A DNA stretch of 64,000 nucleotides from a virus. Location: the IMG/VR virus record IMGVR_UViG_3300032246_001180, positions 62,001-126,000 of that record, one strand, 5' to 3'. Positions 1 through 64,000 of the stretch are shown here, piece after piece. The position numbers were made by a program, and so were the translations under genes. The stretch's first letter is position 1. Each line of letters begins with the position of its first letter. The notes under the pieces are model-generated. The model worked only from the letters and a program-made list of their open reading frames with translations, did no database searches and was not told where the DNA came from.

Positions 1-2
1 TT

Positions 3-211
3 GTATTGTTGGCGGCAAGAAGTCTTGGTATATACTTGAAAATCTGGTTCATCATTCAACAAAAGAATTACTCAAAAATAATTTGATTGATGATGACCAA
101 ACTTTGTTATTAATGTCGTATCTATATAAACCAGATATGTTTGAATTGCATAAGGTTTCTCCAGACAATTGGTTTGTAGCTTTTGAGGATTATAATGAGA
201 ATTTATCTTAA
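3..211 (+). CDS. C-terminal fragment of HtrL/YibB-like glycosyltransferase
   Basis: Open frame running in from the left edge and stopping at TAA 209-211, so only the last 69 residues are visible. The segment with NNLIDDDQT followed by a hydrophobic stretch and a terminal aromatic/acidic tail resembles the C-terminus of HtrL/WlaTC (YibB) type glycosyltransferases found in phages. It overlaps the next gene by 17 bases, and two more sugar-related genes follow, which fits a glycan-modification cluster. The family call rests on a short tail and is tentative. Confidence 0.5.
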   Translation, partial: IVGGKKSWYILENLVHHSTKELLKNNLIDDDQTLLLMSYLYKPDMFELHKVSPDNWFVAFEDYNENLS

Positions 212-932
212 TGGTACATCTAATCTAGGTGATTTTTTGAATGGTATGCCCGTTATGTCGGGTATTTGTAAACACTATGGCAAATATTCTTTAACTATTA
301 AAAAAGAAATGAAGAAGTTTAAAGGCCTTGTCGAATTTCTTATGTACCAAGATTTGTTTACTGAGGTTGTATTTGATGATGAGGTGTTTATGTATGGTGA
401 TATCATACAAATGAGTTCTTGGCCTATCAGAGAAGACAAGAATGATCCAAACAGACCAACCGAAACTTGTCGTTATGAAAACTTTATAAAAGATAATTTC
501 GGAATGATGTTTGATGTGGACGATAATTTTACAATAAAAACACCAGACTATGATATTAAGGTGAAAGATACTTATTATGTTGGCGATAGATGGTCTGTTG
601 GTGAGATTGATACTCGCAGAGAAACACATATTCTATCACACTTAACAAATTGTGAGTTTATTGATTTTGAAAGACCTATGTTGGAGAATGCTTATATCAT
701 TAAGAATCTAACAAAGCCTTTCATCACAAATTTTACAGGTGTTGGTATGTTGGCGGACCTACTCAATAAAGAATTGTATTGTGTATGGAAAGCAGAAGAT
801 TGGAGACCTGAACACCGAGTTGGTGATAACATTTCTTGGGACAATGGTAAGAACATTAATCAAATATTTGAAAAACACTTTTACTTGAATCGTAAAGCAA
901 AATTGGTTCACGCTTCAGAACTATCACTATGA
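195..932 (+). CDS. Glycosyltransferase-like protein (GT9-type N-half?)
   Basis: 245 residues from ATG 195, which lies inside the end of the previous gene (coupled translation). The start MRIYLNGTSNLGDFLNGMP resembles the GDxxxxxP nucleotide-sugar glycosyltransferase N-terminus of ADP-heptose transferases. The last 4 bases overlap the next gene, whose product looks like the C-terminal half of the same fold. The pair may be a split two-subunit transferase, an inference from motif order. No signal peptide or membrane segment is seen. Confidence 0.4.
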   Translation: MRIYLNGTSNLGDFLNGMPVMSGICKHYGKYSLTIKKEMKKFKGLVEFLMYQDLFTEVVFDDEVFMYGDIIQMSSWPIREDKNDPNRPTETCRYENFIKDNFGMMFDVDDNFTIKTPDYDIKVKDTYYVGDRWSVGEIDTRRETHILSHLTNCEFIDFERPMLENAYIIKNLTKPFITNFTGVGMLADLLNKELYCVWKAEDWRPEHRVGDNISWDNGKNINQIFEKHFYLNRKAKLVHASELSL

Positions 933-1630
933 CAACAATTATTAATATTGAACCAGATACCTTTGGTGGTCCTTTACGCAATGGTGATATGCTTGGTGTT
1001 GCAAATGTTGTAGAACATCTTAGAAATAGTAACAAAGATCCAAATATAAAATTCTACATCGAATCTCATGGTATAAACCCAGCAGAATACAACAAACAAT
1101 TTTACGAATTTCTATTAGAGAAAACAAATTACTTTACTACTATTCCTGGTAAACAATCTTTATCGTGGCGCAAAGTTAATGTTTGGGATTTCAGAGATGT
1201 GTGTGGTGATTTGGTTAAAATAAAAAACACACATACAAAAGAAAAAAAGATAGTAATATCTCCACTATTTGATGCACCATATAATCAATACAGAAATTGG
1301 CCAACAGAGTTATTTCTCCAATTAGTTAAAAAATATGATAACTTTTACGGTGAAAAAATTATTGTCAATCCTAAACCTTTTAACATTATTGGTTGGAAAG
1401 ATAGTGTAGATTTTAAAGAAAGTTTAAAACATATTATGACGGCTGAGATTTATATTGGTGGTGATACTGGACTATCTCATTTCGTTGGCGCCTTAGACCG
1501 AGGACCAGAACCAATTTATTATTACTCCAGCCGAGGCCTTCTACATACTACACCCCTTTATTGGATGACGGAGAAAAAGGGAACGATGAAAACATATTGG
1601 TTAGATTTTGAAGGAACAAAATGGCAATGA
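929..1630 (+). CDS. Heptosyltransferase-like (GT9) C-half protein
   Basis: 233 residues, ATGA overlap with the preceding gene. The motif IGGDTGLSHFVGAL near residues 178-191 matches the donor-binding GxDSGxxHxAAA region of GT9 ADP-heptose transferases, and ISPLFDAPYNQYRNW resembles the P-x-x-W segment before it. The N-terminal Rossmann half typical of GT9 is short, so this and the previous protein may work together. Likely role: modification of glycans on virion or host surface; substrate unknown. Confidence 0.5.
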   Translation: MTTIINIEPDTFGGPLRNGDMLGVANVVEHLRNSNKDPNIKFYIESHGINPAEYNKQFYEFLLEKTNYFTTIPGKQSLSWRKVNVWDFRDVCGDLVKIKNTHTKEKKIVISPLFDAPYNQYRNWPTELFLQLVKKYDNFYGEKIIVNPKPFNIIGWKDSVDFKESLKHIMTAEIYIGGDTGLSHFVGALDRGPEPIYYYSSRGLLHTTPLYWMTEKKGTMKTYWLDFEGTKWQ

Positions 1631-2634
1631 AAAAAGTATTCATAACAGGTGTTGCAGGATTTTTAGGTAGTCATTTGGCTGACGCATTTTTGGCCAAAGG
1701 TTATCAAGTCGCAGGCATTGATAATTTATTAGGAGGTTATCGTGATAATGTGCCTGATAATGTTGAATTTTATGATTGCGATTTATTGCATCTCAACCGA
1801 CTAAAAGATATGATGGCAGATTGTGATGTTGTATATCATACAGCCTGTACTGCATATGAAGGTCTATCAGTATTTTCTCCATCTCTTATTGTACAGAACA
1901 CAACACAAATTGCTGTCAATGCAATGACTGCCGCTATTCAAGCGGGTGTTCCCAAGTTTGTACATTGTTCTTCTATGGCAAGATATGGTACACAAGAAAT
2001 TGTTCCGTTTACAGAAGACTTGACACCGAAACCACAAGACCCTTATGGTATTGCTAAATGGGGTACAGAACTTTTGCTTAAGAATTTGGCAGATGTTCAC
2101 GGTATTGAATTGGTGATTGCCGTACCACATAATATTATTGGACCTCGTCAAAAGTATGATGACCCATTCCGAAATGTGGCTAGTATTATGATTAATTTGA
2201 TGTTGCAAAATAGGCAACCAATCATCTATGCTGACGGTTCACAGACTAGGTGCTTCTCCGACATATCAGATGACGTAGATTGTCTAGTAGAGTTTGCAGA
2301 GAATCCTAAGGCGGTTGGAGAGATTTTTAACATAGGTCCTGATGAGAATCCAGTAACAATTATTGAACTTGCACAGACAGTTGCCAAATTACTTAATTTT
2401 AATTTAGATCCGGTATTCATGCCAGGTCGTCCACAGGAAGTTAAACACGCCAACTGTTCTGCTGATAAAATTAGAGAATATTTTGGATATGAAACGAAAA
2501 CCACGTTGGAACAGTCTTTACAAAAACAAATCGACTATATCCAAAGGCGTGGAACTAAGCCATTTCTGTATCATTTAGACTTAGAAATTGTTTCAGATAA
2601 AACACCAAAAACTTGGACCCAAAAAATGTTTTAA
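1621..2634 (+). CDS. NAD-dependent sugar-nucleotide epimerase/dehydratase (extended SDR)
   Basis: 337 residues. N-terminal Rossmann motif TGVAGFLGSHL (residues 9-19), catalytic SS..Y..K with HCSSMARYG and DPYGIAKWG, and C-terminal NIGPDENPVTI mark an extended SDR of the GalE/WcaG type, normal full length. Overlaps the previous stop; ATG 1627 is an alternative start two codons later. Being last of the sugar block and followed by a terminator, it probably supplies a modified nucleotide sugar for the upstream transferases. Confidence 0.85.
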   Translation: MAMKKVFITGVAGFLGSHLADAFLAKGYQVAGIDNLLGGYRDNVPDNVEFYDCDLLHLNRLKDMMADCDVVYHTACTAYEGLSVFSPSLIVQNTTQIAVNAMTAAIQAGVPKFVHCSSMARYGTQEIVPFTEDLTPKPQDPYGIAKWGTELLLKNLADVHGIELVIAVPHNIIGPRQKYDDPFRNVASIMINLMLQNRQPIIYADGSQTRCFSDISDDVDCLVEFAENPKAVGEIFNIGPDENPVTIIELAQTVAKLLNFNLDPVFMPGRPQEVKHANCSADKIREYFGYETKTTLEQSLQKQIDYIQRRGTKPFLYHLDLEIVSDKTPKTWTQKMF

Positions 2635-2644
2635 AAAACCGAAC

Positions 2645-2676
2645 AATTGGGCGACTATGTATCTAACCCAATTTTT
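2645..2676 (+). terminator. Rho-independent terminator after sugar gene block
   Basis: AATTGGG (2645-2651) pairs with CCCAATT (2667-2673), directly followed by a T run to 2676. It separates the sugar genes from the late-promoted block. Confidence 0.65.
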
Positions 2677-2707
2677 CTAAGGTTTGATTGTGAAACTTTG
2701 GATGTTG

Positions 2708-2715
2708 TATAAATA
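2708..2715 (+). promoter_or_regulatory. T4-type late promoter TATAAATA
   Basis: Exact TATAAATA box 60 bases before the gene at 2776, the consensus read by the gp55/gp33 late sigma system in T4. Followed by a start with an AAGGA ribosome site. Implies late expression of the 2.8-8 kb block. Confidence 0.7.
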
Positions 2716-2775
2716 GTACAACCCATGTAGTATTCTAGCGACCATAGTGTGTTGCAAATCTAGTAAGGAAAACTA

Positions 2776-3966
2776 ATGTTGACATTTAAAACGTATTTGA
2801 CTGAGGAAGCCGAAGAAGGTTCCCAACTTAAACATATCCACCATGCGGAAGATAGACCGTTGATGCATGGCCATGCTGGTTTCGAACACGCATTTGATGC
2901 TTTACACAAAGCACACGAACACATTAAATCTGGCCAAAAAAGTTCGAACCTAACAATGAAGTATGATGGTTCTCCTTCACTCGTTTTTGGTCATCATCCT
3001 AAGAATGGTAAATTCTTTGTCGCATCTAAATCTGCTTTCAACAAAAATCCAAAGATTAATCATACAGAAAAAGATATTGACAAGAACCACGGCCACGCTC
3101 CTGGTCTTGCAAAAGCACTCAAACACGCACTTAAGCATTTACCAAAAGTAACACCTAAACATGGTGTTTATCAAGGTGACCTGATGCATCATGCAGAAAC
3201 AAAGACTTTGCATGAAGAATATATTGCAGAAGCCAAAGGTGATGTTTCATTCACACCAAACACTATCACCTATACTGCAAAAGGCGAAACAGCAAAGAAG
3301 GTTAAAAACTCAAAAGTAGGTGTTGTTGTTCATCACAAATATGATGATGAAATGAAACACGCTTCACCTAAAGTTGACCATGAAAATTTCAAACAACATA
3401 AAGATGTTCATATTCATGGTGCAGAACACGACACAAGCAAAGTAAAACATTCAGCTGAAAACGAATCAGGTTTTCACAAGCATATGTCTGCCGCCAAAGA
3501 AATACATGATACACATGGCCACAAGATGTATGATTCCGTTCACCCAAAACACTCAGGTGAAACTGGCCACCTATCAACCTACATAAACAAGACCGTGCGA
3601 CATGATGAGGTTCCATCTGTGAAAGGATTTAAAGAACATCTGAAAGACGTACATGAAAAGGCAGCTTCTAAAGTTAAAACAGAAAAGGCCAAGTCAGAAA
3701 AAACTGGTGAGGGCGCCAAACAAGTTGCCCACGTTGAGAAACACAAAGCACATTATGGTAATTTATTGACTATGCATCATCATTTACATCAAGCAAAGAA
3801 TCACTTAGTTAAATCATTAGAAACACATGAAGGTGATTATGAGCATCATATTGAAGGTAAGAAATCAAAGCCAGAAGGATTCGTTGTACATCACAACAAT
3901 GAACCTACTAAGTTGGTCAACCGTGCAGAATTTGCCAAACAAAATCTGTTAAAAGTCCGCAAATGA
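2776..3966 (+). CDS. Ligase-like nucleotidyltransferase (KxDG), His/Lys-rich, DUF6267-type
   Basis: 396 residues, strikingly rich in His and Lys. MKYDGSPSLVFG places a KxDG motif at residues 62-65, the nucleotide-attaching lysine motif of DNA/RNA ligases and capping enzymes. GVYQGDLMH (130-138) could be motif III, PEGFVVHH (366-373) motif IV and KLVNR (379-383) motif V. The order fits the ligase core, with a His-rich insertion in the middle. The N-terminus MLTFKTYLTEE resembles a T4 capsid-targeting peptide, with LTE a possible gp21-type cleavage site. Overlaps the next gene by 4 bases. Catalytic assignment is inferred from motifs. Confidence 0.6.
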   Translation: MLTFKTYLTEEAEEGSQLKHIHHAEDRPLMHGHAGFEHAFDALHKAHEHIKSGQKSSNLTMKYDGSPSLVFGHHPKNGKFFVASKSAFNKNPKINHTEKDIDKNHGHAPGLAKALKHALKHLPKVTPKHGVYQGDLMHHAETKTLHEEYIAEAKGDVSFTPNTITYTAKGETAKKVKNSKVGVVVHHKYDDEMKHASPKVDHENFKQHKDVHIHGAEHDTSKVKHSAENESGFHKHMSAAKEIHDTHGHKMYDSVHPKHSGETGHLSTYINKTVRHDEVPSVKGFKEHLKDVHEKAASKVKTEKAKSEKTGEGAKQVAHVEKHKAHYGNLLTMHHHLHQAKNHLVKSLETHEGDYEHHIEGKKSKPEGFVVHHNNEPTKLVNRAEFAKQNLLKVRK

Positions 3967-5732
3967 AATCGTTTCTACAGTTAGTTGAAGAACAAAAATC
4001 TGGTGAGAATCACCATGTTATGACGTTTGGTCGTATGAATCCTCCTACGACCGGACATTTGAAATTAATCAATAAAGTTAAAGATGTTGCTAAAAAGCAA
4101 GGCGCTTCACATTCTGTAGTGGTATCTCATTCTCAAGATGCAAAGAAAAATCCCCTATCAGGTGAACAAAAAGTTAAACACCTGAAAAGATATGCACCAG
4201 ATACAAATGTTGAATCTTCTTCAAAAGAACATCCTACAATCATGCACCATGCTGAGAAGTTACACAAAAAAGGTGTAACTCATCTTCATGTTGTTGCTGG
4301 TTCGGACCGTGTTAAAGAATACCATGACCTATTACACAAGTATAATGGTAAACCAAACAAAGAAGGTCATGTACCATATCACTTCAAAAAAATAACTGTA
4401 CATTCAGCAGGACACCGTGATCCGGACGCTGAGGGTTCTGAAGGTATGTCTGGCACCAAGATGCGTGAACACGCCAAGAGTAAGAACTTTAAAGAGTTTA
4501 GAAAAGGTGTTCCTGGTCACGTTTCAGATGAACACGCAAAAGAACTCATGCATGATACTAGAAAAGGTATGGGTCTGCATGAGAATCATTATCATGGAAT
4601 GTTCAAAGCAATTTTTGTAACAGGCGGTCCTGGTTCTGGCAAAGATGTTGTCATTCGTGAGTCGATTGCTGTAGCAAATGCAGTAGAACTAAACGCTGTT
4701 CAAGCATACGACTATTTGGCTGACAAACAAAAGTTGTCTGAAAAAACTGATGACTTCCGCAGAGAAGCAATTCGCAACCGTGGTCCGTTGGTTATTAATA
4801 GTCCTGCGGACGATGTACAGAGAATTAGTTACATCAAAGAAGAATTGGAAGAACTTGGATACGACACCATGATGGTGTTCGTTAACACAACAGATGCTGC
4901 AAGCAAAGAAAGAAACACCAAACTTTCTCGCATGATGGTTGAATCTATCCGCCACGAAAAGTGGTTAAAATCGCAGAAAAACAAAGAACTTTTTACAGAA
5001 TCTTTTTCCACTTTTGTTGAATTCGATAACAATCAAACAATCGACCAAATTGAGGAAGATATTACTGACACTTACAAGAATATAAATAGGTTCGTAAGTA
5101 ATGAAATGCATAGTGAATTGGCTTCAGATTGGTTTGTAAGACGCAATAAATTAAATATATTTGAGGAAAAAAATGTTAAAAGCTCTACTGGATTTTCTAA
5201 AATTAAAACCTCGGGTAACCGAGCAGAAGGACCCTGTGATATCCCAGCCGACAATCGTGCCGGAGCCACAGACACCGGTGACGATATCCGTGGAAACACC
5301 TATCCAAGAAAATATCCAAACAAAACCTACACGTTCAAAACCTACAGCGAAGAAGCAAAGCTTAAAGTCAACCCCAGCCCCAAAGAAAGCAACTTCTCCA
5401 GGGACAAGGAAAAAGACAAAGTAAAGAATAAAAGATTCGTTGATGCACCTACAGTAAATCAACGAATCAGAAATACAGATGGAATTGGTCCACAATTCGA
5501 TACACGCCAACAGGGAACAGTATATCCTATGTCAGGTCTAGGCGATGTAACATATAAAGAACAAAAAGAATTTAGTAGTTTTAAAAAATTTAGAGAAGCT
5601 ATTGACGATCCAGGTGCCTGTGATATGGGTGTTGGTGGAACTCTAGGTGGCGCTACTAATAAAGAACCAATGCAATCGTATAAAGATGCAGATAGAAACA
5701 TCGGTATTCAAATTAAGAAGAAAAAGAAATAG
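3963..5732 (+). CDS. Nucleotidyltransferase (HxGH-like) fused to P-loop kinase
   Basis: 589 residues. Residues 20-35 hold MTFGRMNPPTTGHLKLI, a cytidylyltransferase/NMNAT nucleotide-binding motif (TTGH for HxGH), with the matching SGTKMREH near 163-170. A second domain starts near 212 with a Walker A GGPGSGKD (221-228), as in small-molecule kinases. Residues 400-589 are basic, low-complexity and probably unstructured, ending in a Lys run. The start MKSFLQLVEEQ looks like a capsid-targeting peptide. This combination recalls NAD-salvage enzymes joining adenylyltransferase and kinase activity, but the substrate cannot be read from sequence. Confidence 0.65.
   Translation: MKSFLQLVEEQKSGENHHVMTFGRMNPPTTGHLKLINKVKDVAKKQGASHSVVVSHSQDAKKNPLSGEQKVKHLKRYAPDTNVESSSKEHPTIMHHAEKLHKKGVTHLHVVAGSDRVKEYHDLLHKYNGKPNKEGHVPYHFKKITVHSAGHRDPDAEGSEGMSGTKMREHAKSKNFKEFRKGVPGHVSDEHAKELMHDTRKGMGLHENHYHGMFKAIFVTGGPGSGKDVVIRESIAVANAVELNAVQAYDYLADKQKLSEKTDDFRREAIRNRGPLVINSPADDVQRISYIKEELEELGYDTMMVFVNTTDAASKERNTKLSRMMVESIRHEKWLKSQKNKELFTESFSTFVEFDNNQTIDQIEEDITDTYKNINRFVSNEMHSELASDWFVRRNKLNIFEEKNVKSSTGFSKIKTSGNRAEGPCDIPADNRAGATDTGDDIRGNTYPRKYPNKTYTFKTYSEEAKLKVNPSPKESNFSRDKEKDKVKNKRFVDAPTVNQRIRNTDGIGPQFDTRQQGTVYPMSGLGDVTYKEQKEFSSFKKFREAIDDPGACDMGVGGTLGGATNKEPMQSYKDADRNIGIQIKKKKK
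5081..5088 (+). promoter_or_regulatory. T4-type late promoter TATAAATA inside gene
   Basis: Exact TATAAATA box within the 3' third of the 3963-5732 gene. It could drive the nested frame at 5173 or the genes from 5742. Only the box itself is seen. Confidence 0.5.
5173..5424 (+). CDS. Candidate nested gene: Pro/Lys-rich 83-residue protein
   Basis: Lies wholly inside the 3963-5732 gene in another frame. Support: strong ribosome site GAGG (5163-5166) six bases before ATG 5173, and a TATAAATA box about 90 bases upstream. The product would have an amphipathic start MLKALLDFLKLKPRV followed by a Pro/Thr/Lys-rich tail. Against it: the host frame also looks coding here. No family recognised; could be a chance open frame. 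Confidence 0.3.
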   Translation: MLKALLDFLKLKPRVTEQKDPVISQPTIVPEPQTPVTISVETPIQENIQTKPTRSKPTAKKQSLKSTPAPKKATSPGTRKKTK

Positions 5733-5741
5733 GAGAACTCA

Positions 5742-7145
5742 ATGTTTGTAAAAAATAATAAACTAGCCTCTATAGCATCTGCTGTCAGCGAAGTTATGGA
5801 AGCATCACCAGTAAAAATCCAAACTCCAACAGGAACAAGAGTTCTTGGTACACGTTATGGAAATTCTGCTAAAGCACACCATGACCAAGTAGCTGATCCG
5901 TTTGCTGGTCATAAAGGTCCTGCTAAGAAAGATTTAGAAGACATCGAGAAACCAAAGAAAAAACAAGAGAGTTTTTCTGCTTTCACAAACAAATTACTCA
6001 ATAATTTACAAGAAGATAAAAAAATTCAAAAACAAATTGATGAAGTTCTTAAAAAAGACGCATCAGCTGGCGATTGGATTCACGATTTTGTACATTCGGA
6101 CAATCCTAAATTTGCAGGTAAATCTAAAGCTGAACGCAAGAAAATGGCTCTTGGTGCTTATTATGCGAAACAAAATGAAGAAGCTGATGCTGATTTAGAT
6201 TTGAAAAATAGAAAAGACGAAAGAGAAGAAACCAATGCTATAAAGTCCATCAAAGCTAAAGCAACAGAAAAAGACCAAAAGATTGATAACTTTGATCCAA
6301 AATATGGCAAACCAAATGCCTTTGGCGAAGAAGTTGAACAACAAGACGAAGCTTTGATTGGCAATCAGAAAAAAATTGATAAGAACCATAATAACAAAAT
6401 TGATGCACAAGATTTTAAAATTCTTCGTGGTAAAAAGAAAGCAAATGAAGAAATAGAACAAGCCGATGAAGCTGTTCGTGTTTTTGACATTTCTAAGTCA
6501 GCTGCTGGTGTAAAACCAAAAACTCCTGAGGACCGCAACAAAGCTGCTGCTGTGGTCAAAGCTGCAAGAGCAAACAAACCAACAAACAATTATACTGGTA
6601 AATCTATTATTGGTGCTGGTTCAGTTGGCACAGGTCAACGTCAAGCTGGACAAACAGCATCACATATTGCTGTTAAAGAAGAAGAAGAATTGGACGAATC
6701 AGTAACAAGAAAACATTTCCAACAAGTTGCTGATTTAATTAAGACACATGATAATTCAGCAAAGCGTAAAGAATTAGCAAGCCATCATGCTGAAATTTTC
6801 AAACAACAGAATCCTCGTTTTGACCATGCCAAGTTTATGAAAGCTTGTAATGTAAATGAAGAAACTGTTGGTGAAACTTTAAATCCTGCAAAAAAAACTA
6901 TCGATACATTGGCTGGTCGTAGCAAAAAAGTTCCAAAAGATGCACAGATGGATAATGGCCATGCTTCTGCAAAAACAGAATTAAAAGTTGAAGAAAAAGA
7001 TGTTCCATTTGATGGACCATATACAAAAAAAACACCAGATTCGATTAAAGATAAATCTGGTGCAACGCACACACCTATGTCCCGTGCCAAACATTTAGCT
7101 CAAACAGCACTCAAAAAAATCAAAAGTGATTTGAAAGTTAAGTGA
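5742..7145 (+). CDS. Conserved T4-like structural/internal protein, Lys/Ala-rich
   Basis: 467 residues with an AGGAG ribosome site eight bases before the start. Charged, Ala/Lys/Glu-rich, with acidic patches (NEEADADLDL, EEVEQQDEA, EEEELDES) that recur every 70-100 residues, each ending near a (L/V)xE triplet; this could reflect prohead-protease processing. A stretch WIHDFVHSDNPKFAGKSKAE near residues 112-131 resembles the DUF-type segment seen in T4-like internal proteins. No membrane segment. Lies in the late block, so probably a scaffold or internal head protein; function unknown. Confidence 0.6.
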   Translation: MFVKNNKLASIASAVSEVMEASPVKIQTPTGTRVLGTRYGNSAKAHHDQVADPFAGHKGPAKKDLEDIEKPKKKQESFSAFTNKLLNNLQEDKKIQKQIDEVLKKDASAGDWIHDFVHSDNPKFAGKSKAERKKMALGAYYAKQNEEADADLDLKNRKDEREETNAIKSIKAKATEKDQKIDNFDPKYGKPNAFGEEVEQQDEALIGNQKKIDKNHNNKIDAQDFKILRGKKKANEEIEQADEAVRVFDISKSAAGVKPKTPEDRNKAAAVVKAARANKPTNNYTGKSIIGAGSVGTGQRQAGQTASHIAVKEEEELDESVTRKHFQQVADLIKTHDNSAKRKELASHHAEIFKQQNPRFDHAKFMKACNVNEETVGETLNPAKKTIDTLAGRSKKVPKDAQMDNGHASAKTELKVEEKDVPFDGPYTKKTPDSIKDKSGATHTPMSRAKHLAQTALKKIKSDLKVK

Positions 7146-7146
7146 G

Positions 7147-8160
7147 ATGGAAACTTCTAAAAAATTAAAGCAGTTAATTAAACCTAACATTAATGAAGGT
7201 GCTCTAGAACAGTACCTTATGGCGAAAGGTATCAATCCAAAGTTTGTTTCTACACAAACTAAGATATCTCATGCTAAGTCATCTGCTTTTATAAAGTGGA
7301 AGCAAGACCACATGATGGAATCAACAGACAAGAAAGATACAGTAGTCTTAGATATTCCATTATTGATTCGTGTATTAGAATTGGCCAGAGAAGATATCAA
7401 AACGGATATGGACTTACACCGTGTGGTTGAGAAACTAATCTCAATACGCACCAAAGGTGTTTTGACTATGGATGATTATAATACGATTGCCAATATCAAA
7501 GAGAATCACATTGCAATCGCTATGGGTAAGATGCTTGATGATGAAGGCAGCATGATTCTTGACCAGATGGACCAATTAGAACGTGCAATCACAATGATTC
7601 GTACTTATGTTGGTAAAGACTATGAGAAACAATTGCCTGCATGGGTTCAGTCTAAGATAACACTTGCAACAGATTATGTCGATACTGTTGGTAACTATTT
7701 GTCCAGTAAAAATGAAGAAGTAGTTTCAGAAGTTAGTTCTGAACTATTAGACCGTTACAAAGAAAAAGCTAAGAAGTCTGCTGATGAGTTAACATCTAAA
7801 GGTCAACATAAGAAGTCCACAGACCGTTGGATGGGTGTTATGAAAGCGACCGGTAAACAAATTGAAAAGACTACTGCAAATATTAAAAAAACTTTAGGTA
7901 AAGAAGAAGTGGTTTATGAAACCAAAAAAGATGATGGTTATACAAAATCAGCAAGAATGATTAAAGCCATATATGGAAAGTTACCTAAAACAAAAACTTT
8001 AGATACAAAAAACAACGTGGGCGATAAAGCTCAAGCGGCAGCCGTTCTTACTGGTGGCAAAACATTAACAGGTCAAACTAGAGATACTTTAGAAATTGAT
8101 CCTGTAATGCGTAAAGGTGACCCGTTAGAACTTCAAAAACAACAGAAAAAATTAAGATAA
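7147..8160 (+). CDS. Conserved hypothetical protein of T4-like phages
   Basis: 337 residues, starts one base after the previous stop. The central stretch LDIPLLIRVLELAREDIKTD and DLHRVVEKLI form a helical module I recognise from many marine T4-like phages, where it is unannotated. The C-terminal third is Lys-rich (SADELTSKGQHKKSTDRWM). No catalytic motif or signal peptide. Expressed with the late block by position; a structural or internal role is an inference. Confidence 0.55.
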   Translation: METSKKLKQLIKPNINEGALEQYLMAKGINPKFVSTQTKISHAKSSAFIKWKQDHMMESTDKKDTVVLDIPLLIRVLELAREDIKTDMDLHRVVEKLISIRTKGVLTMDDYNTIANIKENHIAIAMGKMLDDEGSMILDQMDQLERAITMIRTYVGKDYEKQLPAWVQSKITLATDYVDTVGNYLSSKNEEVVSEVSSELLDRYKEKAKKSADELTSKGQHKKSTDRWMGVMKATGKQIEKTTANIKKTLGKEEVVYETKKDDGYTKSARMIKAIYGKLPKTKTLDTKNNVGDKAQAAAVLTGGKTLTGQTRDTLEIDPVMRKGDPLELQKQQKKLR

Positions 8161-8197
8161 ATAGATACATAACCCGAGGTTAATCAAGGAGAACAAA

Positions 8198-8851
8198 ATG
8201 CCATTATGGGGAAACACAGACGCAGCGAACAACAAGCCACACTTCTCAAATCTAAGAGAAGTTACGCCAGTTGCTTCGTTCATCACAGCTAATGCAACTG
8301 CCATTGGTGCAAACGGTATCACGTTTACATCCAATGCAAACTTTTCAGTTCTAGCAGCTGGAATGTTTGTTTATTCAAACGATGCTAATAACGCTATTTC
8401 TAGGTCTAATAAAGATTTAAGTGTTATTGACGGAAATGAAATGAGTTTTTGGAAATCAAATAATACAATTACTCAAATCGATACCGCAAACTCAAAGATT
8501 TTAATTAGAAACAATGCAATGTTTACTTTAGCTACTGGTTCAACAGTTGCTGTAGGTAATGCCATTTCTTATCATACCAACACAATCGCAGTTAATGCTG
8601 CGAACGATGTTATCTTGGTAACTGCAACTCGTATGGCCAATACATCAGGTACAACTGGTGCGGGCGGTTCAAACGTTGCTAATACTAAATTAGGTGCCAT
8701 AAATCAAGGTTGGAATAGAATCACTCGTAAGATTAATTCTGATGGTACTATTCGTTTCTTAAAAGAAACTTTAGTTGCTCTCGCTAACGTACAAGCTTCT
8801 AACACTAGTTCCGCTAACACTTCGGCTAATGCTATTTTTGGTGGCGTATAA
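8198..8851 (+). CDS. Putative virion structural protein (MPLWG family)
   Basis: 217 residues, excellent ribosome site AAGGAG seven bases before ATG. Starts MPLWGNTDAANNKPHF, a beginning shared by a virion protein family of marine T4-like phages. The rest is rich in Ala, Asn, Thr and Ser with beta-strand-like alternation, typical of head decoration or fibre-like proteins. A late-like GATAAATA sequence lies just upstream (8156-8163). A strong hairpin terminator follows. Confidence 0.55.
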   Translation: MPLWGNTDAANNKPHFSNLREVTPVASFITANATAIGANGITFTSNANFSVLAAGMFVYSNDANNAISRSNKDLSVIDGNEMSFWKSNNTITQIDTANSKILIRNNAMFTLATGSTVAVGNAISYHTNTIAVNAANDVILVTATRMANTSGTTGAGGSNVANTKLGAINQGWNRITRKINSDGTIRFLKETLVALANVQASNTSSANTSANAIFGGV

Positions 8852-8877
8852 GTATAGTTAGTTGCTGACGTAAACCG

Positions 8878-8955
8878 ACCTTGCGGACAAACTATCCAGG
8901 GAATTCATAATCCCATATGGCGACTGGATACAAACCCGCAAGGTTTTTGTTTTTA
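8878..8955 (+). terminator. Multi-tier structured terminator
   Basis: Outer stem ACCTTGCGG (8878-8886) with CCGCAAGGT (8936-8944), inner stem TATCCAG (8893-8899) with CTGGATA (8924-8930), and an apical GGGA/TCCC helix, then a T-rich run to 8955. It is much larger than a normal intrinsic terminator and follows the abundant-looking structural gene. Confidence 0.7.
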
Positions 8956-8975
8956 TAGGATTGAATAATAAAAAA

Positions 8976-9365
8976 ATGATATTTGATGAATTGAATGAAG
9001 ATAATTTCATGATATATGCAATGAAGTGCTATAACTCGCCTCATTGTATTATGTCAGAATTTGAAAGCGATATTAAAAGAACTAAGTATCTAAAACGATT
9101 ATTTCGTAGGTACAAAATAACTAAATCTTTGAAAGAAAGATTGATATTGAATCACATCATTTTATTAAATAATGTTTTTGGACCGGTGCATACACCGAGA
9201 ATATTATTTTATAAAACTGATGAGAGGGATTACGATATACTGAAAACGTTTTTATCGTATCTTAATATTATGCCAGATGAAGTTAAAGGAATCAGGGGTA
9301 AAAATCTTCATATCTCTGATATACCGTTAGAACCTAATGTTGTAGAGATATTAAGACGTATATGA
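8976..9365 (+). CDS. Conserved T4-like hypothetical protein (DUF7207-like)
   Basis: 129 residues from ATG 8976; a TTG at 8961 is in frame but sits right on the AGGA. The helical core YLKRLFRRY...LKERLILNHIILLNNVFG is a hallmark of a small protein conserved across T4-like phages, often next to late genes; its role is unknown. Overlaps the following gene by 4 bases. Confidence 0.6.
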   Translation: MIFDELNEDNFMIYAMKCYNSPHCIMSEFESDIKRTKYLKRLFRRYKITKSLKERLILNHIILLNNVFGPVHTPRILFYKTDERDYDILKTFLSYLNIMPDEVKGIRGKNLHISDIPLEPNVVEILRRI

Positions 9366-9805
9366 AAACTTTTAAAAAATTCTTAGAAGAAAATTGTTGT
9401 TGTGTTACCGCTTTGGAAAAAGGTTTAAAGAAGTTAGATAATCACGACTATGATTCAATTAATAAATTGATGATGAGTATTTCTAAAAAAAATAACATTA
9501 CAGGTAAAGAATTACACGATGATTTCGTGGCCAAACACGGAAAAACTCCAGATGATTGGATTAAACAAGGTTTAAAAGAAGATTTAAGAAAATGGTTTAA
9601 ACAAAAGTGGGTTCGTATGGACACCAAAGGTAATATTAAAGGTGATTGTGCTAGAGAACCTGGTGAAGGTAAACCAAAGTGTTTACCTCAAGCAAAAGCT
9701 CATGCAATTGGTAAAGATGCTCGTGCTTCTGCTGCTCGGAGAAAACGCAGGGAAGATCCAAATCCAGAACGTCATGGTGCACCAATCAATGTCAGGACAA
9801 AATAA
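9362..9805 (+). CDS. Small basic protein with capsid-targeting-like N-terminus (DUF5872/6321-like)
   Basis: 147 residues. N-terminus MKTFKKFLEEN resembles the T4 internal-protein capsid-targeting sequence, with LEE as possible cleavage site. The C-terminal half (LRKWFKQKWVRMDTKG, a Cys-Ala-Arg patch, CLPQAKAHAIG, RRKRRE) is a basic Cys-containing module common in marine phages, of unknown function. Probably packaged in the head, an inference. Confidence 0.55.
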   Translation: MKTFKKFLEENCCCVTALEKGLKKLDNHDYDSINKLMMSISKKNNITGKELHDDFVAKHGKTPDDWIKQGLKEDLRKWFKQKWVRMDTKGNIKGDCAREPGEGKPKCLPQAKAHAIGKDARASAARRKRREDPNPERHGAPINVRTK

Positions 9806-9806
9806 T

Positions 9807-10388
9807 ATGAAAACACTAAAACAATTTAAAGAAGAAGTTGAAAATTTAGAAGAAAAAAATGTTCCTACTAGTCCAGAAAAATGGGCTGCTGCAAAAGCCG
9901 CAGCTAAATCAAAATTTGCTGTATATCCTTCTGCCTATGCAAATGGCTGGGCATCTAAGAAATATAAAGCAATGGGTGGTGGTTGGAAAAGTGTTAGTGA
10001 AGAACTTGAAGAATTGTTTGATATCATTGAAGAAATGGTTGAAGAATCTGCACTAAAACATAATGTTGATCCAGAATCAATTTGGAAAGAACTTGAACAA
10101 GTATCAGACGAAGAATTATATGAGTCTGCTGCATGGCAAAGAGCAGCAGGTAAAGACCCTAAAGGCGGCCTAAATCGTAAAGGTATTGCCTCATATCGTG
10201 CAGAACATCCTGGTTCCAAACTGTCCATGGCAGTTACAACAAAACCGTCTAAATTAAAACCCGGATCGAAGGCAGCTAAACGTAGAAAATCTTTCTGTGC
10301 TCGTATGGGTGGCATGGAAGGACCTATGAAAAAACCAAATGGTAAACCAACTCGTAAAGCATTAGCTTTAAGAAAATGGAATTGTTAA
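9807..10388 (+). CDS. Internal-type protein with capsid-targeting-like N-terminus
   Basis: 193 residues. MKTLKQFKEEVENLEEK resembles a capsid-targeting peptide. Residues 20-60 (KWAAAKAAAKSKFAVYPS, ANGWASKKYKAMGGGW) and the C-terminal SFCARMGGMEGPMKKPNGK repeat the basic module of the neighbouring genes. A very acidic helix (EELEELFDIIEEMVEE) lies between. Shares its first 20-odd bases with the gene at 10388, pointing to duplication. TAATG overlap with that gene. Confidence 0.55.
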   Translation: MKTLKQFKEEVENLEEKNVPTSPEKWAAAKAAAKSKFAVYPSAYANGWASKKYKAMGGGWKSVSEELEELFDIIEEMVEESALKHNVDPESIWKELEQVSDEELYESAAWQRAAGKDPKGGLNRKGIASYRAEHPGSKLSMAVTTKPSKLKPGSKAAKRRKSFCARMGGMEGPMKKPNGKPTRKALALRKWNC

Positions 10389-10624
10389 TGAAAACACTAA
10401 AACAATTTAAAGAATCGTGCTGGCCTGGATATAAACGTAAAAAAGGCACACAAGAATTTGCAAAAGGTAGTTGTGTTAAAGAAGATGGTGCTGTTGCAGG
10501 TCCCACTAACGCTGTTGGTGGTGGCGCAATTGCTGGATCTGGTGGCCGTGGTGGAGAACCAGGTGTTAGTAAAAAAAGAACACCTATAATGTTATCTATG
10601 GCTAAAAGAAAACCTCCTCAATAA
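10388..10624 (+). CDS. Short Gly/Lys-rich relative of preceding internal protein
   Basis: 78 residues, starting in the stop codon of the previous gene and sharing its MKTLKQFKE start. Residues 10-32 (SCWPGYKRKKGTQEFAKGSC) form a Cys-bracketed basic patch, followed by a Gly/Ala-rich linker and a basic tail. No LxE cleavage triplet near the N-terminus. Function unknown. Confidence 0.5.
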   Translation: MKTLKQFKESCWPGYKRKKGTQEFAKGSCVKEDGAVAGPTNAVGGGAIAGSGGRGGEPGVSKKRTPIMLSMAKRKPPQ

Positions 10625-10632
10625 AATTCTAA

Positions 10633-11439
10633 ATGATTAATATTAGTGGTTTGAACATTTCAGGCGGAATTAATTTTGTTTTAGACTCTCCTGATGGTTT
10701 AACATCCAGTCGAGCAGCTACCTCAGCATATGCAATTAAACAGGCATATCCTAATTCTGCAAGTGGTTTGTATTGGATTCAAAACGCAAACATAAACTCT
10801 GGTAATCCAGTTCAGGTATATTGTGATATGACCACACTTGGTGGTGGTTGGACTCTCATCATGCAGAACAACTATGGTGATTGGACATTCAGTAATGCTC
10901 TATTGAGAAATCAAACATCCGCACCTAGTTCTCTTGCCGCTGAATATGTTTCTGGTAGTGCGGGTAGTAATGGAAATTATAGTATTATTGGTTGGGCAGA
11001 TTATATTAAGAAATCATCAAGTGGTTTCGATTATATGATGGATGCAGGATATCGTGGTCGTAATGGCGGTGCATGGACTGCCAATCAACCATACAGTTTT
11101 GTTGGCCAATACGATAACTCATCATTTGGTACAGATGTGGTTGCTGGTAGCGATGGTTTCAGACAGAATATAACATTACTTTCATCATTCTATACTGGCC
11201 AAACTGGTACCGGCACTTGGTCTTATAACGATAATGGTTTAGAGAAACGAATGCCATGGTATGCAAATAATGGCGCAAACGCAACTGTTGTTGGTGGTGC
11301 TATTTTTACTACAACACACAATGATAGTGGTTCATGGTGGGGAACATTGATGAGTATTGGTGGCGGTTGGGATCCTGCACCTTGGCAATCTGAAACTGGT
11401 TGGGGTTATCCAAAAGTTATTTGGTATTGGGTAAGATAA
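10633..11439 (+). CDS. Fibrinogen-related domain protein (lectin-like, probable virion adhesin)
   Basis: 268 residues. SGLYWIQNANINSGNPVQVYCDMTT and GGGWTLIMQ near residues 52-82 match the start of the fibrinogen C-terminal globular fold (YCDM and GGGWT landmarks). The remainder is rich in Gly, Trp and Asn with repeated short strands and ends in YPKVIWYWVR. The domain binds sugars in animal lectins and is rare in phages, so a receptor-binding or adhesive role on the virion is likely. No signal peptide. Confidence 0.65.
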   Translation: MINISGLNISGGINFVLDSPDGLTSSRAATSAYAIKQAYPNSASGLYWIQNANINSGNPVQVYCDMTTLGGGWTLIMQNNYGDWTFSNALLRNQTSAPSSLAAEYVSGSAGSNGNYSIIGWADYIKKSSSGFDYMMDAGYRGRNGGAWTANQPYSFVGQYDNSSFGTDVVAGSDGFRQNITLLSSFYTGQTGTGTWSYNDNGLEKRMPWYANNGANATVVGGAIFTTTHNDSGSWWGTLMSIGGGWDPAPWQSETGWGYPKVIWYWVR

Positions 11440-11463
11440 TTAATTTAATAGGAAACAAACATA

Positions 11464-11940
11464 ATGTGGATGTTATCGTTTATACCTGATTCTCTTATAA
11501 CTCTTATTGTACATCTAATATTTACAATCGGAGTTATTGGTTTTTTCATTGGTTCTTTTGCTTCAAAGTTTCCATTCATAAGTACATATGGCAACATTAT
11601 AAAGATTGTTGCAGGCATTCTATTGATTGCAGGTCTTTATCTTGAAGGTGGTATTGGTGTGGAACAAGAATGGCGAAGTAGAGTTACAGAACTACAAGAT
11701 AAAATAGAAGTTGCACAAAAAGAATCCAAAAAAGAAAATATAGTAATAAGAGAAAAGGTTGTTGAGAAAGTTAGAATTATTAAGGAAAAATCAGATGAAA
11801 TTAGAACAGTTATTGAAACAAAGCGTGATGCTATTAATGCTGAGTGCAAGTTGTCTGATGATGCATGGGTGCTCTACAACCGTGCCACTCAAAATGCCGT
11901 TTCCGGAAGTACCGGAAAATCTGATGGAAAAGTCGAATAA
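11464..11940 (+). CDS. Rz-like inner-membrane spanin
   Basis: 158 residues: two N-terminal hydrophobic segments (about 10-30 and 42-60), then a long periplasmic-type coiled coil (EWRSRVTELQDKIEVAQKES through IIKEKSDEI). The o-spanin gene overlaps its 3' part in another frame, the classic Rz/Rz1 layout. Two membrane segments instead of one is slightly unusual. Acts at lysis by joining inner and outer membranes. Confidence 0.75.
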   Translation: MWMLSFIPDSLITLIVHLIFTIGVIGFFIGSFASKFPFISTYGNIIKIVAGILLIAGLYLEGGIGVEQEWRSRVTELQDKIEVAQKESKKENIVIREKVVEKVRIIKEKSDEIRTVIETKRDAINAECKLSDDAWVLYNRATQNAVSGSTGKSDGKVE

Positions 11941-12094
11941 TTTAAAACCTTTACCTGAAGATAAAAAAACATTAGTAGATTTGATTGAAAACGCAAACGA
12001 TAATTTTACAACATATTACATACTAAAAGAAAAATATGATGCGTGGCAAGAATGGTATAAAATGCAACGTAGAATACATGGAAGTGTAAAATGA
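11795..12094 (+). CDS. Rz1-like outer-membrane lipoprotein spanin
   Basis: 99 residues from ATG 11795 (AAGGA upstream), in a different frame and overlapping the last 146 bases of the Rz-like gene. Short signal peptide with Cys at residues 20 and 26 (MMHGCSTT is the probable lipid site), followed by a Pro-containing linker (VPLKMPFPEVPE) as in Rz1 proteins. The C-terminal half extends beyond Rz as a charged helix. Partner of the upstream i-spanin. Confidence 0.75.
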   Translation: MKLEQLLKQSVMLLMLSASCLMMHGCSTTVPLKMPFPEVPENLMEKSNNLKPLPEDKKTLVDLIENANDNFTTYYILKEKYDAWQEWYKMQRRIHGSVK

Positions 12095-12465
12095 AAAAAC
12101 TATTATTATTTGTTTTAGTTTTACAATTAACGGGTTGTGCATTGGTTGAAAAACTATGGGTAGCGAATTACGATACAAATGAATATGCACTCGTTACAAA
12201 AGTTCGCACTTTAGCACAATCTGCCAAATCCTGTGATGAACAAACAGTCAAAGAATTGTATGTTACTTCTTTAGAATTGAAAAACTTTTCTGAATATATA
12301 CCTAGAAACAAAGCAACATTAGACCTTACTAGTCATCTATTTGTAATAGTGGAAGAATTAAATAAAAAAGAAAGTCCAAGTCCATCTTATTGTAAAGCTA
12401 AACTAAATACCATTGTTAGATCCGCTGAAACTATTCAACAAGTGGTGGGGAATAAACCTAGATGA
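12091..12465 (+). CDS. Lipoprotein of lysis region
   Basis: 124 residues. MKKLLLFVLVLQLTGCALVEK has a type II signal peptide with lipobox LTGC, Cys 16. The mature part is mostly helical, with a Cys pair (SCDE and SYCKAK). Overlaps both neighbours by 4 bases inside the lysis cluster. It could be an accessory spanin or an exclusion-type lipoprotein; not recognised further. Confidence 0.6.
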   Translation: MKKLLLFVLVLQLTGCALVEKLWVANYDTNEYALVTKVRTLAQSAKSCDEQTVKELYVTSLELKNFSEYIPRNKATLDLTSHLFVIVEELNKKESPSPSYCKAKLNTIVRSAETIQQVVGNKPR

Positions 12466-12674
12466 GCCAATTACAAGAAATTGCTTTTTTAGCAGAACAA
12501 TATAAACAACAATACGAAACCGGTCAACTGTCAGCCTCTGAATTTAAAGAACTAATTGAAGATTTAAACATCATGGGTCATATTGAACAAGGTGCAGCAG
12601 AGTTGCATCAAAATGAAGAATATTATAAAATTTTAGTGGGGATTGTCCAGTTGGCTAGTTCATTACCAGTATAA
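12462..12674 (+). CDS. Small acidic helical protein, unknown
   Basis: 70 residues, ATGA overlap with the lipoprotein gene and nine bases before the endolysin. Gln/Glu-rich helices (LAEQYKQQYETGQLS, SEFKELIEDL), no export signal. The layout resembles a small protein common beside phage lysins. Function unknown. Confidence 0.5.
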   Translation: MSQLQEIAFLAEQYKQQYETGQLSASEFKELIEDLNIMGHIEQGAAELHQNEEYYKILVGIVQLASSLPV

Positions 12675-12683
12675 GGAATTAAA

Positions 12684-13286
12684 ATGACACTAGAACAATT
12701 TAAAGCGATATTAGGAAACAATCCATATGCAGACCACTGGTATGATGCATTAAGTAAGTTGTTACCTGATTATGAAATCAATACACCTCAACGAATTGCA
12801 TCATTCTTAGCTCAATGTGGCCATGAATCAGCAAACTTCACCGCACTACAGGAAAATCTAAACTATAAAGCCGAATCTCTATCGAGAGTTTGGCCAAGAT
12901 ATTTTCCAGCAGATGTAGCTGCACAATACGCACACAAACCAGAAGCTATCGCCAACCGTGCATACGCCAATCGTATGGGTAACGGAGATGAATCATCAGG
13001 TGATGGATGGAGATATTGTGGACGTGGTTTAATCCAGTTAACAGGTAAATCAAACTATCAAGCATTTGCTGATAGTTTAGAAATGAATGTTGAAGATGTT
13101 CCTGCTTACCTCGGAACATTTGAAGGCGCAGCACAGTCTGCTTGTTGGTTTTGGGAAAATAATAACCTGAACCGATTCGCTGATGCTGGCGACATTAAAG
13201 GTATGACTAAAGTAATCAATGGTGGTTATCTTGGTTTGGAAGACCGTGAAAAACATTATCATCACGCATTGGATATACTCTCTTAA
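12684..13286 (+). CDS. GH19-type endolysin
   Basis: 200 residues covering one glycoside hydrolase 19 domain. CGHESANF places the catalytic acid at Glu48; GRGLIQLTGKSNY (about 114-126) and the C-terminal INGGYLGLEDR are the other GH19 landmarks. Normal length for a single-domain phage lysozyme that cleaves the peptidoglycan sugar chain. No signal peptide, so it needs a holin, probably the product at 17869. Confidence 0.9.
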   Translation: MTLEQFKAILGNNPYADHWYDALSKLLPDYEINTPQRIASFLAQCGHESANFTALQENLNYKAESLSRVWPRYFPADVAAQYAHKPEAIANRAYANRMGNGDESSGDGWRYCGRGLIQLTGKSNYQAFADSLEMNVEDVPAYLGTFEGAAQSACWFWENNNLNRFADAGDIKGMTKVINGGYLGLEDREKHYHHALDILS

Positions 13287-13294
13287 TATAAATA
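13287..13294 (+). promoter_or_regulatory. T4-type late promoter TATAAATA
   Basis: Exact TATAAATA just after the endolysin stop and about 75 bases before the exported protein gene at 13368. Suggests late expression of the exported pair. Confidence 0.65.
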
Positions 13295-13367
13295 TAGAAT
13301 TTGAATTGCATCAATGTTGTAGTCTTTGAAGTTCATAATGTAAGAAAACTTTAAAGGAACAATAAAA

Positions 13368-13850
13368 ATGTATTCAAGAACCATCAGCAAAGTAATTGCT
13401 GTATTGTTATTATCTTCTTCAGTTGTTTTTGCGGCCGATCCAATCGTTACCGATTCAACCTCAAGAAGCACAACAGATTCTAATTCTACTAGCACCACTA
13501 CAGTAAAATCTCCACCTCCAACTGCGGTTGCTCCAGCGGTTACAGTTATCAATTCGGATGTTTGTGCTGTAGCTGCATCTGGTGCAGCTCAAACACAAAT
13601 TCTTGGTATTTCATTTGGAACTACCATGACAGACGCCAATTGTGAAAGATTAAAACTTGCTCGTGGTATCTACGACATGGGTATGAAAGTTGCAGCTGTT
13701 GCCATCATGTGCCAAGACGAAAGAGTATTCTCCGCTATGATGAACGCAGGCACACCATGTCCAGTAGATGGTAAGATTGGTGAATCTGCAAAAGAAATTT
13801 GGGCTGCGGATCCAAAAAGACAACCACAAAAAGTTAAAAGCAAGGACTAA
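13368..13850 (+). CDS. Exported protein, Ser/Thr-rich, with conserved Cys
   Basis: 160 residues. Signal peptide with cleavage at VVFA-ADP (about residue 22), then a Ser/Thr/Pro linker of some 45 residues and a compact domain with four Cys (VCAVAA, NCERLKL, MCQDERV, PCPVDGK). The linker and domain suggest an anchored envelope or virion protein. Three bases before the Cys-repeat gene, so probably a partner of it. No family recognised. Confidence 0.6.
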   Translation: MYSRTISKVIAVLLLSSSVVFAADPIVTDSTSRSTTDSNSTSTTTVKSPPPTAVAPAVTVINSDVCAVAASGAAQTQILGISFGTTMTDANCERLKLARGIYDMGMKVAAVAIMCQDERVFSAMMNAGTPCPVDGKIGESAKEIWAADPKRQPQKVKSKD

Positions 13851-13853
13851 CCA

Positions 13854-15995
13854 ATGAATTTGGTTTCTGTTTTTGTTGCTATTATTTTGATGGCAGGTCT
13901 TGGCACCTGCTCAGTCAAAGCACAAACTCCAATCGTATCAAATAATATTTTGATGCCAACTGTTAATGCATGGTCCGGTTCAGTCGCAGGACAAAATGGT
14001 GGATACTCTGGTGGTGGTAATGGACCAGCATTTAACGCTGGAACAAATACTCTAATCTTTGGATACACAACTGCAACAGCAACACAAAGAATAACTGCTG
14101 AAGCATTTGCACTTCAACACGCATTAGACTTATCAAACTCCGGTATTAAAATTAATGGATATAATTATTCTTGGAAAATTGATAACTCTGGCCAACAGGC
14201 AGGAACATTGACCGGTAAAGTTGAGATGTTAAGGGGTGGTAATGCTCTTCAATCATATACTTACAATTATAATGCAACAACTGATGGGTTCGAATTAAAG
14301 ACTGGTACTGAAACATTCACTAATCCACAAAGTTTACTTGCTGCAGATTCAATTGCTTTATCATTTACAGGTAAAGACAACAGATTTTGGGCAGGTTATT
14401 ATGGTCCAAGAGTTCGTGAACCATCTCTCACCTTAAACTATACAACTGATCCGTGTATGAGTAATCCAGCATACTCATCATCTTGTGCTGGGTTCAATGA
14501 TATTCTTACTAGCAGAAGAATGTATGCAGAAAGTTATGCTATCAATCAAGCATTAGACTTAGTTGGTGCTGGATTAAAAATCCATGGTTTGAATTATGGA
14601 TATGACTATGTTCTTGGTGGAACATGGTGCTCAGTTGCTGGTACAAATACAGATGGAACACTTGGTTGTTCTGTAATGTCGCCATCATCACTTCAAGTGG
14701 GTGTTGCTGTAACAAAAAATGACGGAACTGTTTTATATTCTAATTTGCATACGCATACAGAACAGAACACATTCGCTTCAATGTCTTATTCTAAAATATT
14801 TGACAAATCTTTATTGTTAGGTGATATGGGTGGTTATGCTATGGAAGATAGAGTGAATGGTACTGGCGCAGTTTTTAATAAGTTTAGTAGTTGGCAATAT
14901 ACACCAGATCCATGTGTAGTTAATCCACTATCATCACAATCTTGTCCAGGTTATGCTGCAGCTTATCAAACACAACAATGTACAGCAAATATATTTTATA
15001 ACTCTGCGTGTCCAGGTTATGCTGAAGCAATGTTTACTAGACAATGCACAGCGAATCCACTTTCGGATCCTTCTTGCCCAAGTTATGCATCAGCATACCT
15101 AACTTATCAATGTTCTATTAATCCTCTTTATAGTACAACGTGTCCAGGTTACGAACAAGCTTATCTAGATTCTCAATGTATTAAAGATTCTTTATATTCT
15201 CCAAAATGCGAAGGTTATAAAACAGCTTACGCTATTAAATATTTGGTAACAGGAATCGATTCAACAGTAGTAAATCAATCACTATCAAATACTGCGGCCA
15301 CTAAAGCTAATGACCCAACTACTGTAAAGGTTGCGACTAACACCGCATCAACAACAGTTAATACTGATGGTACAGTTTCAACTGGCGTATCTGCAACAGG
15401 AGATACAAACGTAGATAAAGCAATTGCTGCTAAATCATCAACAACCAATACTACACCAGCAGCAGTTCAATTATCATCACCTCCACCTCCAGCATCCCAA
15501 CAGATGGCTCAGAACGAAATAAAAGGTGGCGATAATAAACCTGAACCAAAAGGTGATAACAAACAAGAGGATAGAAAAGATGATGCTCCGAAAGGCAATG
15601 GAGGCAATCCTCCGCCACCGAATACTAATACTGCTCAAGCTTCATCTGATAGACCGACAGCACCAACTGCAAGACAAGAAATTCAAGCAAGACGGGAAGC
15701 TGCAGCAAAAGCAGATGCCGTAGAAAAGGGTAAAAACCTTGCTGGTGAAATGGGTAAAGCATCTGATATGGAAGCACAAAAAGCAGTTCAGAATGTTGTA
15801 ATTCAAGCGATGGGATTTACACCTGGATTTGATGCATATAGTAGACAGATGATAGTTCAACAACAATTTTATCCTGTTGCATCAGTATACAACAATCAAA
15901 AAAATATTGATAATCGTGCTAATTTAAGAATGTTTGGTGGCACAGATAGACTACACAATGACATGGTAGAATTACAATACAATAAAGGAAATTAA
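13854..15995 (+). CDS. Large exported Cys-repeat protein
   Basis: 713 residues with a signal peptide ending near VKA-Q (about residue 23). Residues 24-350 hold two similar beta-rich domains, each with an ALxL(S/V)xxGxKIxGxNY motif and a DPC boundary. Then five tandem units of about 21 residues (C-x-NPL-x5-CPGY-x2-AY-x3-QC) run to about residue 460, followed by a disordered Thr/Pro/Lys-rich region and a helical C-terminus. Export plus paired Cys suggests a disulfide-linked surface or secreted filament. Whether it is virion-borne or placed in the host envelope is unclear. Confidence 0.6.
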   Translation: MNLVSVFVAIILMAGLGTCSVKAQTPIVSNNILMPTVNAWSGSVAGQNGGYSGGGNGPAFNAGTNTLIFGYTTATATQRITAEAFALQHALDLSNSGIKINGYNYSWKIDNSGQQAGTLTGKVEMLRGGNALQSYTYNYNATTDGFELKTGTETFTNPQSLLAADSIALSFTGKDNRFWAGYYGPRVREPSLTLNYTTDPCMSNPAYSSSCAGFNDILTSRRMYAESYAINQALDLVGAGLKIHGLNYGYDYVLGGTWCSVAGTNTDGTLGCSVMSPSSLQVGVAVTKNDGTVLYSNLHTHTEQNTFASMSYSKIFDKSLLLGDMGGYAMEDRVNGTGAVFNKFSSWQYTPDPCVVNPLSSQSCPGYAAAYQTQQCTANIFYNSACPGYAEAMFTRQCTANPLSDPSCPSYASAYLTYQCSINPLYSTTCPGYEQAYLDSQCIKDSLYSPKCEGYKTAYAIKYLVTGIDSTVVNQSLSNTAATKANDPTTVKVATNTASTTVNTDGTVSTGVSATGDTNVDKAIAAKSSTTNTTPAAVQLSSPPPPASQQMAQNEIKGGDNKPEPKGDNKQEDRKDDAPKGNGGNPPPPNTNTAQASSDRPTAPTARQEIQARREAAAKADAVEKGKNLAGEMGKASDMEAQKAVQNVVIQAMGFTPGFDAYSRQMIVQQQFYPVASVYNNQKNIDNRANLRMFGGTDRLHNDMVELQYNKGN
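14907..15231 (+). repeat. Tandem ~63-base coding repeats (Cys repeat units)
   Basis: Five diverged units encode C-x-NPL-x5-CPGY-x2-AY-x3-QC; Cys, Pro-Gly-Tyr and Ala-Tyr positions are constant while codons vary. Old duplication kept under protein-level selection. Confidence 0.7.
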
Positions 15996-15996
15996 A

Positions 15997-16527
15997 ATGT
16001 CAGAAGAAATCAAAGACGTTAATGCTAAAATTGATGAAGCAGAAGCGACAATAAAAAAATATGCAAGTGCAGATACCGTTATTAGTATTGGTGGGTATGA
16101 ATTCACACCAGCTAAACTAATGGTCGCATTTACATTGGTATCATCTATTTTAGGTGGTCTTTATGGTGCGTTTGAAGTCTATAAAGACTATCAAGATATG
16201 AAGTCTAAAATTGCAAAATATGTTTCTCCAGATTTGACAGAGGTTTATAAAAAACTAGCCGTTATCGAAGATAACAGCCAAAAAACAAGTGATTACACCC
16301 GTGATATTAAGAACGACCTTAAAAACGATATACGCCGTTTAGAGGGTGTGGTTGAGGGTGTGGAGAGAAGTGCAAAAACATCTCAACGTGAAGCTGACCA
16401 AGTGGTAAAAGAAGTCCGTGAAGAAGTTAGACAGGTTCGCAAAGAGTCCGAATCAATGTCTAAGAACTTAGAACGTGATGTGGATAGAAAAATCCAAAGA
16501 GCGTTAGATAATCCATTGTCTAAATAA
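15997..16527 (+). CDS. Membrane-anchored coiled-coil protein
   Basis: 176 residues: soluble N-terminal 45, one hydrophobic segment (LMVAFTLVSSILGGLYGAF, about 46-64), then a long charged coiled coil (SQREADQVVKEVREEVRQVR). One base after the previous stop. Similar organisation to phage spanin- or holin-accessory proteins but no family recognised. Confidence 0.55.
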   Translation: MSEEIKDVNAKIDEAEATIKKYASADTVISIGGYEFTPAKLMVAFTLVSSILGGLYGAFEVYKDYQDMKSKIAKYVSPDLTEVYKKLAVIEDNSQKTSDYTRDIKNDLKNDIRRLEGVVEGVERSAKTSQREADQVVKEVREEVRQVRKESESMSKNLERDVDRKIQRALDNPLSK

Positions 16528-16616
16528 TGTACCATCCGTACAATTTGTTTGACTTGTGGGTTTACTACTCGTTACAGATGTACTTTTTACCATACAGAAT
16601 CATGGGGAATCAATAA

Positions 16617-17162
16617 ATGGCAGAAGTTAAGCCTTTATCTCGTTCAGAACGGGAAGCACTAATTAAAGACAAAGCTGGTTGGGTTATTACGGTACTTGCA
16701 GCATTACTAGCTATCAATACGTTGATGGGTGGAAGTAATGGTTCTAAAGTATTGAATAATACTATTGACGCAAACAATACTTGGGCATTTTACCAAGCAA
16801 AGTCTATCAAACAAACATTAGCAGAACAGTCCTATGAAGATGCGGTGCGTAACAAAGACACCAAAAAGTCAGAATTATACAAAGCTAAAATTGAAAGATA
16901 TGAATCTGATCCTAAGACGGGTGAAGGTAAAAAAGAATTAATGGAAAAAGCGAGAAAGTTGGAAGCAGACAGAGCTATTGCCAAATCTCGTAGTCCATGG
17001 TATACTTACGCTGGAAGTTTATTTCAAATTGCAATTGTATTATTGACTGCCAGTATTTTAGCTGTTAACAATAGATTATATTTTGCAAGTATTGGTGTTG
17101 GAGTTTTAGGTGCATTATTAATGAGCCAAGCTGTTTGGTTGTGGGTGCCGATTACGTTATAA
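16617..17162 (+). CDS. DUF4337-like membrane protein
   Basis: 181 residues. Membrane segment at 22-38, then a soluble loop with NNTIDANNTWAFYQAKSIKQ, and two C-terminal membrane segments after SPWYTYAGSLFQIAIVLL. That order and those motifs fit DUF4337, a bacterial membrane protein family of unknown function, so likely acquired from a host. The 89 bases before it hold no clear promoter. Confidence 0.6.
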   Translation: MAEVKPLSRSEREALIKDKAGWVITVLAALLAINTLMGGSNGSKVLNNTIDANNTWAFYQAKSIKQTLAEQSYEDAVRNKDTKKSELYKAKIERYESDPKTGEGKKELMEKARKLEADRAIAKSRSPWYTYAGSLFQIAIVLLTASILAVNNRLYFASIGVGVLGALLMSQAVWLWVPITL

Positions 17163-17178
17163 AAGAAAGTGATTTGTT

Positions 17179-17865
17179 ATGGAAAGAAGATTGATATTTT
17201 TTAGTGGCGGACTTGACAGTACGGCTTTATTAACATTGTCAAAACCTGATGACATTATAGTTTGTATTGTTGATACGGTTGATAATAAAGTAGCCACAAG
17301 TTTTGATGATGTTGTAAAAGATAAAGTTTTAAAAATAGCAAAATATTTTGACAGATTTGTTTATTTTAATCCTGTTCATATACCGGCTGTAGAAATAGAA
17401 TCGGGTGCAGGTGTACATCAAACAAATGTGATGTTTTCAATTGCAAATAATTGGGCTCATATTAAAACAGAAAGTTTAAAAGAAGTTTGGTGGGGAGTTT
17501 ATGATTCGGAGTACAACAATAATGTTGTAGTCAAAAAACTAAGGGACGATTGGTTTAAAGCTTGGAACATATTACATCCAAATATTAAATTTCATAATCC
17601 ATTAGGTCATTTGACTAAAAGAGATTGTTGGGAAATGATTCCTGAAAAAGTTCGACCGTTAGTTAGTTGTTGTAGAATAAGTCCACCACAAGATTGGAAA
17701 ACGTGTGAATGTATGAAGTGTGTTCAACAACGTAGAGCTATAACACCAGGAGCTTATGATGGTGCATGGAAAAGATTTAAATTGGAAACAGGACCACTTA
17801 AGGATACCTGGATAATTTATGATCCCTCGGCAGAAAGTGATAGAGTATATTACCAAAAAGGATAA
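17179..17865 (+). CDS. queC: QueC-like 7-cyano-7-deazaguanine synthase (PP-loop ATPase)
   Basis: 228 residues, the usual QueC size. FFSGGLDSTA puts the ATP-pyrophosphatase P-loop at residues 9-14, and the C-terminal CCRISPPQDWKTCECMKC resembles the QueC zinc-binding Cys cluster. QueC makes preQ0, precursor of queuosine in tRNA and of deazaguanine bases in some phage DNAs. No QueD, QueE or FolE is seen in this window. A different PP-loop enzyme remains possible because sequence outside the motifs is diverged. Confidence 0.65.
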   Translation: MERRLIFFSGGLDSTALLTLSKPDDIIVCIVDTVDNKVATSFDDVVKDKVLKIAKYFDRFVYFNPVHIPAVEIESGAGVHQTNVMFSIANNWAHIKTESLKEVWWGVYDSEYNNNVVVKKLRDDWFKAWNILHPNIKFHNPLGHLTKRDCWEMIPEKVRPLVSCCRISPPQDWKTCECMKCVQQRRAITPGAYDGAWKRFKLETGPLKDTWIIYDPSAESDRVYYQKG

Positions 17866-17868
17866 AAA

Positions 17869-18297
17869 ATGGCAGACGTAAAAGAAGTAAAAAAAGACGA
17901 AGATTGGATGCAAAAGAAATGGCGTCCTGCTATGGGTTGGATGTATATGGTTGTCTGTATGATGGACATGGTTATTTTTCCCGTTGTGTGGAGTTTAGCG
18001 CAAGTCTTAACTAAACAGCCTATCACTCAATGGAATCCCTTGACACTTCAAGGCGCCGGTTTATTTCACCTTGCTATGGGTGCTGTTTTGGGTATTGCTG
18101 CTTTTGGTCGTACACAAGAAAAGATTGCTGGTACAGCTACAAATACACCAGCACCAATCCCTAGCCCATCATCACTACCGTCAATGTCTGGTGCGATTGG
18201 TGCTCCGATTGGTGGTCCAATCACGCCGTTGGGTTCAAACGGTCCATCTGGTCCAGCACCACTAGGACCACCTCCAGCAAATCAACCTGCTCTATAA
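17869..18297 (+). CDS. Probable holin (3-TM type) with Pro-rich tail
   Basis: 142 residues. Two or three hydrophobic segments between 20 and 80, with KKWRPAMGWMYMVVCMMDM and LTLQGAGLFHLAMGAVLG matching holin-type proteins of marine T4-like phages. The tail of some 55 residues is Gly/Pro/Ser-rich. The natural candidate to release the GH19 endolysin; four bases after the QueC-like gene. Confidence 0.65.
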   Translation: MADVKEVKKDEDWMQKKWRPAMGWMYMVVCMMDMVIFPVVWSLAQVLTKQPITQWNPLTLQGAGLFHLAMGAVLGIAAFGRTQEKIAGTATNTPAPIPSPSSLPSMSGAIGAPIGGPITPLGSNGPSGPAPLGPPPANQPAL

Positions 18298-18307
18298 AGG
18301 ACAAGAC

Positions 18308-18529
18308 ATGAAAAAATTTTTAATCGCTCTTAATATCGTAATCTGGTCATTTGTTGGTTATCAAGTTAATGCTTACGCAGCCGAAACCAAGAAAGTTTGC
18401 CACGAAGAAACTGATAAAAAAGGTAAGACAAAAGAAGTCTGTAAAAACGTAAAAGTGCATAAGAAATTAGAAGGTACTAAAGTACCGGATAAAAAAGTAC
18501 CAGAAAAAAAGAAAAATGCCAACAAATGA
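18308..18529 (+). CDS. Small exported Lys-rich protein
   Basis: 73 residues. Signal peptide to about residue 24 (VNAYA-AET), then a highly basic mature part with two Cys (VCHEETDKKGKTKEVCKN) that could form one disulfide. AAAGGA ribosome site nearby. Overlaps the next gene by 14 bases. Unknown function in the host periplasm. Confidence 0.55.
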   Translation: MKKFLIALNIVIWSFVGYQVNAYAAETKKVCHEETDKKGKTKEVCKNVKVHKKLEGTKVPDKKVPEKKKNANK

Positions 18530-18932
18530 TACCGAAGACATTAAAGTAGATATTGGTGTATTAAAGACCCAAGTGTTGACTTTATCTGCATTATGTAATA
18601 AAATGGACCAGGTTATCGATAAACTGGTTGACCAACACGACCGCCATATAGCCAAGGTATATACTGACATGGACTCAAGAAGAAAAGAAACCGATTCGGA
18701 TGTTAAAGAACTCCATAATCGAATTGATACCGTTCTAGAAAGAATGTCGGATCAAAACGAAAAAATTATGGATGAGTTTAAATTTATCCGAAAAGAAATG
18801 TCGGCGCACAATTCTCAAGAAAAACAACAGTTAGATAAAATTTTAGAGTGGAAGTGGATGGTTATTGGTGGTATTCTTGTTCTTTCTTGGTTGATTTCTC
18901 ATGTAAAGTTAGATACAATACTATTTAAATAA
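18516..18932 (+). CDS. Tail-anchored coiled-coil membrane protein (XhlA-like layout)
   Basis: 138 residues: coiled coil over residues 8-110 and a single membrane segment near the C-terminus (WMVIGGILVLSWLI). This layout matches hemolysin XhlA-type phage lysis accessories. Start lies inside the previous gene. Family call is by architecture only. Confidence 0.5.
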   Translation: MPTNDTEDIKVDIGVLKTQVLTLSALCNKMDQVIDKLVDQHDRHIAKVYTDMDSRRKETDSDVKELHNRIDTVLERMSDQNEKIMDEFKFIRKEMSAHNSQEKQQLDKILEWKWMVIGGILVLSWLISHVKLDTILFK

Positions 18933-18950
18933 TTTTTGAATTGATATATT

Positions 18951-19967
18951 ATGAGCGTTTTCATCGACAGGTCTTTCCTGTTACAATTGTCACCTAGATT
19001 AGGAAGGTTTTCTCAAAAAAAAGAAGACCTTTATAATTTCAGGTGCCCGCTCTGTGGCGACTCACAGAAAAATAAAACTAAATCCCGTGGTTATGTTTAC
19101 CGGAAAAAGAATGACTACTTTTATATGTGTCATAATTGTGGTGTGTCAACCACTTTCTTTAATTTTCTAAAACAAGTTGATCCATCTCTTGTACAAGAAT
19201 ATCAACTAGAGAGATATAAAAATGGAGAGAACGGCAATTCGAATTATCAGAAGGCTGAATTTGAAGATGTTAAAGATTCGAAACCGGTCTTCCGTCAATC
19301 TCTTGAACTTCCATCAATTGACTCGTTACCAGAGGCGCATTTTGCTAAAGTCTATGTCCAGCAAAGGCAAATTCCGAAAGCCTTTCAATCACAACTTTAC
19401 TATGCGGAAGACTTTGCAACCTTTGTACAAAGTATGGGCATCGAAAAGGAACTTATGCAAGGTGATAAACGTCTTGTAATACCGTTCTATGACAAAAACA
19501 AAAACCTAATTGCATTTCAAGGTCGTGCATTGGGTGAATCTAAACTACGTTATATTACTGTTAAACTACACGATGATAACAAAAAAATCTATGGCCTTGA
19601 TAGACTGAGTGATGATGAAGAAAAAAGAATCTATGTGGTTGAAGGACCAATCGATTCGATGTTCTTAGAAAATGCAGTTGCAACAGCAGACTCCAATCTA
19701 GAATCGATTGAGAACACATTGGATAAATCAAAAGTGATTCTTATCTTTGACAATGAACCACGCAACAAAGAAATTGTAAACCAAATAGAAAAAGCCATCG
19801 ATAACCATTTCCATGTGGTGATTTGGCCAGAGATGATTGTTGAGAAGGATATTAATGATATGGTATTATCTGGTTTCTCACCTGACGAAATCCAAGATAT
19901 TATAGATAAAAATACCTTCGTTAATTTAAGAGCAAAATTTGAATTTATTAATTGGAAGAAAGTGTAA
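18951..19967 (+). CDS. DNA primase (T4 gp61-like)
   Basis: 338 residues. N-terminal zinc ribbon C32-x2-C35 and C60-x2-C63, then a TOPRIM fold with EGPID at 231-235 and FDNE at 266-269 for metal binding. Size and order match T4 gp61-type primases that lay RNA primers with the gp41 helicase. First gene of the replication block; the next start follows one base after its stop. Confidence 0.85.
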   Translation: MSVFIDRSFLLQLSPRLGRFSQKKEDLYNFRCPLCGDSQKNKTKSRGYVYRKKNDYFYMCHNCGVSTTFFNFLKQVDPSLVQEYQLERYKNGENGNSNYQKAEFEDVKDSKPVFRQSLELPSIDSLPEAHFAKVYVQQRQIPKAFQSQLYYAEDFATFVQSMGIEKELMQGDKRLVIPFYDKNKNLIAFQGRALGESKLRYITVKLHDDNKKIYGLDRLSDDEEKRIYVVEGPIDSMFLENAVATADSNLESIENTLDKSKVILIFDNEPRNKEIVNQIEKAIDNHFHVVIWPEMIVEKDINDMVLSGFSPDEIQDIIDKNTFVNLRAKFEFINWKKV

Positions 19968-19968
19968 T

Positions 19969-20889
19969 ATGGATACAGTAGTTCACGATTTACCTGAGTT
20001 GGAATATTTGATTAAAGAATTCGACAGAAAATATATTGAGAGTGGATTAACATACGGTTGGCCTTCAGATTCAAAAAAGGAATATGATTTTGGACATTGG
20101 AACAAAGTTGTATTAAAATCGAACAAAGCATTCGTCTTTGATAATGCAAAGTTGCCTTTTATCAAGAAACATCCAGAGGTCGAATCAATTTGGAATATTA
20201 TTCAATCAAAAATTGGTCGCAGAAAACTTGTAAGAGTATATGTTAATGGATATACTTATGGAACTGATGCGTATATGCATAGAGATGATGCGTGGATTCG
20301 TGAAGTATACGGAGATGTATTAACAGAAACAGCTATTGTGTATCTAAACGATGAATGGAATCCAGATTGGGCAGGAGAAACCGTAATACTAGACGAATTA
20401 GGTGAAATTGAAAAGTCAGTCTTGCCTAAGAAAAATAGAGTATTGGTTTTTGATTCAAATAAATTACACGCTGCTAGACCTTTAACTAGAGTTTGTCCTG
20501 AGTTGAGGAAGGTGTTAGTATTCAAAACCCTAGATTATAATGTGCCAACAAAAGAAATTGAATTCATTCATAAGTTAACATTAAATGATCCTAGATTGTT
20601 TTATGTTTCATTTAAAATGTCTATTGCATTAGATGAAATAAAGGTAAAGAAAAATGTTTGTCTAGCAGCTTTATATCATGCAGTTTACACTTATGATGTT
20701 GAAAGACAAACCGTTAAAGATTTAATTGGTGAAACAGCAGAACAATTAGTGTATGATTATCATAACAAGTTAAATATGGAAAGTAAAGATTTAATGTATA
20801 TTGAATTTGCTAAACTGGTGCGTACAAATAAAGATGGCGTTCATACCGAAACCTTGAATACCTTATGGAGAAAATTGAATGAAAGTTGA
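19969..20889 (+). CDS. 2OG-Fe(II) oxygenase with helical C-terminal domain
   Basis: 306 residues from ATG 19969. Residues 100-190 carry MHRDDAW (HxD iron ligands), GETVILDE and HAARPL (distal His and 2OG-binding Arg region), a prolyl-hydroxylase-type core. The last 110 residues form a separate helical domain with CLAALYHAVYTYD and DLIGETAEQLV that resembles a His-containing HD-like fold, function unknown. Lies between primase and thyX, overlapping the latter by 11 bases. Substrate unknown. Confidence 0.7.
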   Translation: MDTVVHDLPELEYLIKEFDRKYIESGLTYGWPSDSKKEYDFGHWNKVVLKSNKAFVFDNAKLPFIKKHPEVESIWNIIQSKIGRRKLVRVYVNGYTYGTDAYMHRDDAWIREVYGDVLTETAIVYLNDEWNPDWAGETVILDELGEIEKSVLPKKNRVLVFDSNKLHAARPLTRVCPELRKVLVFKTLDYNVPTKEIEFIHKLTLNDPRLFYVSFKMSIALDEIKVKKNVCLAALYHAVYTYDVERQTVKDLIGETAEQLVYDYHNKLNMESKDLMYIEFAKLVRTNKDGVHTETLNTLWRKLNES

Positions 20890-21556
20890 ACTGATTAATT
20901 ATTCACAAACTTCTTTTAGTGATGATGCCGGTAGAATCTTATCACAAAAGAGTTTATTGGAACAGGTTGCTTATGCAGCTAGAGTTTCAAATCCATCCAA
21001 TCAAGACAATAGCGACACCGCTGAAAAGTTGGTTCGTTATCTAATCAAACATCAACATTGGTCACCACTTGAAATGGTGAGCGTGTGTTTGGAGATTGAA
21101 ACTACCCGTGATATTGCAAGGCAAATCTTGCGCCATCGTTCATTCTCTTTCCAAGAGTTTAGTCAACGATATGCCGATCCAACCAAAGATTTAAATTTTG
21201 TAACCCGTGAAGCAAGATTACAGGACACAAAGAATCGCCAGAACAGTATCGTAACTGATAACTTAGCATTACAAGCTTGGTGGGAAGAAAGACAAAAGCG
21301 AGTAATTGAAGAATGTAAAAATGCTTATGAATGGGCAATCGCAAATGGTGTTGCCAAAGAACAAGCAAGAGCAGTTTTACCAGAAGGTATCATGGGTTCT
21401 AGAATGTATATGAACGGAACGCTTCGTTCTTGGGTTCACTATATACAACTCCGAACCGATAAAAGTACACAGAAGGAACATAGAGAAGTGGCACTTGCCT
21501 GCGCTGATGCGATTAAACCCATTTTTCCTATGATTACAGAATTCATTTCACAATAA
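20879..21556 (+). CDS. thyX: Flavin-dependent thymidylate synthase ThyX
   Basis: 225 residues. Contains the ThyX signature as RHRSFSFQEFSQRY (85-98) and the C-terminal RxxLPxG region as RAVLPEGIMGS. Converts dUMP to dTMP using methylene-tetrahydrofolate, FAD and NADPH. Overlaps the upstream gene by 11 bases, and nrdA follows after 24 bases, so this is a dNTP-supply operon. Confidence 0.95.
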   Translation: MKVELINYSQTSFSDDAGRILSQKSLLEQVAYAARVSNPSNQDNSDTAEKLVRYLIKHQHWSPLEMVSVCLEIETTRDIARQILRHRSFSFQEFSQRYADPTKDLNFVTREARLQDTKNRQNSIVTDNLALQAWWEERQKRVIEECKNAYEWAIANGVAKEQARAVLPEGIMGSRMYMNGTLRSWVHYIQLRTDKSTQKEHREVALACADAIKPIFPMITEFISQ

Positions 21557-21580
21557 CAACAATATAATAAGGCAATATAT

Positions 21581-23383
21581 ATGGAATATCTAGGGATTAG
21601 AATAGATTTAGAGAGAGATAAACTGTTTGATGAGTTGGGTATCAAACGATTAAAAGAAAGTTACATGAAAGAAGATGAGGAAAGTCCACAACACAGATTC
21701 GCATTTGTATCTAAAGAATTCGGTTCAAATCCCGAACACGCACAAAGATTGTATGAATACAGTAGTAAGCATTGGCTCTCTTATTCTACTCCCATTCTTT
21801 CTTTTGGTCGCAGTAAGCGTGGTATGCCTATATCATGTTTCCTTAATTATATTGAAGATACAGCGGAGGGATTAGTTGACAACCTATCAGAAACTAACTG
21901 GCTTTCTATGCTCGGGGGCGGTGTGGGTATTGGTTTTGGTATTCGGTCTGCCGATGATAAGTCTACTGGCGTTATGCCGCATCTTAAAATTTATGATGCA
22001 AGTTCTTTGGCTTATCGTCAAGGTCGTACTCGCCGTGGTTCTTACGCCGCTTATCTTGATATTAGCCATCCCGATATTATTCCTTTTTTAGAAATGCGTA
22101 AACCAACAGGTGACCCAAATGTGCGTTGCCTGAATTTACATCATGGTATTAACATCACCGATGACTTCATGGAAATTATTGAAAGGTGTATGTTAGACCC
22201 CGAATCTAATGATGATTGGACTTTAACCGATCCACACTCTGGTGAAGTGCGTGAAGTTGTATCAGCAAAAGAACTATGGCAACGTATACTTGAGATGCGT
22301 ATGCAAACTGGTGAACCATATATTCACTATATCGATACAAGTAATAAAAAACTTCCACAATGGTTGAAAGATAAAGGATTGAAAGTACACCAATCTAATC
22401 TTTGTTCTGAAATCATTTTACCAACAAACGAAGAAAGAACAGCAGTATGTTGTTTATCTTCTTTAAATTTGGAGAATTACGATGAGTGGTCAAATGACAA
22501 ATTATTTCTCAAAGACGTTGCCGAAATGCTTGATAATGTCCTTAATTATTTCATCGCTAATGCTCCTGATGCTATCGCTCGTGCAAAGTATAGTGCCGAA
22601 AGAGAACGTTCTATTGGTATCGGTGCTCTTGGGTTCCATGCTTATCTACAGCGCAACAATATTGCTTTTGAAGGTGTTATGGCCAAAGTTGCCAACAACA
22701 GAATTTTCAAATCTATACGAAAAGGACTCGATGATGCAAATAAACAATTGGGATTGGAAAGAGGTGAAGCACCTGATGCTGTCGGCACTGGTAATCGTTT
22801 CAGCCATCTCATGGCAATTGCTCCCAATGCTAGTTCTTCCATTATTATGGGCAATACCTCTCCTAGTATTGAACCTTATCGGGCTAACGCTTATAGGCAG
22901 GACACTCTTTCGGGTTCTTTCTTAAATAAGAATCGTTGGTTGGATAAAGTTATTCAAAAACACCTGTCTAGTGATGGTGGAACAATATCACAAAATGATT
23001 ACAACGACATTTGGTCATCAATTATTGCTAACGATGGTTCCGTACAACATTTAACTTGGATGGATGAATACACTAAAGACGTATTTAAAACATCCATGGA
23101 AATTGACCAACGATGGGTAATTGATTTGGCTTCTGATAGACAAGAGTATATTGACCAAGCACAATCATTAAATGTATTTTTTAGACCAGATGCAAACATA
23201 AAATATCTCCATGCAATTCATTTCATGGCATGGAAAAAAGGACTGAAAACACTCTACTATTGTCGTTCAGAAAAAATTGGCAAAGCAGATAAAGTATCTA
23301 AACGAATTGAAAGAGATGTTATCAAAGAATTGGATATGACACAGATTGCTCAAGGTAACGATTGTATAGCTTGCGAAGGATAA
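21581..23383 (+). CDS. nrdA: Ribonucleotide reductase class I alpha subunit
   Basis: 600 residues, shorter than the 760 of E. coli NrdA because the N-terminal ATP cone is missing, so dATP feedback control is probably lost. Active-site cysteines are seen in NVRCLNLHHG, SNLCSEIILP and VCCLSSLNL; the C-terminus NDCIACEG carries the shuttle Cys pair. Reduces ribonucleotides to dNTP precursors together with the NrdB at 24888. Two unrelated genes separate the subunits. Confidence 0.93.
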   Translation: MEYLGIRIDLERDKLFDELGIKRLKESYMKEDEESPQHRFAFVSKEFGSNPEHAQRLYEYSSKHWLSYSTPILSFGRSKRGMPISCFLNYIEDTAEGLVDNLSETNWLSMLGGGVGIGFGIRSADDKSTGVMPHLKIYDASSLAYRQGRTRRGSYAAYLDISHPDIIPFLEMRKPTGDPNVRCLNLHHGINITDDFMEIIERCMLDPESNDDWTLTDPHSGEVREVVSAKELWQRILEMRMQTGEPYIHYIDTSNKKLPQWLKDKGLKVHQSNLCSEIILPTNEERTAVCCLSSLNLENYDEWSNDKLFLKDVAEMLDNVLNYFIANAPDAIARAKYSAERERSIGIGALGFHAYLQRNNIAFEGVMAKVANNRIFKSIRKGLDDANKQLGLERGEAPDAVGTGNRFSHLMAIAPNASSSIIMGNTSPSIEPYRANAYRQDTLSGSFLNKNRWLDKVIQKHLSSDGGTISQNDYNDIWSSIIANDGSVQHLTWMDEYTKDVFKTSMEIDQRWVIDLASDRQEYIDQAQSLNVFFRPDANIKYLHAIHFMAWKKGLKTLYYCRSEKIGKADKVSKRIERDVIKELDMTQIAQGNDCIACEG

Positions 23384-23386
23384 TAT

Positions 23387-24001
23387 ATGTTTAAAGAAAT
23401 GATGGAAAATTTAAAAGTTCAACGTTGGGATGACCACAGATATTATCACCATAGTCGAATCAATCAATCATTACATTTTGTATCGGCAATTAGTTTCATG
23501 ATTGCATACGTTTATTTGTTTATTGATCCTGTTGTGTCTGCTTATGTTGCATGGTTAATTGCTATGACAACTCGTCAAGCTGGCCACTTCTTCTTTGAAC
23601 CAAAAGATTATGACACATATAACCAAGCAACGCAAGAATATAAAGAAGAAATCAAAGTTGGTTTTAACTTGAAACGTAAACGTGTATTAATGGTCTGCTT
23701 TGTTTTAATTCCAATTCTTGCTGCATTTGATTTGGAATTTATGAATTATCTTGTGCCAGAACAAGATACAGAAACATTTTTAAATCGTGTTGGTATTGGT
23801 TGGTTGTGGTTAGGTGTTGCTGCTGTATTGTTTAGAATGATACAATTGACAGCAATACAGAGTCGCCGTGTTGCAATTACATGGTGTATTAAGATTTTGA
23901 CTGATCCTTTCCATGACTTCATTATTTACAGAAAAGCGCCATTATATTTAATGAAAGGTCAATTGATTGACCCCGATTTAAAACAAGACTATCAACCATG
24001 A
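23387..24001 (+). CDS. Polytopic membrane protein, possibly Mpo1/DUF962-like
   Basis: 204 residues with about four membrane segments. HHSRINQSLHFVS at residues 16-28 and RQAGHFFFEP near 63-72 resemble the paired His motifs (HxxxNxxLH and GHxxxE) of Mpo1-like fatty-acid oxygenases. Starts three bases after nrdA. A membrane metalloenzyme between reductase subunit genes is unexpected; family assignment is weak. Confidence 0.4.
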   Translation: MFKEMMENLKVQRWDDHRYYHHSRINQSLHFVSAISFMIAYVYLFIDPVVSAYVAWLIAMTTRQAGHFFFEPKDYDTYNQATQEYKEEIKVGFNLKRKRVLMVCFVLIPILAAFDLEFMNYLVPEQDTETFLNRVGIGWLWLGVAAVLFRMIQLTAIQSRRVAITWCIKILTDPFHDFIIYRKAPLYLMKGQLIDPDLKQDYQP

Positions 24002-24648
24002 AAACCATTGCACTCTTTTTGCATGATCCGGAATGTTCATTGGATTGTGTGAGTGCTATGACAAATGCGTTATCAGAAAAATATGAAATAAAAACATTTA
24101 ATGAAAAAGATATAGAAGATGTTAATTTTTTTGATAATGTTGATATTATTGCTTTTCCTGGTGGGATTGGCGACTCTGATTCTTTTTATAAATTCTTTAC
24201 TAGAAGAACAGGAAACAGAATAGCCAAATTCATCGAAGATGGTGGCCACTATCTTGGTATTTGTATGGGTGCATATTGGGCAGACCAATGGTACTTAGAT
24301 ATAATTGAGAATGTCCGTGCAGTACAATATATAAAAAGGCCTAATGCAGATGTTCGCAGAAGTTTTGGAACGATTGCTAAAGTTGAATGGAATGGTTGTA
24401 AAGAAGATATGTATTTTTACGATGGTTGTGCTTTGATAGGTGATGAAAGTAAGTTTAAAACAGTTGCGAGATATGCCAATGGTGACCCTATGGCAATCAT
24501 AAAAGGTAGAGTTGGTTTAATTGGTTGTCATCCTGAAGCACCTCTTTATTGGTATGAAAAACCTTGGCAATATATAAACAAATATTGGAATCAAGGAAGG
24601 CACCATAAATTATTATTAAATTTTGTTGATGAATTAATGGAGAAATAG
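23998..24648 (+). CDS. Class I glutamine amidotransferase-like protein (BPL_N type)
   Basis: 216 residues. AFPGGIGDSD and the nucleophile elbow GICMGAYWA (Cys about residue 83) with later GCHPEAPLYWYE fit the BPL_N/GATase1-like fold; the His-x-Glu triad partners would be in HPEA. ATGA overlap with the membrane protein gene. It may act with that protein or on a nucleotide-related substrate; not determinable here. Confidence 0.6.
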   Translation: MKTIALFLHDPECSLDCVSAMTNALSEKYEIKTFNEKDIEDVNFFDNVDIIAFPGGIGDSDSFYKFFTRRTGNRIAKFIEDGGHYLGICMGAYWADQWYLDIIENVRAVQYIKRPNADVRRSFGTIAKVEWNGCKEDMYFYDGCALIGDESKFKTVARYANGDPMAIIKGRVGLIGCHPEAPLYWYEKPWQYINKYWNQGRHHKLLLNFVDELMEK

Positions 24649-24792
24649 ATGATATTAGTAGCGACATGGGTTACAGTCGGTTTCTTTTCCGCAATTGGTT
24701 GGTATGGTGCTAATCACTATGTAATTGAACCTTACTTCCCACCACCTATAGAAAGAAAAAAAGATGAAAACCCTAAAACAAATTCAAACTGA
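24649..24792 (+). CDS. Small membrane peptide
   Basis: 47 residues: one N-terminal membrane segment (LVATWVTVGFFSAIGWYGA) and a Pro/Lys-rich tail. The start overlaps the previous stop by one base (TAGATG junction) and its end overlaps the next small frame. Unknown. Confidence 0.5.
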   Translation: MILVATWVTVGFFSAIGWYGANHYVIEPYFPPPIERKKDENPKTNSN

Positions 24793-24922
24793 AGCCTTTT
24801 TAGCAATGGCTGAGGGAATGAAAGCATTAGAGCTTCAATTAGATTTAGCTAAAAAAAGAATAGAAGAATTAGAAAAGGAAATACAGAATGTCAAACAAAC
24901 AGAAACTATCACTAACGGATGA
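24764..24922 (+). CDS. Small coiled-coil peptide overlapping nrdB start
   Basis: 52 residues with a regular helix (AMAEGMKALELQLDLAKKRI). It overlaps both the preceding membrane peptide and the first 35 bases of nrdB. Coupling to nrdB translation is plausible; function unknown. Confidence 0.4.
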   Translation: MKTLKQIQTEAFLAMAEGMKALELQLDLAKKRIEELEKEIQNVKQTETITNG

Positions 24923-25874
24923 AAGAACATACTTCAAACCGTTTAATTATCCATGGGCTTATGATGCATGGTTGAAACATGAACAATCACATTGGCTTCA
25001 CACAGAAGTTCCAATGGCTGAAGATGTTAAAGACTGGAAAAAGAAACTAACAAATGAAGAAAAACAATTTCTTACCCACATATTTCGCTTCTTTACTCAA
25101 GGAGATATTGATGTGGCGGGTGGCTATGTTAATAATTATCTTCCTTATTTCCCGCAGCCAGAAATACGAATGATGTTAACTGGCTTTGCTGCTCGTGAAG
25201 CCTTACACATTGCTGCTTATTCACATTTGATTGAAACATTGGGTTTGCCTGAAACAACATACAACGAATTTATGGAGTATGCTGAGATGAAGGAGAAGCA
25301 TGACTATGTTATGGACATTTCAAGCCAAAATACCACTAAAGAAAATACTGCCACACATATCGCTGTATTCTCCGCATTTACTGAAGGGATGCAGTTATTC
25401 TCCTCTTTTATTATGTTACTAAACTTCCCACGCACAGGCAAAATGAAAGGTATGGGTCAAATCGTTACATGGTCTATTGTTGATGAAACTCAACACGCTG
25501 AAGCAATGATTAAATTATTCAGAACATACATAGAAGAAAATAAAGAAATTTGGAATGACGAACTGAAGTCTAGAATTTACACTATTGCTGAACGCATGGT
25601 ACAACTTGAAGATAAGTTTATTGACCTTGCTTTTTCGATGGGTGCTATGGAAGGCCTAAGTAGTGAAGATGTTAAAAAGTATATTCGTTATATTGCTGAC
25701 AGAAGATTGATTAGCCTTGGTTTGAAAGGTATCAATAAAGTAAAACGTAATCCTTTACCGTGGGTCGAGGAGATGATTAACGCTCCAACACACACCAATT
25801 TCTTTGAGAATAGAGCAACTGATTATGCAAAAGGTGCTCTATCAGGAAATTGGGGAGAAGTTTGGGCACATTAA
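24888..25874 (+). CDS. nrdB: Ribonucleotide reductase class I beta subunit
   Basis: 328 residues. Di-iron and radical site intact: acidic ligand in QGDID (73 or 75), E104 and H107 with Tyr111 in REALHIAAYSH, E166 in TEGMQ, and E200/H203 in VDETQH. Tyr111 sits where E. coli Tyr122 does, so a tyrosyl radical is expected. Partner of NrdA at 21581. Confidence 0.93.
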   Translation: MSNKQKLSLTDERTYFKPFNYPWAYDAWLKHEQSHWLHTEVPMAEDVKDWKKKLTNEEKQFLTHIFRFFTQGDIDVAGGYVNNYLPYFPQPEIRMMLTGFAAREALHIAAYSHLIETLGLPETTYNEFMEYAEMKEKHDYVMDISSQNTTKENTATHIAVFSAFTEGMQLFSSFIMLLNFPRTGKMKGMGQIVTWSIVDETQHAEAMIKLFRTYIEENKEIWNDELKSRIYTIAERMVQLEDKFIDLAFSMGAMEGLSSEDVKKYIRYIADRRLISLGLKGINKVKRNPLPWVEEMINAPTHTNFFENRATDYAKGALSGNWGEVWAH

Positions 25875-25883
25875 AGGAATCAA

Positions 25884-26072
25884 ATGACAAACAAATCTAT
25901 GACTGGCGATTGTACAAATTGCGAATCAACTTATAACATAGAATTTATGGAAGAACTGGTTTCGGAAGAACTACCTGAATACTGCCCGTTCTGTGGTGAA
26001 ATCATCGAAGAATTATCCGAAGACTATATAGAGGATGAAGATAATTCCGAAGATGAGGAAAAATGGGACTGA
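25884..26072 (+). CDS. Small acidic zinc-ribbon protein
   Basis: 62 residues with CTNC at 10-13 and CPFC at 34-37, a zinc ribbon, followed by a very acidic tail (EDYIEDEDNSEDEE). Overlaps the next gene by 10 bases. Could modulate a nucleic-acid enzyme; unknown. Confidence 0.55.
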   Translation: MTNKSMTGDCTNCESTYNIEFMEELVSEELPEYCPFCGEIIEELSEDYIEDEDNSEDEEKWD

Positions 26073-26518
26073 CTTGGACATATAAAGACAAAGACTTTAC
26101 AGAAGATTTAATTGGTGACAATTATGGATTCGTGTATGAGATAACCAATGTTATCAATAACAAAAAGTACATAGGTAAAAAATTATTCTATTCATCCAAA
26201 ACTAAACAGGTTAAAGGTAAAAAGAAAAGATATAAAGTATTGAGTGATTGGCAAACTTATTATGGAAGTAGTGCCGAATTAAGCAAAGATGTGTTATCAT
26301 TAGGCCACGAAAAGTTCGAAAGAAAAATAATTCATTTATGCCAATCAAAAGGCGAGTGCAGTTATTTGGAAGCTAAAGAACAATTTGCAAACTGTGTTAT
26401 GGAAAGAGAAGATTACTATAACACATGGATTATGGTCAGAGTAAGAAAATCACACATTAAGGATTACAATGCTAGATTACTTAAGGGAAATACGGCAAGA
26501 ACAGGACAAACCGTTTGA
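26063..26518 (+). CDS. GIY-YIG-like nuclease-type protein
   Basis: 151 residues. YGFVYEITNVINNKKYIGKK at residues 21-40 fits the N-terminal GIY-YIG strand pair, and the conserved Arg/Lys-rich stretch follows. A Glu late in the domain (SYLEAKEQFAN) could be the metal ligand. T4-like phages carry similar proteins as free-standing or repair-type nucleases; the lack of a DNA-binding module argues against a homing role. Confidence 0.55.
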   Translation: MGLTWTYKDKDFTEDLIGDNYGFVYEITNVINNKKYIGKKLFYSSKTKQVKGKKKRYKVLSDWQTYYGSSAELSKDVLSLGHEKFERKIIHLCQSKGECSYLEAKEQFANCVMEREDYYNTWIMVRVRKSHIKDYNARLLKGNTARTGQTV

Positions 26519-26828
26519 TTTCCTGACGTTCACTTCAGGTGATAACGGAGAATCATTAAGTATAATTGGCAACGAATATGCTGAACCTGGTGAACCAGTT
26601 GGAACTACAGCAGTTGGTCCTCAATATCATATCATACTATTCAAAGACCATCCAACAGATATGGAGAAGTTTTATGATGTTGATACTTTTGATGCTATAC
26701 TTGCCGATCCATGGGAATATATTTCTGGATTAATACCAGCAGGATTTTATGGTGTAATTGCACGGAAAACTACCACTTCTGAACCTATTGTGAAAAAACT
26801 GCTTGCCGACATTCAAAAAGTGTGTTAA
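26469..26828 (+). CDS. Conserved phage hypothetical protein
   Basis: 119 residues, start inside the previous gene by 50 bases; later starts cannot be excluded. PFDFLTFTSGDNGESLSI and AGFYGVIARKTT suggest a small alpha/beta fold. Not recognised. Confidence 0.45.
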   Translation: MLDYLREIRQEQDKPFDFLTFTSGDNGESLSIIGNEYAEPGEPVGTTAVGPQYHIILFKDHPTDMEKFYDVDTFDAILADPWEYISGLIPAGFYGVIARKTTTSEPIVKKLLADIQKVC

Positions 26829-26860
26829 GATAGAGTCTTTGAAACTATAGAAAGTTTGTT

Positions 26861-27712
26861 ATGATTTTGGTAGATTTGAATCAGGTATTGTTATCTGGCC
26901 TTATGGCACAGATTGCAAACCAAAAAGGTGTAAAGTTGGAAGAAAACCTAGTGCGTCATATGATACTCAATATCATTCGTATGCACATTAGGAATTTCCG
27001 TAAAGACTATGGTGAAGTTGTTCTCTGTTGCGACAATCGTAAATATTGGCGTAAAGAATTCTTTTCATTCTACAAAGCTAACCGCAAGAAAAACCGTGAA
27101 AAATCCGATTTGGATTGGCATATGATTTTTGATATGTTGGCTAAATTCAAACTTGAACTCAAAGAAAATTTTCCATACAAAGTGGTAGATGTTGAGAGTG
27201 CTGAAGCCGATGACATTATTGGTACACTTGTACCTATCTATGCACCAACTGAAAAGATTTTGATTCTATCAAGTGATGGAGATTTTCTCCAACTACAGAT
27301 GTATGGTGATAATGTCAAACAATACAACCCATCACAAAAGAAGTTTGTAACCTCTCCTAATCCAATCCTAGACCTCAAGGAAAAGATTATCCGTGGCGAC
27401 AAAGGCGATGGCATTCCAAATATCTTCTCACCACCTGATTGTTTTGTCAATGATATGCGGCAAAAACCAATCACACAAAAAATAATCGATAAGTACCTGA
27501 ATGAATCTCCAGACGCATGGGGTGATTCAGCCGCACTTACTGGATTTTCACGAAATGAAACTCTTATTGATTTGCGATTTATACCGTCTGAGGTCAAACA
27601 AAGAATTATAAATACATATGATAATTTAGTACCAGCATCGAAACACCAGATGTTGAATTACTTTATCGAACATAAACTTAAAAATCTAATGGAAGTGATT
27701 GAGGAATTCTAA
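26861..27712 (+). CDS. rnh: T4 RNase H-like 5'-3' exonuclease
   Basis: 283 residues. FEN/PIN-like metal site: MILVDLNQ (Asp5), LCCDNRKYWRKEFF, SAEADDIIGTL (about 108-118), SSDGDFLQL, and GDKGDGIPN for the helix-hairpin turn. Same order as T4 rnh, which removes RNA primers from lagging strands; fits with the primase. Overlaps the following gene by one base. Confidence 0.85.
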   Translation: MILVDLNQVLLSGLMAQIANQKGVKLEENLVRHMILNIIRMHIRNFRKDYGEVVLCCDNRKYWRKEFFSFYKANRKKNREKSDLDWHMIFDMLAKFKLELKENFPYKVVDVESAEADDIIGTLVPIYAPTEKILILSSDGDFLQLQMYGDNVKQYNPSQKKFVTSPNPILDLKEKIIRGDKGDGIPNIFSPPDCFVNDMRQKPITQKIIDKYLNESPDAWGDSAALTGFSRNETLIDLRFIPSEVKQRIINTYDNLVPASKHQMLNYFIEHKLKNLMEVIEEF

Positions 27713-28134
27713 TGAAAAATATCTATGAAGTGTTTGATGAATTTGAACAAGCTAAGTCTAAGAAAGACAGAGTGGCCGTTATTGAAAAGAATCTTTCGAA
27801 GACTCTAGTTCAAGTTTTGGAGTATACTTTTCATCCATCTTATCAATGGAAAATAAAAGAAATGCCAGATAATTATAAAATTCCCGATACACCTCCTGGT
27901 TTATCACGTTGTCAGTTATCAACTGAAATCAGAAAACTCTATCTCTTTCAAGATGGACACCCATCATCAGAAACACTATCACAAAGAAAACGTGATGAGC
28001 TGTTTATTCAATTAATCGAATCACTCGAGCCCCGTGAAGCCGAAGTAGTTATCGGCATCTTCCAAAAAGACCAAGGAGTTAAAGGTTTGGATTATAAATT
28101 CGTAAAAGAGGCATTTCCGCAACTTTTACCTTAA
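27712..28134 (+). CDS. DUF6433-like protein (ligase N-domain-like)
   Basis: 140 residues, TAATG overlap with rnh. SLEPREAEVVIGIFQKDQGV resembles the N-terminal helical part of ATP-dependent DNA ligases, and the helical pattern before it matches a family often found beside replication genes of marine T4-like phages. There is no catalytic lysine motif, so not a ligase itself. Confidence 0.5.
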   Translation: MKNIYEVFDEFEQAKSKKDRVAVIEKNLSKTLVQVLEYTFHPSYQWKIKEMPDNYKIPDTPPGLSRCQLSTEIRKLYLFQDGHPSSETLSQRKRDELFIQLIESLEPREAEVVIGIFQKDQGVKGLDYKFVKEAFPQLLP

Positions 28135-28140
28135 TACTCA

Positions 28141-28512
28141 ATGCCACCTAAAGATGAAATAATAATTACTACAGGTGAATTTGATCCTTTACATTATGAT
28201 GAGTTACGATATTTACAGAAATGCCGCTCTAAAGGTAGTTGGTTAATCGTGGGAATACATTCAGACTGGTATATGCAATACGCTCGTGGTGGATTCATGC
28301 AGAATCATTTTGAACGCAGCGAAATAGTTAAAAACTTAAATTGTGTAGATGAGGTTTTTGAATTCAACGACCAAGATGGTACCATATGTCATTTACTTAG
28401 AATTGTAAAATTTTGTTATCCAAATGCAGATATGACTTACATATCTCCAGAGGATATGGATAATATGCCTGAAACTAGGATTAAAGGCATTAAATTTGAA
28501 ACCATGAGATAG
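28141..28512 (+). CDS. Cytidylyltransferase-like protein
   Basis: 123 residues. ITTGEFDPLHYDELRYL at residues 9-25 is the nucleotide-binding segment of TagD/RfaE-type cytidylyltransferases, with HYDE in place of HxGH, and VGIHSDWYMQ and ERSEIVKNL follow as expected. The last His of the motif is lost, so activity may be altered. Likely acts on a sugar or glycerol phosphate; it could serve the glycan genes. Confidence 0.65.
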   Translation: MPPKDEIIITTGEFDPLHYDELRYLQKCRSKGSWLIVGIHSDWYMQYARGGFMQNHFERSEIVKNLNCVDEVFEFNDQDGTICHLLRIVKFCYPNADMTYISPEDMDNMPETRIKGIKFETMR

Positions 28513-28523
28513 GAGATTTAGAA

Positions 28524-28703
28524 GTGTCCAAGTTTGTTGGAAAGTTTAGAAAACAAAAAGATTATATGGATGATTATGAATTGTCAAAGAATGTCTTCCA
28601 TAAAAAGAAAAAAAATGAAAATGGTGAAATTAAAAAATTGATACGAATGTGTCAAGATGAAGATTATCATTACGATGAGAGAAAGAAATATCGGAAACAC
28701 TAA
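28524..28703 (+). CDS. Small conserved T4-like protein upstream of phoH
   Basis: 59 residues, GTG start chosen because AGGAG lies eight bases upstream. MSKFVGKFRKQKDYMDDYE and the Lys-rich KKKKNENGEIKKL match a tiny protein regularly found beside phoH in T4-like phages. Unknown function. Confidence 0.6.
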   Translation: MSKFVGKFRKQKDYMDDYELSKNVFHKKKKNENGEIKKLIRMCQDEDYHYDERKKYRKH

Positions 28704-28720
28704 TTCATAAAGGAATTTTA

Positions 28721-29482
28721 ATGGCAAGAACCGCTGCAGTAAAAAAAGTAAATGATACACATGAAGAACGTGAATCAAAACCAATTGCATCAAATCAACT
28801 TAGGATAAAATTAGATAATTTAAAAACGTTCCAACCATTAACAAGCAATCAAAAGAAATTCTTTGATGCCTATAAACAAGGCGACTATTTTATAGCATTA
28901 CATGGCGTTGCTGGTACAGGTAAAACCTTTATTGCTTTATACAAAGCAATAGAAGAAGTGTTAGATAAATCAAATCCATTCAATAAGATTATTGTTGTTC
29001 GTTCAGCAGTTCAATCCCGTGAAATAGGTCATCTTCCTGGTGATGTTGGTGAAAAAATGGAAATCTATGAACAACCATATCGTCAAATTTGCCATCAGTT
29101 ATTTGACCGTAAAGATGCTTGGGATAGATTAGAAGAACAAGGACATATTCAATTTATTTCTACATCTTTTATCCGTGGTATGTCGTTTGATAACGCAATC
29201 ATCCTTGTTGATGAAATGCAAAACTTGAATTATGAAGAAATTGATACTGTTATGACCCGTGTTGGTCATATGTCAAAAATTATTTGGTGTGGTGATTATA
29301 GACAGACAGATTTAACCAAGAGAAGAACCGATGTTACTGGTATTCTAAAATTCTTTGATATTGCTCAACATATGAAGGCTTTTACAAGAGTTGAATTTAC
29401 ACCTGATGACATTGTTCGTTCATCATTGGTCAAAGATTATATTCTTGCCAAATTAAAATATGAAGATTTAATAGAAAAATAA
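28721..29482 (+). CDS. phoH: PhoH-like ATPase
   Basis: 253 residues. Walker A GVAGTGKT (62-69) and Walker B ILVDEMQ (161-167) with VRSAVQSREIGHLPGD between, the standard PhoH P-loop domain. PhoH is widespread in aquatic phages; proposed RNA-related ATPase or helicase role. A hairpin and a new promoter follow, so it ends its transcription unit. Confidence 0.9.
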   Translation: MARTAAVKKVNDTHEERESKPIASNQLRIKLDNLKTFQPLTSNQKKFFDAYKQGDYFIALHGVAGTGKTFIALYKAIEEVLDKSNPFNKIIVVRSAVQSREIGHLPGDVGEKMEIYEQPYRQICHQLFDRKDAWDRLEEQGHIQFISTSFIRGMSFDNAIILVDEMQNLNYEEIDTVMTRVGHMSKIIWCGDYRQTDLTKRRTDVTGILKFFDIAQHMKAFTRVEFTPDDIVRSSLVKDYILAKLKYEDLIEK

Positions 29483-29485
29483 AAA

Positions 29486-29501
29486 ACACCACTTTTGGTG
29501 T
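29486..29501 (+). terminator. Short hairpin after phoH
   Basis: ACACCA (29486-29491) pairs with TGGTGT (29496-29501) around a CTTT loop, four bases after the stop. No T run follows, so termination is uncertain. Confidence 0.4.
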
Positions 29502-29523
29502 CAACCTAAAATCATATCATGCG

Positions 29524-29551
29524 TTAAGCTTATGTGTGATTTTGATATAAT
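29524..29551 (+). promoter_or_regulatory. Sigma70-like promoter
   Basis: -10 TATAAT (29546-29551) with a weak -35 TTAAGC (29524-29529) at 16 bases; the gene at 29561 follows nine bases later. Weak -35 lowers confidence. Confidence 0.45.
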
Positions 29552-29560
29552 GGAATAAGT

Positions 29561-30289
29561 ATGTTTGATATTATAATGAAACCAAGTACAGTCCACGTGG
29601 ATTGTTTTACTAATTTGGGTGTTGCATATAACTATGCAAAAATTGATTACGCAAGTAATTTTTATCCTGAATGGTGGAAAAAACTAAGTAAAGAAACTTT
29701 TCCTCCACCAAGAAGGGTTCCAGCACCCACAATGAAAACGTGTCAAGGTATTATTAATTTATATCAAAATAATTTAATTATGCCTATGTGGACCGATACA
29801 ATCGTTCAAACCACAGAAAATAGCATAGATGTTCAATTTGCTGAACAATGGGTTTGGGACCAACATCCATATGAACAGAGAGAGGGATATTTAAAAGCTT
29901 ATCATCACGCAAAGATACGTTCTCCTTGGTTATTTAAATCAAAAAAAGAAATATATTGGTCATTTCAAAAACCAATGTATAATTTTGATAATCCTTTAGA
30001 ATATATTATTTTTGATGGAGTTGTGGACTTTAAATACCAATACACAACAAATATTAACATGGCTTTTAAGAAGTTGAACAAACAAACAAAAATTCCATTT
30101 AAACAACCTTTACTTTTAATGACTCCTCACACAGAAAAAAGATTAGTGTTTAAAAATCATTTTTTAAGTAAAGAAGAATTTTTAAATTTAGCGGAAGATG
30201 GTGGTGGTACTACCACATTTGTTAATAAGTATCTCACAAACAAAAAAATCAAACAATCACAAGAAAAGAAGTGTCCATTTCACTTTTAA
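29561..30289 (+). CDS. Conserved aquatic T4-like hypothetical protein
   Basis: 242 residues. Distinctive start STVHVDCFTNLGVAYNYAKI and PEWWKKLSKETFPPP, C-terminal KKCPFHF. Many aromatic residues and no membrane segment. Resembles an unannotated protein of marine T4-like phages often near phoH. No function assigned. Confidence 0.5.
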   Translation: MFDIIMKPSTVHVDCFTNLGVAYNYAKIDYASNFYPEWWKKLSKETFPPPRRVPAPTMKTCQGIINLYQNNLIMPMWTDTIVQTTENSIDVQFAEQWVWDQHPYEQREGYLKAYHHAKIRSPWLFKSKKEIYWSFQKPMYNFDNPLEYIIFDGVVDFKYQYTTNINMAFKKLNKQTKIPFKQPLLLMTPHTEKRLVFKNHFLSKEEFLNLAEDGGGTTTFVNKYLTNKKIKQSQEKKCPFHF

Positions 30290-30360
30290 GGAAAAACGAC
30301 ACACCAGGATCAACGGTGGCCAATTTTCTTTAAGTGGTTGATACACCGATATCACTTATT

Positions 30361-30423
30361 TTGTTGTTTTTATGCAACAAAACCAAAATAACGCTTGACT
30401 CCTGACTAAAACTATGAGATAAT
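30361..30423 (+). promoter_or_regulatory. Stem-loop plus sigma70-like promoter module 1
   Basis: Stem TTGTTG (30361-30366)/CAACAA (30375-30380) with 8-base T-rich loop, then -35 TTGACT (30395-30400), 17 bases, -10 GATAAT (30418-30423). First of a series of similar modules between transcription units. Confidence 0.65.
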
Positions 30424-30450
30424 GATATCTCTTGAATGGAGATTTAATCA

Positions 30451-30837
30451 ATGATAGTTTATGGTCATATTCCAAAATCCAAAAAACGTAAAGTTCCAAA
30501 AGCTTTGAAAAAAGAACACGATGAATGGTTAGCTTCTGTACAGAAAATGACCACCAACTTTGGAAAAACTAAATCCACGCAAATTTCTAAAAGTGTTCCA
30601 TTACCTAAGGTGCCTCCTGGTCGTGAAACGCCATATTACGCTTCCTTGGATACAGGTTTTACAGGAACTTTGACAAAAGTTGGGATTATGAAGGATTATC
30701 ATAAAATGTCAAAGGAAGATAGAGCAAAAGTTGATGAAATTAACGCTTGTGTTGCTCCTTTACACAAAAGCAATTATGTGTATGTTTCTCCAGGTATGAA
30801 TCCTGCCGGATTTGGCAGAAAAAATGAAGTTCTTTGA
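30451..30837 (+). CDS. Basic phage protein, unknown
   Basis: 128 residues, GGAG ribosome site. Basic N-terminus (IPKSKKRKVPKALKKEHDEW), then Pro/Thr-rich; VSPGMNPAGFGRKNEVL at the end. The first gene after promoter module 1. Similar proteins occur in aquatic phages without known role. Confidence 0.5.
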   Translation: MIVYGHIPKSKKRKVPKALKKEHDEWLASVQKMTTNFGKTKSTQISKSVPLPKVPPGRETPYYASLDTGFTGTLTKVGIMKDYHKMSKEDRAKVDEINACVAPLHKSNYVYVSPGMNPAGFGRKNEVL

Positions 30838-30852
30838 AAGGAATATTAAATA

Positions 30853-31041
30853 ATGTATGCACCACACGAAGAAACGCAAATTTTGCGAGGAATTGATGAA
30901 ATTATGTTCAATTTACGTCATGTACCAGTTGATGATGTAGCACATTTTCTTGTAAAATTCAATCCGAAACTTGCAGAAGAGCTTGCAACAGCAATTTCTT
31001 TTCAAATTTTCGATAAAAACGAAGGGAAAAATCATGAGTAA
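30853..31041 (+). CDS. Small helical protein
   Basis: 62 residues, ribosome site AAAGGA. Pattern VPVDDVAHFLVKFNPKLAEEL suggests two helices. Overlaps the next gene by 8 bases. Not recognised. Confidence 0.45.
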   Translation: MYAPHEETQILRGIDEIMFNLRHVPVDDVAHFLVKFNPKLAEELATAISFQIFDKNEGKNHE

Positions 31042-31207
31042 TAGCAATAAAGAAGAAAATTACTATCTTTGGCTCGATGCTAAGGCGGATGACGAAGAAA
31101 TTCCTGCTTGGAAACGCTTAGACATTGTAACTCGTAAATGGGCAGCTTTATCGGGAATGGAAAAAGACCTTTCCGACTACGCAAAAATGAAAGAAATGTA
31201 TCAATGA
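31034..31207 (+). CDS. Small acidic protein
   Basis: 57 residues from ATG 31034. LWLDAKADDEEIPAWKRLD is the most distinctive part. ATGA overlap with the AbrB-like gene, so the two are translated together. Function unknown. Confidence 0.45.
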   Translation: MSNSNKEENYYLWLDAKADDEEIPAWKRLDIVTRKWAALSGMEKDLSDYAKMKEMYQ

Positions 31208-31404
31208 GTCGTAATTTGAGAAAAACAACTTATTCCTCTATTGTTGAAGATGCTGGCGATGGAAGCGGAGATGCAATTTTAACTATTCCTCCAGAAATCT
31301 TAGAACAGACACAATGGAAAGAAGGAACAGTTTTAAATATTTCCATGGATAACATGGGAAGAATCATTCTTAAAGAGGTTGGCAAACCTCCTGTTGTTGT
31401 ATAA
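31204..31404 (+). CDS. AbrB/MazE-like swapped-hairpin protein
   Basis: 66 residues from ATG 31204. GSGDAILTIPPEILEQTQW and NMGRIILKEV fit the SpoVT-AbrB DNA-binding hairpin, as in MazE antitoxins. No toxin gene adjoins, so a transcription regulator or orphan antitoxin is likely. Its last codons form the 5' arm of the next stem-loop module. Confidence 0.6.
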   Translation: MSRNLRKTTYSSIVEDAGDGSGDAILTIPPEILEQTQWKEGTVLNISMDNMGRIILKEVGKPPVVV

Positions 31405-31456
31405 AAACAACAACTTGAAAATATCGCTTGACTATATTATGGAAGTATGAGATAAT
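31393..31456 (+). promoter_or_regulatory. Stem-loop plus sigma70-like promoter module 2
   Basis: Stem GTTGTTGT (31393-31400)/ACAACAAC (31407-31414), loop ATAAAA; -35 TTGACT (31428-31433), 17 bases, -10 GATAAT (31451-31456). The stem overlaps the stop of the AbrB-like gene. Confidence 0.7.
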
Positions 31457-31479
31457 ACTTGTATTAACTCGGAGAAAAC

Positions 31480-33639
31480 ATGGAACTCATTCAAACTAAG
31501 TCTTTACTTGCCAAACTAATGGCAACTGAAAATCTAATTGTTGAACAACGTAAAGTTGCCACAGCATCCTTTGATGTTGCAAAACGTGTATTGACTGTAC
31601 CTGTGCTGGACAGGAATCTTTCACCATATCTTTATGATATGTTTATGGGTCATGAGGTTGGCCACGCATTGGAAACTCCCGAAGCAGGCATGAAAAAGGC
31701 ATTCGAAATGAAGATTCCTATGTCGATTATGAACGTGCTTGAAGATGTTCGTATTGAAAGAAAAATCAAAAACAAATATCCAGGTCTCCGCACCTCCTTT
31801 GTCAAAGGTTATCGTGAACTAATTGAAAAAGATTTCTTTGGTACAAACGGAGCAGACCTTAATGATATGAATTTTCTTGACCGCCTGAATCTCTATGCAA
31901 AAGGCGGTGCTGCTCAAGGCATCAAATTTACAGACGAAGAAAAAGTAATTCTACTCAAGACCGAAAAAACAGAATCTTATGATGATGTTATCAAACTCGC
32001 TCAAGAAGTTATGAAATACTTGAAAGAAGAAGAAGAAGAAAAAAAGAAAAAACGTGGCGTTAACTTTGAAGAAGATGACGAAGATGAAGAAAACGGTGAT
32101 GATGATTGGTCTTTCCTTGATAACGAAGAATATGACCGTGATGAAGAATGGGATGACCGTGAAGAAAAATCCGAGTTTGATTCGGAAGATAACAAAAAAG
32201 AAAAATCTGAAGATGACGTAAAGAACAAAGGTTCTGCTCCATCCGAAGGTCAGAGATCCGAAGAAGACATTTTCAAATCACATACTGATGACAACTATCG
32301 CAAAAATGAATCCAAACTTTTTGCTTCAGAACCAGGTTCTTACTATTACGGCAATATTCCAAATATTGATTTGAATCGCATGATTGTATCACACAAGGTT
32401 CTTTGGAAACGATATCGTAGTGATGTAATGGAACAATTCTCACATTGTGAAGTTCCATCATCGAAAGGTATCGATACTGAAAGCTTTCTAAAAACTCGTA
32501 ATGATGCTAAAAAAGTTGTTGGTTATTTGGCCAAAGAATTCGAATTGCGTAAAAATGCCGACCAGCTAAAACGTGCATCCGAATCAAAGACTGGTGAATT
32601 GAATATGAGTAAAATATTCTCATATAAATTTTCTGAAGATATCTTTAAAAAGATGACGATTATTCCTGATGGAAAATCTCATGGCTTGGTTATGTTCATT
32701 GATTGGTCTGGTTCAATGTTTGACAACCTGGAAAACACCATCAAACAATTGATTAACTTGGTTATGTTCTGTAAAAAAGTAAATATTCCATACGATGTTT
32801 ATGCTTTCACTTCAGACTATGACGAAGTTGCTGGTCCTGGTTACCGTGTTGCCGAAAAAGAAGGCGATATTTACATGGGTAAACTATATTTGTTGAACTT
32901 GTTCTCAAGTAAAATGAGTGCCAGTGAATTCACTTATGCCGGTTCTGCATTGGTGCAAATGTCCTCATATCGTAGAGGTTATCGTCCTAGTTGGTTCAAC
33001 TTGGGTGGCACACCTTTGAATGAAACTATTATTGCTGCTATGAAGGTTGTGCCTGAATTCCAGAAACAATATAAATTGCAAATTGTAAATACTGTTTTCC
33101 TTACTGATGGTGATGGTCACACTTTGAATAGTGTATATTTCACAGATGATGATGGCCGTTTGTTTACAGGTCAAACAAATGATTACCACGAACCTGGATA
33201 TCGTCATTCTAATAGAAAATTTGTGATGGTTGATCCAGTATCAAAACATCAAGAGTTTTGTGATAATGCAATGGGTCGTAGTTTGACTTCACACTACATC
33301 AAAATGTTAAAACGTAAAACTGGTTGTAACATCGTTGGTTTCTATGTTTTGTCTGGTCGTGAATTTGGTAGAGAAGCAAGAAATTTCTTTCCTGCTATGT
33401 CAGACTTCTTCACATTAAAAGTAAAGTTTCGTAAAGAAAAATGTATGGTTGTTAAATCAGCTGGTTACGATGAATATTATTTGCTCCGTGCGGAAGGCCT
33501 AGATACTGATGAAGATGTGGGTTTTGAAGTTAAAGAAAATGCCACAACCCGTGGCCTTGTATCTGCCTTCAGTAAATATGCAGGCAATCGTTTAAATAAC
33601 CGTGTAGTATTAAATCGTTTTGTGGAGATGATAGCATGA
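31480..33639 (+). CDS. CobT-like VWA protein with HExxH metallopeptidase-like N-domain
   Basis: 719 residues. HEVGH at 58-62 with an acidic downstream partner region looks like a zinc metalloprotease site. Residues 180-280 are extremely acidic (Glu/Asp runs). The C-terminal half has a VWA domain with MIDAS DWSGSM at 408-413. CobT-like VWA proteins work with CobS/MoxR AAA+ partners; one is encoded at 47069. In phages the pair is common but the target is unknown. GGAG ribosome site, own promoter. Confidence 0.75.
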   Translation: MELIQTKSLLAKLMATENLIVEQRKVATASFDVAKRVLTVPVLDRNLSPYLYDMFMGHEVGHALETPEAGMKKAFEMKIPMSIMNVLEDVRIERKIKNKYPGLRTSFVKGYRELIEKDFFGTNGADLNDMNFLDRLNLYAKGGAAQGIKFTDEEKVILLKTEKTESYDDVIKLAQEVMKYLKEEEEEKKKKRGVNFEEDDEDEENGDDDWSFLDNEEYDRDEEWDDREEKSEFDSEDNKKEKSEDDVKNKGSAPSEGQRSEEDIFKSHTDDNYRKNESKLFASEPGSYYYGNIPNIDLNRMIVSHKVLWKRYRSDVMEQFSHCEVPSSKGIDTESFLKTRNDAKKVVGYLAKEFELRKNADQLKRASESKTGELNMSKIFSYKFSEDIFKKMTIIPDGKSHGLVMFIDWSGSMFDNLENTIKQLINLVMFCKKVNIPYDVYAFTSDYDEVAGPGYRVAEKEGDIYMGKLYLLNLFSSKMSASEFTYAGSALVQMSSYRRGYRPSWFNLGGTPLNETIIAAMKVVPEFQKQYKLQIVNTVFLTDGDGHTLNSVYFTDDDGRLFTGQTNDYHEPGYRHSNRKFVMVDPVSKHQEFCDNAMGRSLTSHYIKMLKRKTGCNIVGFYVLSGREFGREARNFFPAMSDFFTLKVKFRKEKCMVVKSAGYDEYYLLRAEGLDTDEDVGFEVKENATTRGLVSAFSKYAGNRLNNRVVLNRFVEMIA

Positions 33640-33857
33640 AAGACGTAGCAACATTTGTAGGTAATAGTGGCGACATTGTGGCCATAATTTATGAGGGTGA
33701 TGGATTCTATAAAGTAAATTATGGATCCGTATTAAAGAGTGATGGTAAACCTGGAATTCCTCTAATGAGTCAGATTTTTAAGACTGAGAGTGATGCAACA
33801 AAATTTGCTGCAGAATACACAAACAAAGGAAACAGTCCCGTATTTTTGAATGAGTGA
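33636..33857 (+). CDS. Small conserved protein
   Basis: 73 residues, ATGA overlap with the VWA gene. Strand-rich (GDIVAIIYEGDGFYKVNYGS), resembling a small beta-barrel. Unknown. Confidence 0.45.
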   Translation: MKDVATFVGNSGDIVAIIYEGDGFYKVNYGSVLKSDGKPGIPLMSQIFKTESDATKFAAEYTNKGNSPVFLNE

Positions 33858-33860
33858 TGT

Positions 33861-34229
33861 ATGAAAAAAAATGATGAAATCCTTTTGATTGCACAAGAAG
33901 AATGTGCAGAAGTAACACAAGCAATTAGTAAAGTATTCCGTTTTGGTATGGATGCAGAACATAATGGTGCAACAAACAAACAAAGGTTAACAGAAGAACT
34001 TGGTGACCTGCATTGTATGATTGAACTATTGCTTGAATCCAATGTTGTTGACCGAAATGAGATGCTTGAAGCAGCTGCTAATAAACGTGAAAAACTATTT
34101 GTGTGGTCTAACATTTTCAAAGAAGAAAAAGAACCAGATATTCGGGTTAGGTGTGCCACATATCCTGCCTGTATTATGAATTCTTTTGATAATCTTACTG
34201 TTAGAAAATTAGAATCTGATGAATACTAA
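33861..34229 (+). CDS. MazG-like nucleotide pyrophosphohydrolase
   Basis: 122 residues. EECAEVTQAISK and EELGDLHCMIELL give the EExxE and ExxD metal-binding motifs of all-alpha NTP pyrophosphatases. Short for MazG and single-domain, as in many phages. May cleave (p)ppGpp-like or non-canonical dNTPs. TAATG overlap with the next small gene. Confidence 0.75.
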   Translation: MKKNDEILLIAQEECAEVTQAISKVFRFGMDAEHNGATNKQRLTEELGDLHCMIELLLESNVVDRNEMLEAAANKREKLFVWSNIFKEEKEPDIRVRCATYPACIMNSFDNLTVRKLESDEY

Positions 34230-34351
34230 TGGATATAAATGAATTACTCAGGAGATTACATTCGATCCGGTGTTATACATTTCATGGTAGCACCGCAAAA
34301 CGAATGTTGACTGAATTGATTGTGCAATTAAGTAATGGCCAAAAACAATGA
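34229..34351 (+). CDS. Tiny basic protein
   Basis: 40 residues bridging two genes with overlaps at both ends (TAATG at 34227, ATGA at 34348). The coupling makes it credible despite its size. Basic, one helix likely. Unknown. Confidence 0.45.
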   Translation: MDINELLRRLHSIRCYTFHGSTAKRMLTELIVQLSNGQKQ

Positions 34352-34938
34352 TTAATCATTATTTTCCCACAGCAGTATTTTCTGAAATGAATATACCTTT
34401 GGCTGAGGCTATGTTACCGGTTGCACGAAAATATCTGGATAATAAAGATTATGTTAGTAACAAATGGGGTTACAAGAACACTTTTGATAACTCTTGGAAA
34501 TTGGCTGAACAACCTGATATCAAACCATACAATGATTATGTAACGGAAAAAGGTAAACAATTTTTAGATGAGATAGGTTATAATTCAAATGCTTTTGTTG
34601 AATGGCATAACATGGTTTTTGTAAGTGAGATATTTAAAAACAATAATCATGAAAGACATTCACATCCTGATTGCACAATATCTGGACTTTTGTACTTACA
34701 AGTTCCAGAAAATTCTGCACCGCTTATCTTTTTAGATCCTAGGCCGCACAGAGATTTTGTAGCTATGCCTAAATCATTACACAATACGGCCGCAAACAGA
34801 GAGAAAATAGTTATTATTCCACGAAAAGGATTATTCTTAGCATGGGAAGCTTGGTTGCCTCATGCCATACCAAAATCAAATAATGAAGGTGAAGGAAGAA
34901 TTACTATGGTTTTTAATTTAAAAGGTATTCAAAAATGA
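34348..34938 (+). CDS. 2OG-Fe(II) oxygenase (TIGR02466-type)
   Basis: 196 residues. RHSHPDCTISGLLYLQ supplies the H-x-D-like iron ligands, FLDPRP and PHAIPKS the distal His and 2OG site, the plan of the putative 2OG-oxygenase family common in aquatic T4-like phages. Begins MINHYFPTAVF, typical of that family. Substrate unknown. Coupled to both neighbours. Confidence 0.75.
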   Translation: MINHYFPTAVFSEMNIPLAEAMLPVARKYLDNKDYVSNKWGYKNTFDNSWKLAEQPDIKPYNDYVTEKGKQFLDEIGYNSNAFVEWHNMVFVSEIFKNNNHERHSHPDCTISGLLYLQVPENSAPLIFLDPRPHRDFVAMPKSLHNTAANREKIVIIPRKGLFLAWEAWLPHAIPKSNNEGEGRITMVFNLKGIQK

Positions 34939-35516
34939 ATGAACATATTAATAAAATAAATGAGATGTTATCTAAGACTGGTAAACGCAGACCATCTTTT
35001 GAAATGATGGTTAGTCATGTTATGGCCATTGCCACGATTGACCGGCCATTAATTGTTGAAACTGGTTGTGCTCGCCAAGAGAATAACTATGAGGGTGATG
35101 GAATGTCTACACTCATCTTCAATGAAGTATCCAAAATCAAAGGTGAATTCTGGTCTGTAGATATCAATCCAGATAATATCGAATTTGCCAAAAAGAATTG
35201 TGATAATGCTAATCTAGTTTGTTCCGATTCTATTGCATTTTTATATCAGAAGAATAAAGAATGGTTACAGACAGGTCGTAAGATTGATTTGTTGTACTTA
35301 GATTCTTATGACTTTGACATGAGTAATCCGCATCCGTCTTCCTTACACCACATCCTAGAATTGACTGCAATCATGCCATCACTTAGAAAAGGCACGATGA
35401 TTTGTGTTGATGATAATTTTGGCGACATTGGTAAAGGTGGATATGTTAACCAGTTTATGCTTGCTTTAGGGAAAGAAAAAGTGTATAATGGTTATCAATG
35501 GATATGGATTCTATGA
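34935..35516 (+). CDS. SAM-dependent methyltransferase-like protein
   Basis: 193 residues. IVETGCAR (motif I), FWSVDINPDNIEFA (motif II acidic loop), and KIDLLYLDSYDF, then MICVDDNFG fit a class I SAM methyltransferase of the Methyltransf_24 type. Substrate unknown; the context of an oxygenase upstream hints at joint modification. Confidence 0.65.
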   Translation: MNEHINKINEMLSKTGKRRPSFEMMVSHVMAIATIDRPLIVETGCARQENNYEGDGMSTLIFNEVSKIKGEFWSVDINPDNIEFAKKNCDNANLVCSDSIAFLYQKNKEWLQTGRKIDLLYLDSYDFDMSNPHPSSLHHILELTAIMPSLRKGTMICVDDNFGDIGKGGYVNQFMLALGKEKVYNGYQWIWIL

Positions 35517-35692
35517 TAAAAGATTTAAAACTAATCGCTGACGAAGTAAATGGTATGTACTACTATGTACATGAGTTAGACCATTCTGTCCGTTTGTCGC
35601 CTAGTTTTGATTATCTTGAAGATGCAGAACAATGGAAGAATCGTACAACAGAAATATTTGACAACTTGGTAAAGGATGATAATAATGAGTAA
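35513..35692 (+). CDS. Small protein
   Basis: 59 residues from ATG 35513 (ATGA with the previous stop); an earlier ATG at 35498 is in frame. YYVHELDHSVRLSPSFDYLED is characteristic. Unknown. Confidence 0.4.
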   Translation: MIKDLKLIADEVNGMYYYVHELDHSVRLSPSFDYLEDAEQWKNRTTEIFDNLVKDDNNE

Positions 35693-35879
35693 ACAACCTT
35701 GGCGTGAAAACGATTATGAACGAATCATCGAAGTCTTGGAAAGAGAACGGGAAATTCTCCTTAACGATTTCTACAAACCGCAAACCGAAGGCACCGGCCA
35801 TTTTAACACGGCCGCATCGGTACTAGAGATGCGTATCAACTCATACAAAGCGAAACTTGCGGTAGACTCCCTCAGATAA
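35685..35879 (+). CDS. Small helical protein
   Basis: 64 residues, start overlapping the previous gene by 8 bases, GGATGATAAT leader. Glu/Arg-rich helix (YERIIEVLEREREILL). Unknown. Confidence 0.45.
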   Translation: MSKQPWRENDYERIIEVLEREREILLNDFYKPQTEGTGHFNTAASVLEMRINSYKAKLAVDSLR

Positions 35880-35926
35880 GCTAAGATTTTTTCAACGATT
35901 TCCGGCGCTTCCAAGGAGTTTCAGAT

Positions 35927-36274
35927 ATGCTCGATTCAGATACAGTATTTCCAATTTGGCCAGAGCAAACAAGAGCCAATCAAAATCCCAACCAATTAGA
36001 ATTTAAGTTTTTCTGGCCACTTACAGAGCAGATTCCGTTAGACTTAGATTTTACTGGTTGCGAAAAAGAAAAGGTTTACACTTATGGTACAGTTATTGGT
36101 GTTGGTAATGGTACCAGTTATACAATCGCTAACAACACTTGGACAACGACAAGTATTACGGCAGCCAATCTAACGCTTGACGTAGATACAACGACAATTA
36201 AAACATCAGGTAAACCACCCCTGATTCGCAGGTGGTTATATAAACTTTTAGGTTTAAAATGGGAGAGTAAGTAA
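35927..36274 (+). CDS. Hypothetical protein with Thr-rich centre
   Basis: 115 residues; the AAGGAG at about 35912 supports the start. N-terminal Pro/Phe segment (FFWPLTEQIPLDLDFTG), Thr-rich middle, basic end (PPLIRRWLYKLLGLKW). Shares its last base with the next gene start. Unknown. Confidence 0.45.
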   Translation: MLDSDTVFPIWPEQTRANQNPNQLEFKFFWPLTEQIPLDLDFTGCEKEKVYTYGTVIGVGNGTSYTIANNTWTTTSITAANLTLDVDTTTIKTSGKPPLIRRWLYKLLGLKWESK

Positions 36275-36507
36275 TGGATATGGAAAGTGCAGCTTATTTT
36301 GTTTCAGGTAGTATTCTAGTAATGCTGGGTTTTGTAATAATCGCAATGGGTATTGTAGCAATCAACAATATCTTTGCAGCGTACTGGCAACCGGTGAGGT
36401 TATTCACACCAGACAGTTGGACAGGTTTCAATCCACCATACAAGGAAGAAATCAATAAGACTGATCCGCCTATGTTTGAAAAAGAAGAAGTAAAGAGAAC
36501 TAAATGA
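36274..36507 (+). CDS. Small membrane protein
   Basis: 77 residues with one strong membrane segment (GSILVMLGFVIIAMGIVAI) then a Pro-rich, Lys/Glu tail. TAATG start. Overlaps the nuclease gene by 4 bases. Confidence 0.5.
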   Translation: MDMESAAYFVSGSILVMLGFVIIAMGIVAINNIFAAYWQPVRLFTPDSWTGFNPPYKEEINKTDPPMFEKEEVKRTK

Positions 36508-37145
36508 AAATACTTGATAACCAACTAGAACACAGTAGACTAATCAACAATCCGATATATCGTCTGACGGGTTGTATGGACACGACAAGGTTCTTCTCTA
36601 ACCTCGCCTCTGCCTGTGTGAAGTTCGGTTATCATGTGGAAGATAGAATCTTTGAACATATCGAAAACGTCAATCTACCTAAGTTAGACTTCATTGGCCA
36701 GTCCACTTTGTTTGGCAATGTAGAGAGATATATTCTAATCAAACCTAAGTTCGGTTCAGAAGTACCAGATGTGGTATTAGTAAATGATAATATAATTAAT
36801 GTATACGAAATCAAAGTAAATTTGAGAAGTTCTGACTCCAAGAAGGCTCATGGAGAAAGAGTGAAATATGAAAGATTGAAAGAATATCTACTGAAAAATT
36901 ATCCATCACATATCACCAATGTCTTTGCAGTAGACTTTCTAGGTGGCGGTGGTGGTGCAACTTCTCTGTATGAAAAGGCAGATGTATTCCAAGTAGTAGA
37001 CGGAGAATCTTTCTGTAGAACTATGGGTATCGATTACCAAAGTGTAATAGATGACCTAGAGAAAGACAGAGAGTATAACCAAGAGTTTATAAAAGATTAT
37101 ATGATATCTCTGTGGGAAAAACCAGCATTGGGATATAATGAGTAG
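36504..37145 (+). CDS. PD-(D/E)XK-type nuclease
   Basis: 213 residues. PDVVLVNDNIINVYEIKV (about 92-109) is a textbook PD-x(10-20)-ExK active site followed by basic residues (HGERVKYERL). Resembles restriction-type or repair endonucleases; could degrade host DNA. No DNA-recognition domain identified. Last gene before a 399-base regulatory gap. Confidence 0.65.
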   Translation: MKILDNQLEHSRLINNPIYRLTGCMDTTRFFSNLASACVKFGYHVEDRIFEHIENVNLPKLDFIGQSTLFGNVERYILIKPKFGSEVPDVVLVNDNIINVYEIKVNLRSSDSKKAHGERVKYERLKEYLLKNYPSHITNVFAVDFLGGGGGATSLYEKADVFQVVDGESFCRTMGIDYQSVIDDLEKDREYNQEFIKDYMISLWEKPALGYNE

Positions 37146-37386
37146 AACCCTGTTAGGGGCTCCAGAAAAAAATTCCTAGGAAAAAAATTTCGTAGGACAC
37201 AGGTTTCCTCCAGAAAATAAAAGTTTGACTTAACGAGTTTGACCTCCATAGTTTTTTTTTATTAATGACTGCTCCCCATAGTTTTTCACTATCGGCACAA
37301 AAGCGCAAAACAGCGCAATACTTGACCAATCCGGTCAACCAATATCCCCAATAAAATCAACAGCTTACCGGCGCAAAATCTAACGC

Positions 37387-37414
37387 TTGCCATTCTGGCC
37401 GGATTCTGTATAAT
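37387..37414 (+). promoter_or_regulatory. Sigma70-like promoter P1 upstream of basic protein gene
   Basis: -35 TTGCCA (37387-37392), 16 bases, -10 TATAAT (37409-37414), inside the element TAACGCTTGCCATTCTGGCC. Confidence 0.65.
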
Positions 37415-37486
37415 TGAACCCATGCACAAAGCGAAAAGCGTACAAAATACAAAACCGACCAAACCGGTCAAGTATTATTCTAACGC

Positions 37487-37514
37487 TTGCCATTCTGGCC
37501 AATTTGTGTATAAT
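37487..37514 (+). promoter_or_regulatory. Sigma70-like promoter P2, copy of P1
   Basis: -35 TTGCCA (37487-37492), 16 bases, -10 TATAAT (37509-37514). TAACGCTTGCCATTCTGGCC is repeated exactly from P1, 100 bases downstream. Confidence 0.7.
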
Positions 37515-37544
37515 GGCTATATTGTTTAATTGAAAAGGAAAATT

Positions 37545-37916
37545 ATGTTTACATTTGCTTGTGCCTCTATTGAAGGCTTGACCCTTAACCAAAAGCGTGA
37601 AACCATCGCTGCTTTGCGTGCTTCTATCAAAGCTGACCGTGCCGCTCGCTCTGCCGGTGCTGCTCAGCGCAAAGCTGACCGTGAAGCCGCTAAACTGGCG
37701 AAAGCAGCAACCGCTGTCGCTAAGCGTGAAGCCGCTATCGCTAAGGCTCAGGCTCGCTTGCAAAAGCTGCTCGACAAGCAGAGCGCTCCCGTAGGCACAA
37801 AAGCTCGCAAAGCTAACAAAAAACCTGGCGCTGTGAAAATCACAAAATTCCAGGAAGAAGCTCGGGTTGCTAATGATATCGCTATGGCGCTCGCTGCAAA
37901 GCGCAAAAGCGCTTAA
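37545..37916 (+). CDS. Ala/Lys-rich basic protein (histone H1-like composition)
   Basis: 123 residues from ATG 37545 with AAAAGGA upstream. Long Ala/Lys/Arg helix (residues 26-85, for example AKLAKAATAVAKREAAIAKA), then a basic Pro/Lys segment. GC content is clearly higher than in neighbours, and two promoters precede it, both signs of high expression. Could bind nucleic acid like H1-type proteins, but composition alone cannot prove it. Confidence 0.6.
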   Translation: MFTFACASIEGLTLNQKRETIAALRASIKADRAARSAGAAQRKADREAAKLAKAATAVAKREAAIAKAQARLQKLLDKQSAPVGTKARKANKKPGAVKITKFQEEARVANDIAMALAAKRKSA

Positions 37917-37919
37917 TTG

Positions 37920-37950
37920 ATAATAGCTGACCGTTTTGGTCAGCTATTAT
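37920..37950 (+). terminator. 13-bp hairpin after basic protein gene
   Basis: ATAATAGCTGACC (37920-37932) pairs perfectly with GGTCAGCTATTAT (37938-37950), loop GTTTT. No T run follows; its 3' arm overlaps the next promoter palindrome. Confidence 0.6.
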
Positions 37951-37986
37951 ATCAAAGCTTGCCTTTTTGGTTGGTTTTGATATAAT
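37946..37986 (+). promoter_or_regulatory. Promoter embedded in an inverted repeat
   Basis: ATTATATCAAA (37946-37956) and TTTGATATAAT (37976-37986) are perfect 11-base arms. -35-like TTGCCT (37959-37964) lies between; -10 TATAAT (37981-37986) is inside the right arm. Confidence 0.65.
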
Positions 37987-38011
37987 GGCTGCTTAATGAA
38001 AAGGAAATTTT

Positions 38012-38134
38012 ATGCAGGTTTTGATTGGTGCTTTTTTGGTGGTAGTAGGTGCTTATGCTCATGCTGCCGTTATCCCTGCCGTGGAAATTACGGCTCACGC
38101 TGCTCGTCAGCTTTTGATACAGGTGCTCAGCTAA
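38012..38134 (+). CDS. Small exported or membrane peptide
   Basis: 40 residues, ribosome site AAGGA. Hydrophobic start MQVLIGAFLVVVGAYAHAA then a short helix. Preferred over the longer frame starting at 37996 because of the ribosome site and TAATG coupling to the next gene. Confidence 0.45.
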   Translation: MQVLIGAFLVVVGAYAHAAVIPAVEITAHAARQLLIQVLS

Positions 38135-38232
38135 TGACTTTGGCTAAATTTGAAAAAATAATGTTTCCTATAGTTTACGCTATAGCTCTGGTTGTGATAA
38201 TTCTTGATATGATGGTCTGGAGGCCTTACTAA
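38134..38232 (+). CDS. Tiny membrane peptide
   Basis: 32 residues, TAATG overlap at both ends. One membrane segment (IVYAIALVVIILDMMVW). Translationally coupled to the Gp88-like gene. Confidence 0.45.
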   Translation: MTLAKFEKIMFPIVYAIALVVIILDMMVWRPY

Positions 38233-38981
38233 TGAAATTGCTATCTACAGGTAACCCCAAAACGCTCAAAGGTGTTGAGCAGGGTTTTAATACCTACATT
38301 CTACACCTCGCTCCTGCTGATGTTTCAGGTTTCGAGGTTTGCCCAAAACGCACCAAAGGTTGCACCGATGCTTGCTTGAATTTAGCTGGTCGAGGTGGAA
38401 TGTTTAAGCGTGGCGAGGTTACCAATGTAATTCAAGAAGCTCGCAAGCGCAAAACCGTGTTTTTCAAGGAAGAGCGTGCTGGTTTCATGGAGTGGTTGGT
38501 TGCTGATATTGAGTTAGCGATTAAACAATCCAAGCGCATGGGATTGACTCCCGTTTTTCGCTTGAATGGCACCAGCGATATATCATGGGAAAAATATTCT
38601 GTGGTTCGCAAAGGTCAGGCATTCTCCAACATTTTCGAAGCTTTCTCTGAGGTTACATTTTATGACTATACTAAAGTGCTTGGTCGCCGTATTGCTGGTA
38701 TTGCTAATTATTCACTTACTTTTTCCGCTGCTGATGGTAATGAGCATGATGTTTATAATGCTATTAGCCAAGGTTATAATGTTGCCGTTGTTTTTGGTAT
38801 AAAGAAAACCCAACCGATGCCAGAATCCTATATCGGTCGCCCCGTGTTTAATGGTGATGATAGCGATTTGCGATTCCTTGATCCCAAAGGTGTGGTTGTC
38901 GGGTTGTATGCGAAAGGTAAAGCCAAAAAAGATACAACCGGCTTTGTGAAATATCCAACCATTATGCTGAAAGCTGCATAA
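38232..38981 (+). CDS. Phage Gp88-like protein (possible DpdA-related fold)
   Basis: 249 residues. Starts MKLLSTGNPKTLKG and has a Cys cluster CPKRTKGCTDACLN (about 37-50), then FRLNGTSDISWEKY, the plan of a phage family typified by mycobacteriophage Gp88. I recall such proteins being linked to TGT/DpdA-type base-exchange enzymes; that link is from memory and unverified. With the QueC-like enzyme it could place 7-deazaguanine in DNA. Confidence 0.5.
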   Translation: MKLLSTGNPKTLKGVEQGFNTYILHLAPADVSGFEVCPKRTKGCTDACLNLAGRGGMFKRGEVTNVIQEARKRKTVFFKEERAGFMEWLVADIELAIKQSKRMGLTPVFRLNGTSDISWEKYSVVRKGQAFSNIFEAFSEVTFYDYTKVLGRRIAGIANYSLTFSAADGNEHDVYNAISQGYNVAVVFGIKKTQPMPESYIGRPVFNGDDSDLRFLDPKGVVVGLYAKGKAKKDTTGFVKYPTIMLKAA

Positions 38982-38990
38982 TCACCAAAA

Positions 38991-39058
38991 GGTGTTGCGT
39001 AAAAACAACACCATTCTAAAGGACGCTTGACATTTTGCTGAGTATCCTTTAGAATGGT
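38991..39058 (+). promoter_or_regulatory. Stem-loop plus palindromic promoter
   Basis: Stem GGTGTTG (38991-38997)/CAACACC (39006-39012). A second perfect inverted repeat, 14 bases per arm (39010-39023 and 39045-39058), surrounds -35 TTGACA (39027-39032); -10 TAGAAT (39050-39055) lies within the right arm at 17-base spacing. The two structures share three bases and exclude each other. Confidence 0.75.
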
Positions 39059-39081
39059 AGTTTAAATTGTGAAAGGTAATT

Positions 39082-39312
39082 ATGACTGATTTTGAAAAAC
39101 GCTGTTATGGTATGACTGAGCAGGAAATTCGTGAAGAATATATGCAAAGTCTTACTGCTCGCCTGTCTGGTCAGGAAATGGTTGTGATGGGTATTCTGTC
39201 TGATTGTCAACACCTGATGGAAATGGGTGATAATCGTGAGATGATCCGTAAAAACCTGAATGTCGCCAAGTTCATTCTTGCCGAAATGATGGAAAATCGT
39301 GAGGTTGCTTAA
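39082..39312 (+). CDS. Small helical phage protein
   Basis: 76 residues, AAAGG ribosome site. Acidic helices (TEQEIREEYMQSLTARL, GQEMVVMGILSDCQHLM). A similar short protein is frequent in early regions of phages; role unknown. Coupled to the next gene. Confidence 0.5.
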   Translation: MTDFEKRCYGMTEQEIREEYMQSLTARLSGQEMVVMGILSDCQHLMEMGDNREMIRKNLNVAKFILAEMMENREVA

Positions 39313-39313
39313 T

Positions 39314-39595
39314 ATGAATAAGAATTGGTTTATTGAGAGGTTGCAGCTAACTACTGATGGTGATAAATTCATCCAGTATGCTACACCTTTTCATAGAAGT
39401 ATTTTTTATAGAATACCAATCGCTGAGTTAGATAACTTTCGCAATTGGTTAGGTAAAGGTAATCGTGGTCTAGTTAAGATACGATATAGAGGTCCTCGTT
39501 TCAATACGCCTTCTGCTAATCGTAGAGGTTATTTGAGTAAACAATCGACCTGCTTAAAGGAAGATGCAACACATTTTTCTGTGTATACGCTGTGA
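39314..39595 (+). CDS. Small basic protein
   Basis: 93 residues from ATG 39314, one base after the previous stop. Arg-rich (VKIRYRGPRFNTPSANRRGY). Ends just before a strong terminator. No family. Confidence 0.45.
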   Translation: MNKNWFIERLQLTTDGDKFIQYATPFHRSIFYRIPIAELDNFRNWLGKGNRGLVKIRYRGPRFNTPSANRRGYLSKQSTCLKEDATHFSVYTL

Positions 39596-39601
39596 GGTTT
39601 A

Positions 39602-39629
39602 GGTGAGCTGAGATGCTCACCGCTTTTTT
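39602..39629 (+). terminator. Rho-independent terminator
   Basis: GGTGAGC (39602-39608) with GCTCACC (39615-39621), loop TGAGAT, then GC and six T (39624-39629). Canonical form, unlike the other unit boundaries of this region. Confidence 0.85.
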
Positions 39630-39741
39630 CAAAGACGCTTAGATATGCTCTAGGATGCTTTGGAAAAGGTAGGAAAGAATCGGAGAATCGCATCCACAAA
39701 CTAAGAGCCGTTTCGGTATCATAGGTTGCGATAGGTTCTGC

Positions 39742-39780
39742 GACACTTTTCTGCACTTTTTGACACTTTTTAACACTTGA
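39742..39780 (+). repeat. Four CACTT repeats at exact 10-base spacing
   Basis: CACTTTT at 39744, 39754 and 39764 and CACTTGA at 39774, just upstream of the gene at 39790. The spacing of one helical turn suggests a protein-binding array. Confidence 0.5.
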
Positions 39781-39789
39781 AAGGTTTTT

Positions 39790-40014
39790 ATGGTTTGTTC
39801 TGAGTTTTCTTTATCGCCAGATAATCGTGAGGTAGCGATTACTATTCTGGTGGATAACGATTATGATTCTATTATCAATGGTGATGCACTAGAGCTATTG
39901 AATTCTTATCTGGAATTCGGTCATCGTGGTTATCGTGATTATACGGATATTGAGTTGGTTCGTGAATTGCAAGAGCGTGAATTGTTTGATTGTTTAACTA
40001 TGGAGAATGTATAA
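39790..40014 (+). CDS. Small acidic protein
   Basis: 74 residues, GAAAGG upstream. Leu/Glu-rich, with DNDYDSIINGDALELLNSYL. TAATG overlap with the next gene. Unknown. Confidence 0.45.
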   Translation: MVCSEFSLSPDNREVAITILVDNDYDSIINGDALELLNSYLEFGHRGYRDYTDIELVRELQERELFDCLTMENV

Positions 40015-40595
40015 TGCCTAACTGGTGTAATAATGTGGTTGAGATATCCCACGAAGATCCTGCTATGATGCAACGGGTTAAAACATCATTTAATGATGGT
40101 CGGTTGCTTGATGAATTTATTCCTGTACCTAAAGACTTGCATATTACAGCAGGCAGGGTAGGTGATAAAGATTCACCTGAGCAAATTGAGTTAGAATCAC
40201 AAGAAAAAACCAATTTAGAAAAGTATGGTTATTCTACTTGGTATGATTATTGTGTGAATGAGTGGGGCACAAAATGGGATGTATCGCCATATGAACCTAT
40301 TACTGCCGATATTGAAAATAATCAAATGACCTTGTCTTTTGATACGGCATGGGCACCACCTGTTGCTGCATATGAAAAACTGGAAGAATTAGGTTTCACG
40401 ATAAAAGCATATTACTACGAATGTGGTATGGGTTTTGCGGGTATGTATTTCTCTGGTTATGATGATTATTATGAATTCGATTCTTTGAGTTCTGATGATG
40501 TTGAGAATATGTTGCCTGAAGATTTAAATGAAATGTTTAATATCTCTGAAAGTATGGCAGAGTGGGAAGCGGAAAACGAGGAAGAAAATGAGTAA
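40014..40595 (+). CDS. YubB/DUF1281-like protein (MPNWC family)
   Basis: 193 residues from ATG 40014. MPNWCNNVVEIS start and the WGTKWDVSPYEP and FDTAWAPPVAAYEKL motifs fit the ferredoxin-like family found on plasmids and phages, function unknown. Acidic C-terminus. Confidence 0.65.
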   Translation: MPNWCNNVVEISHEDPAMMQRVKTSFNDGRLLDEFIPVPKDLHITAGRVGDKDSPEQIELESQEKTNLEKYGYSTWYDYCVNEWGTKWDVSPYEPITADIENNQMTLSFDTAWAPPVAAYEKLEELGFTIKAYYYECGMGFAGMYFSGYDDYYEFDSLSSDDVENMLPEDLNEMFNISESMAEWEAENEEENE

Positions 40596-40719
40596 ATGGG
40601 ATTTTGTGATTAAAGAGTTGAAAGCACTCCAACAAGAAACGCCAGATACACCAGCAATCGTTGAAGCGTATGTTGAATGGGTTCTACTCAAAGGTTATAC
40701 GATTAAAAAAGGTCAATAA
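40588..40719 (+). CDS. Tiny protein
   Basis: 43 residues, start within the end of the previous gene (AATGAGTAA). Helical, neutral. Its stop lies inside the left outer arm of the following inverted repeat. Confidence 0.4.
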   Translation: MSKWDFVIKELKALQQETPDTPAIVEAYVEWVLLKGYTIKKGQ

Positions 40720-40769
40720 TCAAATTATAACCGATTAGCGATAGTCGGTTATTGTGTGATTATTATAAT
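40715..40769 (+). promoter_or_regulatory. Nested inverted repeat reaching a -10 box
   Basis: Outer arms AATAATCA (40715-40722)/TGATTATT (40757-40764) and inner arms ATAACCGA (40727-40734)/TCGGTTAT (40745-40752) with symmetric 4-base internal loops. TATAAT (40764-40769) abuts the right arm. No good -35 is seen. Confidence 0.6.
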
Positions 40770-40781
40770 GAAAGGTATATT

Positions 40782-41102
40782 ATGTGTTTGAAATTTGAAA
40801 CTTTGGAATCTGGTGATGTTGGCATGATTGCTAACGGTACTCACTTAGAAGGTTATGTTAATGCCTACTATCACCAGTTGGTCGAGGCGTTTGGCGAACC
40901 AACCTATTCTTCTGGTGGTGATAAAACCACGGTTGAATGGATTATTGAATTTGAAGATGGCGAGGTTGCTACCATTTATGATTATAAGTGTTATGAAACC
41001 CCGCTCGGTCAGTATCGTTGGCACATTGGTGGTTTTAATAATTCCGTGGTGGAAAGAGTCCAATTTGTTGTTTTTAAGCAACAAACAGCAGAAATTGCTT
41101 GA
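40782..41102 (+). CDS. Small phage protein
   Basis: 106 residues from ATG 40782 with GAAAGG. Strand-rich (TTVEWIIEFEDGEVATIYDY). The 3' end codes the next stem-loop and its TGA is part of the next -35 box. A family of early phage proteins of unknown role. Confidence 0.5.
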   Translation: MCLKFETLESGDVGMIANGTHLEGYVNAYYHQLVEAFGEPTYSSGGDKTTVEWIIEFEDGEVATIYDYKCYETPLGQYRWHIGGFNNSVVERVQFVVFKQQTAEIA

Positions 41103-41131
41103 CTTCTCCATCCATACCTGTATAATTGTTG
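41064..41131 (+). promoter_or_regulatory. Stem-loop plus sigma70-like promoter module 4
   Basis: Stem TTTGTTG (41064-41070)/CAACAAA (41079-41085), loop TTTTTAAG; -35 TTGACT (41099-41104), 16 bases, -10 TATAAT (41121-41126). CAACAA (41079-41084) can alternatively pair with TTGTTG (41126-41131) after the -10. Confidence 0.7.
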
Positions 41132-41152
41132 TTTTAATAGTGAGGAAATCGA

Positions 41153-42052
41153 ATGTCTAATCTAAATCCCCATATCAAAGTTGTTGGTGGTAAGTATACG
41201 GCCGTTATCAACGGCAAGGTTGTCAAGCGCACCAAACTGGAACATATGGAGTATGTTTTGCGTAAAGCAGGCGTTATGACTGGCACCGCTAAGGCGCCCG
41301 TTCAAGTGAAAGAATCAAAATTCACTATCAACCAACGCTTCGGTTTTCTGTCAGATATGGTTACAATGCTCGCCAAAGGCGACCAACCATCTGTCGTTGT
41401 TACAGGACCTGGCGGTCTTGGCAAGTCCCACACCGTTGTAGCATCACTCACCAAGTCTGGCTTGCGTGATATGTCCGTCCTTGACGAATTCGATGTTGGT
41501 GCAGGCGTACCAAAAAATGCGTTTATCGTTATCAAAGGCTATTCTACGCCTAAAGGTCTGTACCGCACGCTGTATGAGAATCGTAACGCTACCATCGTTT
41601 TCGATGATTGTGATTCCGTCCTTAAAGATGCAGTTAGTCTTAACTTACTTAAAGGCGCTCTTGATTCATACTCCAAGCGTATCATCAGCTGGCGTGCAGA
41701 TATCAAAGACGAAGATTTGCCTACATCCTTTGAGTTCAAAGGTCGTGTAGTGTTTATCTCTAACATGGACTCTACCAGTCTTGACCAAGCGATTATCACT
41801 CGCTCGCTGGCCGTTGACCTGTCCATGACACCAGAGCAGAAAATCGAGCGTATGAAGTTTCTGTTGACTGAGCCAGAATTCATGCCTGACTTTGATATGC
41901 AACACAAGCGTGATGCGCTAGAGTTGATTTCTGACTTGGTTGCTGATGTAAAAGAATTGTCTTTGCGTACCTTGATTCAAGTTACCAAGATTCGTAAGTC
42001 CAACCCTAATGGTGCTTGGAAGAATTTGGCAGAATATGCCATCTGTGGTTAA
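41153..42052 (+). CDS. AAA+ ATPase
   Basis: 299 residues. Walker A GPGGLGKS (about 84-91), Walker B TIVFDDCD (about 146-153) and an Arg-finger-like ITRSLAVDL. An N-terminal 50-residue strand-rich part (HIKVVGGKYTAVINGKVV) precedes. Looks like phage AAA proteins of unknown target. Own strong promoter suggests early, high expression. Confidence 0.75.
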   Translation: MSNLNPHIKVVGGKYTAVINGKVVKRTKLEHMEYVLRKAGVMTGTAKAPVQVKESKFTINQRFGFLSDMVTMLAKGDQPSVVVTGPGGLGKSHTVVASLTKSGLRDMSVLDEFDVGAGVPKNAFIVIKGYSTPKGLYRTLYENRNATIVFDDCDSVLKDAVSLNLLKGALDSYSKRIISWRADIKDEDLPTSFEFKGRVVFISNMDSTSLDQAIITRSLAVDLSMTPEQKIERMKFLLTEPEFMPDFDMQHKRDALELISDLVADVKELSLRTLIQVTKIRKSNPNGAWKNLAEYAICG

Positions 42053-42061
42053 TAGGAGATT

Positions 42062-42286
42062 ATGTTGAATAGAACCATTCGTGAACTGTTCAACCGTGCA
42101 GGCGGTTGGACGGAAGTGTGTGATGTAACACAAGATGAGGTATTGGATTTTAATGAGCATTTGGATCCTGAGAAATTTGCTCATTTAATCCTTGAAAAGG
42201 TGATGGATATCTGTGAAAAACTTGGCGACAAGGGACAGGACGGCCATTATTGTGTAGATGCAATTCGTAAACAATTTGGAGTTTAA
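42062..42286 (+). CDS. Small protein
   Basis: 74 residues, TAGGAG ribosome site. RELFNRAGGWTEVCDVTQDE and HLILEKVMDICEKLG resemble other short early proteins further on (44949, 45155), with the same LI(V/L)E pattern. Likely paralogue; unknown. Confidence 0.5.
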   Translation: MLNRTIRELFNRAGGWTEVCDVTQDEVLDFNEHLDPEKFAHLILEKVMDICEKLGDKGQDGHYCVDAIRKQFGV

Positions 42287-42288
42287 TT

Positions 42289-42696
42289 ATGGGAACTAGA
42301 TGTTTGACTTTTGTGTATGAGATGCGGAACAACAAAAAAGTTCCGTTGGTGAACCTGTACCGCCAGTATGACGGCTATCCGTCTGGTCATGGTGCTGACT
42401 TGGTAGATTTTCTGTCTACTCAAGGTCACAATGGTATGTCATGTTTGGCAGCATCACTGGTGGCGCATTTCAAAGAATCGGTTGGTGGGTTCTACATTCA
42501 CCCCGTTACCGATACTGACTGTGGCCAAGACTATGAATACCACATTTTCGAAGCACCTAATCGTTCCTTCTATGTTGAGGTTGTCGACCGTGGTATCAAT
42601 ATGTTCGGTCTGACTATGAGCGAGCGTAATGAAATTGTGTTCAAAGGCAATCTGGAAGAATTTACCAAGTTTTGTAAAGAAAAGGAACTAGCGTGA
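42289..42696 (+). CDS. MGTRCLT-family protein
   Basis: 135 residues. The start MGTRCLTFVYE and LYRQYDGYPSGHG are a recognisable motif of a protein found in phages and various bacteria, with no known function. Contains HIFEAPNRSFYVEVVDRG. Coupled downstream. Confidence 0.6.
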   Translation: MGTRCLTFVYEMRNNKKVPLVNLYRQYDGYPSGHGADLVDFLSTQGHNGMSCLAASLVAHFKESVGGFYIHPVTDTDCGQDYEYHIFEAPNRSFYVEVVDRGINMFGLTMSERNEIVFKGNLEEFTKFCKEKELA

Positions 42697-42884
42697 AAAC
42701 AGTTTATTTGGTTAAATCTGGTCAATATGATGCCAATATTGGTACGACCGATTGGTTGAATCTCCGTGCTTTTACTGATAGTGAAAAAGCCCACGCATGG
42801 GTTGAATCGGAAATTAAACGGGATCCAAGTTTTAATGAAAATTTTGATTCTTATCAAATTGAGGATATAACAGTATATGACTAA
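42693..42884 (+). CDS. Small protein
   Basis: 63 residues, GTGA-type overlap with the previous stop (ATG is in frame from 42693). TDSEKAHAWVESEIKRDPSF suggests a helix after two strands. Overlaps the next start by 8 bases. Confidence 0.45.
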   Translation: MKTVYLVKSGQYDANIGTTDWLNLRAFTDSEKAHAWVESEIKRDPSFNENFDSYQIEDITVYD

Positions 42885-43068
42885 TAAAGAATTGGTTGAT
42901 AGATTGACAAAAGCACAGGCGTTGCTTTCTGATGTATATCATTGGGCAAGCGAACAACAACCTGGTCTTTTGGTGAGAAATAGTGAAGTGGCCAGCCAAA
43001 TGAGTTGTGCCGACTCTTGTATTATTGATGCGCTTGACGCATTGGATTGGAATAGGGGAATTGAGTAA
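42877..43068 (+). CDS. Small helical protein
   Basis: 63 residues. Helical, with two Cys (MSCADSCIID). TAATG overlap with the HTH-like gene. Unknown. Confidence 0.45.
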   Translation: MTNKELVDRLTKAQALLSDVYHWASEQQPGLLVRNSEVASQMSCADSCIIDALDALDWNRGIE

Positions 43069-43307
43069 TGTCTAGAATGTCTGATTTGCACCTACAAATT
43101 GCTGATTTGTTGGATGAAGGTTATAAGGCGACCACGGTTGCCGCCATGTTGCAGGTACCAGTAGATATGGTGCATGATGTAATGGTGATGGTCGAAGAAG
43201 GCCAGGACGATTATTATGACGAAGGCGGTGAAACCGATGACGCTTGGGCTCTGCAAAGTGCAGGTTTTGGAACTGATGAGGATTATGGATATTATGGCGA
43301 TGAATAA
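43068..43307 (+). CDS. Small HTH-like protein
   Basis: 79 residues. LHLQIADLLDEGYKATTVAA and MLQVPVDMVHDVMVMV have helix-turn-helix spacing similar to the protein at 45922; the rest is a very acidic tail. May be a transcription regulator. TAATG start coupled upstream. Confidence 0.5.
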   Translation: MSRMSDLHLQIADLLDEGYKATTVAAMLQVPVDMVHDVMVMVEEGQDDYYDEGGETDDAWALQSAGFGTDEDYGYYGDE

Positions 43308-43524
43308 AGAATATACAATCAGCGGATTAACCAAATCTCAAGTTGTGTTGCTCGACACAATGTGGGATATTGACGGCTATGATGAATACCTTGAATGGAA
43401 ATCAAAACTCAATATCAGTACCTTGCGTATGGTTGAAGTTTTTGAAGAAATGTTGATGTTGGCTGATATCGATGATGTTGATAATCTGGAACAAGCACAA
43501 AAAGTAATAGAATCAATTAAATGA
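43300..43524 (+). CDS. Small acidic protein
   Basis: 74 residues from ATG 43300. NKEYTISGLTKSQVVLLDTM then acidic helices. Similar short proteins with a TKSQ...LDTMWxxD pattern recur in early phage regions. ATGA junction with next. Confidence 0.5.
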   Translation: MNKEYTISGLTKSQVVLLDTMWDIDGYDEYLEWKSKLNISTLRMVEVFEEMLMLADIDDVDNLEQAQKVIESIK

Positions 43525-43625
43525 TTGCTCTATGGATTATTCTTGGCCTGTTCGCCTTTGAATTGATTGGCGGACTTATTGTAACGCTATGTCTTAGGAA
43601 ATGGGGAGTTTATGGACAAGGCTAA
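43521..43625 (+). CDS. Tiny membrane peptide
   Basis: 34 residues, ATGA overlap. One membrane segment (LWIILGLFAFELIGGLIVTL). Unknown. Confidence 0.4.
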   Translation: MIALWIILGLFAFELIGGLIVTLCLRKWGVYGQG

Positions 43626-43698
43626 TGCCATTTATTGTGTAACGATTATAGCGTTACTGTCTTTCCATTTGATATCTCAAAATGTGGTGGTAATATGA
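43612..43698 (+). CDS. Tiny hydrophobic peptide
   Basis: 28 residues, GGGGAG ribosome site just upstream of ATG 43612; overlaps genes on both sides. Hydrophobic core (YCVTIIALLSFHLI). Size makes it uncertain. Confidence 0.3.
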   Translation: MDKANAIYCVTIIALLSFHLISQNVVVI

Positions 43699-43841
43699 AC
43701 GAAAAAAAAGAAATAGATTGCCCATCATGTGGTGGTGGTTGGTTTATGGATTTGGATGAAGAAGGAAAACCTTACACTTGTTTTTGTTGTTGCAACGGCA
43801 CAATAAAATGTTTTGAAGGCGAGGACGAAGATGAGTCTTGA
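43695..43841 (+). CDS. Small zinc-ribbon protein
   Basis: 48 residues from ATG 43695. CPSCGGGW and TCFCCCNG form a two-knuckle zinc site resembling a DnaJ half-finger; acidic end. Overlaps the next gene by 11 bases. Confidence 0.5.
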   Translation: MNEKKEIDCPSCGGGWFMDLDEEGKPYTCFCCCNGTIKCFEGEDEDES

Positions 43842-44172
43842 TGTTGATTTGATGGTCGTTAAACCTGTATCGGTTTATAGTGCTAACATTACGCACAATC
43901 TTGGTAAAATGGCCGATGCTGTTGTTTTTGACAACGGCGTGACCTTGTATCATATTCTATGGCGACCTGAAGAAAAAGAATTTTACTTTGCTAAAGATAT
44001 TGTGGACTTTCTATACATTGCATGGAAAGAATTGATTTCTTATCCTGATGAATACAAACAATTCAATCCAGAAAATGGTTGGGGTTCTTATGATGGTTTG
44101 GTTAATTTCGTAAAGAACTACCATGCCGCTTGTATGGAAAATTTAGATGCTGAAATAAAGGTGTGTCGATGA
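43831..44172 (+). CDS. Conserved phage protein
   Basis: 113 residues from ATG 43831. YSANITHNLGKMADAV and NPENGWGSYDGLVNFV are distinctive; I recognise homologues in many phages, unannotated. ATGA overlap with next gene. Confidence 0.5.
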   Translation: MSLDVDLMVVKPVSVYSANITHNLGKMADAVVFDNGVTLYHILWRPEEKEFYFAKDIVDFLYIAWKELISYPDEYKQFNPENGWGSYDGLVNFVKNYHAACMENLDAEIKVCR

Positions 44173-44597
44173 GTGAATATAGACCGAATCGATGGTTGGT
44201 CGTAAAGATTAACAGTAATGAACCACACTACCGTGTATTTGCTACATGGAGTGGTGGATATCTTGATGGTGATGAATGGAAACTAAATTCAGGCATCACC
44301 AAAGTATCTTTGATTGATAACTGTTATCATTTTGAAGGTAGTTCTGGTTCTGTGTATATCTGCCGTAAAACTTCGTATGGCTCAACTGGTTATGGTTGGA
44401 GTGTTTTGGATAGATTGAAAACCAATTTTGTCAAGGAAGATATGGGCACCATTGAAGTGTTGGATGAAAATATTGATTTTCTAACATTAGATTATGCCTG
44501 TGATATACACAATGATAAAGGTTACCAAGTTGGCACATTAGCAGATGCTGATGCCTTTGCTGAACAACGGAAAAAATCATGGAAAATAACCGATTGA
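44169..44597 (+). CDS. Hypothetical protein
   Basis: 142 residues from ATG 44169 (GTG 44163 is also in frame). Strands around WLVVKINSNEPHYRVFATWSGG suggest a compact beta fold. No motif. Overlaps the next by 19 bases. Confidence 0.5.
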   Translation: MSEYRPNRWLVVKINSNEPHYRVFATWSGGYLDGDEWKLNSGITKVSLIDNCYHFEGSSGSVYICRKTSYGSTGYGWSVLDRLKTNFVKEDMGTIEVLDENIDFLTLDYACDIHNDKGYQVGTLADADAFAEQRKKSWKITD

Positions 44598-44761
44598 ATC
44601 GTTTGTTGCTTTCTCTTTTAGGCAAAGAAGAATTGGTAGACCAATGGTGGGATAGCCCAAACTTGGCATTTGAATCAAAAACACCAAAACAAATGTTTGC
44701 CTTGCAACCACAAATGGTGATAAACTATATCTTAGGACAATTCAACGGAGATTATCTATGA
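44579..44761 (+). CDS. MbcA/ParS (DUF2384)-like small protein
   Basis: 60 residues. WWDSPNLAFESKTPKQMFAL and VINYILGQFNGDY match the toxin-binding C-terminal region of Xre/MbcA/ParS antitoxins (pattern W-x-x-xPN-x-x-L-x-x-x-TP). No RES-domain toxin nearby; may block a host toxin. Confidence 0.55.
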   Translation: MENNRLNRLLLSLLGKEELVDQWWDSPNLAFESKTPKQMFALQPQMVINYILGQFNGDYL

Positions 44762-44952
44762 GTGATGATGTGCATTTTTTAGTTGGTAAAACACCAGAAG
44801 GCCAAACTGTATTGAGAATTGGTGGTAGTGTTTCCACGACTTTAACTATGGGTCAAATATCCACGGTTGATTTGATTAGACTTTTAGTGGCCACACTTGA
44901 TGATGATAAATGGGCGTTTACTATTCAAATTGAACCAAAGGAAAAACTATGA
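44758..44952 (+). CDS. Small protein
   Basis: 64 residues, ATGA overlap. Strand-helix-strand pattern with VLRIGGSVSTTLTMG. Unknown. Confidence 0.4.
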   Translation: MSDDVHFLVGKTPEGQTVLRIGGSVSTTLTMGQISTVDLIRLLVATLDDDKWAFTIQIEPKEKL

Positions 44953-45158
44953 ACGAACGAATTCGACTACTTGCCATTTCAACGGGGATATTTGATTCAT
45001 TGTGCGATCCATTCGATGAATTAAAGAATGGCGATTGTTATAGTTCGGTGATAATTGATTTGGAAAAGTTCGCCGAGTTGATTGTGCGAGAGTGTGCATC
45101 ACTAGCCTATGATGGACCTGGTGGTATTCTGGATCACTTTGGGTTAGTTGAAGAATGA
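44949..45158 (+). CDS. MNER-family early protein, copy 1
   Basis: 69 residues. MNERIRLLAISTG and FAELIVRECASLA are shared with the following gene and with many phage early proteins, sometimes several per genome. Function unknown. ATGA coupling both sides. Confidence 0.55.
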   Translation: MNERIRLLAISTGIFDSLCDPFDELKNGDCYSSVIIDLEKFAELIVRECASLAYDGPGGILDHFGLVEE

Positions 45159-45496
45159 ACGAACGATTTAAAAATTTGGCAGAACGGACAGGTTTCATGT
45201 TTTGGCAAAATGAGGAATGGAAACCTGAAGGCGCCGTGATTGATTGGGCGGCCAATTATGATAAAGAATTTGAAGAATATTCAAAACTGTTGGTTGCCGA
45301 ATGTGCTCGAGTTGCTCGAAAATACATTTTAGACACAACGGGCGCTGGCAATCGATATGGTGGAACTGTATTTGTAGAAGAAGAAATACGCAAAACCTTT
45401 GGTCTGGAACACACAGGGAGCGCTCCCCAAGCGTCTGGAAACGATTCTATGCACCAGTCTGGCGCCCATTCACTCACGCCACCATGGGAATGTTGA
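45155..45496 (+). CDS. MNER-family early protein, copy 2
   Basis: 113 residues. MNERFKNLAERTG and YSKLLVAECARVARK repeat the pattern of copy 1, then IRKTFGLEHTG; the Ser/Gly/Pro-rich C-terminal end is unique. Tandem paralogue. Confidence 0.55.
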   Translation: MNERFKNLAERTGFMFWQNEEWKPEGAVIDWAANYDKEFEEYSKLLVAECARVARKYILDTTGAGNRYGGTVFVEEEIRKTFGLEHTGSAPQASGNDSMHQSGAHSLTPPWEC

Positions 45497-45498
45497 AC

Positions 45499-45559
45499 TG
45501 TTGTTTTTTTACAACAACATGGAAATAACGCTTGACTATTTCTACCAGACCTGTATAAT
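45499..45559 (+). promoter_or_regulatory. Stem-loop plus sigma70-like promoter module 5
   Basis: Stem TGTTGT (45499-45504)/ACAACA (45511-45516), loop T6; -35 TTGACT (45532-45537), 16 bases, -10 TATAAT (45554-45559). Confidence 0.7.
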
Positions 45560-45589
45560 GGACTCTATTAATTCACTGGAGAAATCAAT

Positions 45590-45925
45590 ATGATGTTGGT
45601 CATTCGCACACAAATTCACGAAAATTACGCTTGGGTTGATGGTGAAATCCAAACTGGTTCTGGTGCCTATTGGAAAGCCAAAGGCGGAACAGAATACAAA
45701 ATCAAAAATATTCCGTTGAATGTTGATTATGATGCTATTGTAGAAATGGCAAATGTTGAGCGTGCTGATGATTATTTCATGGAGCACGTTGTTGATTGGT
45801 CTATCGAACCAGACGATTATTTGAGCTGGTTTGAAAAGAGCCAATTGGATTATGAAGGCGATATTGAATATGCTGAGCCATCGGTGGATTATTCTGAATT
45901 GAAAAATGTAGGAGTTGCAGCATGA
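45590..45925 (+). CDS. Conserved acidic phage protein
   Basis: 111 residues, GGAG eight bases before ATG. IRTQIHENYAWVDGEIQTGS and YWKAKGGTEYKIKNI are known from early proteins of several phages, role unknown. First gene after promoter module 5. Confidence 0.55.
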   Translation: MMLVIRTQIHENYAWVDGEIQTGSGAYWKAKGGTEYKIKNIPLNVDYDAIVEMANVERADDYFMEHVVDWSIEPDDYLSWFEKSQLDYEGDIEYAEPSVDYSELKNVGVAA

Positions 45926-46107
45926 GTCGAATTAAAGATATGTTAATGGATATTCAAGAATTGTATCATAGTGGCATGAAATCTCAAGACATTGCAGAAA
46001 TTTTAAATGTAAGTACCACTTTGGTAAATGATGCAATTTATAATTTTTGTGGTGTTACAAAAAAATACAAATACTATAAAGGTGAGGAAATTGGAAGTAA
46101 TGATTGA
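45922..46107 (+). CDS. Small HTH protein
   Basis: 61 residues. YHSGMKSQDIAEILNVSTTL gives a clear helix-turn-helix, similar to the protein at 43068. Probable DNA-binding regulator of early genes. ATGA overlap upstream. Confidence 0.6.
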   Translation: MSRIKDMLMDIQELYHSGMKSQDIAEILNVSTTLVNDAIYNFCGVTKKYKYYKGEEIGSND

Positions 46108-46267
46108 TTGGAAAACTTATGCTTGCCGTTCTTTTGATGGAGATTTCCATTTCATTGGTGGTGAAGATGTGCAAGATGCAATAGAATCTTATAAAAGAGT
46201 TTTACCCAACAAAAAAATAGAATCAGTTTATTTGTTGGTTTGGCAAGATGAACAGGAAGATGAATAA
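46100..46267 (+). CDS. Small protein
   Basis: 55 residues from ATG 46100, overlapping the HTH gene by 8 bases. FHFIGGEDVQDAIESYKRVL resembles a strand-helix unit. TAATG with next. Confidence 0.45.
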   Translation: MIDWKTYACRSFDGDFHFIGGEDVQDAIESYKRVLPNKKIESVYLLVWQDEQEDE

Positions 46268-46656
46268 TGGAAATTGTTAAAGAAATTACGGTGTGGGATT
46301 CTGAATTCCAACCAAATCATACTTATTTGCTTTCTGACAAAGGCAAGATTATTGCTTATGCTAAAAATCATGGTGATGAAGTATTTGTATCACCATCAGG
46401 TAATATTCCACTCAATAAAAGTCGCCGTAAATTTGTAAACTCAAAACACGCCGCTCTGATGGAAATAATGAAATCGGTTTCTGTGCCGTCTTCTGTTAAT
46501 CCTAAATGGAAAGTCGAATCGGATTCTGGTAAGACTTACACCGTGGAATTGGTAAGTGGTAAATACACCTGCACCTGCACAGGTTACACTTACCGCTCGA
46601 AATGCAAACACTCCGACTCTGTTGCAAAAAAACAACAACTTGAAAATATCGCTTGA
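46267..46656 (+). CDS. SWIM zinc-finger protein
   Basis: 129 residues. YTCTCTGYTYRSKCKHSDSV (about 101-120) is a SWIM finger CxC-xn-CxH. Preceded by a strand-rich part. SWIM domains bind DNA or proteins. Its 3' end forms the next stem-loop. Confidence 0.65.
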   Translation: MEIVKEITVWDSEFQPNHTYLLSDKGKIIAYAKNHGDEVFVSPSGNIPLNKSRRKFVNSKHAALMEIMKSVSVPSSVNPKWKVESDSGKTYTVELVSGKYTCTCTGYTYRSKCKHSDSVAKKQQLENIA

Positions 46657-46680
46657 CATTTGCCGTGGTACCTGTATAAT
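46620..46680 (+). promoter_or_regulatory. Stem-loop plus sigma70-like promoter module 6
   Basis: Stem TGTTG (46620-46624)/CAACA (46633-46637), loop CAAAAAAA; -35 TTGACA (46653-46658), 16 bases, -10 TATAAT (46675-46680). Confidence 0.7.
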
Positions 46681-46709
46681 GGTACACTCTTAACTGATAA
46701 AGGACGATT

Positions 46710-46928
46710 ATGAAATTGCCGTTGGCTGACATTAAAGTGTATGATAAAGAACCACAATTCATCAAAAACCCGTTTTCTGGTGAAGGTTGTATGTTGACAC
46801 CTGAAGCAATCGCTGTATATGATACATTGCGTGGTTGTGAGATGTTTGGTGATTATAAAGGTTTGCGTAAATGCCTTGATTGGTTTCGTAAATACTTTCC
46901 GCAAGAATACATGGTTTTACTAGATTAA
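46710..46928 (+). CDS. Conserved small phage protein
   Basis: 72 residues, AAGGA upstream. MKLPLADIKVYDKEPQFIKN, with LTPEAIAVYDTLRGCE and LRKCLDWFRKYFPQEYM, familiar in T4-like phages near cobS, unknown role. Confidence 0.55.
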   Translation: MKLPLADIKVYDKEPQFIKNPFSGEGCMLTPEAIAVYDTLRGCEMFGDYKGLRKCLDWFRKYFPQEYMVLLD

Positions 46929-46929
46929 A

Positions 46930-47076
46930 ATGGAAAAGAAAAAAACAAAAAAAACTAGAACACATTATGTTCTGTTTTGTATGAACACTCCGTTTAAACC
47001 AAAACGGGTTGAAAGCAAGGTCGCCTATAAACGGCGTGATAAACACAAAGTGAAGAAAGTTTTAGATTATGAATAA
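46930..47076 (+). CDS. Small basic protein
   Basis: 48 residues, very basic (EKKKTKKTRTHYVL, KPKRVESKVAYKRRDKHK). A NTPFKPK motif is shared with small proteins of aquatic phages. Overlaps the CobS-like gene by 8 bases. Confidence 0.5.
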   Translation: MEKKKTKKTRTHYVLFCMNTPFKPKRVESKVAYKRRDKHKVKKVLDYE

Positions 47077-48232
47077 AAATGCAAAAGCATTCATTGTTGC
47101 TGCAGAATCACTCTTTGGTGAAAATTCGGTATTGACCCGTGATGAAATCACCAAAGTTTGTAATGAATCGGCCGCTCCATATCCTTACTGGCTTGTAACA
47201 AAAGCTGAGTATCGTTCTGGTCGTGGTTCTTATCGTGTCCCTAGTTCAGGAGAAAAAGTAGTGAAAAAATCTGTAGCACCAGTTGAAGAAATGGAAACCG
47301 AAGTAGCATATGCTCAAGTTGTTCATTTGCGCCAACCAAAGTTGGTAGATGAATCTGATTCGGCCGTTCCATCAAAATTCCCTGATTATGTGCCATTTGG
47401 TTTTTTCAAAGACCTTAAAGGTATCATTCAATCTCGACAATTTTATCCTGTGTTTGTTACTGGACTTTCAGGCAACGGCAAAACCTTGATGGTTGAGCAA
47501 GTGTGTGCAGATTTGCAACGTGAATGTATCCGTATCAACATTTCTATCGAAACAGATGAAACAGATTTGTTGGGTGGTTTTGCTTTGATTGATGGTAATA
47601 CAGTTTATCGTGATGGTCCTATTCTTCAAGCAATGAAGCGTGGTGCAGTTTGTTTGATTGACGAAGTTGACCGTGGTTCAAATAAACTTATGTGTTTGCA
47701 AGGTATCATGGAAGGCAAACCACACTATAACAAGAAAACTGGCGAAATGGTTTATCCAAAACAAGGATTTACCGTGATTGCTACTGCAAACACCAAAGGT
47801 CGTGGTAGTGATGAAGGCAAGTATCTTTCACAGATTCTTGATGATGCATTTCTTGAGCGTTTTCCAATTACTGTTGAACAGGAATATCCTGATGCACGAA
47901 CAGAAAAGAAAATTCTAAAACCATTGCTTAACGACCAAGATTTCGTAGAACATTTGGTTCAATGGGCTGATGTAGTTCGTAAATCATACCAAGAAGGTGC
48001 GACTGACGAAATTATCTCTACTCGCCGTCTTGTGCATATTGCCAAAGCATATGGAATTTTCAATGACCGTATGAAAGCAATTACATTGTGTGTCAATCGT
48101 TTTGATGAAGAAACGAAAATGGCATTTCTAGATTTGTATTCTAAAGTTGACGCCTCTGTAGCATCGCCTGCGAATACAAGTACCACTACCGTTACTACGG
48201 ATCCATCCGCAACCACGGAAGTACCGTTTTGA
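47069..48232 (+). CDS. cobS: CobS/MoxR-like AAA+ ATPase
   Basis: 387 residues. Walker A GLSGNGKT (132-139), Walker B AVCLIDEVD (193-201), sensor-1 IATANTKG and Arg finger in FLERFPI. The N-terminal 100 residues form a separate part with a winged-helix look (AAPYPYWLVTKAEYRSGRG). The natural partner is the VWA protein at 31480. CobS/CobT-like pairs remodel metal-cofactor enzymes in bacteria; the phage target is unknown. Confidence 0.8.
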   Translation: MNKNAKAFIVAAESLFGENSVLTRDEITKVCNESAAPYPYWLVTKAEYRSGRGSYRVPSSGEKVVKKSVAPVEEMETEVAYAQVVHLRQPKLVDESDSAVPSKFPDYVPFGFFKDLKGIIQSRQFYPVFVTGLSGNGKTLMVEQVCADLQRECIRINISIETDETDLLGGFALIDGNTVYRDGPILQAMKRGAVCLIDEVDRGSNKLMCLQGIMEGKPHYNKKTGEMVYPKQGFTVIATANTKGRGSDEGKYLSQILDDAFLERFPITVEQEYPDARTEKKILKPLLNDQDFVEHLVQWADVVRKSYQEGATDEIISTRRLVHIAKAYGIFNDRMKAITLCVNRFDEETKMAFLDLYSKVDASVASPANTSTTTVTTDPSATTEVPF

Positions 48233-48247
48233 TTAGTGGTAAACAAC

Positions 48248-48286
48248 CGATTAGGGCTTGCCAAACAAGTTCTAATCGTGTATAAT
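48248..48286 (+). promoter_or_regulatory. Promoter within inverted repeat
   Basis: Arms CGATTAG (48248-48254) and CTAATCG (48272-48278) enclose -35 TTGCCA (48258-48263); -10 TATAAT (48281-48286) at 17 bases sits just after the right arm. Confidence 0.65.
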
Positions 48287-48341
48287 GGTAGGTGTAGCTG
48301 ATTCATGCTATATTATGTTTAATTTGATAGGAGTATATAAA

Positions 48342-48680
48342 ATGGCTTTAACTGTTCGTAAAGGCAAAATCAATCGCCACGAAAAAATCACCCAAGTGAT
48401 GTTGAGTGGCAAACCTGTAACGCCAGATGAAATCAAATCTGTGTTTGCTGGTACAGACCAAGAAGCGGTCTTGTATCGTTTGTCAACCAACATTTATAAT
48501 ATCCGCAAAGATGGCGGTATCGTAAAAGTTATCAAGAATGGCCGTAAGGTCGAGGCGTATCAGTTGGTTAACTATACAGAGTTTGATGCTAGTGGTCGTT
48601 TCAAAGGCGCAGCCAAAACTGCACCTAAGACTGTTGCACAAGCAGCTGCAATAGTCATGACTGAAACTGTTACAGCGTAA
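48342..48680 (+). CDS. Small basic early protein
   Basis: 112 residues from ATG 48342, TAGGAG upstream. VTPDEIKSVFAGTDQEAVLY then RLSTNIYNIRKDGGIVKVIK resembles a winged-helix module (helices then wing); Ala/Thr-rich tail. May bind DNA. Confidence 0.5.
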   Translation: MALTVRKGKINRHEKITQVMLSGKPVTPDEIKSVFAGTDQEAVLYRLSTNIYNIRKDGGIVKVIKNGRKVEAYQLVNYTEFDASGRFKGAAKTAPKTVAQAAAIVMTETVTA

Positions 48681-48687
48681 GTTCTAC

Positions 48688-48889
48688 GCCATTGTGGAGT
48701 GTGGCTTGTTGTGAAACACCCAATACATTCTACAATGGCACCTCATTAAGTGTTATCAAGGTATCGTTATAGGACGCTATGACTACTCGACAGTTAGGGT
48801 GCGACTGAAACTGTCTGATATAACTGCCACTCGCTCGCCAGTACTAGCTATATTTTTGGCAAATCGGCACGATAACACTTAATGAGGTG
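48688..48889 (+). ncRNA. Two-domain structured RNA or inverted-repeat element
   Basis: Domain I: 48688-48702 pairs with 48725-48739 (15 bp, two GU). Domain II: a perfect 19-bp stem, 48739-48757 with 48871-48889, encloses 113 bases holding a GACAGTT/AACTGTC hairpin (48789-48795/48809-48815). No open frame of credible quality inside. The right arm ends 9 bases before the ribosome site of the next gene, so it may control it. Could also be a MITE-like insertion. Confidence 0.65.
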
Positions 48890-48907
48890 TCATACATGGA
48901 GAATAAA

Positions 48908-49138
48908 ATGACTGGTTGGCGTAAAAAACAAATTGCAAAATCTGTTGAGTCTGATAATAGTGAATGGAGTATCAGCCAGCAACCTAATGCAGATTGGACT
49001 TACAAATGGAATGATAATGTTGTTTCATTTGAAGAATACAAGAAATTGGTTGCTGACCATGAAGATTTCGTAAAAGAAATTGAACGAAAAAAGTTGGAAG
49101 AAAATAAACCTGTTAAAACCAAAAAGGTTAAGAAATGA
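48908..49138 (+). CDS. Small charged protein
   Basis: 76 residues from ATG 48908, chosen because GGAG (48898-48901) lies six bases upstream; ATG 48896 and GTG 48887 are in frame. Trp-rich N-half (SEWSISQQPNADWTYKWND), Lys-rich end. Unknown. Confidence 0.5.
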   Translation: MTGWRKKQIAKSVESDNSEWSISQQPNADWTYKWNDNVVSFEEYKKLVADHEDFVKEIERKKLEENKPVKTKKVKK

Positions 49139-49497
49139 AAGTTGTAATCAATCGTTGTTTTGGTGGTTTTGGCCTGAGTGATGAAGCATTTGAAAAATTG
49201 TTGACTCGTAAAGGCATTCCATTTGAGAAAAAAGAAAGTGGAACTGCCTTTTTGGGTATGTCATACTACGAAGCAGGCCATGCGGGTGATGATGAGTATT
49301 ACCTGAGTGTGTATGCATACAGTTCGGATCGTGCGGATCCGGATTTGATTGCTGTGATTGAAGAAATGGGTGTAGAAGCTGCATCTGGCGGTTGTGCTGA
49401 ATTGTCCATCGTGGAAATTCCTGATGATGTTGAATGGCATATCAGCGAATATGATGGCAGCGAACACGTTGCTGAAAACCATAGGACTTGGTACTAA
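49135..49497 (+). CDS. Conserved phage/bacterial protein (VVINRCFGGF family)
   Basis: 120 residues. MKVVINRCFGGFGLSDEA, DPDLIAVIEEMG and VEIPDDVEWHISEYDGSE are hallmarks of a widely spread small protein of phages and Proteobacteria, function unknown. ATGA and TAATG overlaps. Confidence 0.65.
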   Translation: MKVVINRCFGGFGLSDEAFEKLLTRKGIPFEKKESGTAFLGMSYYEAGHAGDDEYYLSVYAYSSDRADPDLIAVIEEMGVEAASGGCAELSIVEIPDDVEWHISEYDGSEHVAENHRTWY

Positions 49498-49697
49498 TGA
49501 TTTACGCTCTGATTGTTGTTACTGCCATGGGTGCAACCGAGGCATACCAGTTTTCTAAACTAGATGATTGCAACAAGGCATCTGCCAAAATTGCACAATC
49601 ATTTTGTGCGGAGAAAAAGCCTGTCGATGTGAATGTTGAAATCGACAAAATGTTTGATATTATGAAACGAATGAAAGAAAAAATGGAGTTACTATGA
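49497..49697 (+). CDS. Small exported-type protein
   Basis: 66 residues from ATG 49497. Hydrophobic start MIYALIVVTAMGATEA as an export signal, then two Cys (DDCNKA, SFCAEK) and a Lys-rich helix. Unknown envelope protein. Confidence 0.5.
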   Translation: MIYALIVVTAMGATEAYQFSKLDDCNKASAKIAQSFCAEKKPVDVNVEIDKMFDIMKRMKEKMELL

Positions 49698-49876
49698 GTG
49701 AAATTTCTGATAACACGGAATTGCGTGAAGAATGTTTTGCCTATTTGAACGAACTGCGTGAAAGTGGTGAAACAAATATGTTTGGTGCAGGTGTATACTT
49801 GCAAAGGTACTTTGGCCTCACTCGTTATGAAGCCAAAGATATGGTTCTGGACTGGATGAAAAACTTTAAGGGTTAA
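49694..49876 (+). CDS. Small helical protein
   Basis: 60 residues, ATGA overlap. ECFAYLNELRESGETNMFGA and GLTRYEAKDMVLDWM recur in early phage proteins. Unknown. Confidence 0.5.
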   Translation: MSEISDNTELREECFAYLNELRESGETNMFGAGVYLQRYFGLTRYEAKDMVLDWMKNFKG

Positions 49877-49878
49877 TT

Positions 49879-50085
49879 ATGAAGCGAACTGAAAATATTA
49901 CAGGTATTATTTTAAGCCTTGTTTTTCTAGGACTATTCGTTGGTGGCATTTATGGTTGGGTCAACAATATTGTTGTTTTGTTTTCTGGCGCTGATGTATC
50001 ATTGGCATCGATTACACTTCTAACCGTTTTGCGTATCGTTGGTATTTTTGTTCCGCCACTTGGCGCCGTTTTGGGATGGGTCTAA
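49879..50085 (+). CDS. Small two-TM protein
   Basis: 68 residues. Two membrane segments (IILSLVFLGLFVGGIYGW and LLTVLRIVGIFVPPLGAVLG). Location next to early genes suggests membrane takeover; unknown. Confidence 0.5.
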   Translation: MKRTENITGIILSLVFLGLFVGGIYGWVNNIVVLFSGADVSLASITLLTVLRIVGIFVPPLGAVLGWV

Positions 50086-50086
50086 T

Positions 50087-50401
50087 ATGAATCACACTTG
50101 GGAAATGAAAGATAGATTTGACTTTGAGCAATGCTTGCTCGAATGTTGGAAAGTTACCGATGAAGTCGGTTTGCTTAACAAGAATGTTTTGGAAGGAAAG
50201 ATTGGTGGTGGTGAAATGACTACTGATGAAATTTCCAATTTTCTGTTAGGAATTGAAACCATCTATAACCACAAATTTGAAACTTTGTGGGATGGATTCG
50301 AAAGAGTGATTATGAATATTGTGAGAGAAAATAAAAATCTCACAGATGAGTGTTCCGCTCTCCGTTCACAATTGGTAGAATCAACGAAAGTAACAGAATG
50401 A
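50087..50401 (+). CDS. Acidic helical protein
   Basis: 104 residues from ATG 50087. DFEQCLLECWKVTDEVGLLN is familiar from early phage proteins; the C-terminal coiled coil ENKNLTDECSALRSQL follows. Unknown. Confidence 0.5.
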   Translation: MNHTWEMKDRFDFEQCLLECWKVTDEVGLLNKNVLEGKIGGGEMTTDEISNFLLGIETIYNHKFETLWDGFERVIMNIVRENKNLTDECSALRSQLVESTKVTE

Positions 50402-50616
50402 AATATATTGCAAAACCTCGCCTTGCCAATAACCTTGGTATGAAAGAATTTGATAACGAACTAGAGGCAGTCCAGTATCTTAACAGCGTCCTAAGCGCTC
50501 AGGAAGGCGATGGAGACCGCTTTGATTACACCTATGTCGTACCCTCGACCTCACCTAAGAAGTTGCGGAAGACTGTGGAGGAATATATGTGGATCGGAAA
50601 ATTGATTGTTGCATAA
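50398..50616 (+). CDS. Small protein
   Basis: 72 residues from ATG 50398, ATGA overlap. LEAVQYLNSVLSAQEGDG and YTYVVPSTSPKKLRK. The 3' end codes the next stem-loop. Unknown. Confidence 0.45.
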   Translation: MKYIAKPRLANNLGMKEFDNELEAVQYLNSVLSAQEGDGDRFDYTYVVPSTSPKKLRKTVEEYMWIGKLIVA

Positions 50617-50667
50617 AAACAACAACTCAAAAATAATGGTTGACATTCTCCTTGGTTGTGTTATAAT
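50606..50667 (+). promoter_or_regulatory. Stem-loop plus sigma70-like promoter module 8
   Basis: Stem TTGTTG (50606-50611)/CAACAA (50620-50625), loop CATAAAAA; -35 TTGACA (50640-50645), 16 bases, -10 TATAAT (50662-50667). A weak ACAAC/GTTGT pairing joins the 3' arm region to just before the -10. Confidence 0.7.
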
Positions 50668-50698
50668 GGTATCACCTAATTGAAAAAGGATTTTTATC

Positions 50699-50830
50699 AT
50701 GTTTAACTTTATAGCTGGATGTGTTCTTGGTTTTTGTGTTGCAACAATGGGTTTTGCAGGCTTGGCCGCTAAACTCGACCAAGGCATTGAAACAATTAAA
50801 AGCACTTCTGTTACTGTGGAGAAAAAATAA
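50699..50830 (+). CDS. Small membrane peptide
   Basis: 43 residues, AAAAAGGA upstream. One membrane segment (IAGCVLGFCVATMGFAGLAA) and a short tail. First gene of its unit; TAATG overlap. Confidence 0.5.
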   Translation: MFNFIAGCVLGFCVATMGFAGLAAKLDQGIETIKSTSVTVEKK

Positions 50831-51132
50831 TGTCAGCCGTTTATGATTACACCGCAAAATTGTGTTCTGCATTAAAAACAAAATACAACAATGCTGGTTA
50901 TAGTTGTATCTCTCACGATTTTATAATCGAAGAAGGCCGCAAGTATTACAAAATTATTGGTGTTGGTGAACATCAACGAAGTGTTCACGCTTTCGTTGAT
51001 AAAAAAAATGGCGATTTGTATAAAGCCGCTTCTTGGGCTGCACCCGCAAAAGGTGTTCGTTATAACTTGATGAACGATTTGGATAATGTCCTCGCCAAAT
51101 GTGATTGGGCAGGTTCTTATCTGTACCGATAA
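50830..51132 (+). CDS. Conserved phage protein
   Basis: 100 residues. YYKIIGVGEHQRSVHAFVDK and GDLYKAASWAAPAKGVRYNL identify a family frequent in many tailed phages, unknown role. Strand-rich single domain. Confidence 0.6.
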   Translation: MSAVYDYTAKLCSALKTKYNNAGYSCISHDFIIEEGRKYYKIIGVGEHQRSVHAFVDKKNGDLYKAASWAAPAKGVRYNLMNDLDNVLAKCDWAGSYLYR

Positions 51133-51144
51133 TTGGAGATGGAA

Positions 51145-51270
51145 ATGAAAAAACTATTAGTTGTATTTTTGATGTGTATTAGTTTGTGTGCGTGTTCAAC
51201 CGTGTCTGGTGTTGGTAAAGATTTATCATCTGTTGCTGATTGGACAAAAGAAAAAATGGGTGGAAAATAA
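51145..51270 (+). CDS. Entericidin-like lipoprotein
   Basis: 41 residues from ATG 51145, GGAG six bases upstream. Signal peptide with lipobox CACS (Cys about 17), then TVSGVGKDLSSVADWTKEK, close to the TxRGxGxD helix of entericidin A/B peptides. In bacteria these are a toxin/antidote pair at the envelope. TAATG overlap with another lipoprotein gene. Confidence 0.6.
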   Translation: MKKLLVVFLMCISLCACSTVSGVGKDLSSVADWTKEKMGGK

Positions 51271-51503
51271 TGAAAAAGATTTTTGTATTATTGCCAATTT
51301 TGGCCGTAATGGTCGGTTGTTCTAGTACGCCTACGATTAAGAATTATGAAGGTCCAAAAGCCTTAGAACGTAATGCTGTAATTGAAGGTGCTCGTTCTTG
51401 TGTTAATACACGAATGAAACCACAAATTGTATATTTGCCACAAAAAACTGAATTTGGTTCTGTGTTGGTACCTGTGGATGTTCATTGTGAACCTTACAAA
51501 TAA
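51270..51503 (+). CDS. Small lipoprotein
   Basis: 77 residues from ATG 51270. Lipobox MVGCSS (Cys about 16), two further Cys (RSCVNT, VHCEPYK). Coupled to the entericidin-like gene; could be its partner. Unknown. Confidence 0.55.
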   Translation: MKKIFVLLPILAVMVGCSSTPTIKNYEGPKALERNAVIEGARSCVNTRMKPQIVYLPQKTEFGSVLVPVDVHCEPYK

Positions 51504-51514
51504 TTGGTGAACAT

Positions 51515-51817
51515 ATGGAAATGTTCTATCAGTTTGGTTTAACACAAAGAATACTGGAGGCCGCCATTATTTTTGGTGGTGCCGCTATATTGATTGCCGC
51601 TCTTTGGAGATATCTTATCCTTGGCGCAGGTGTCATTTTGGTTGTGTATATCTTTATGCACCACGAACCTCAATCTGCAAATGCAAAACCTATCGATGAT
51701 ATGGCAAAAATAGAAGCGCAGAAAAAAGAATTTATGGAAGATTGTCTAAGTATAGCAATGAATGATAAATTTCAATGTGATGTGATTTGGCGTGAGCGTC
51801 AACAAGAAGAAAGGTAA
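51515..51817 (+). CDS. Two-TM small protein
   Basis: 100 residues with membrane segments AAIIFGGAAILIAALWRYLI and LGAGVILVVYIFM, then a helix with two Cys. Third envelope-type gene in a row. Confidence 0.5.
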   Translation: MEMFYQFGLTQRILEAAIIFGGAAILIAALWRYLILGAGVILVVYIFMHHEPQSANAKPIDDMAKIEAQKKEFMEDCLSIAMNDKFQCDVIWRERQQEER

Positions 51818-51822
51818 ATAAA

Positions 51823-52221
51823 ATGGCAATATGGAAAATTGAACCTACATTTAAAAAGTCCATCAGGGACATTAATCATTGGCGTAATAGTGCAGGCCAA
51901 TTAATTACCCACGAAACTGGTTGGCGTTGGGGTGAATTCTTTATTGAAACTGAAGATGATAATCCGCCAGATTTGCCACTAGATGGTGGATTTGACATTA
52001 TGGATTGTGGTTATGAAATGAGTGATTTCTCAACTGATGATGGTTGTTGGGAAGAATATGAATTTGATGGTTTCACCGAAGAAGAAGAAGAAGCTATGCA
52101 AGAATGGCTTGATGAAAATTCCGTGTTCGATTTAGAAGATGAACGTGGTGAAGAAGGATGGTCCTGCGATGAAGCGGAAATGTTTATTGATTGCCCAATT
52201 ACTATCGAGCGAGCAGATTAA
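51823..52221 (+). CDS. Very acidic protein
   Basis: 132 residues, net charge strongly negative (EEEEEAMQEWL, DLEDERGEEGWSCDEAE). Many Trp. DNA-mimic behaviour is imaginable but not shown. TAATG coupling. Confidence 0.45.
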   Translation: MAIWKIEPTFKKSIRDINHWRNSAGQLITHETGWRWGEFFIETEDDNPPDLPLDGGFDIMDCGYEMSDFSTDDGCWEEYEFDGFTEEEEEAMQEWLDENSVFDLEDERGEEGWSCDEAEMFIDCPITIERAD

Positions 52222-52454
52222 TGGATGATGATAAATTCTTAAAATTGGTAGAAAAAACAGATATGTTTTTGGCCGAGATTGGCACCGAATTCTCATTAGA
52301 TGCTCTTAGTATGTCTGCTGTCGTGATGGCTAGACTAACATGGGTAAACAAAGAAGTTGGCTCTGTTGAGCAGTATTCAAAACTTATATCCAGTATACAA
52401 GAAAAAATTGAAAGTGGAGTTTTGGATTTAGAAAAAGATGTAAAAATTCATTAG
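52221..52454 (+). CDS. Small helical protein
   Basis: 77 residues. Helical with LDALSMSAVVMARLTWVNKE, resembling a family seen in T4-like phages. Its stop lies two bases before the next stem. Confidence 0.45.
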   Translation: MDDDKFLKLVEKTDMFLAEIGTEFSLDALSMSAVVMARLTWVNKEVGSVEQYSKLISSIQEKIESGVLDLEKDVKIH

Positions 52455-52455
52455 T

Positions 52456-52514
52456 GTTGTTTTTATATAACAACCAAAAATAATGCTTGACTTATATCTT
52501 GGTTGTGATATAAT
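52456..52514 (+). promoter_or_regulatory. Stem-loop plus sigma70-like promoter with second pairing
   Basis: Stem GTTGTT (52456-52461)/AACAAC (52469-52474); -35 TTGACT (52487-52492), 16 bases, -10 TATAAT (52509-52514). ACAACCAA (52470-52477) also pairs perfectly with TTGGTTGT (52499-52506) across the -35. Confidence 0.7.
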
Positions 52515-52537
52515 ATTTTTTTAAACATGGAGTTATT

Positions 52538-53467
52538 ATGCGTATCGCTCTCGCATCGGATATTCATTTGGAATTTGCCGATATCAATCTACAAAATACC
52601 GACAACGCTGATGTATTGATTCTTAGCGGAGATATCTGTGTGGCTCGGGACATTGGTAGACCTGACCCAAACAATTTTATGGAAGGTGCGAAAAGTAATC
52701 GTATTACCGATTTCTTCAAGCGTTGTTCGTTTCAATTTCCTCATGTTGTGTATATCATGGGTAACCATGAACACTATCATGGTGATTTTGCTACAAGTGG
52801 AAATAAAATTCGTTCAATGTTGGAATCTAATATGTTGAGCAATGTGTATTTGCTTGACAAAGAATCTAAGACGATTGGTGATGTTACCTTTATTGGTGGT
52901 ACTCTTTGGACTGATATGAACAAGGAAGATCCAATTACATTGCTGCACATGAGAGGCATGATGAATGATTTCCGTTGTGTTGAAAATGGTAATCGTGTTG
53001 TTAACTATAAAGCACCAATCTATAAAAAAGATGCTGATGGTAAATACATCATGCAAAAGATTGGTGAAATCAATTCTATGGTTGAAGATGGTTTTGAATT
53101 CAAAACCCGTGTTGCAACATTTTCACCAGTTGATGCGGTTGAAGATTTTAAAAAGATGGTTGATTATATTCGAATTATAGTTGAAGGTAAATTTGACCAG
53201 AAGTTTGTTGTAGTTGGTCATCATGCGCCAAGTAAATCTTCTACTCATCCACGTTATGCGAAGGAAGAAATTATGAATGGTGGTTACAGTTCTGATTTGA
53301 ATTCTTTCATTATGGAACGACCTCAAATCAAATTGTGGACTCACGGTCATACACACGAAGATTTTGATTATATGATTGGTACTACCCGTGTCGTTTGTAA
53401 TCCCCGTGGTTACGATGGTTACGAAGATAGAGCCGATAGATTTCAATTGAAGTTTATGGAGGTATGA
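52538..53467 (+). CDS. Calcineurin-like metallophosphoesterase
   Basis: 309 residues. Full metal-site series: SDIHLE (D8, H10), LSGDI, MGNHEHY, VVGHHAP and THGHTHEDFD. Acts on a phosphoester, in phages often nucleic acid or nucleotide. The insert at 125-185 is Lys-rich. Starts a new transcription unit. Confidence 0.8.
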   Translation: MRIALASDIHLEFADINLQNTDNADVLILSGDICVARDIGRPDPNNFMEGAKSNRITDFFKRCSFQFPHVVYIMGNHEHYHGDFATSGNKIRSMLESNMLSNVYLLDKESKTIGDVTFIGGTLWTDMNKEDPITLLHMRGMMNDFRCVENGNRVVNYKAPIYKKDADGKYIMQKIGEINSMVEDGFEFKTRVATFSPVDAVEDFKKMVDYIRIIVEGKFDQKFVVVGHHAPSKSSTHPRYAKEEIMNGGYSSDLNSFIMERPQIKLWTHGHTHEDFDYMIGTTRVVCNPRGYDGYEDRADRFQLKFMEV

Positions 53468-53664
53468 TGATTTCTTTGAATCGTAAACAAGCAGAAAAGT
53501 TTGTTAAATTGGTAGACCACTTTAAAGATGTAGAGTGGTTTACCATCGAAGAAGTCAAAGACAACGGAATTGGACCTGTAGTACAGGTTCGGTTCAATCT
53601 CTTTGGTGATAATGATAAAGATGATGATGTTAAGGTTGATATAACGGACGTTTCGACATGGTAG
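53464..53664 (+). CDS. Small acidic protein
   Basis: 66 residues, ATGA-type overlap. RKQAEKFVKLVDHFKDVEWF and an acidic VRFNLFGDNDKDDD. Overlaps the exonuclease gene by 7 bases. Unknown. Confidence 0.45.
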   Translation: MMISLNRKQAEKFVKLVDHFKDVEWFTIEEVKDNGIGPVVQVRFNLFGDNDKDDDVKVDITDVSTW

Positions 53665-54263
53665 ATGACCAATCTTTTATTGCATTAGATTTGGAGTTAA
53701 ACAATGCTCCGGATCATTCTACGCCCAACCCGAAGATTATTCAGGTTGGTATTGCCATTGGTGATTACCAAATGTATAAATCAAATACTTTGATATCTCA
53801 CCATTGGTATTTGAATCCAAACGAACCAATCTATCCTTTCATTACTGAATTGACAGGTATCACCGATGAAGATGTTACGACCAAATCTGTAACACATGAA
53901 GTTTTGCTTACACAATTGACTGGATTTATTCACAAGTACAAACCTTTTCTAAATCCTGTAACATGGGGTGGTGGTGATTCTACAGAACTGAAACAAGAAT
54001 ATATTGATAGACAAATTCCTTTTCCGCTTTTTGGTCGCCGTTGGATTGATGTAAAGACTTGGTATGTTTTGCATATGTTGACGAAAGGTAAAAGACCATC
54101 AGGCGGCTTGCGTTCCGCTATGGGAGAGTTTAAAATGAAATTCGAAGGCACACCGCACCGTGCTGACGATGATGCGTTAAATACTTTGCGGTTGTTTTTT
54201 AAAATTATGGAACAACAAAGAAAAATGTATGATATGATGGAGTTAGCTAAAGATGCGAGTTAA
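53658..54263 (+). CDS. DnaQ-like 3'-5' exonuclease
   Basis: 201 residues. DEDDh motifs: ALDLEL (D11, E13), a middle Asp region in WGGGDSTELK, and HRADDDALNT with the catalytic His and last Asp. Acts on DNA or RNA 3' ends; in phages a repair or degradation role. No polymerase domain. Confidence 0.8.
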   Translation: MVDDQSFIALDLELNNAPDHSTPNPKIIQVGIAIGDYQMYKSNTLISHHWYLNPNEPIYPFITELTGITDEDVTTKSVTHEVLLTQLTGFIHKYKPFLNPVTWGGGDSTELKQEYIDRQIPFPLFGRRWIDVKTWYVLHMLTKGKRPSGGLRSAMGEFKMKFEGTPHRADDDALNTLRLFFKIMEQQRKMYDMMELAKDAS

Positions 54264-54453
54264 TGAATACTATGTGTTATCAGATTGTGTTGAACGTGGT
54301 GTTCAATTTGGTATGAGTCGTGCTTACAAACATACCGATTTTCCTACAGAAGAACAAATTAAAATCGCTTTAGTTGATGCTGTTTTATTAGAAATTAGTG
54401 AATACTTTAATTTTGATGATGCACAAACTATAGAGATTGATAAACAATCATGA
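54253..54453 (+). CDS. Small protein
   Basis: 66 residues. SDCVERGVQFGMSRAYKHTD and EEQIKIALVDAVLLEI are shared with small proteins of T4-like phages. ATGA overlap with the epimerase. Confidence 0.5.
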   Translation: MRVNEYYVLSDCVERGVQFGMSRAYKHTDFPTEEQIKIALVDAVLLEISEYFNFDDAQTIEIDKQS

Positions 54454-55286
54454 AAAAGATTTTAGTTACTGGTAGTAGTGGATACATCGGACAACATCTT
54501 TGCAAATTGTTGAAACAAACAGGTGAATATGAAATTCACGGTATGGATATTGTTTTTAATAATAAAAACCTTGATGTGTTTACAAAACAAAATGTTATGC
54601 AATATTCCAGAGGATTTGAAATAACAATACACAAGTATGATGCAGTTGTTCATTTGGCTGCATTGGTGCGAGTCAACGAAAGTGTGGAGAAACCTGATTA
54701 TTATTATAGAAACAATTTGTTTGGTACAATGAATGTACTTCAACAAATTAAGTATGACAATTTTATTTTTGCTTCAACGGGTGCAGCATCCAATCCTACA
54801 AGTCCTTATGGTTTGTCAAAACGGTGTGCTGAAGATGTTGTCAAAGAATACTGTAAGAAAAACAATAAACAATTTACTATGTTTCGATTCTATAATGTGA
54901 TTGGTTCTGATGGTATTCCTCCAACTAATCCTGATGGGTTGTTTTACAATTTAATCAATGCAGAAAAAACTGGAGAGTTCAACCTGTATGGTGATGACTA
55001 CAACACACCCGATGGTTCACCTGTTCGTGATTATGTTCATGTGATGGAAATTTGTCATGCGATTAAAACTGCAATTGAGTTGCCCGCTAATCGCTTAGAG
55101 AATCTTGGTCATGGCCACGGGTATTCAGTCAAAGAAATTATTGATATTTACAAAGATGTAAACAAGTGTAATTTCAAAGTTAATATTTTGCCACGCCGTG
55201 AAGGTGATTTAGAGAAAACTGTCCTAGATAAACCTTCTAGTTATTTAAAGTCCATGTATATTATTGAGGAGTTATTGAAAAAATGA
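54450..55286 (+). CDS. UDP-sugar 4-epimerase-like (GalE-type SDR)
   Basis: 278 residues. GSSGYIGQHL NAD site (8-17), SPYGLSKR catalytic Tyr/Lys, VRDYVHVMEICHAI and GHGYSVKEII are GalE-type. Shorter than GalE (about 338) mainly through loop loss. Second sugar-nucleotide enzyme in the window, far from the first. Confidence 0.85.
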   Translation: MKKILVTGSSGYIGQHLCKLLKQTGEYEIHGMDIVFNNKNLDVFTKQNVMQYSRGFEITIHKYDAVVHLAALVRVNESVEKPDYYYRNNLFGTMNVLQQIKYDNFIFASTGAASNPTSPYGLSKRCAEDVVKEYCKKNNKQFTMFRFYNVIGSDGIPPTNPDGLFYNLINAEKTGEFNLYGDDYNTPDGSPVRDYVHVMEICHAIKTAIELPANRLENLGHGHGYSVKEIIDIYKDVNKCNFKVNILPRREGDLEKTVLDKPSSYLKSMYIIEELLKK

Positions 55287-55432
55287 AAGAAGGATTTACT
55301 GATATTACACTCAACCTAGATACTGATGTGTTGTTTGAATTAATGTTTATGGCACATGAAAGAGATATTACATTGAACCAATTGGTCAATGAAGTTTTAA
55401 AAGCATATATTGAGGAGCATAAAAATGATTGA
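55283..55432 (+). CDS. Ribbon-helix-helix DNA-binding protein
   Basis: 49 residues. DITLNLDTDVLFELM with LNQLVNEVLKAYI gives a strand-helix-helix of the Arc/MetJ type, seen in T4-like phages. Probable small regulator. ATGA overlap. Confidence 0.6.
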   Translation: MKEGFTDITLNLDTDVLFELMFMAHERDITLNQLVNEVLKAYIEEHKND

Positions 55433-55940
55433 TGATGATGATTATGATTACAACCGTTATGAAATGGTTCTCAAACAACTTCTTGGTGCTATGTGGCGTG
55501 ATGAAGAAAATTTGGAAAGAGGTGAAAATATCTCCGATATTCCAGAAGTTAAAATTATGTTTGAATCTTACGCTGACAAAGAACTTGAAGATGACGATGG
55601 TAATTATGTTGAAACTATTGAGAATGGTGATACCAATCAAGAATGTTATTGCATATTCATTCACAAAGATTCTGGTCAAGAAGGTTTTGAATTCCCCGAA
55701 CATGATTCATATGCATTTACTTTTGGTAGTTTGATTCAACATCGACCTGCTGAAGAAGTGTGTATCTATGCATGGTATGATGTTAAAGAAGATGATTGGT
55801 CTATCAATTCATTAGAAGAAACATCGGAACACGAAATGACCAATAAACAGGTTATGGATATTTTAGAAACACTTTATAGTAGATATTATAAATCTACTGA
55901 AAACGATACAACATGGGATAATTGGAAGGCGATGAAATGA
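55425..55940 (+). CDS. Acidic protein, unknown
   Basis: 171 residues from ATG 55425. Very acidic; FIHKDSGQEGFEFPEHDSYA is distinctive. The stop overlaps the start of the first binding-protein gene. Unknown. Confidence 0.5.
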   Translation: MIDDDDYDYNRYEMVLKQLLGAMWRDEENLERGENISDIPEVKIMFESYADKELEDDDGNYVETIENGDTNQECYCIFIHKDSGQEGFEFPEHDSYAFTFGSLIQHRPAEEVCIYAWYDVKEDDWSINSLEETSEHEMTNKQVMDILETLYSRYYKSTENDTTWDNWKAMK

Positions 55941-56884
55941 AATTGAAATTAATTATTGCAACTATGGCTCTGATAACATCTACAGCATTTGCTCAAGAGT
56001 GGCCACAAAAAACGGTTAAGGTTGTTGTACCTTTGGGTGCTGGCAGTTCTTTGGATATTATTACTAGAATTGTTTTTGAACAAGTTTCTAAACAAACAGG
56101 AAAACCTTTTGTAATAGAAAATAAACCAGGCGCTAGTGGTACGATTGCCGCTTCTGGTTTTGTAAAATCTGCGCCTGATGGCCACACTCTTTTTGTGAAC
56201 ACATGGACACAAACAATATTACCATCAGCATTTAAAAATTTAAGTTATAGTGTTGAAAATGATTTCACAAACATAACTGGACTCATTACACAGCCTTTTG
56301 TTTTTACGACCAAATCTAAATGGAAAAATTTCAATGACATGGTAAAGTATGGTCGAGAAAATCCAGAAAAACTGGCATATGCAACGGCAGGAAAAGGTAG
56401 TGGCGGACACTTTTGTATGGAAAAGTTTGCACAACAAGCGAATCTCAAAATGCTCGATGTACCATATAAGTCAACAACAGAACCTCTTATGAATATTATG
56501 AGTGGTGATATCGATACGTTTTGTAATACATTAACCCAAGCTATTCCGTTAGAAAAAGACAATCGTATCGTTTTAAGTGCTGTACTTGATTCTAAACGTT
56601 CACCGCTTTTACCAAATGTACCAACATTAAAAGAATTGGGTTACGATGTAAATCTTCATTATTGGATTGGAGTTTTTGGTCCTGCAAAAATGGATGAAGC
56701 ATTAGTTAATAAAATAAACAAAGAGATTCAATTGGCCATGGAAAACACCACAGTTAAAGGTAGGATTTGGGTTACAGGTTCCACACCTTTAACTATGACA
56801 CCAAAACAATTTGATTCTTTTGTTCATAAACAAATTAAAGAAAATGCAGGGATTGTAACCCGTTCTAAAATAACAATGGAGTAA
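55937..56884 (+). CDS. TctC/Bug-family periplasmic solute-binding protein, copy 1
   Basis: 315 residues from ATG 55937. Signal peptide to AFA-Q (residue 19), then WPQKTVKVVVPLGAGSSLD, SAPDGHTLFVNT, KGSGGHFCMEKFA and LPNVPTLKELGYDV, the standard landmarks of TctC/Bug proteins that bind carboxylates in the periplasm. Normal family length. No TctA or TctB transporter genes are nearby, so it must use host permeases or act as a sink or sensor. The ligand-binding loop differs from copy 2. Confidence 0.92.
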   Translation: MKLKLIIATMALITSTAFAQEWPQKTVKVVVPLGAGSSLDIITRIVFEQVSKQTGKPFVIENKPGASGTIAASGFVKSAPDGHTLFVNTWTQTILPSAFKNLSYSVENDFTNITGLITQPFVFTTKSKWKNFNDMVKYGRENPEKLAYATAGKGSGGHFCMEKFAQQANLKMLDVPYKSTTEPLMNIMSGDIDTFCNTLTQAIPLEKDNRIVLSAVLDSKRSPLLPNVPTLKELGYDVNLHYWIGVFGPAKMDEALVNKINKEIQLAMENTTVKGRIWVTGSTPLTMTPKQFDSFVHKQIKENAGIVTRSKITME

Positions 56885-56892
56885 TTATGAAA
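56851..56892 (+). repeat. 42-base direct repeat, copy A
   Basis: Identical to 57807-57848; spans the end of binding protein 1, the junction and the ATGAAA of the next gene. Offset 956 bases, one gene length. Confidence 0.85.
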
Positions 56893-57840
56893 TTGAAATT
56901 AATTATTGCAGCAATGGTTATGGTAACATCTACATCATTTGCTCAAGAATGGCCACAAAAACAGGTAAAAGTTATCATTGCTGGAACTCCAGGCAGTGTT
57001 TTAGATAATATCTCTAGAACCGTTTTTGAACAAGTATCAAAACAAACAGGTAAAGCATTTACAATGGAAAATAAAGCTGGTGCTGGCGGCACCATTGCTT
57101 CAACAATTGTTGCTAAATCTTTATCTGATGGCCATACATTACTTGTCAATACTATTACACATACTGTTGTTCCTTCAGCATATAAAAATTTGCCTTATAA
57201 TGTAGAAGAAGATTTTACAAATATATCTGGACTAATTTCTCAACCTTTTGCTGTTGCGACAAGTTTAAAATGGAAAACTGTAGGTGAAATTGTAAAATAT
57301 GGAAAAGAAAATCCTGGTAAATTGAATTATGGAACACCAGGAGTAGGAAGTTCAGGCCATCTTTTTATGGAAAAATTTTCACATTCAGCAAACTTTAAAA
57401 TGGAAAATATTCCTTTTCGTGGTTCTCCTGAAGCTATGATTGAATTAGCAGCTGGAAGAATAGATATCTTTCCGGCACCTGTCAGTCAAGCATTACCTTT
57501 TCAAAAAGATGGACGTGTTAATATTGTTGCTGTAACATCACCGAAACGTTCAGTAAATTTACCAGATGTACCCACAATGTCCGAATCAGGTGTTTTGGGT
57601 GCTACATATCTATATTGGATCGGTGTGTTTGGTCCATCTAAAATGGATACGAAGCAAACCTCAATCATTAATTCGGAGATACAGCGTGCTCTATCCTCAC
57701 CTGAAGTTAAATTGAAATTAAATGATTTAGGTATAACAGAAACATTTAAAATGACTTCAAACGAATTCGATAATTTTGTTAGAAGTGAAATTAAACACAA
57801 CGCAGAGATTGTAACCCGTTCTAAAATAACAATGGAGTAA
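56887..57840 (+). CDS. TctC/Bug-family periplasmic solute-binding protein, copy 2
   Basis: 317 residues. Signal peptide to SFA-Q, WPQKQVKVIIAGTPGSVLD, LSDGHTLLVNT, GVGSSGHLFMEKF and LPDVPTMSES. Clearly a paralogue of copy 1, with identical TRSKITME ends, but diverged through most of the ligand-binding regions, so specificity may differ. Two bases after copy 1. Confidence 0.92.
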   Translation: MKLKLIIAAMVMVTSTSFAQEWPQKQVKVIIAGTPGSVLDNISRTVFEQVSKQTGKAFTMENKAGAGGTIASTIVAKSLSDGHTLLVNTITHTVVPSAYKNLPYNVEEDFTNISGLISQPFAVATSLKWKTVGEIVKYGKENPGKLNYGTPGVGSSGHLFMEKFSHSANFKMENIPFRGSPEAMIELAAGRIDIFPAPVSQALPFQKDGRVNIVAVTSPKRSVNLPDVPTMSESGVLGATYLYWIGVFGPSKMDTKQTSIINSEIQRALSSPEVKLKLNDLGITETFKMTSNEFDNFVRSEIKHNAEIVTRSKITME

Positions 57841-57848
57841 TTATGAAA
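57807..57848 (+). repeat. 42-base direct repeat, copy B
   Basis: Identical to 56851-56892, ending at ATGAAA of the gene at 57843. Marks the boundary of the tandem duplication. Confidence 0.85.
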
Positions 57849-58469
57849 GTATACATGAATGGATATCCAGATAACTGGTTATCACCTTATACAATCTTGG
57901 AGAAGGTTTTCTTTTGGCGTGAGATTGATTATGATGAACCACTTATTGATAAATGGTCAAGCCGCCTAACGCCTTTCTGTAATGCATTGCAAAAGGTTCG
58001 TAGTTTTTTCAATCCTACAATTCGTTATGTGAAGATTGACCGTTACGATACATGGTCGATGGATCATACCTTGGCTCATATCATTCACCCAATGCTTATT
58101 CAGTTGAAGAAAGATAAGCATGGCGCCCCATTTGTTGATGATGAAGATGTGCCTGATGAAATTAAATCTATCAATGCACCACCTAAAAAAGAAGAATACG
58201 ATACCGATGCATTTCATTTCGACCGTTGGGATTGGGTTATGGATCAGATGATTTGGTCTTTTGAACAAGAACTCAGAGATGATGATGAACATCAATTTTT
58301 TGACCATTCAGAATATGATGATGTAGACAATCATAAACAATGGTTCAAAGATTTATCAGAAGGTAAATCCAAAACCAAAGTTGATTGGGATGGTCTTAAA
58401 GCACACCAAGCAAAAAAACAAAATGGATTCAGACTGTTTGGTAAATATTATCAAGCACTTTGGGATTAA
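57843..58469 (+). CDS. Conserved phage protein
   Basis: 208 residues. MKVYMNGYPDNWLSPYTIL and DRYDTWSMDHTLAHIIHPML are typical of an unannotated protein of T4-like and other aquatic phages. Trp/Asp/His-rich. The start is shared with the 42-base repeat. Confidence 0.55.
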   Translation: MKVYMNGYPDNWLSPYTILEKVFFWREIDYDEPLIDKWSSRLTPFCNALQKVRSFFNPTIRYVKIDRYDTWSMDHTLAHIIHPMLIQLKKDKHGAPFVDDEDVPDEIKSINAPPKKEEYDTDAFHFDRWDWVMDQMIWSFEQELRDDDEHQFFDHSEYDDVDNHKQWFKDLSEGKSKTKVDWDGLKAHQAKKQNGFRLFGKYYQALWD

Positions 58470-58471
58470 TC

Positions 58472-58708
58472 ATGTTCTCTTACTACTACTATTGGCAATC
58501 AATCAAACGTTTCAAACTATCGGAGGAAACTCTCCGTATGATGGCACCTGATGTACCGCCAATGCTAGAAGCACAACACGAAATGATTCAGCGTGAAATG
58601 GAATATTACCGAAATGAATCTAACAAGTTTACCATTATATGGTTGATTTTTGTAATCGGTGCCTGTATAATGGGTACTCTATATGTGAAAGGACTGATTC
58701 ATGTTTGA
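58472..58708 (+). CDS. Small single-TM protein
   Basis: 78 residues from ATG 58472; a TTG 12 bases earlier is in frame. Helical N-part (SEETLRMMAPDVPPMLEAQH), membrane segment FTIIWLIFVIGACIMGTLYV. Overlaps next by 8 bases. Confidence 0.5.
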   Translation: MFSYYYYWQSIKRFKLSEETLRMMAPDVPPMLEAQHEMIQREMEYYRNESNKFTIIWLIFVIGACIMGTLYVKGLIHV

Positions 58709-58967
58709 TAAACTCTATGTATGGATAGGTAAACATCTAATTGCTTTGTTTGTAACGGCATTGGTTATTACTCTGACAATGACTGTTGTTAATTTGATTG
58801 ATGTGGTTCGTAAACCTGCATCTATCAATGTTGCTGAAGGTAGTATTCAACATCGTTTGGTCTGGTCAACTAAAGGCGAATGTTTCTTTGTTCGACCATA
58901 TTCAAATGAAACTGTATATTTAATTCGTGTGCAAGATTGTGATAAAACTGAGAAAGTTGGTAAATGA
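58701..58967 (+). CDS. Small membrane protein
   Basis: 88 residues, membrane segment LIALFVTALVITLTMTVVNL then a strand-rich periplasmic-type domain with two Cys. Unknown. Confidence 0.5.
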   Translation: MFDKLYVWIGKHLIALFVTALVITLTMTVVNLIDVVRKPASINVAEGSIQHRLVWSTKGECFFVRPYSNETVYLIRVQDCDKTEKVGK

Positions 58968-59140
58968 AACCTAATAAAGATTTTAAATTGAGCAAAACTA
59001 CTAAACGTATGTTAGCTAATTTTACGGACAAAAATCAACGTGGAGAATGGAAACGCTTGATGATTAGTGCAGAAATTGCTGAAAAGCAGGCTAGAATGGC
59101 CAAATTGACATTTAATAAATCCAACCAAGGAGATGAGTGA
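58964..59140 (+). CDS. Small basic protein
   Basis: 58 residues, ATGA overlap. KPNKDFKLSKTTKRMLANF, helical and basic. Small phage proteins with FKLSKTTKR starts are common. Unknown. Confidence 0.5.
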   Translation: MKPNKDFKLSKTTKRMLANFTDKNQRGEWKRLMISAEIAEKQARMAKLTFNKSNQGDE

Positions 59141-59415
59141 TGAGTTTATTTGTAGAAGTGAATAGCATTGATAAACAATGTAAAGTTATTATTAACTTAG
59201 ATGAGGTAGTTGAAATTGCCCCTTTAGTTGAAGGTGGTTGTGCCATTTTCTTTTCTGATGGTGCAGGCATGAACTCAAAAACTGCTATCAAAGTTAGTGA
59301 TGATTATGATATTTTCAAACAGTTTGTTTTGCAAACCGTATCAACTGAAGATATTCAGAAAAAAGTTAAATCACTCAAAGCACAAGTACCTGCATACGAA
59401 ATTCCTAAACTGTAA
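59140..59415 (+). CDS. Small strand-rich protein
   Basis: 91 residues from ATG 59140 (GTG 59137 also possible). VIINLDEVVEIAPLVEGGCA resembles a small beta domain. Unknown. Confidence 0.45.
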   Translation: MSLFVEVNSIDKQCKVIINLDEVVEIAPLVEGGCAIFFSDGAGMNSKTAIKVSDDYDIFKQFVLQTVSTEDIQKKVKSLKAQVPAYEIPKL

Positions 59416-59423
59416 CACATAAA

Positions 59424-59711
59424 ATGATCCATGATTTGTTCCGACCCACACTTGAATGGATAAAAGATGATTGGACTTCTAATCGCTTGCGTTTTGTTGT
59501 TGAGTTGTTTGCTTGGGCTATTAGCATCGGGTGTTCTATTACTATGGCAACCACAGTCCCGAATCCTCCTTTACTCACGCTATATCCTATTTGGATTTCT
59601 GGCTGTGCTATGTATGCTTGGGCTGCTTATACTCGGAAATCTTTTGGGATGCTTGCTAACTACCTACTGTTAACAACTATTGATACTATTGGTTTAATTC
59701 GGATGTTATAA
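59424..59711 (+). CDS. Membrane protein, three TM
   Basis: 95 residues with about three membrane segments (VVELFAWAISIGCSIT, IWISGCAMYAWAAY, LLLTTIDTIGLI). Similar small membrane proteins occur in aquatic phages. Coupled to next. Confidence 0.5.
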   Translation: MIHDLFRPTLEWIKDDWTSNRLRFVVELFAWAISIGCSITMATTVPNPPLLTLYPIWISGCAMYAWAAYTRKSFGMLANYLLLTTIDTIGLIRML

Positions 59712-59860
59712 TGTGGCGACTATGGGCAAAAGCACTTGGAGAAAAATATGGTAGAACGGATCGTGAGGCGGATAAAATCGCTATCATCAGAACAATTATC
59801 GTTGTATCTTATCTCATTACTAATTCTTTTATTATTGCTGGGGTTTTAAGGCATTGGTAA
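59711..59860 (+). CDS. Small membrane peptide
   Basis: 49 residues, TAATG start. Basic N-half, one membrane segment (IIRTIIVVSYLITNSFIIAG). Partner of the preceding membrane protein by position. Confidence 0.45.
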   Translation: MWRLWAKALGEKYGRTDREADKIAIIRTIIVVSYLITNSFIIAGVLRHW

Positions 59861-59863
59861 ACC

Positions 59864-60436
59864 ATGACATTTGAAACTATTGTTATTGATGATGTATTGC
59901 CAAAAGAATATGCCGATAAGATAGAAAGAATACACATTAGTGGATCCTTTCCTTGGACTTTCAACGTTGATATGACTTTGCCGGCTGAGTTAAGAACGAA
60001 ACTACCTAATTATATTAACACTCCAGGTTTTACCCATGCATCGGTACATCTTAAAAAACAAGTTAGTCAATATATTGCCCAATTTGCTAAAATAGTTTAT
60101 TATACTTTACAGAAAATAAACTATACAAAAAGTTATGAAATAATTGTTTGTCGTTCCTTTATGTTGTTGCCAACTCCTAAAGTTGAGGAATTTACAACTA
60201 AACATATAGATACGGAAACACCTCATTTGGTTATTTTATATTATGTGAATGATACCGATGGAGATACCTATTTATTCGGTAAAGAAAAAGATAGTGAGCT
60301 GGTACAAAAAGTTTCGCCTCAAAAAAATCGAGCTGTAATTTTTGACGGATCAAATTACCATGCAAGTAGTTTGCCAACCAACAAACATAGAATTGTAATG
60401 AACTTTAATCTTGAAATTGAAAATGATGACCTATGA
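59864..60436 (+). CDS. 2OG-Fe(II) oxygenase-like
   Basis: 190 residues. KHIDTETPHLVILYYVND gives H-x-D, and YHASSLPTNKHRIVMNFN the distal His and Arg, spaced as in prolyl-hydroxylase-type oxygenases. Third such protein in the window; substrate unknown. Overlaps next by 4 bases. Confidence 0.65.
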   Translation: MTFETIVIDDVLPKEYADKIERIHISGSFPWTFNVDMTLPAELRTKLPNYINTPGFTHASVHLKKQVSQYIAQFAKIVYYTLQKINYTKSYEIIVCRSFMLLPTPKVEEFTTKHIDTETPHLVILYYVNDTDGDTYLFGKEKDSELVQKVSPQKNRAVIFDGSNYHASSLPTNKHRIVMNFNLEIENDDL

Positions 60437-61041
60437 ATATTTTTTATCTTGACAATCATCCACAAACGTGTGCAGAAATGCACGTTGATAAACATTGCAT
60501 AAAGATGATACTTGAATATGCTCAATTACTTTCTACCGCACACCGTGTTCTTGACGGCGTTCTTACTGTTGGTCTATCTGAGTCTGGTCGCAAACGGAAG
60601 CAATACGTTCTCTCTGATAGCCGTGAGCAAATGCTTTATTCCGCTACTCATGTTAATCATCCTTCAGCAGTTTGGGTAAGACAAAGTGTTCAAAACTATA
60701 TGTGGTTAGCTGAACTACTTGAATGTCTTTGTGGTGAATACTCTTATCGATATGGTAAAGTACATAAAGTACAACGTGATGGTCTTATGCAACTATTGAA
60801 GAATGAATTCCCTAAGAATCTTCCTATTGCACCGTTCACAGAACCCACACCAGCTATGCCTGATGATGTAAAAGTGGTAGGTGATTCTGTTGCTTCTTAT
60901 CACAATTATTATTTCAAAAACAAGCAACATCTTATTTCTTGGAAAGGTAAGATAAATAGTAGACCAACTCCTCCTTGGTGGAGTGAATTATGTTTGAATG
61001 CCTTATCAGAAGAAAATAGAAAACTTGGATTGGAATATTAA
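60433..61041 (+). CDS. Conserved T4-like phage protein (LDxxPxxCAxxHxDKH family)
   Basis: 202 residues. IFYLDNHPQTCAEMHVDKH and MILEYAQLLSTAHRVLDG recur in a family of marine T4-like phages; the two His and Cys could bind metal. C-terminal RPTPPWWSE. Function unknown. Confidence 0.6.
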   Translation: MNIFYLDNHPQTCAEMHVDKHCIKMILEYAQLLSTAHRVLDGVLTVGLSESGRKRKQYVLSDSREQMLYSATHVNHPSAVWVRQSVQNYMWLAELLECLCGEYSYRYGKVHKVQRDGLMQLLKNEFPKNLPIAPFTEPTPAMPDDVKVVGDSVASYHNYYFKNKQHLISWKGKINSRPTPPWWSELCLNALSEENRKLGLEY

Positions 61042-61322
61042 TGCCCACATATGATTTTATGAATAGTGTTACTAACGAAGTCGAAGAACATCGTATGTCT
61101 TACACCGAATTGGATGACTTTCTAAAAAATAATCCGAATTTATCTCGTCATTTTTCACCCGAAAATCTTCCAATTTTTGGTGATGGTATGCGTATGAATA
61201 CTCCTGGTATGGGTCAACCAGATTCTACTTTTGAAAAATATGTAATTGGTCGTATGAAAGAAACAATTCCAGGTAATACAATCAAAGACGGACACAAAAC
61301 AAAAGGATCAAGAGAATGGTAA
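61041..61322 (+). CDS. FmdB-like small protein without zinc Cys
   Basis: 93 residues. Begins MPTYDFMNSVTNEVEEHRMS like phage FmdB-type proteins, but lacks their CxxC pairs. The later part has a Gly/Met-rich region. T4-like phages carry similar forms, role unknown. Confidence 0.5.
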   Translation: MPTYDFMNSVTNEVEEHRMSYTELDDFLKNNPNLSRHFSPENLPIFGDGMRMNTPGMGQPDSTFEKYVIGRMKETIPGNTIKDGHKTKGSREW

Positions 61323-61471
61323 TTGACAAAGTGCAGATACCTTATCTTCTAACACCAAAGAAACCAACTCACCGTAAAGTTGAGCCTGTAACTCCTATTG
61401 TACCAACACAAAAAGTGCAACGGGAAATTCCTCGTTTGTTTACATATGAACCGAGTAAAAAAAGAAAATGA
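61316..61471 (+). CDS. Small Pro/Lys-rich protein
   Basis: 51 residues, overlapping the previous gene by 7 bases and ending 6 bases before the exonuclease gene. VQIPYLLTPKKPTHRKVEP; basic end. Unknown. Confidence 0.4.
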   Translation: MVIDKVQIPYLLTPKKPTHRKVEPVTPIVPTQKVQREIPRLFTYEPSKKRK

Positions 61472-61477
61472 TATATA

Positions 61478-62134
61478 ATGTTCAACTATTGTCCACCAAA
61501 AGAATTACCTGATTTACAATCAGAAACTTTCCCTGACGGAAAAAGATATTACAAATTACTTGATGGTACAAAACTACCTTCTGTAACTACCGTATTGGGT
61601 GCTATGAAAAAAGATGCAATCATGGCATGGCGCCAGCGTGTTGGTGAAGCCACCGCTAATGCAATATCAAAGAAAGCCACGGGTCGTGGTACTAACGTAC
61701 ATACTTTGTGTGAACGATATTTGAACAATGAAGATATGGGCACCATGATGCCTGATGCATTAGAGATGTTCTATTCTCTAAAACCATTTTTGAATAATAT
61801 CAATAATATACACTACCAAGAACAGGCACTTTGGTCTAAACAATTAGGTTTGGCCGGTCGTGTAGACTGTATTGGTGAATATAATGGCGAGTTATCAGTT
61901 ATAGATTTTAAAACTTCCAAAAAAATCAAAACCAAAGTTCAGATTGAAGATTACTTCTGGCAGACCGCAGCGTATGCTTTGATGTATGAGGAGATGATTG
62001 GACTTCCAATCAATAACCTTGTTGTTATTATGGCTGTAGAAAATGAACAACCTTTAGTATTTGAAGAAAAAACGGAAAACCACATTGATGGGTTGGTGAA
62101 AGCAATTCAATTTTATAAGGACCAATACAAATGA
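61478..62134 (+). CDS. PD-(D/E)XK exonuclease (MGME1/Cas4-like)
   Basis: 218 residues. GRVD (D130) and VIDFKTSKK (D143, K145) form the nuclease core, with QTAAYALMYEE as the downstream QxxxY motif, and GRGTNVHTLCERYL as the N-terminal conserved part. Matches exonucleases of the MGME1/RecB/Cas4 type found in T4-like phages. Degrades DNA ends; probably recombination or repair. Confidence 0.8.
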   Translation: MFNYCPPKELPDLQSETFPDGKRYYKLLDGTKLPSVTTVLGAMKKDAIMAWRQRVGEATANAISKKATGRGTNVHTLCERYLNNEDMGTMMPDALEMFYSLKPFLNNINNIHYQEQALWSKQLGLAGRVDCIGEYNGELSVIDFKTSKKIKTKVQIEDYFWQTAAYALMYEEMIGLPINNLVVIMAVENEQPLVFEEKTENHIDGLVKAIQFYKDQYK

Positions 62135-62766
62135 GTTTACAATTGTTATTTGATTATATTTGGATTAGAAAATTAAATTTAAATGTTAATACGATTAAAC
62201 AATCATGTATCAAAATGGAAAGTTTTATCAATGAGAACTTTCCCGACTATAAACAAAATCCACTTTACGAACAAACAAACAAAGTATTGGAATCAAATTC
62301 ACCTGATACAACAAATGCATATTTTGATTACAATTTAATGTTGTATCCTCAACAAGGATTTCATGAGTTGTTTGTATCAATAAGAGAAACATTCAATTTA
62401 GTCAGAAAAAAAAATAATGTAAAATTTAATCAATTCTATATGCAATGTTGGTTGAATACTTATGATGTAGGTCAAAAATTAGAATGGCATGGCCATTTTC
62501 CACCAGAAGTTAAATCTTGGCATGGGTTTTATTGTGTGAATGTTAAAGATTCTGTAACCTCATACAGAATTCCACCAAATGGTAAATTAGTTAATCTAAA
62601 CTGTAAAGATGATTTACTGGTAATCAGTAAGAGCGATGGAGATACACATTGTACTTCAGATTGGAATTATGAAAACGACAAAAGAATTACAATTGCTTTT
62701 GATATCGTACCAGCTCCATTCATAGCTTCACAGAAGATGTTACTTAATCACTGGATACCATTATAA
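62131..62766 (+). CDS. 2OG-Fe(II) oxygenase-like protein
   Basis: 211 residues. EWHGHFPPEVKSWHGFYCVN and GDTHCTSDWNYENDKRITIAF give the His, second His/acid and Arg pattern of a double-stranded beta-helix oxygenase. Fourth in the window, all diverged. The last bases overlap a TATAAATA box. Confidence 0.55.
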   Translation: MSLQLLFDYIWIRKLNLNVNTIKQSCIKMESFINENFPDYKQNPLYEQTNKVLESNSPDTTNAYFDYNLMLYPQQGFHELFVSIRETFNLVRKKNNVKFNQFYMQCWLNTYDVGQKLEWHGHFPPEVKSWHGFYCVNVKDSVTSYRIPPNGKLVNLNCKDDLLVISKSDGDTHCTSDWNYENDKRITIAFDIVPAPFIASQKMLLNHWIPL

Positions 62767-62769
62767 ATA
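62762..62769 (+). promoter_or_regulatory. T4-type late promoter TATAAATA
   Basis: Exact box 24 bases before the secreted nuclease gene, spanning the previous stop. An AAAGGGG ribosome site follows. Confidence 0.7.
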
Positions 62770-62792
62770 TACCCCATACAAAAGGGGTAATA

Positions 62793-63629
62793 ATGAAAAC
62801 TATAAAAACAATCTTTGGTATCACGTTAATTGGTTTATTACTGATTTCGATTAACAATGCGTTTGCATGGACACAAAGACCTAATTTTCCACAAGAGCAA
62901 TGTGCAGTTCACGCACCTTACGGATTTCCACAGGCCGCAGGTTCACCAATCTGCCGTCAAGCATATTATGTTGACTATGATGCAGCTGCAAAGTTGCCAA
63001 AGGTTGTAACATACACTTTAACACCACCAAATGCAATAGGTTGTGTTGCTAGAACTAACGCATTTACAGCAGACCAATCGATTCAGAATGGCGCCAGACC
63101 AGATGACTACGCAGCCACAGGTTACGATAAAGGTCATATGGCACCTGATGGTGATTTAAGTTGGGACCAACAAGTTGAATATGAATCGTTTTTGATGACC
63201 AATATGAGTCCTCAAGCAGGTTCATTGAACAGAGGTATTTGGAAGTTGTTGGAAACATCTGTGCGTGGCTGGGTTGTACAACGCAATCAAGTATATACAA
63301 TTTATGTTGGTGGTGTTTACAACGCAAATGATAAACGAATTGGTACTGGTGTTGTTGTACCAAATGCATTTTATAAAATTGTAATTAATCAATCAACAAA
63401 CGAAGTTGCTGGTTGGTATTTCCCTCATGTGGCACCTTATCCAAATTTAGGTAATGATTTGACAAAGTTTAGAGCAAGTGTTGGACAAATACAACAAGCA
63501 GCAGGTGTACGTTTTGGTTTCCCAGCAACAGCAAGAGAGATAGCAGTTGGTCAAGAATGGCCAGTTGATTATGGTGCATTAACAAACGCTAAGCGTGCTA
63601 AATGTGGTAGTAATGCATCTGCTGATTGA
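62793..63629 (+). CDS. Secreted non-specific DNase (NUC/EndA type)
   Basis: 278 residues. Signal peptide to NAFA-W (residue 25). GYDKGHMAPDGD (about 110-121) is the DRGH-type active site with Lys for Arg, and SLNRGIWKLLE supplies the Asn/Glu metal residues. Four Cys. Serratia-type nucleases cut DNA and RNA. Late promoter plus export means it acts in the periplasm or outside at the end of infection. Confidence 0.82.
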   Translation: MKTIKTIFGITLIGLLLISINNAFAWTQRPNFPQEQCAVHAPYGFPQAAGSPICRQAYYVDYDAAAKLPKVVTYTLTPPNAIGCVARTNAFTADQSIQNGARPDDYAATGYDKGHMAPDGDLSWDQQVEYESFLMTNMSPQAGSLNRGIWKLLETSVRGWVVQRNQVYTIYVGGVYNANDKRIGTGVVVPNAFYKIVINQSTNEVAGWYFPHVAPYPNLGNDLTKFRASVGQIQQAAGVRFGFPATAREIAVGQEWPVDYGALTNAKRAKCGSNASAD

Positions 63630-63652
63630 CTTTTTAGCAAGGAGCATATATA

Positions 63653-63784
63653 ATGAACTTTAAACGTAAAAAAACAAAGAGGTGCGTTCGTTGTACAATG
63701 TGTACACAGCATCGATGGTTAGGTAACAACAAAGGTCGTAAACCTATCCGTGATATGCGAAACGAACAAAAAGAATTGTTGTAA
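63653..63784 (+). CDS. Small basic zinc-knuckle protein
   Basis: 43 residues, AAGGAG upstream. RCVRCTMCTQHRWLGNNK: three Cys plus His, very basic. T4-like phages carry this small protein, unknown role. Its stop lies three bases before the tmRNA acceptor hairpin. Confidence 0.55.
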   Translation: MNFKRKKTKRCVRCTMCTQHRWLGNNKGRKPIRDMRNEQKELL

Positions 63785-63786
63785 TC

Positions 63787-64000
63787 CCTTCTAAGCGAAG
63801 GACTTCTGGACGGGGGTGCGAATCCCCCCAGCTCCACCAATTATCTACTTTTATCCGGAAACAGATAATTATTCGGATTAAATAAAAGTGTATAATTGAT
63901 GGGGCTGCATAGTTTCGACAGGGGTAGATAGTAAAGACGGCAACACGGTAGGCGATGACCGTTAATCAAGCAAAACAAGTAAACGCAAACGATAGCGAAT
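63787..64000 (+). ncRNA. ssrA: Circularly permuted (two-piece) tmRNA gene, partial
   Basis: Acceptor piece first: hairpin CCTTC/GAAGG (63787-63801), P2 strand ACTTCTG (63802-63808), T-arm GGGGG-TGCGAAT-CCCCC (63812-63828), CAGCTCC and ACCA to 63839. Then a 61-base spacer (63840-63900) with AATTATCT/AGATAATT arms. The coding piece starts at 63901 with GGGGCTG, pairing with CAGCTCC over 7 bp including a G3-U alanine identity pair; CAGGGGT (63919-63925) pairs with the P2 strand. The tag starts at GCA 63985 and reads A-N-D-S-E before the window ends. Confidence 0.88.

Follow-up and report, generated by a model that had tools for sequence, protein, structure and literature searches.

Leader Genes and Head Module

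The window analyzed here is a stretch of 64,000 nucleotides that covers bases 62001-126000 of the 168,242-base virus record IMGVR_UViG_3300032246_001180, a T4-like genome. In its left part sits a block of five plus-strand genes, named here by their first base, whose products begin with similar short leaders although the bodies behind them are unrelated. A first-pass annotation had listed these five reading frames and their N-termini, and all of them were recovered at the same places: MLTFKTYLTEE (2776), MKSFLQLVEEQ (3963), MKTFKKFLEEN (9362), MKTLKQFKEEV (9807) and MKTLKQFKESC (10388). The first gene (2776..3966) encodes a ligase-like protein of 396 aa with DUF6267 (PF19782), and the second (3963..5732) a NadR-like nucleotidyltransferase joined to a P-loop kinase, 589 aa in all, with the leader MKSFLQLVEE. 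The other three encode smaller proteins: one of 147 aa (9362..9805) with a C-terminal basic domain ending RRKRREDPNPERHG..., one of 193 aa (9807..10388) in which the leader MKTLKQFKEEVENLEE is followed by a YPSAYANG domain and DUF6321 (PF19846), and one of 78 aa (10388..10624) composed of the leader MKTLKQFKES, a CWPGY domain and a stretch that copies the N-arm of mature gp23. Two untagged proteins lie amid the tagged ones (5742-8160), and a domain in the second of them is directly tagged in some relatives. The block is adjoined by a protein with a fibrinogen-C-like domain (10633-11439), possibly an adhesin. A T4 late-promoter-like box, TATAAATA, is located at 2708..2715 on the plus strand, 60 bases upstream of 2776, the first leader gene. 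Such boxes are no commoner across the window than expected by chance (5 vs 5.75) and were discarded as evidence; only its good placement supports the box at 2708.

The head module lies outside the window and comprises gp17, gp18, gp19 and gp20 (names assigned by inspection of their sequences), a prohead-core-like gene, the gp21 protease, the gp22 scaffold and gp23. A genome search for a gp21-type protease, suggested in the first-pass annotation as a check, was positive, and a gp21-family prohead protease is encoded at C1:18131-18775 (PF03420, E 1.2e-38). A 76-codon gene with a TTG start between gp20 and gp21 (C1:16966-17196; L003 6966-7196) carries a perfect leader, MKTLKEFLSE.

The Leader and the T4 Rule

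The first 10 residues of the T4 internal protein IPIII are enough for packaging, with targeting set by residues 4 and 7 and processing by residues 8 and 10, and the cleavage site of gp21 lies after (L/I)xE (PMC9026906). The start MKTYQEFIAEA, which had been ascribed to the T4 internal proteins in general, is correct for IPII and IPIII and wrong for IPI, which begins MKTFKEFTSTTTPVSTITEA. Each of the five leaders has a hydrophobic or aromatic residue at both targeting positions, position 4 being F or L and position 7, in gene order, Y, L, F, F and F. The processing residues, an aliphatic one at 8 and E at 10, are present in 2776 (codons 1-10 at 2776..2805; F4, Y7, L8, E10), which thereby fits the T4 rule, in 3963 (3963..3992; F4, L7, V8, E10) and in 9362 (9362..9391; F4, F7, L8, E10), and absent in 9807 and 10388. 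An LxE-type triplet does occur in four of the five, as claimed earlier: LTE at 8-10 in 2776, LVE at 7-9 in 3963, LEE at 8-10 in 9362, and LEE at 14-16 in 9807, where it is the sole processing feature and gives the leader (9807..9854; targeting residues L4, F7) the layout of T4 IPI. The leader of 10388 (10388..10414) has no LxE cut site. Its 27 nucleotides from the ATG are identical to those of 9807 despite unrelated bodies, which suggests copying of leader DNA. AlphaFold2 models the first 19 residues of 2776 as a loose tail and places the start of the well-folded body at residue 20.

The T4 IPIII mutagenesis was expressed as the rule M..[FYWL]..[FYWL][ILVMF].E. Its positions come from T4, but the residue classes were picked after some S-CREM2 N-termini were known. 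In the phage's own genome (window plus 40 kb), 4 of 186 genes match, namely 2776, 3963, 9362 and the head-module gene C1:16966, against a shuffled mean of 0.106, and none of 3000 shuffles reached four; 9807 and 10388 satisfy the targeting half only. Whole-genome pattern scans found no additional clear leader at gene starts beyond the leader block and the head module. In T4, taken as a control (276 called genes from four stretches), the rule selects only ipII, ipIII and gene 61.1.

Distribution and Modularity of the Leader

In 160 related viral loci taken together, the rule fits 200 of 2153 gene starts where about 2 would be expected. Among the 80 close loci, 142 of 1180 first starts match (1.4 when shuffled; internal methionines 21/5544), and among 80 more distant ones 58 of 973 do (0.77 when shuffled; internal methionines 3/5033). 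The ligase-like gene 2776 keeps its leader in all 80 close relatives. Copies of one gene in several loci do not count as independent cases, which makes the tally of unrelated bodies the sounder measure. The leader-bearing bodies sort into more than 20 groups that show no BLAST similarity to one another; HAD-like and ATP-grasp-like enzymes, identified by eye or from a Melnitz annotation, are among them. Phage HTVC008M has no strict match to the rule, only the looser MKSFKDF and MKTFTDF.

The arrangement of domains behind the leader is observed to vary. The DUF6321 domain of 9807 comes straight after a leader in five loci (L025, L036, L037, L043, L169), whereas it is preceded by a leader plus the CWPGY domain of 10388 in L184 and by a leader plus the 9362 domain in L048. 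The domain at window position 7354 has no leader here and in several relatives and is directly tagged in three others (L028, L057, L079). Because one domain occurs both tagged and untagged, and unrelated bodies carrying the leader are many, the leader is best described as a portable module.

Candidate Cargo Enzymes

The reading of 2776 as ligase-like, made earlier from the sequence alone, fits the presence of motifs I, III, IV and V of the covalent nucleotidyltransferase superfamily: KxDG (I), EGxV (IV) and the motif V lysine, K(L), are invariant in seven distant DUF6267 proteins, and motif III, of the (Q)GD type, is nearly so. In a fold search, T4 DNA ligase and tRNA ligase ranked first among PDB entries, with E values of at least 0.3 and hence not significant, and a PDB sequence search with DUF6267 and with 3963 returned nothing useful. 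The other enzyme proposed at the outset, a nucleotidyltransferase-kinase encoded by 3963, has an N-terminal nucleotidyltransferase with an xGH motif (GRMNPPTTGH) followed by a P-loop kinase (GGPGSGKD), and its structure model, which is of moderate confidence, has as its top Foldseek match over both domains the NadR of Haemophilus influenzae (1lw7, E 2.2e-7, 409 columns). Adenylate and polynucleotide kinases match the kinase part nearly as well as NadR. As far as the model can tell, 3963 is thus NadR-like (NMN adenylyltransferase/ribosylnicotinamide kinase), its activity on NMN and nicotinamide riboside being untested. A single profile, PHROG family 455, spans both 2776 and 3963, and the two may therefore act together. 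Their job can only be inferred; they may restore NAD early on or repair nucleic acids in the face of host defence.

Tagged Proteins in Cyanophage Virions

For cyanophage S-CREM2 (219 genes, 52 virion proteins) the list of virion proteins has been published (PMC10665884), and five of its six rule-matching genes are in the virion set (P = 0.003); set against non-structural virion proteins, the enrichment of tagged genes has P = 1.7e-4. The five are a SAM hydrolase, a kinase, a cytidylyltransferase and two unknowns. Combining S-CREM2 with S-SCSM1 (1/2 tagged genes found in the virion), S-SZBM1 (0/2) and S-SM1 (1/1) gives seven tagged proteins seen in virions against 2.2 expected (P = 0.0016). In these combined figures, gene totals are approximate for S-SCSM1 and S-SM1, and the S-SM1 virion set is limited to proteins named in the paper's text. 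S-CREM2 supplies most of the proteome signal, and neither S-SZBM1 nor S-SCSM1 alone gives a significant enrichment. The syntenic block also encodes many untagged virion proteins, and co-purification of abundant enzymes could not be excluded by the S-CREM2 authors (PMC10665884). The S-CREM2 protein gp12 (L097 7704-10313), annotated as Cas9 and detected in virions, contains LRFASFMAEAA, a stretch resembling a leader, at residues 17-27; 16 residues of other sequence precede it, and it begins with CTG rather than a usual start codon.

Homologues of 3963 have repeatedly been reported as virion proteins, in S-CREM2 (PMC10665884), S-SCSM1 (PMC9602691), S-SZBM1 (PMC9146016) and S-SM1 (PMC3037559). Their leaders are MKNFSSFLTEA, MKSFLQFLKEA, MRFRQFIIEA (one residue shorter) and MKKFSAFLNEA, respectively. 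The 9362 protein is homologous to the virion proteins S-CREM2 gp160 and S-SCSM1_29, DUF6321 of 9807 is also found in S-CREM2 gp137 and S-SCSM1_29, and the domains of 9362, 9807 and 10388 occur fused in gp160/gp137 and S-SCSM1_29. Four of the five window proteins consequently have virion-borne homologues. For the ligase-like 2776, no report of virion presence was found in the published lists and papers searched; in S-SZBM1 the ligase-like _141 has no leader and is absent from the virion list, and its tagged neighbour _140 is in the virion.

A Probable Capsid-Targeting Address and Its Alternatives

We consider it quite probable that the leader serves for T4-type capsid targeting, as a portable tag by which cargo is loaded into the head, cut by gp21 and injected. 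During head assembly, leader residues 4 and 7, each of them an aromatic residue or a leucine, would bind the prohead core, and this binding would bring the tagged protein into the prohead. The gp21-type protease would then cleave behind (L/I)xE and free the cargo, which would remain with the DNA and go into the next host, and recombination would shift the tag module from body to body. The cargo of the studied phage would consist of the ligase-like enzyme, the NadR-like (NAD-salvage) enzyme and three small basic or cysteine-bearing domain proteins. The targeting part of this reading, put forward in the first-pass annotation, is well supported by the T4-critical residues, the modularity, the gp21 protease and the tagged virion proteins of S-CREM2, that is, by sequence and by published proteomics of relatives without mass spectrometry of the phage itself, in which targeting by the tag remains an inference. 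Given a T4-like head-loading tag and the fact that four of the five proteins have relatives in purified particles of other phages, the phage probably carries and injects these proteins, injection again being inferred.

The leader could also load the prohead core with proteins that serve as assembly factors and, like T4 gp68, are broken down or lost before the head matures, with little or no injection. The tagged S-SZBM1_191, S-SZBM1_192 and S-SCSM1_30, undetected in published virion proteomics, belong to the region of head and neck genes, and the tagged gene C1:16966 sits between gp20 and gp21; against this, tagged enzymes have been reported from mature virions of S-CREM2, S-SM1, S-SCSM1 and S-SZBM1, and we regard this explanation as unlikely. 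Less likely still is an N-terminal helix for some other partner (such as a host component or a protein of the tail or neck) that resembles the T4 tag by convergence. The binding partner of the leader is untested and 9807 and 10388 do not have the processing half, which leaves room for such a partner, but the agreement at four T4-critical residues, the gp21 protease and the association with virion enzymes speak against it. Chance likeness in an A+T-rich genome, where codon composition biases proteins towards K, T, F, L and E, or common descent of whole genes can hardly be maintained, chance being contradicted by the shuffles and the internal methionines and descent contradicted by the unrelated bodies.

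Under the capsid-targeting reading, cutting has to be judged gene by gene. The gp23 of this lineage retains LNE at the expected propeptide end, and relatives have FLSE-A, FLGE-I and ALTE-D there (the dash marking the presumed cut). These motifs fit an (L/I)xE protease, so cutting of 2776 (MLTFKTYLTE-E), 3963 and 9362 (MKTFKKFLEE-N) is likely, though no protein of the lineage has yet been shown to be trimmed. For 9807 and 10388, in which processing residues 8 and 10 are missing, cutting is doubtful.

Copies of the gp23 N-arm

Small head-linked proteins with a copy of the N-arm of the phage's own mature gp23 occur in the window (10490-10537) and at two other loci (L098 28342-29235 and L107 23122-23307). 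In 10388 the copy, AVAGPTNAVGGGAIAG (own gp23: ADAGPTNATGSGVANF; 10490..10537, plus strand), is followed by a basic tail; it scores 45 against a shuffle maximum of 37 (n=2000), the match being short and the gp23 of other phages scoring equally well. Higher scores are obtained between the virion proteins S-CREM2 gp160 (95 vs 49) and S-SCSM1_97 (83 vs 44) and their own gp23. T4 gp61.1 (NC_000866.4 18966-19130, L103), a 54-aa protein of unknown function, has the capsid-targeting-like start MKTFKEFIKE and contains an ungapped match to T4 gp23 57-93 across the gp21 cut site (82 vs 43), and is a candidate for an unrecognised T4 internal protein. It resembles 10388 in joining the tag to a copy of its own mature gp23 N-arm and differs in having no CWPGY domain and in a gp23 match that also covers the cut site. 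T4 Inh was rejected as a gp23 mimic (score 21). PHROG 696 is perhaps named "major head protein" because of such copies. That the arm copy serves for docking or as a decoy at the capsid wall is no more than a guess.

Relation to Known Systems and Significance

The closest known system is that of T4 IPI, IPII and IPIII, alike in their N-terminal 10-20 residues, with hydrophobic residues 4 and 7, an (L/I)xE motif and gp21 present, and likewise with the tag on bodies of no common descent. Here, in contrast, the tag is carried by enzymes (ligase-like and NadR-like) and by far more families, in phages distant from coliphages, and two of the five proteins do not have the processing residues. T4 Alt is also an enzyme packaged in the head, injected and trimmed by gp21; it differs in starting MELITELFDED, and no sequence relation to the window bodies was seen. 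The virion NMNAT/cytidylyltransferase of cyanophages (T4-GC190; S-CREM2 gp154, S-SCSM1_91) shares with 3963 a homologous nucleotidyltransferase domain, the same tag and a similar neighbourhood, whereas 3963 adds the NadR-like P-loop kinase domain and a long tail. According to a review, the ejection proteins of the giant phages phiKZ and SPN3US are head proteins that a gp21-like protease cuts behind a glutamate and that are ejected, but with other propeptides and another motif rather than a short tag. The tag itself is thus known from T4, and its potential to load various proteins in T4-like phages has already been proposed (PMC9026906); what is new is the same code in other phages, the enzyme cargo and the far larger repertoire. 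In the literature searched, "capsid targeting" occurs together with "cyanophage" only in that T4 review (PMC9026906), subscription papers being mostly outside the search.

More broadly, and with somewhat less assurance than for the leader itself, we favour the view that in marine and freshwater T4-like phages unrelated enzymes by the dozen are brought into the head by one portable, T4-like N-terminal address code, and that the gp23 N-arm copy docks some of the cargo on the capsid wall. Enzymes have repeatedly been reported from cyanophage virions with their entry route unknown and with the worry of contamination, and a tag of T4 mechanism would address both. The leaders also represent natural tags for protein loading of phage heads. 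If the shared address code is true, the proteins that an uncultured phage injects become readable from its genome, and the tag would predict the injected cargo of many such phages, including NAD salvage enzymes, ligase, SAM hydrolase, kinases, and ATP-grasp-like and HAD-like enzymes.
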